Made by a program: the position numbers and the translations under genes
The notes under the pieces: generated by a model
Seen by the model: only the letters and a program-made list of their open reading frames with translations
The model's database searches: none
Told to the model about the DNA's origin: nothing
From: Pseudomonadota bacterium
GTDB lineage: Bacteria; Pseudomonadota; Gammaproteobacteria; Steroidobacterales; Steroidobacteraceae
DNA length: 9,318 nucleotides
Assembly (NCBI GenBank): GCA_021817875.1
Contig: JAKAFQ010000132.1
Span: forward strand, 1 to 9,318
Reading direction: 5' to 3'
Part shown: positions 1 through 9,318 of the stretch, in pieces
Layout: each line of letters opens with the position of its first letter
How positions within the stretch are numbered: the stretch's first letter is position 1

Positions 1-232
1 CAGCCCCCCCTCTGTAGCCCACTCATGACATCGCTCCACACGCCCCCGTCTTCGAGGCCCGGGCGGCTGGCGAGCCTCCCGCCGTACTCCTCGGCCGTAC
101 GTCAACTCGATGTTTCCCTACTATGCGCGTGCGACCCCCCGCGGCATAGTCCGGCCGCTCAAACCGCAGGTGCCTGCAACCGGATTGACCTGATTCCGGC
201 ACATAGCTGTCACACACCTGTCCCGTTATGGT
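1..232. other. Left flank, no gene recognised
   Basis: I see no convincing coding region here. The open frames are short, and the plus-strand one runs on as antisense of gfa. The stretch lies downstream of gfa on the minus strand. It has an imperfect CCGGA/TCCGG dyad near 180-199 but no T-tract that would make a terminator. Positions 209-222 match 12 of 14 bases of a site upstream of the sigma-54 promoter at 4303-4316 (see findings). The neighbouring gene on the left is outside the window. Confidence 0.5.
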
Positions 233-805
233 TCACGCCGACAGCACGCCCTTCTGCCGGGCCGCATGCGTGGCGATCAGATCCATCAGCGCCGGCGACA
301 GGCAGTCATAGGGCTCGAGCCCGAGCTCCTTCAGCCGCGCGCGCACCTCGCCCATCCTCGCCGGCGGAAATCCCGACTCGATGATCGAGGACACGAAGGC
401 GGCGAACTCCGGGGCGGCCCAGCCGGACTGCCCGAACAGCTCCGGGTGCACGAAGTCGAAGCCGTAGAAGGGATGCGCCTTGTTCTCGATGCGCCCGTAC
501 ATGTGCACGCCGCAGCCGCTGCAGGCGTAGCGCTGAATGGGGGCGCTCGCGTCCACGATCTTCAGCTTCTGCTCGTTGGCGCTCACCTTGAGCTTGTCCC
601 GCGGGATCACCGCCACCAGCGAGAACAGCGCCCCCGAGGGCTTCCAGCACTTGGTGCAGCCGCAGACGTGATCGAAGGCGACGTTGCCGCCGAGGCTCAC
701 CGTCACCGGCTGCGAGACACACTTGCAGCTGAGCGTGCCGCCGGCGAACGTGGCGCTGCCCGGCTTGATGCCGTGATCGACCAACGGATGAATCGAGATA
801 GCCAT
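233..805 (-). CDS. gfa: S-(hydroxymethyl)glutathione synthase (glutathione-dependent formaldehyde-activating enzyme, Gfa)
   Basis: This 190-residue cytoplasmic protein is of the Gfa/CENP-V-like zinc family, which promotes addition of formaldehyde to glutathione to give S-hydroxymethylglutathione, the substrate of FrmA. Visible zinc-binding cysteines are C27 and C29 (CKC), C48, C50 and C53 (CGCTKC), and C95 and C98 (CSGC). The conserved [14 protein letters not shown] stretch (about 111-124) and a length close to the roughly 190 residues of known Gfa proteins support the call. The ATG at 805 is preceded by AGAGGAAATACC, which gives a well-spaced ribosome site. It lies only 29 bases downstream of the frmA stop codon, so the two genes are almost certainly one operon. 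Published work disputes whether Gfa is a true enzyme or a glutathione carrier, so the family is surer than the catalytic role. Confidence 0.93.
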
Positions 806-834
806 GGTATTTCCTCTGTGGTAGCCGCGGGCAT

Positions 835-1944
835 TCAGAACGTCACCACCGAGCGGATCGACTCCCCCCGGTGCATCAGATCGAACGCGTCATTGATCTT
901 CTCGATGGGCATCACGTGCGTGATGAGCTCATCGATCCTGATTTTCCCGTCCATGTACCAGTCGACGATCTTCGGCACGTCGGTGCGTCCGCGCGCCCCG
1001 CCGAAGGCGGTGCCCTTCCAGACCCGGCCGGTCACCAGCTGGAACGGGCGGGTCTTGATCTCCTGGCCGGCGCCGGCCACCCCGATGATCACCGACACGC
1101 CCCAGCCGCGATGACAGCACTCGAGCGCCTGGCGCATCAGATCGACGTTGCCGACGCACTCGAAGCTGTAGTCGGCGCCGCCGTCGGTGAGCGCGACCAG
1201 GTGCTGCACCAGGTCGCCGCCGACTTCCCTGGGGTTGACGAAGTGGGTCATGCCGAAGCTCTCGGCGAGCGCCTTGCGGCGCGGATTGAGGTCGACGCCG
1301 ATGATCATGTTGGCGCCGACCAGGCGCGCGCCCTGGATGACATTGAGGCCGATGCCACCGAGGCCGAACACCACGACGTTGGCGCCCGGCTCGACCTTCG
1401 CCGTGTTGATCACCGCGCCCACCCCGGTGGTGACGCCGCAGCCGATGTAGCAGACCTTCTCGAAGGGGGCATCCGCGCGGATCTTCGCCACCGCGATCTC
1501 CGGCAGCACCGTGTACTGGGAGAACGTCGAGCAGCCCATGTAGTGATGCACCATCTGCCCGCCGATGGAGAAACGGCTGGTGCCGTCGGGCATCACGCCC
1601 TTGCCCTGGGTGGTGCGGATCGCGGTGCACAGGTTGGTCTTGCGCGACAGGCAGGATTTGCACTGGCGGCACTCGGGCGTGTAGAGCGGAATCACGTGAT
1701 CGCCCTTTTTCACCGAGCTCACCCCCGGTCCGACATCGACCACGATGCCGGCGCCCTCGTGACCGAAGATCACCGGGAACAGCCCCTCGGGATCGGCTCC
1801 CGAGCGGGTGAACTCATCGGTGTGGCAGACGCCGCTCGCTTTGATCTCGACCAGCACCTCGCCGGCTCTGGGGCCGTCGAGGTCGAGCGTCACGACTTCA
1901 AGGGGCTTGCCGGCCGCATAGGCGATTGCTGCTTTGGTTTTCAT
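835..1944 (-). CDS. frmA: S-(hydroxymethyl)glutathione dehydrogenase (class III alcohol dehydrogenase, FrmA/AdhC)
   Basis: This 369-residue zinc-dependent, NAD-linked dehydrogenase oxidises S-hydroxymethylglutathione to S-formylglutathione, the core step of glutathione-dependent formaldehyde removal; class III enzymes also reduce S-nitrosoglutathione. Catalytic zinc ligands are C40 (GVCHTD), H62 (GHEGAG) and C169 (YIGCGVTTG). The structural zinc set is C92, C95, C98 and C106, and the NAD fold shows GLGGIG at 194-199 followed by GVDLN. Length matches the family. The frame stays open upstream to 2040, but ATG 1944 gives the standard [13 protein letters not shown] start; the ribosome site there is weak. 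It is first in an operon with gfa and is divergent from the regulator at 2184. No S-formylglutathione hydrolase (frmB/fghA) gene and no frmR are in the window. The family call is very secure. Confidence 0.96.
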
Positions 1945-2183
1945 GGATGATCTCGGAGTAATTTCGCGTGAATCCGGCCGGGAGATCCGTTGCCGGTCCG
2001 CGGAGTCTACCCGCGGGCGGATCGAGGTCACGCGGCGCACGCGGCGCCGGCGCCGGGGCTACCGCACTGCTCGGATTTGGAACACCCCCGCCGGCTGCTG
2101 CGCCGGAATCGATGCCGGCGGCGGCCTGAGGCGATCGGTGGCATCATAGGGAGCTATTGGCGGGCGGAAGGGGGGATACGCTC
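1945..2183. promoter_or_regulatory. Divergent control region between frmA-gfa and the regulator
   Basis: These 239 bases separate two divergent genes, so promoters in both directions are expected. A plausible minus-strand sigma-70-type promoter is GTGACC (2031-2026), 16 bases, TAGACT (2009-2004), each box matching consensus at 4 of 6 positions. The TAGACT box sits between two CCGCGG copies (1998-2003 and 2011-2016). GGCGCCGGCGCC at 2043-2054 is a perfect 12-base palindrome. On the plus strand AAGGGGGG at 2168-2175 is the ribosome site of the regulator, 8 bases before its ATG. I found no good plus-strand promoter and no sigma-54 site facing frmA. Confidence 0.4.
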
Positions 2184-4115
2184 ATGCTTCAGGCGCTTGA
2201 CAGCCATGTCCGGCACATCCGCGACGTGCTGCAGGGCACGGTGCGTGACGAGGGATCCGGCCCACCGGAGTACATCCGCCGCTCCTGGGTGCGCTGCCTG
2301 GAGCAGTACCACCTCGATCCACAGTCGCAGCGCGAGCCGTACGTGCTCGCCCGGCAGGAGCGGCTCGCCCGCAAGGAGAACAACCAGGCGCTGATGGCGC
2401 TCGCCGACGCCGAGATGGCGCACCTGTACCACCAGCTCGCCGGCTCGGGCCACTCCATCATCCTCACCGACCGCGACGGGGTGCTGCTCGATTACTACGG
2501 GGACCTGAGTTTTCGCAACGCGGCGTTCCGCACCGGGCTGGTGCTCGGGGCGATGTGGGACGAGGAGCACGGCGGCACCAATGGGATGGGCACCTGCCTG
2601 ATCGAGCGCACGCCGCTGATCGTGCACCGCGAGCAGCACTTTTTCTCGCGCAATACCGGGCTCACGTGCTGCGCGGCGCCGATCTTCGACCCTGACGGGC
2701 AGCTGATCGCGGTGCTCGACGCCTCCGGGGAGTCCGACCGGGCCCAGCAGCACACCCTGGTGCTGGTGAACATGTCGGCGCAGATGATCGAGAACCGGCT
2801 GTTTCTGCACCATTTCCGCGAGGCGTTCGTGGTGCGTTTCCACAGCCGCCCGGAACTGCTCGGCACCTGGGGCGAAGGGATCATCGCGCTCGATGCGGCC
2901 GGCACCATCGCCGCGCTCGATCGCAATGCGCTGTTTCAGCTCGGGCTGAAGAGCGCCGCGGAGCTGGTGGGCGCGCCGCTCGAGCGGGTCTTCACCATCT
3001 CGCTCGAGGCGCTGATCGCACGCAGCCAGCGCAAATCCTTCCACCCGCTGCCGCTGTACGATGCGCGCCACGGCGGGCGGGTGTTCGTCGTGGCGCAGGC
3101 CCCCCAGTCGAAGCGGGCCGGCAGGCCCCACCCGCCGGGCGATGAGTCGCCGCTCAGCGGCTCCGGCCACGGCCCACTCGAGGCGCTCGACCTGGGCGAC
3201 CCGGTGATCGCGCGCAACATCCAGGCGGTGCGGCGCACCCCGTCGCGGGAGATCCCGATCCTGCTGACGGGCGAGTCGGGCACCGGCAAGGAGTACTTCG
3301 CGCGCGCGCTGCACGCCTCGAGCGAGCGCGCGGAGAAACCCTTCGTGGCGGTGCACTGCGGCTCGCTCGCCGAGGCCGAGCTCGCCGAAGAGCTGTTCGG
3401 CCCGGCGCCCTCGCCGGGCGCGGCGCCGCCGGCCCAGGGCCGCATCCTGCAGGCGAACGGCGGCACGCTGTTCCTCGATGACGTCGAGGCGCTGCCCGCG
3501 GAGATCCAGGGCCGGCTGCTGCGCCTGATCGACGAGCGTGAGCTCGTGCGGCCGGGCGAGTCGCCGACACGGGTCGACGTGCGCCTGGTGAGCGCCACGC
3601 GCGGGGAGCTGCAGCAGAAAGTGCAGGCCGGCGCGTTCCGCGAGGACCTTTTCTATCGGCTGCAGGGCCTGGCGCTCAGCCTGCCGCCGCTGCGCGAGCG
3701 CAAGGACAAGGCGGCCCTCATCCGCCAGGTGTTCGCCCAGGAAAGCGCGGCCACCCCCTCGGTGAGCATCGGCGAGGACCTCGTCGATGCGCTCAAGGCC
3801 TACGGCTGGCCGGGCAATATCCGCCAGTTGCGCAACATGCTGCGCGCCATGATCGCCATGCGCGCGAGCGACCAGCTCGATGCCGGCAGCCTGCCGGCGG
3901 ACTACGGCGCGGGTGAGCCGGATTCCGAGATGGAATTGCCGCAGGAGGCGCTCGGACTCAACCCGCTGGAGAAAGCCGAGCGCAGCGCCCTGCTGCACGA
4001 GATCGAGCTGCACCGCGGCAACATCAGCCGCGTCGCCCGTCAGCTCGGCATCGGACGCAACACGCTGTACCGCAAGTTGCGCCGTCTGAGCATCACGCTC
4101 GCCACGCGGCACTGA
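2184..4115 (+). CDS. AcoR-type sigma-54-dependent transcriptional regulator (GAF-PAS-AAA+-Fis) with altered GAFTGA loop
   Basis: This 643-residue enhancer-binding protein has the layout of acetoin-catabolism regulator AcoR and related alcohol-metabolism activators. A GAF sensor spans about 85-205 (EEHGGTNGMGTCL is typical), followed by a PAS-like segment about 226-290. The AAA+ domain spans about 335-560: Walker A GESGTGKE 363-370, Walker B GGTLFLDD 426-433, arginine region FREDLFYRL 485-493 and GWPGNIRQL 541-549. A Fis-type helix-turn-helix lies at about 611-634. Two departures stand out. The GAFTGA loop that contacts sigma-54 reads GAAPPA (412-417), and Walker B ends Asp-Asp where Asp-Glu is usual. 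ATG 2184 is chosen over an in-frame TTG at 2157 because AAGGGGGG sits 8 bases before it. Its ligand is unknown. Its position suggests control of the flanking porin, the formaldehyde genes, or both (inference). Confidence 0.9.
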   Translation: MLQALDSHVRHIRDVLQGTVRDEGSGPPEYIRRSWVRCLEQYHLDPQSQREPYVLARQERLARKENNQALMALADAEMAHLYHQLAGSGHSIILTDRDGVLLDYYGDLSFRNAAFRTGLVLGAMWDEEHGGTNGMGTCLIERTPLIVHREQHFFSRNTGLTCCAAPIFDPDGQLIAVLDASGESDRAQQHTLVLVNMSAQMIENRLFLHHFREAFVVRFHSRPELLGTWGEGIIALDAAGTIAALDRNALFQLGLKSAAELVGAPLERVFTISLEALIARSQRKSFHPLPLYDARHGGRVFVVAQAPQSKRAGRPHPPGDESPLSGSGHGPLEALDLGDPVIARNIQAVRRTPSREIPILLTGESGTGKEYFARALHASSERAEKPFVAVHCGSLAEAELAEELFGPAPSPGAAPPAQGRILQANGGTLFLDDVEALPAEIQGRLLRLIDERELVRPGESPTRVDVRLVSATRGELQQKVQAGAFREDLFYRLQGLALSLPPLRERKDKAALIRQVFAQESAATPSVSIGEDLVDALKAYGWPGNIRQLRNMLRAMIAMRASDQLDAGSLPADYGAGEPDSEMELPQEALGLNPLEKAERSALLHEIELHRGNISRVARQLGIGRNTLYRKLRRLSITLATRH

Positions 4116-4121
4116 CGCGCC

Positions 4122-4146
4122 GCCGGGCGCCCCGCAGGGCGCCGGC
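4122..4146 (+). terminator. GC-rich hairpin just after the regulator gene
   Basis: GCCGGGCGCCC (4122-4132) can pair with GGGCGCCGGC (4137-4146), giving ten pairs with one bulged G around a 4-base loop. It starts 7 bases after the regulator stop codon. There is no run of T after it, so it is not a standard intrinsic terminator. It may stabilise the 3' end of the message or simply reflect the very GC-rich sequence. Confidence 0.3.
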
Positions 4147-4540
4147 GCTGTCCCACGCTTCAACACGGGTACGGCACCGCCGCCACGCGCGCTGGAGCCG
4201 CGCGGCCCCGCACTCTCTGCGCACGGCCCCCGCCGCGGCAGCCGTTGCGGCGGCGACACGCCGCTGCGCGGCCCCCCCCGTTGTATCGCGCTGGCAGAAA
4301 ACGACACACCCCTGTCACCCATCCGGCACAACTTGCGCGATTCCCGTCGGATCCTTCGACTCACCACCTCGTTCACCTCTGAATACCGGCAAGCTATCGA
4401 CGTGCCGGGCCTGCCCGCGTGCGGTCGCGCCGTCAGCCGCGATCTGACACGGTGGCTGCGCCGCTGCTCGCCGGGACGGCACGCGAATGGACTGACGTCG
4501 GTTCGTGTCCCGGGCGCAACAACGCCGCATGCCGGAATGG

Positions 4541-4556
4541 TGGCACGGCATTTGCC
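4541..4556 (+). promoter_or_regulatory. Sigma-54 (-24/-12) promoter of the porin-like gene
   Basis: TGGCACGGCATTTGCC matches the sigma-54 consensus TGGCACG-N4-TTGC at every defined position. The invariant GG (4542-4543) and GC (4554-4555) are exactly 10 bases apart. Transcription would begin near 4567. That leaves a leader of about 30 bases, with AAGGGGG (4582-4588) placed 8 bases before ATG 4597. Strand, distance to the gene and proximity to a sigma-54-type regulator all agree. This is the best regulatory call in the window. Confidence 0.87.
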
Positions 4557-4596
4557 GCGACCCGCCCTTCAAGTGAACAACAAGGGGGTTATTTCA

Positions 4597-5976
4597 ATGA
4601 GACTGCACCGCTTCTCTCCAGGCAGCCTGAGCGGCGCTCTGGCCGGTCTTGTGATCCTGGGCCTGACCATCGTTGCCGGCATCCCGCCCGCCCAGGCGAT
4701 CAGCGTCAAGGCCGGCAAGTGGACCCTGAGCTTCGATGGCAACGTCAATGCGCATTACATCTTCTCGCACTGCCAATCGCTCTCCAACGCGCATGACATC
4801 ACCAACGTGGGCGGCGCCTGCGTGACCTCCACCACGGCGGGAGGCGGCTCTTCGTCCGTGTCGAACGGCCTGCTGCCGGCGGCGCTCACCATCGGCGGCT
4901 CGACCACCCAGGACGGTTATGACATCGGATTCACCTTCGGCCTGTATCCGGGCATCAGCACCAACGATGGCGGCAGCCCCAACATTCAGACCGGGGCTTG
5001 CACCTCGGGCACGGTGACCCCGAACGGCGGCGTCGCTCTCTCCTGCTCGGAGTTTCTCCATACCGCCCTCGGCACCGCCGGCCTGGACATCCGCCAGGTG
5101 TTCCTCACGGTGGGCAACAAGACCATGGGCACCATCATGGCCGGCAGGAACATCGGCCTGTTCCAGTCGGATGCCATCCTCAACGACATGACCCTGCTCG
5201 GCGTCGGAGCCGGAAACGGCGATTACGCCGCGCCGGCCAACACCTCGCTCGGCTCGATCGGCCTCGGCTACATCTACACCGACTGGCTGTCACAGATCGA
5301 CTACACCACTCCGAACCTGTCCGGGACCAAGATCACCGTCGGCATCTTCGACCCGCTCAACACCCTGGGGCAGATTCCGGTCAATCACTCGACTCCGGGC
5401 TTTCAGGCGAAAGTCGCCTACAAGGCGGGCCCGCTGTACCTGTCGGCGAGCGGCATGTATCAGCGGCAGGCGATGTCCTGCGCCGACCCGGCGCTGAACG
5501 CGAACGCCTGCGCCTTCGGGTCCTCCGAGCTCAAGTACAGCAGCAGCGGCATCGACATCGGCGGCATGTACACCATGGGGCCGTTCCAGGCGATGGGCTG
5601 GTATTACCGCGCCAAGGGCATCGGCACCACCGGGCTGTTCGTGCTGTCGAACGACCTCATGGGCATGCCGCGCACCTCCGAGGGCTTCATCGCGCAGCTG
5701 ACCTACACGGTCGGCAAGACGAAGTTCGGGGTGAACTACGGCCAGAGCAAGCTCGACCCCACGGCCAACGACCTCGCGACCCCGACGACGTTGCTGGCCG
5801 GCACCGCCATGCCGACCCTGGTGAGAAAGAACGACAAGTGGACCGCGGGCGTCTATCACCACCTGACGCATGACCTGATGCTGGTCGGGGAATTCAGCCG
5901 GCTGCGTTCGTTCAACGACATGGGGCAGGAGAATGCCAGCTGGAACATCAACGCCGGCCTGTTCCTGAGCTTCTGA
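4597..5976 (+). CDS. Outer-membrane porin-like beta-barrel protein
   Basis: This 459-residue precursor has a Sec signal peptide (about 1-34, basic start, hydrophobic core, ending AQA before ISVKAGKW). The mature part alternates short amphipathic strands with Gly/Ser/Asn-rich loops and ends in LFLSF, the terminal-Phe pattern recognised by the Bam machinery. The segment 166-203 (RQVFLTVG, then GTIMAGRNIGLF) resembles the Gram-negative porin family, where a conserved barrel strand carries a GR pair. It probably admits a small substrate across the outer membrane; the substrate is unknown. Six cysteines fall as three close pairs (59/75, 135/150, 294/305) in likely external loops, unusual for a porin. 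ATG 4597 is supported by AAGGGGG 8 bases upstream and by the signal peptide starting there. It is transcribed alone, from a sigma-54 promoter to a strong terminator. Confidence 0.8.
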   Translation: MRLHRFSPGSLSGALAGLVILGLTIVAGIPPAQAISVKAGKWTLSFDGNVNAHYIFSHCQSLSNAHDITNVGGACVTSTTAGGGSSSVSNGLLPAALTIGGSTTQDGYDIGFTFGLYPGISTNDGGSPNIQTGACTSGTVTPNGGVALSCSEFLHTALGTAGLDIRQVFLTVGNKTMGTIMAGRNIGLFQSDAILNDMTLLGVGAGNGDYAAPANTSLGSIGLGYIYTDWLSQIDYTTPNLSGTKITVGIFDPLNTLGQIPVNHSTPGFQAKVAYKAGPLYLSASGMYQRQAMSCADPALNANACAFGSSELKYSSSGIDIGGMYTMGPFQAMGWYYRAKGIGTTGLFVLSNDLMGMPRTSEGFIAQLTYTVGKTKFGVNYGQSKLDPTANDLATPTTLLAGTAMPTLVRKNDKWTAGVYHHLTHDLMLVGEFSRLRSFNDMGQENASWNINAGLFLSF

Positions 5977-5993
5977 CACGGTCCGGCGTCTGC

Positions 5994-6035
5994 AGTGCCG
6001 GTGGCCCGCCCGCGGCGTCACCGGCACTTTTTTTT
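5994..6035 (+). terminator. Rho-independent terminator of the porin-like gene
   Basis: AGTGCCGGTG (5994-6003) and CACCGGCACT (6019-6028) form a perfect 10-base stem around a 15-base loop. The last T of the stem begins a run of eight Ts (6028-6035). It lies 17 bases after the porin stop codon, on the correct strand. It ends the plus-strand unit before the convergent minus-strand genes. Confidence 0.93.
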
Positions 6036-6222
6036 CACATGGTCGCTTACCGACCGGCAGCCGTCAGGGATGCCGCAGCCCATCTGGCCCAAACGATGGC
6101 ATCAGAATTTTCGTGAACGATTCATTTGGTGCCCGCGCTAGCGCAAGGTCCCCTTCCCTGTCCGGCGCGCACCACCATGGGCGCATCGGCCCGGGCGAAC
6201 GCCTTGCGGTCGTTTGGGTGTT

Positions 6223-6250
6223 GCCGGGCCCGACGGGCGCGCGGCCCGGC
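6223..6250 (-). terminator. Hairpin overlapping the cytochrome c stop codon
   Basis: GCCGGGCC (6223-6230) and GGCCCGGC (6243-6250) are a perfect 8-base inverted repeat with a 12-base loop. On the minus strand the stem begins at the last base of the cytochrome c stop codon. No T-run follows, so termination is possible but unproven. The rest of 6036-6222, between the two converging transcription units, shows no gene I can support. Confidence 0.4.
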
Positions 6251-6708
6251 TACTTTCCGGCCGGCTTCGACTTGCCGGCCAGGGAATGCACGTAGGCGAC
6301 CAACTCCCAGATCTTGTGCTTGGAAAACGACCACTTCCAGGGCGGCATCGACTGGCCACCCACGACCCGACCATTGGAAATGGTCAGGTACAGATACGTC
6401 AAGGTAAGACCCTTGCGCCCCTTGAGGCGCGGCCCCCGGCCGCCGGTTCCCTCGAACCCGTGACAGTAGGCGCAGGTCGACGCGAACGTCCGTTCACCAG
6501 CGGCGATCACCTTGGGATCGTGGATGTTGACCAACGGTTTGAAGTGTTCGCTCAGAAACGCCGGTGTGGTGCCGTTTCCGGTCTGCCCCTCGACCGACCC
6601 CAGGGCGAAGCGGCCAAGCAAGCCGAGCCCCACCAGGCACGCGACTCCGGCGCCCACCAGCACCATCCGCGAGCGCGCACCCGAATTCGAGACATGACTA
6701 CGGTCCAA
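6250..6708 (-). CDS. Membrane-anchored mono-haem cytochrome c, probable electron acceptor of the PQQ dehydrogenase
   Basis: With the start chosen here this is a 152-residue class I cytochrome c. The haem site is CAYCH (C79, C82, H83) and the likely sixth ligand is M121 in GQSMPPW, the usual spacing for a small cytochrome c. A hydrophobic stretch at about 15-37 without a clear cleavage site suggests an N-terminal anchor, leaving the haem domain in the periplasm. The TTG at 6708 is preferred because GGGAGGA (6722-6716) sits 7 bases upstream. An in-frame ATG at 6666 lacks a good ribosome site but would keep the anchor. The more distant ATG at 6786 would put a 28-base palindrome inside the gene. 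It follows the PQQ dehydrogenase on the same strand after 93 bases, which fits a role in accepting electrons from it (inference). Confidence 0.85.
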   Translation of the reverse strand: MDRSHVSNSGARSRMVLVGAGVACLVGLGLLGRFALGSVEGQTGNGTTPAFLSEHFKPLVNIHDPKVIAAGERTFASTCAYCHGFEGTGGRGPRLKGRKGLTLTYLYLTISNGRVVGGQSMPPWKWSFSKHKIWELVAYVHSLAGKSKPAGK

Positions 6709-6749
6709 ACCCAAATCCTCCCACGAAATCCTCTCCGCCCAAAACGGAA

Positions 6750-6777
6750 CCCGGTCGGCGCCGCGGCGCCGACCGGG
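6750..6777 (-). repeat. 28-bp perfect palindrome between the PQQ dehydrogenase and cytochrome c genes
   Basis: The two 14-base halves, 6750-6763 and 6764-6777, are exact reverse complements; the left half begins CCCGGTCGGC. In minus-strand RNA this folds into a very stable hairpin starting 25 bases after the dehydrogenase stop codon. TTCCGTTTT follows immediately (6749-6741), a weak U-rich tail. It may be a leaky terminator or attenuator, or a 3' RNA-stabilising hairpin that sets more dehydrogenase than cytochrome. A DNA-binding site is the other reading. Confidence 0.75.
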
Positions 6778-6801
6778 ACTGCGCACTCGTTCAGCCTCTC
6801 A

Positions 6802-8502
6802 TCAATTGAGCGAGAATACCACGATCGCCGAACCCGCCTGCAGCTTCGTGATGGATGGGAATGCGCTCGCCATGAAGCCCGGCGCCAGCGAACCAAAGCC
6901 ACTCGCCACGGCAATATACTGCTTGCCGTTGACCGAGTAACTCACGATGCCGCCACGCACACCGGAACCGACGTTGAAGTGCCACAGTTGCTGGCCGGTC
7001 TTGGCGTCATACGCGTGCACGATACCTTCCGGATCGCCGTTGAACACCAGTCCGCCGGCCGTGGTGAGCACATCGCCCAGCCCGGGAATCGGGTACACGA
7101 CCTTCCACGCCACCTTGCCGGTGAACGGATTGAGCGCCTCGAGCCAGCCCCTGGCGGGCCGTCCCGGCGGATGAACCGCCTGCAGGCTCGACACACCGAG
7201 GTACAAACCGGTGATACCGATCTTCTTCGGATTCTGCATCTCGGGGACCGCTTCCTCGCACACATCCATGGTATTGAGGTACCACAGCCCGGTCTGCGGA
7301 TTGTAGGCGCCCGGATTCCAGCTGGAGGCACCGATCAGGTAGGGGCAGATCAGGGTCTTCTTGCCCGGGGGCAGATCGCCCATCTGCCCGATCAACTGTC
7401 CCGTCTTCGGGTTGATGCTCTTGACCCAGGTGTAGTCATGGAGCACAGACCAGACGTTACGCAGCTTGCCGCTGTCGGCATCCATCACCCACACGAAGCC
7501 GTTTTTGTTCTCGTGGACCATCTCCCGACGACCGTCGTGGTCGATGAACAACGGGTCGTACACCGAGTCGAAGTCGTAGTGATCGTGTGGGACTTCCTGC
7601 CGATACCACTTGATGTGCCCGGTCTGCGGATCCAGCGCCAGCACAGTCGACGAGTACAGGTTGTTGCCGTGACGGTGATTGTAGTAAAAATCCGGCGCCG
7701 CGTTGCCCACACCGATGTACGCCGTGTTGGTCGTGGGATCATATTCTCCGACGTTCCACGCCTGGGAACCGCCGACTTTCCAGGTGTTGTCGGGCCAGCT
7801 GGCCGAATCCGCCTTCGTCGTGTACAGCTTCCACATCAGCTTGCCGGTCAGGGCGTTGACGCCGAAGATCGTGCCGCGGGTCGGCTGATCACCGCCCGTG
7901 GTGCCACCGATCAGCACGTCTCCAGCCAGCATCGGCGTGGAGGAAAACACGCAACCGTAACATTTCTTCAGATCGGTCAGCTGCGTCGACCACACCCGCT
8001 TGCCCGTCTCCTGGTTGATCGCCACCACGCGGCCGTCCAACGTGCCGAGGTAGACGAATCCGTGCCCCAGGGTGATGTTGCGGCTCTGATGGTCATAGAA
8101 GCTCGCCGCATGAATCGGCGCCAGGTGTGGCTGGTAATGCCAGATCACCTTGCCGGTGACCGCATTCAGAGCGTAAACATTGTTGTCCGGAGCAACATAA
8201 TACATCACGCCGTTCTCGACCAGCGGCGTCGACAGCAACCCGTTGGTGATGTCGCCGGACTGCTGGATCCAGGCAACGTGCAGGTGCTTGACGTTCGACG
8301 CGTTGATCTGGCTCAGCGGGCTGTACCGCCAGCCGTTCCAGGTGCGATTGTACTGCGTCCAATTATCGGGGTTGGCACTTGCGACGCTGAGCATGTTCGC
8401 CCGGACCTGCGACACCCCCACTCCGAATAGTGACAAAGCCAGGACACCGGCCAGCGGCGCGGCGCGGACCTTGGCCCTTTTAAATGGCTTGAGATTCATC
8501 AT
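6802..8502 (-). CDS. PQQ-dependent alcohol dehydrogenase, lanthanide-type active site, atypical cysteines
   Basis: This 566-residue quinoprotein has a Sec signal peptide (about 1-35, ending QVRA) and the eight-bladed propeller of the methanol/ethanol dehydrogenase family. Repeated DxxTGK blade motifs are visible, such as NAVTGK, NQETGK, NALTGK and DAKTGQ. By motif comparison the metal and catalytic residues are D205 (GGDQPTRG, where Glu is usual), N267 (GVGNAAP) and the base D310. D312 follows in HYDFDSV; this Asp two places after the base marks XoxF- and PedH-like lanthanide enzymes. W249 fits the Trp beneath PQQ. The vicinal Cys-Cys is absent (HAAS, 131-134), while CYGC occurs at 181-184. 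Two ATG codons (8502, 8499) follow GGAG; either could be the start. There is no haem motif, so electrons must leave via a separate cytochrome. The substrate is unknown. Confidence 0.9.
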   Translation of the reverse strand: MMNLKPFKRAKVRAAPLAGVLALSLFGVGVSQVRANMLSVASANPDNWTQYNRTWNGWRYSPLSQINASNVKHLHVAWIQQSGDITNGLLSTPLVENGVMYYVAPDNNVYALNAVTGKVIWHYQPHLAPIHAASFYDHQSRNITLGHGFVYLGTLDGRVVAINQETGKRVWSTQLTDLKKCYGCVFSSTPMLAGDVLIGGTTGGDQPTRGTIFGVNALTGKLMWKLYTTKADSASWPDNTWKVGGSQAWNVGEYDPTTNTAYIGVGNAAPDFYYNHRHGNNLYSSTVLALDPQTGHIKWYRQEVPHDHYDFDSVYDPLFIDHDGRREMVHENKNGFVWVMDADSGKLRNVWSVLHDYTWVKSINPKTGQLIGQMGDLPPGKKTLICPYLIGASSWNPGAYNPQTGLWYLNTMDVCEEAVPEMQNPKKIGITGLYLGVSSLQAVHPPGRPARGWLEALNPFTGKVAWKVVYPIPGLGDVLTTAGGLVFNGDPEGIVHAYDAKTGQQLWHFNVGSGVRGGIVSYSVNGKQYIAVASGFGSLAPGFMASAFPSITKLQAGSAIVVFSLN

Positions 8503-8777
8503 GTTTACTCCAGTTCTGCCTTAACTACTGTTCAAACATCATCTGCATAAACCCAACCGGCTGACGTCGTCGGACGGTTGCTGACCCGGCACGTCGAGTG
8601 CAAGCGGTTGCTCGAACGGAGACTCATCTGAGCTCATCGGCCAGGAATCTGCGTGATCGCATGCATCGCCACCAGCGGCACCAGCCGCTTGCGCAGTAGA
8701 TTCGTTGGCATTTCAGTCACCCCGATTTTCGAGTCGTGACAATGAAGATCGGAATTCGAGAAGCAATGACGAGCGCC
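8503..8777 (-). promoter_or_regulatory. Upstream region of the PQQ dehydrogenase
   Basis: This 275-base gap between the second porin and the dehydrogenase holds no gene I can support. CGGTTGCT occurs twice in direct orientation exactly 30 bases apart (8575-8582, 8605-8612). The first also pairs as an inverted repeat with CAACCG at 8554-8559. AGCGGC (8674-8679) with GCCGCT (8684-8689) makes a 6-base hairpin without a T-run, and GTCAC (8716-8720) with GTGAC (8736-8740) makes a wider dyad. A weak sigma-54-like GG-N10-GC lies at 8560-8544 on the minus strand. No strong sigma-70 promoter was seen. Confidence 0.45.
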
Positions 8778-9318
8778 TCAGAACGAGAAGTTCAGACCTG
8801 TCATGACGTATTCGGTGTTCACCCCCGGCTGCACATAACCATCGGCGACGATACTGGTCAGAATGGTGGCCTTCGGGCCCTGGTTGACGAACGCAAAGTC
8901 TGCGTAGAGGGTCACCCAGTGAGTCACGTGAAAATCGTCGCTCAGGATCGCATCGTGCGTGTAATCGCCGCTGTGCAACTGGTCGTGGTTGTAGTAGTAG
9001 GCGAGCGTTGCGCTGTTTCGTGGACTCCACTTCCAGCTGACCCCGGCGCCGAACGCACCGATCTTGACGTACGGCGCGCCAGTGAGCGCGTAGTTGTCCC
9101 GCGACTGGATGTAGAGCGTCCGAAACGTGAATGCCTTGTACGGCACCGCGAAGCCCGCCGACCACTGGACGACGTCTTTCTTGCCGGTGATCTGGTCGAC
9201 CATCTGCTGATAGGACCCGGAAATCACGATCGGGCCATTGTACGTGATGCCGAACGCATCCACACTGTTGTACTTGAACCCATTATTCATGCCACCGAAC
9301 GCATGCATGATGCCGATC
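8778..9318 (-). CDS. Outer-membrane porin, C-terminal part (gene continues beyond the window)
   Basis: About 180 C-terminal residues of a second outer-membrane beta-barrel are present. The frame runs open through the right edge, so the N-terminus and signal peptide are missing; the ATG at 9308 is internal or uncertain. The visible part alternates aromatic-rich strands (WSAGFAVPY, TFRTLYIQSRDNYAL, ATLAYYYNHDQ, VTLYADFAFV) with short turns and ends MTGLNFSF, a terminal-Phe barrel signal. It resembles general trimeric porins of proteobacteria (the Porin_4-like group) more than a TonB receptor. It lies upstream of the PQQ dehydrogenase on the same strand, but the 275-base gap suggests separate promoters. 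A role in uptake of the dehydrogenase substrate is inference from context only. Confidence 0.75.
   Translation of the reverse strand, partial: IGIMHAFGGMNNGFKYNSVDAFGITYNGPIVISGSYQQMVDQITGKKDVVQWSAGFAVPYKAFTFRTLYIQSRDNYALTGAPYVKIGAFGAGVSWKWSPRNSATLAYYYNHDQLHSGDYTHDAILSDDFHVTHWVTLYADFAFVNQGPKATILTSIVADGYVQPGVNTEYVMTGLNFSF

Follow-up and report, generated by a model that had tools for sequence, protein, structure and literature searches.

Enhancer-binding proteins (bEBPs) of sigma-54 promoters carry a GAFTGA motif in loop L1 of their AAA+ domain, and in most cases GAFTGA mutants make activation impossible (PMC7175178). Several paralogues have lost this motif. In DhaR, TyrR and HupR it is changed or deleted, and these proteins are sigma-70 dependent (PMC3162934). 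NtrC of R. capsulatus and Caulobacter as well as VpsR provide precedents for bEBP paralogues which lack L1 or the motif and act on sigma-70 promoters (PMC10274813). Mixed bEBP complexes have been described for HrpR/HrpS, FleQ/FleT, VnfA1/VnfA3 and RedR1/RedR2 (PMC9542535), and sensor-less activators under control in trans make up bEBP group 4 in the table of PMC7175178.

In this study, we analyse a regulator without GAFTGA, REG, which is encoded beside a sigma-54 promoter in a 9,318-nucleotide stretch of DNA from a member of the Steroidobacteraceae; this whole stretch is referred to as the window. We regard it as fairly probable that REG is a sigma-54-independent regulator at the adhC-gfa genes and that the porin promoter next to it is not its target and is served by another activator.

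REG (2184..4115, + strand; ORF from the ATG at 2184) is an AcoR/DhaR-like protein of 643 amino acids. Domain profiles reveal a GAF sensor domain (2397..2801, +; Pfam PF01590, E 2.7e-12), a Sigma54_activat AAA+ domain (3204..3677, +; PF00158, E 2.2e-46), an AAA lid and a Fis-family HTH (3966..4085, +; PF02954). An earlier note on this DNA had described the AAA+ domain as complete except for its L1 motif and for a Walker B ending in DD. This description is accurate: Walker A, GESGTGKE (3270..3293, +), is intact, Walker B is LFLDD (3468..3482, +) where canonical activators have DE, and GAFTGA is missing, residues 412-417 being GAAPPA (3417-3434). Among about 5.8 billion proteins searched, 7,997 candidates were scored and 7,792 of them were homologues with E <= 1e-30; the best 120 of these were read. 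Walker A is GESGTGKE in 115 of these 120 best-listed homologues and has one residue changed in five, and Walker B ends in DD in 117 of them, the other three having DN; judged from these sequences, DD is a feature of the clade. Three cysteines of the GAF domain (138, 162 and 163, including a CC pair; 2595-2597, 2667-2672) are invariant in 52/52 aligned sequences, and a role in aldehyde or redox sensing is possible. A structure prediction of REG (AlphaFold, 52 sequences) was too poor for use, with a mean pLDDT of 53.4 and a pTM of 0.30.

DhaR, the regulator of the dihydroxyacetone kinase operon of E. coli (NF008485), is the best NCBIfam match of REG, but the 280.7 bits do not come near the curated cut-off of 551. 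At its N-terminus, REG is similar to 4lrx, a DhaR fragment of known structure (E 4e-6), and both proteins are devoid of GAFTGA, in DhaR together with sigma-70 dependence (PMC3162934). DhaR has a small deletion at the motif (PMC3162934), whereas REG has a linker of very variable length instead of L1; dihydroxyacetone kinase neighbours are not found in the window, where REG is neighboured by adhC, gfa, a porin gene, cytochrome c and a PQQ dehydrogenase. NtrC of R. capsulatus and Caulobacter, HupR, VpsR and TyrR are, like REG, paralogues of bEBPs without L1 or the motif, but their losses are described as deletions (PMC3162934, PMC10274813), whereas the site in REG is hypervariable in length and sequence. 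Against the TyrR model NF008085, REG scores 179.6 bits (curated cut-off 576). All these NtrC, HupR, VpsR and TyrR proteins have N-terminal domains other than that of REG. With AcoR-type sigma-54 activators, REG shares sensor, AAA+ domain and Fis-type HTH, and GAFTGA-bearing relatives (L104-L106) are 44-45% identical to it; AcoR-type activators have GAFTGA and DE, however, where REG lacks the motif and has DD. Walker A and the Fis-type HTH are common to REG and to sigma-54-activating bEBPs, but no conserved -24/-12 element is present at its likely targets, adhC and REG itself.

In the place of L1, HMMER alignments and homologue comparison place a hypervariable linker, PAPSPGAAPPAQ (3402..3437, +), which contains GAAPPA. 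The earlier note had taken GAAPPA as a stand-in for GAFTGA, and here it does not hold. The spacing from ELFG is five residues for GAAPPA and three for GAFTGA; HMMER alignments of REG to ZraR and FleQ open a gap of two residues at the place of L1; and the 5m7n protein (which we take to be NtrX), likewise without GAFTGA, aligns to REG with a gap just behind this place. Close relatives of REG have unrelated strings of other lengths where REG has GAAPPA. Among the 120 best-listed homologues (70-100% identity; best 120 of 7,792), GAFTGA or GA[FYW][TS]GA occurs in none, and GAAPPA only in REG itself and a 99% copy. Since just these two carry it, we dropped the idea of a variant motif with a clade of its own, for which the earlier note had proposed a check, and a common subtype of GAAPPA variants was not seen, GAAPPA itself not being conserved. 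The stretch from the NC/HC motif to the GGTLF strand was measurable in 119 of the 120 best-listed homologues, where its length ranges from 20 to 61 residues and its composition is often rich in Ala, Pro, Gly and Ser; in canonical cores it comprises 31 residues in all 27 measurable of 31. The loops of the porin-adjacent REG copies in the window's group of relatives are PTPEA (G021), PAPAAAPQAR (G022), PAPAAAPEMR (G020) and ASLASGSDPAQ (G179). Because strings and lengths vary and the alignments show gaps, loop L1 is taken as lost, with a poorly constrained linker standing in its place; on this comparison, GAAPPA is part of a hypervariable Ala/Pro/Gly linker and no substitute motif.

GAFTGA is absent from all 25 distinct REG copies picked by identity alone (at least 58% to the AAA+ part of the window's REG). 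A pattern search of the fetched loci gave 52 distinct enhancer-binding cores: 21 without GAFTGA, all from the window or from REG-matched loci, and 31 other activator cores, all with it (31/31). In a tree of the 52 cores, REG forms one clade (support 100/100) on a long stem (1.62); the REG label was set here by the missing motif, and the identity-only count of 25 copies is the independent check. The position of the clade beside the GAFTGA-bearing L104-L106 is weak (89/48) and flagged as long branches meeting. Several sources name REG-type proteins sigma-54-dependent activators, which very probably does not describe their mode of action. Judged by titles and abstract openings, with few subscription papers covered, no published AcoR-type clade without GAFTGA beside adhC-gfa was found.

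Divergent from REG lies adhC (835..1944, -), encoding a class III alcohol / S-(hydroxymethyl)glutathione dehydrogenase (TIGR02818, 611.9 bits against a cut-off of 543.95), and behind it gfa (233..805, -), encoding S-(hydroxymethyl)glutathione synthase (TIGR02820, 311.7 against 234.55). Among 24 REG loci on genome contigs, adhC is divergent from REG in 19; L008 and L019 leave no room for it, and L020-L022 are REG copies without adhC. Wherever the contig reaches so far (14 of the 19 loci), gfa comes next after adhC. By title, all 24 loci are from metagenome bins, so that absences can be gaps.

Between adhC and REG we find a palindrome, TGTYCC-N5-GGAACA, as the likely operator of REG. The candidate copy of the window, the 17-bp TGCTCGGATTTGGAACA (2068..2084, no strand assigned), has two mismatches to this consensus and is the sole match to TGTYCCRATNCGGAACA within three mismatches in the window. 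Of 20 intergenic regions (19 loci and the window), 13 have the palindrome exactly, five with one mismatch and two, the window among them, with two; 4,000 mononucleotide shuffles gave no exact palindrome, three with one mismatch and 52 with two, and the window's copy is equalled by 55 of the 4,000. On the REG side, the palindrome centre lies 65-68 bp from a CATAAT/CATACT box in 19/20 regions; on the adhC side, it lies 72-74 bp from an AGTYTA-like box in 18/20 (76 bp in L017, 108 bp in L013), the window included, where by-eye assignment gives TAGACT (2004..2009, -) at 72 bp. The relatives have such -10-like boxes at near-fixed spacing; the window is the one exception on the REG side, where the box is not kept. 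If the boxes are -10 boxes, the palindrome centre would by eye lie at about -80 for both genes. The 20 intergenic regions share no -24/-12 element at a conserved position, the best single match having one mismatch and occurring in L017 only. As a counterpoint, the weakest palindrome copy is the window's own, which also lies beside no CATAAT.

When 22 genomes were scanned for the exact palindrome, it turned up at 23 places in 17 of them, against two for a reversed control pattern. Sixteen of the 23 are the adhC-REG site and seven lie elsewhere, among them copies between an aldehyde dehydrogenase gene (named by eye) and an AcoR-type gene (G005) or a PQQ-dehydrogenase gene (G006, G007); in these, TGTTCC-N5-GGAACA stands at position 1501 of L113 (beside the AcoR-type gene) and of L119 and L126 (beside the PQQ-dehydrogenase gene). 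The other four of the seven are not clearly at a gene start. The copies at aldehyde dehydrogenase genes may point to a wider alcohol/aldehyde regulon, and the palindrome may be bound by other AcoR-type proteins, too.

Because of the GAFTGA-less precedents and the adhC-gfa neighbourhood, REG is most likely a DhaR-like, sigma-54-independent regulator of formaldehyde oxidation. It would be a ligand-sensing bEBP paralogue that has lost the sigma-54 contact loop, would bind TGTYCC-N5-GGAACA in the region that separates adhC-gfa from the REG gene, some 80 bp ahead of either putative start, and would probably control housekeeping-sigma transcription of the genes of glutathione-dependent formaldehyde oxidation and of itself. 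Binding, sigma factor, direction of control and ligand are what we infer from the comparison. The option of the earlier note that comes out strengthened is that of a repressor or sigma-70 regulator: every examined member is loop-less, and an operator-like palindrome lies between -10-like boxes with no conserved -24/-12 element.

As for the mode of control, activation is a little likelier than repression. That REG acts on adhC-gfa and on its own gene solely by repression, which differs from our preferred reading only in the sign of control, is the strongest of the alternatives, if still an unlikely one. A single operator common to two divergent promoters would suit autorepression. TyrR also represses some promoters. 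Likewise, Caulobacter NtrC, which lacks GAFTGA, represses some promoters (PMC10274813). However, with its centre at about -80 to both putative starts, the palindrome is distant for steric repression and has a position that fits an activator, and by eye there is no good -35 on the adhC side.

Behind REG lies the porin gene (4597..5976, +; 459 amino acids, Porin_4 by ORF and Pfam). It is preceded by a sigma-54 -24/-12 element, TGGCACGGCATTTGC (4541..4555, +), which the earlier note had pointed out and which matches all ten fixed positions of TGGCAC-N5-TTGC; the element begins 426 bases past the end of the REG stop codon (4115) and 56 bases before the porin ATG. The window alone proves little in this respect, since TGGCAC-N5-TTGCW (11 positions) with up to two mismatches occurs at six places in it against 4.5 expected; the proof lies in conservation. 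A porin relative is present in 21/22 genomes. Among 23 porin loci, 22 have upstream sequence, and in all 22, from 20 genomes, the element is found (17 exact, five with one mismatch); it is exact also in the window, G179 and G176. A second candidate element, the 16-bp TGTCCCGGGCGCAACA (4506..4521, no strand assigned; TGTYSC-N4-GCRACA), is a likely enhancer site of the porin promoter; the pattern is exact in the window and G179, is seen more or less by eye in the other loci, and is not significant within the window alone. We found rpoN in 22/22 genomes. Ten of these (G001, G010, G011, G013-G019) have a second, lower-scoring Sigma54_DBD match above the cut-off and probably two rpoN genes.

In relatives, the porin has an activator gene of its own. 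A second, short bEBP is encoded behind REG, convergent to it, in nine of the 24 loci (L002-L009, L012), and the porin follows in all eight of these nine that reach far enough. In these nine loci, the short activator has GAFTGA and a Walker B with DE and no sensor domain. It resembles the sensor-less bEBPs PspF and HrpR-HrpS, which likewise consist of AAA+ and HTH with GAFTGA, but differs from them by its AcoR-like core and its position divergent to the porin. An orthologue is found in 19/22 genomes, and in 16 of these 19 it is divergent to the porin on the same contig, including eight genomes with REG elsewhere (G010, G011, G013-G016, G018, G019); in G005 and G017 the two genes are on different contigs, and in G001 the porin was not found. 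By eye, the upstream region of the short activator has an unscored GTTCC-N6-GTGACA, noted with a possible relay from REG to this activator in mind.

The window lacks the short activator: the stretch between REG and the porin promoter (4116..4505), which in the nine loci of the comparison holds it on the - strand, is without it. In G020, G021, G022 and G179, no orthologue was found at the same match level, and the gene immediately ahead of the porin is REG, or what a contig start leaves of its C-terminal part, just as in the window. The evidence for the absence in the window's group comes from these four genomes and from the window, which has no gap where the gene would be expected. A remnant was sought in 3901-4700 by tblastn with the nine short activators and rejected, the only strong match being REG's own HTH (3963-4127, +) and all others having E above 0.3. 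The simplest history would be that the window's group lost the short activator, as opposed to never having had the gene. The element at 4541 would then belong to the porin, its ancestral activator being a separate, divergently encoded GAFTGA bEBP; with that gene gone, an unlinked activator would now serve the promoter, a takeover that we infer. The suggestion of the earlier note that another activator fires the porin promoter is supported by a GAFTGA activator divergent to the porin in 16/19 relatives; for the window's group itself, such an activator was not identified in the loci and genomes compared. When the gene of the true activator disappears, a sigma-54 promoter can be left next to a loop-less regulator, a neighbourhood that misleads.

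Two further observations touch the link between activator and porin. Among 11 distant full-length activators with wide flanks from REG-less genomes, six adjoin the porin, each time with TGGCAT-N5-TTGC upstream of it (6/6), and the other five are without it alongside; as a counterpoint, the link is therefore not universal. As another, each of the five known members of the window's group has kept REG beside the porin, and a functional link could exist there.

It is improbable, though worth weighing, that REG and the short activator form a split pair, with REG as the sensor and the short activator as the GAFTGA motor, acting jointly at the porin promoter and perhaps at adhC, either in mixed hexamers or as a relay, with the sensor-less activator under the control of REG. 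In a draw of 200 genomes of the family (REG at E <= 1e-150, porin-type activator at E <= 1e-95), a REG-level match occurred in 20, three of which are GAFTGA-bearing sisters, so that 17 hold REG; the porin-type activator occurred in 46, namely 15 of the 17 REG genomes and 31 others. All 53 activator copies inspected, from the 46 genomes and further REG genomes of the 22-genome set, have GAFTGA. Where REG is present, the porin activator is sensor-less in 17/17 judged; where REG is absent, a GAF-type sensor is kept in 28/30 judged (G001, G005 and the copy inspected in G157 were not judgeable). These complementary losses hint at a division into sensor and motor, possibly from one event. In favour of such a pair, 17 of the 19 sensor-less genomes with contig room hold REG, 28 REG-less genomes have sensor and GAFTGA in one activator, REG and the short activator are neighbours in 9/24 loci, and both control of sensor-less activators in trans (bEBP group 4, PMC7175178) and mixed complexes (PMC9542535) are known.

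On the other hand, G176 and G200 have a sensor-less activator, and REG was not found in them; the activator gene of G176 runs off the end of its contig and G200 yielded no porin either, and both REG absences may be gaps. The REG holders G013 and G017 have an extra full-length activator copy besides the short one. In the activator tree, sensor loss needs one or two changes, and the correlation may therefore be a single event in one lineage. The REG palindrome (N5) differs from the porin element (N4). Moreover, REG persists in the window's group (G021 and G179 each have two copies) although the short activator is missing, which means that it cannot depend on that activator there. Were the split real, it would offer a rare and testable example of two AAA+ paralogues that divide sensing and remodelling between them, and would raise the question which activator serves the orphaned but conserved sigma-54 promoter. 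We are slightly more doubtful still that REG and its partner replace one ancestral sensor-plus-motor porin activator, and that the window's group lost the motor and duplicated REG, which left two loop-less paralogues with near-identical sensor halves.

We think it very unlikely that, in the window's group, REG makes a non-canonical contact and in this way activates the sigma-54 promoter of the porin itself. REG does stand directly before the porin in the window, G020, G021, G022 and G179, the usual activator is absent there, and the promoter persists. Against this, the place of L1 is taken by a hypervariable linker of low complexity, Walker B ends in DD, the REG-type palindrome was not found near the porin (no match to TGTYCCRATNCGGAACA within three mismatches in the window outside 2068-2084), and other GAFTGA bEBPs exist in genomes of the window's group (L044-L046). 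A new way of contacting sigma-54, as contemplated in the earlier note, has nothing for it beyond adjacency to the promoter. Finally, a sequencing error or a decaying pseudogene as the reason for the missing GAFTGA can be dismissed as next to impossible, and with it a return of the motif on resequencing, for the motif is missing in 120/120 best-listed homologues at 70-100% identity, and 52 aligned REG members agree without exception in the Walker A lysine and in the REDLFYR, GN-R and HTH positions.

Concerning the REG copies of the window's group, G020 and G021 each have one copy beside adhC-gfa (L023, L024) and another that is not (L020, L021). To judge by the loop common to P0007 and L099, the adhC-side copy of G021 is seemingly not the porin-side one; for this reason, not all relatives of the window appear to share its adhC-REG-porin block. 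In G020, G021, G022 and G179, the contigs that carry REG break off within the gene. Two REG paralogues, P0003 and P0006 (with the loops of L103 and L107, both G179), are identical over their first 300 or so residues (50/50 in six consecutive blocks) and differ in their AAA+ and HTH halves (50-96% per block), which looks like concerted evolution of the sensor half.

A plasmid search with window positions 2000-6000 gave no match. Behind the porin, the window encodes a PQQ-dependent alcohol dehydrogenase and a cbb3-III-type cytochrome c (6250-8502, -); together with adhC-gfa, they suggest a locus of C1 or short-alcohol oxidation. At its end (8778-9317, -), an open-ended ORF of 179 amino acids has no Pfam or NCBIfam match at E 0.001 and looks, by eye, like the end of an outer-membrane beta-barrel.
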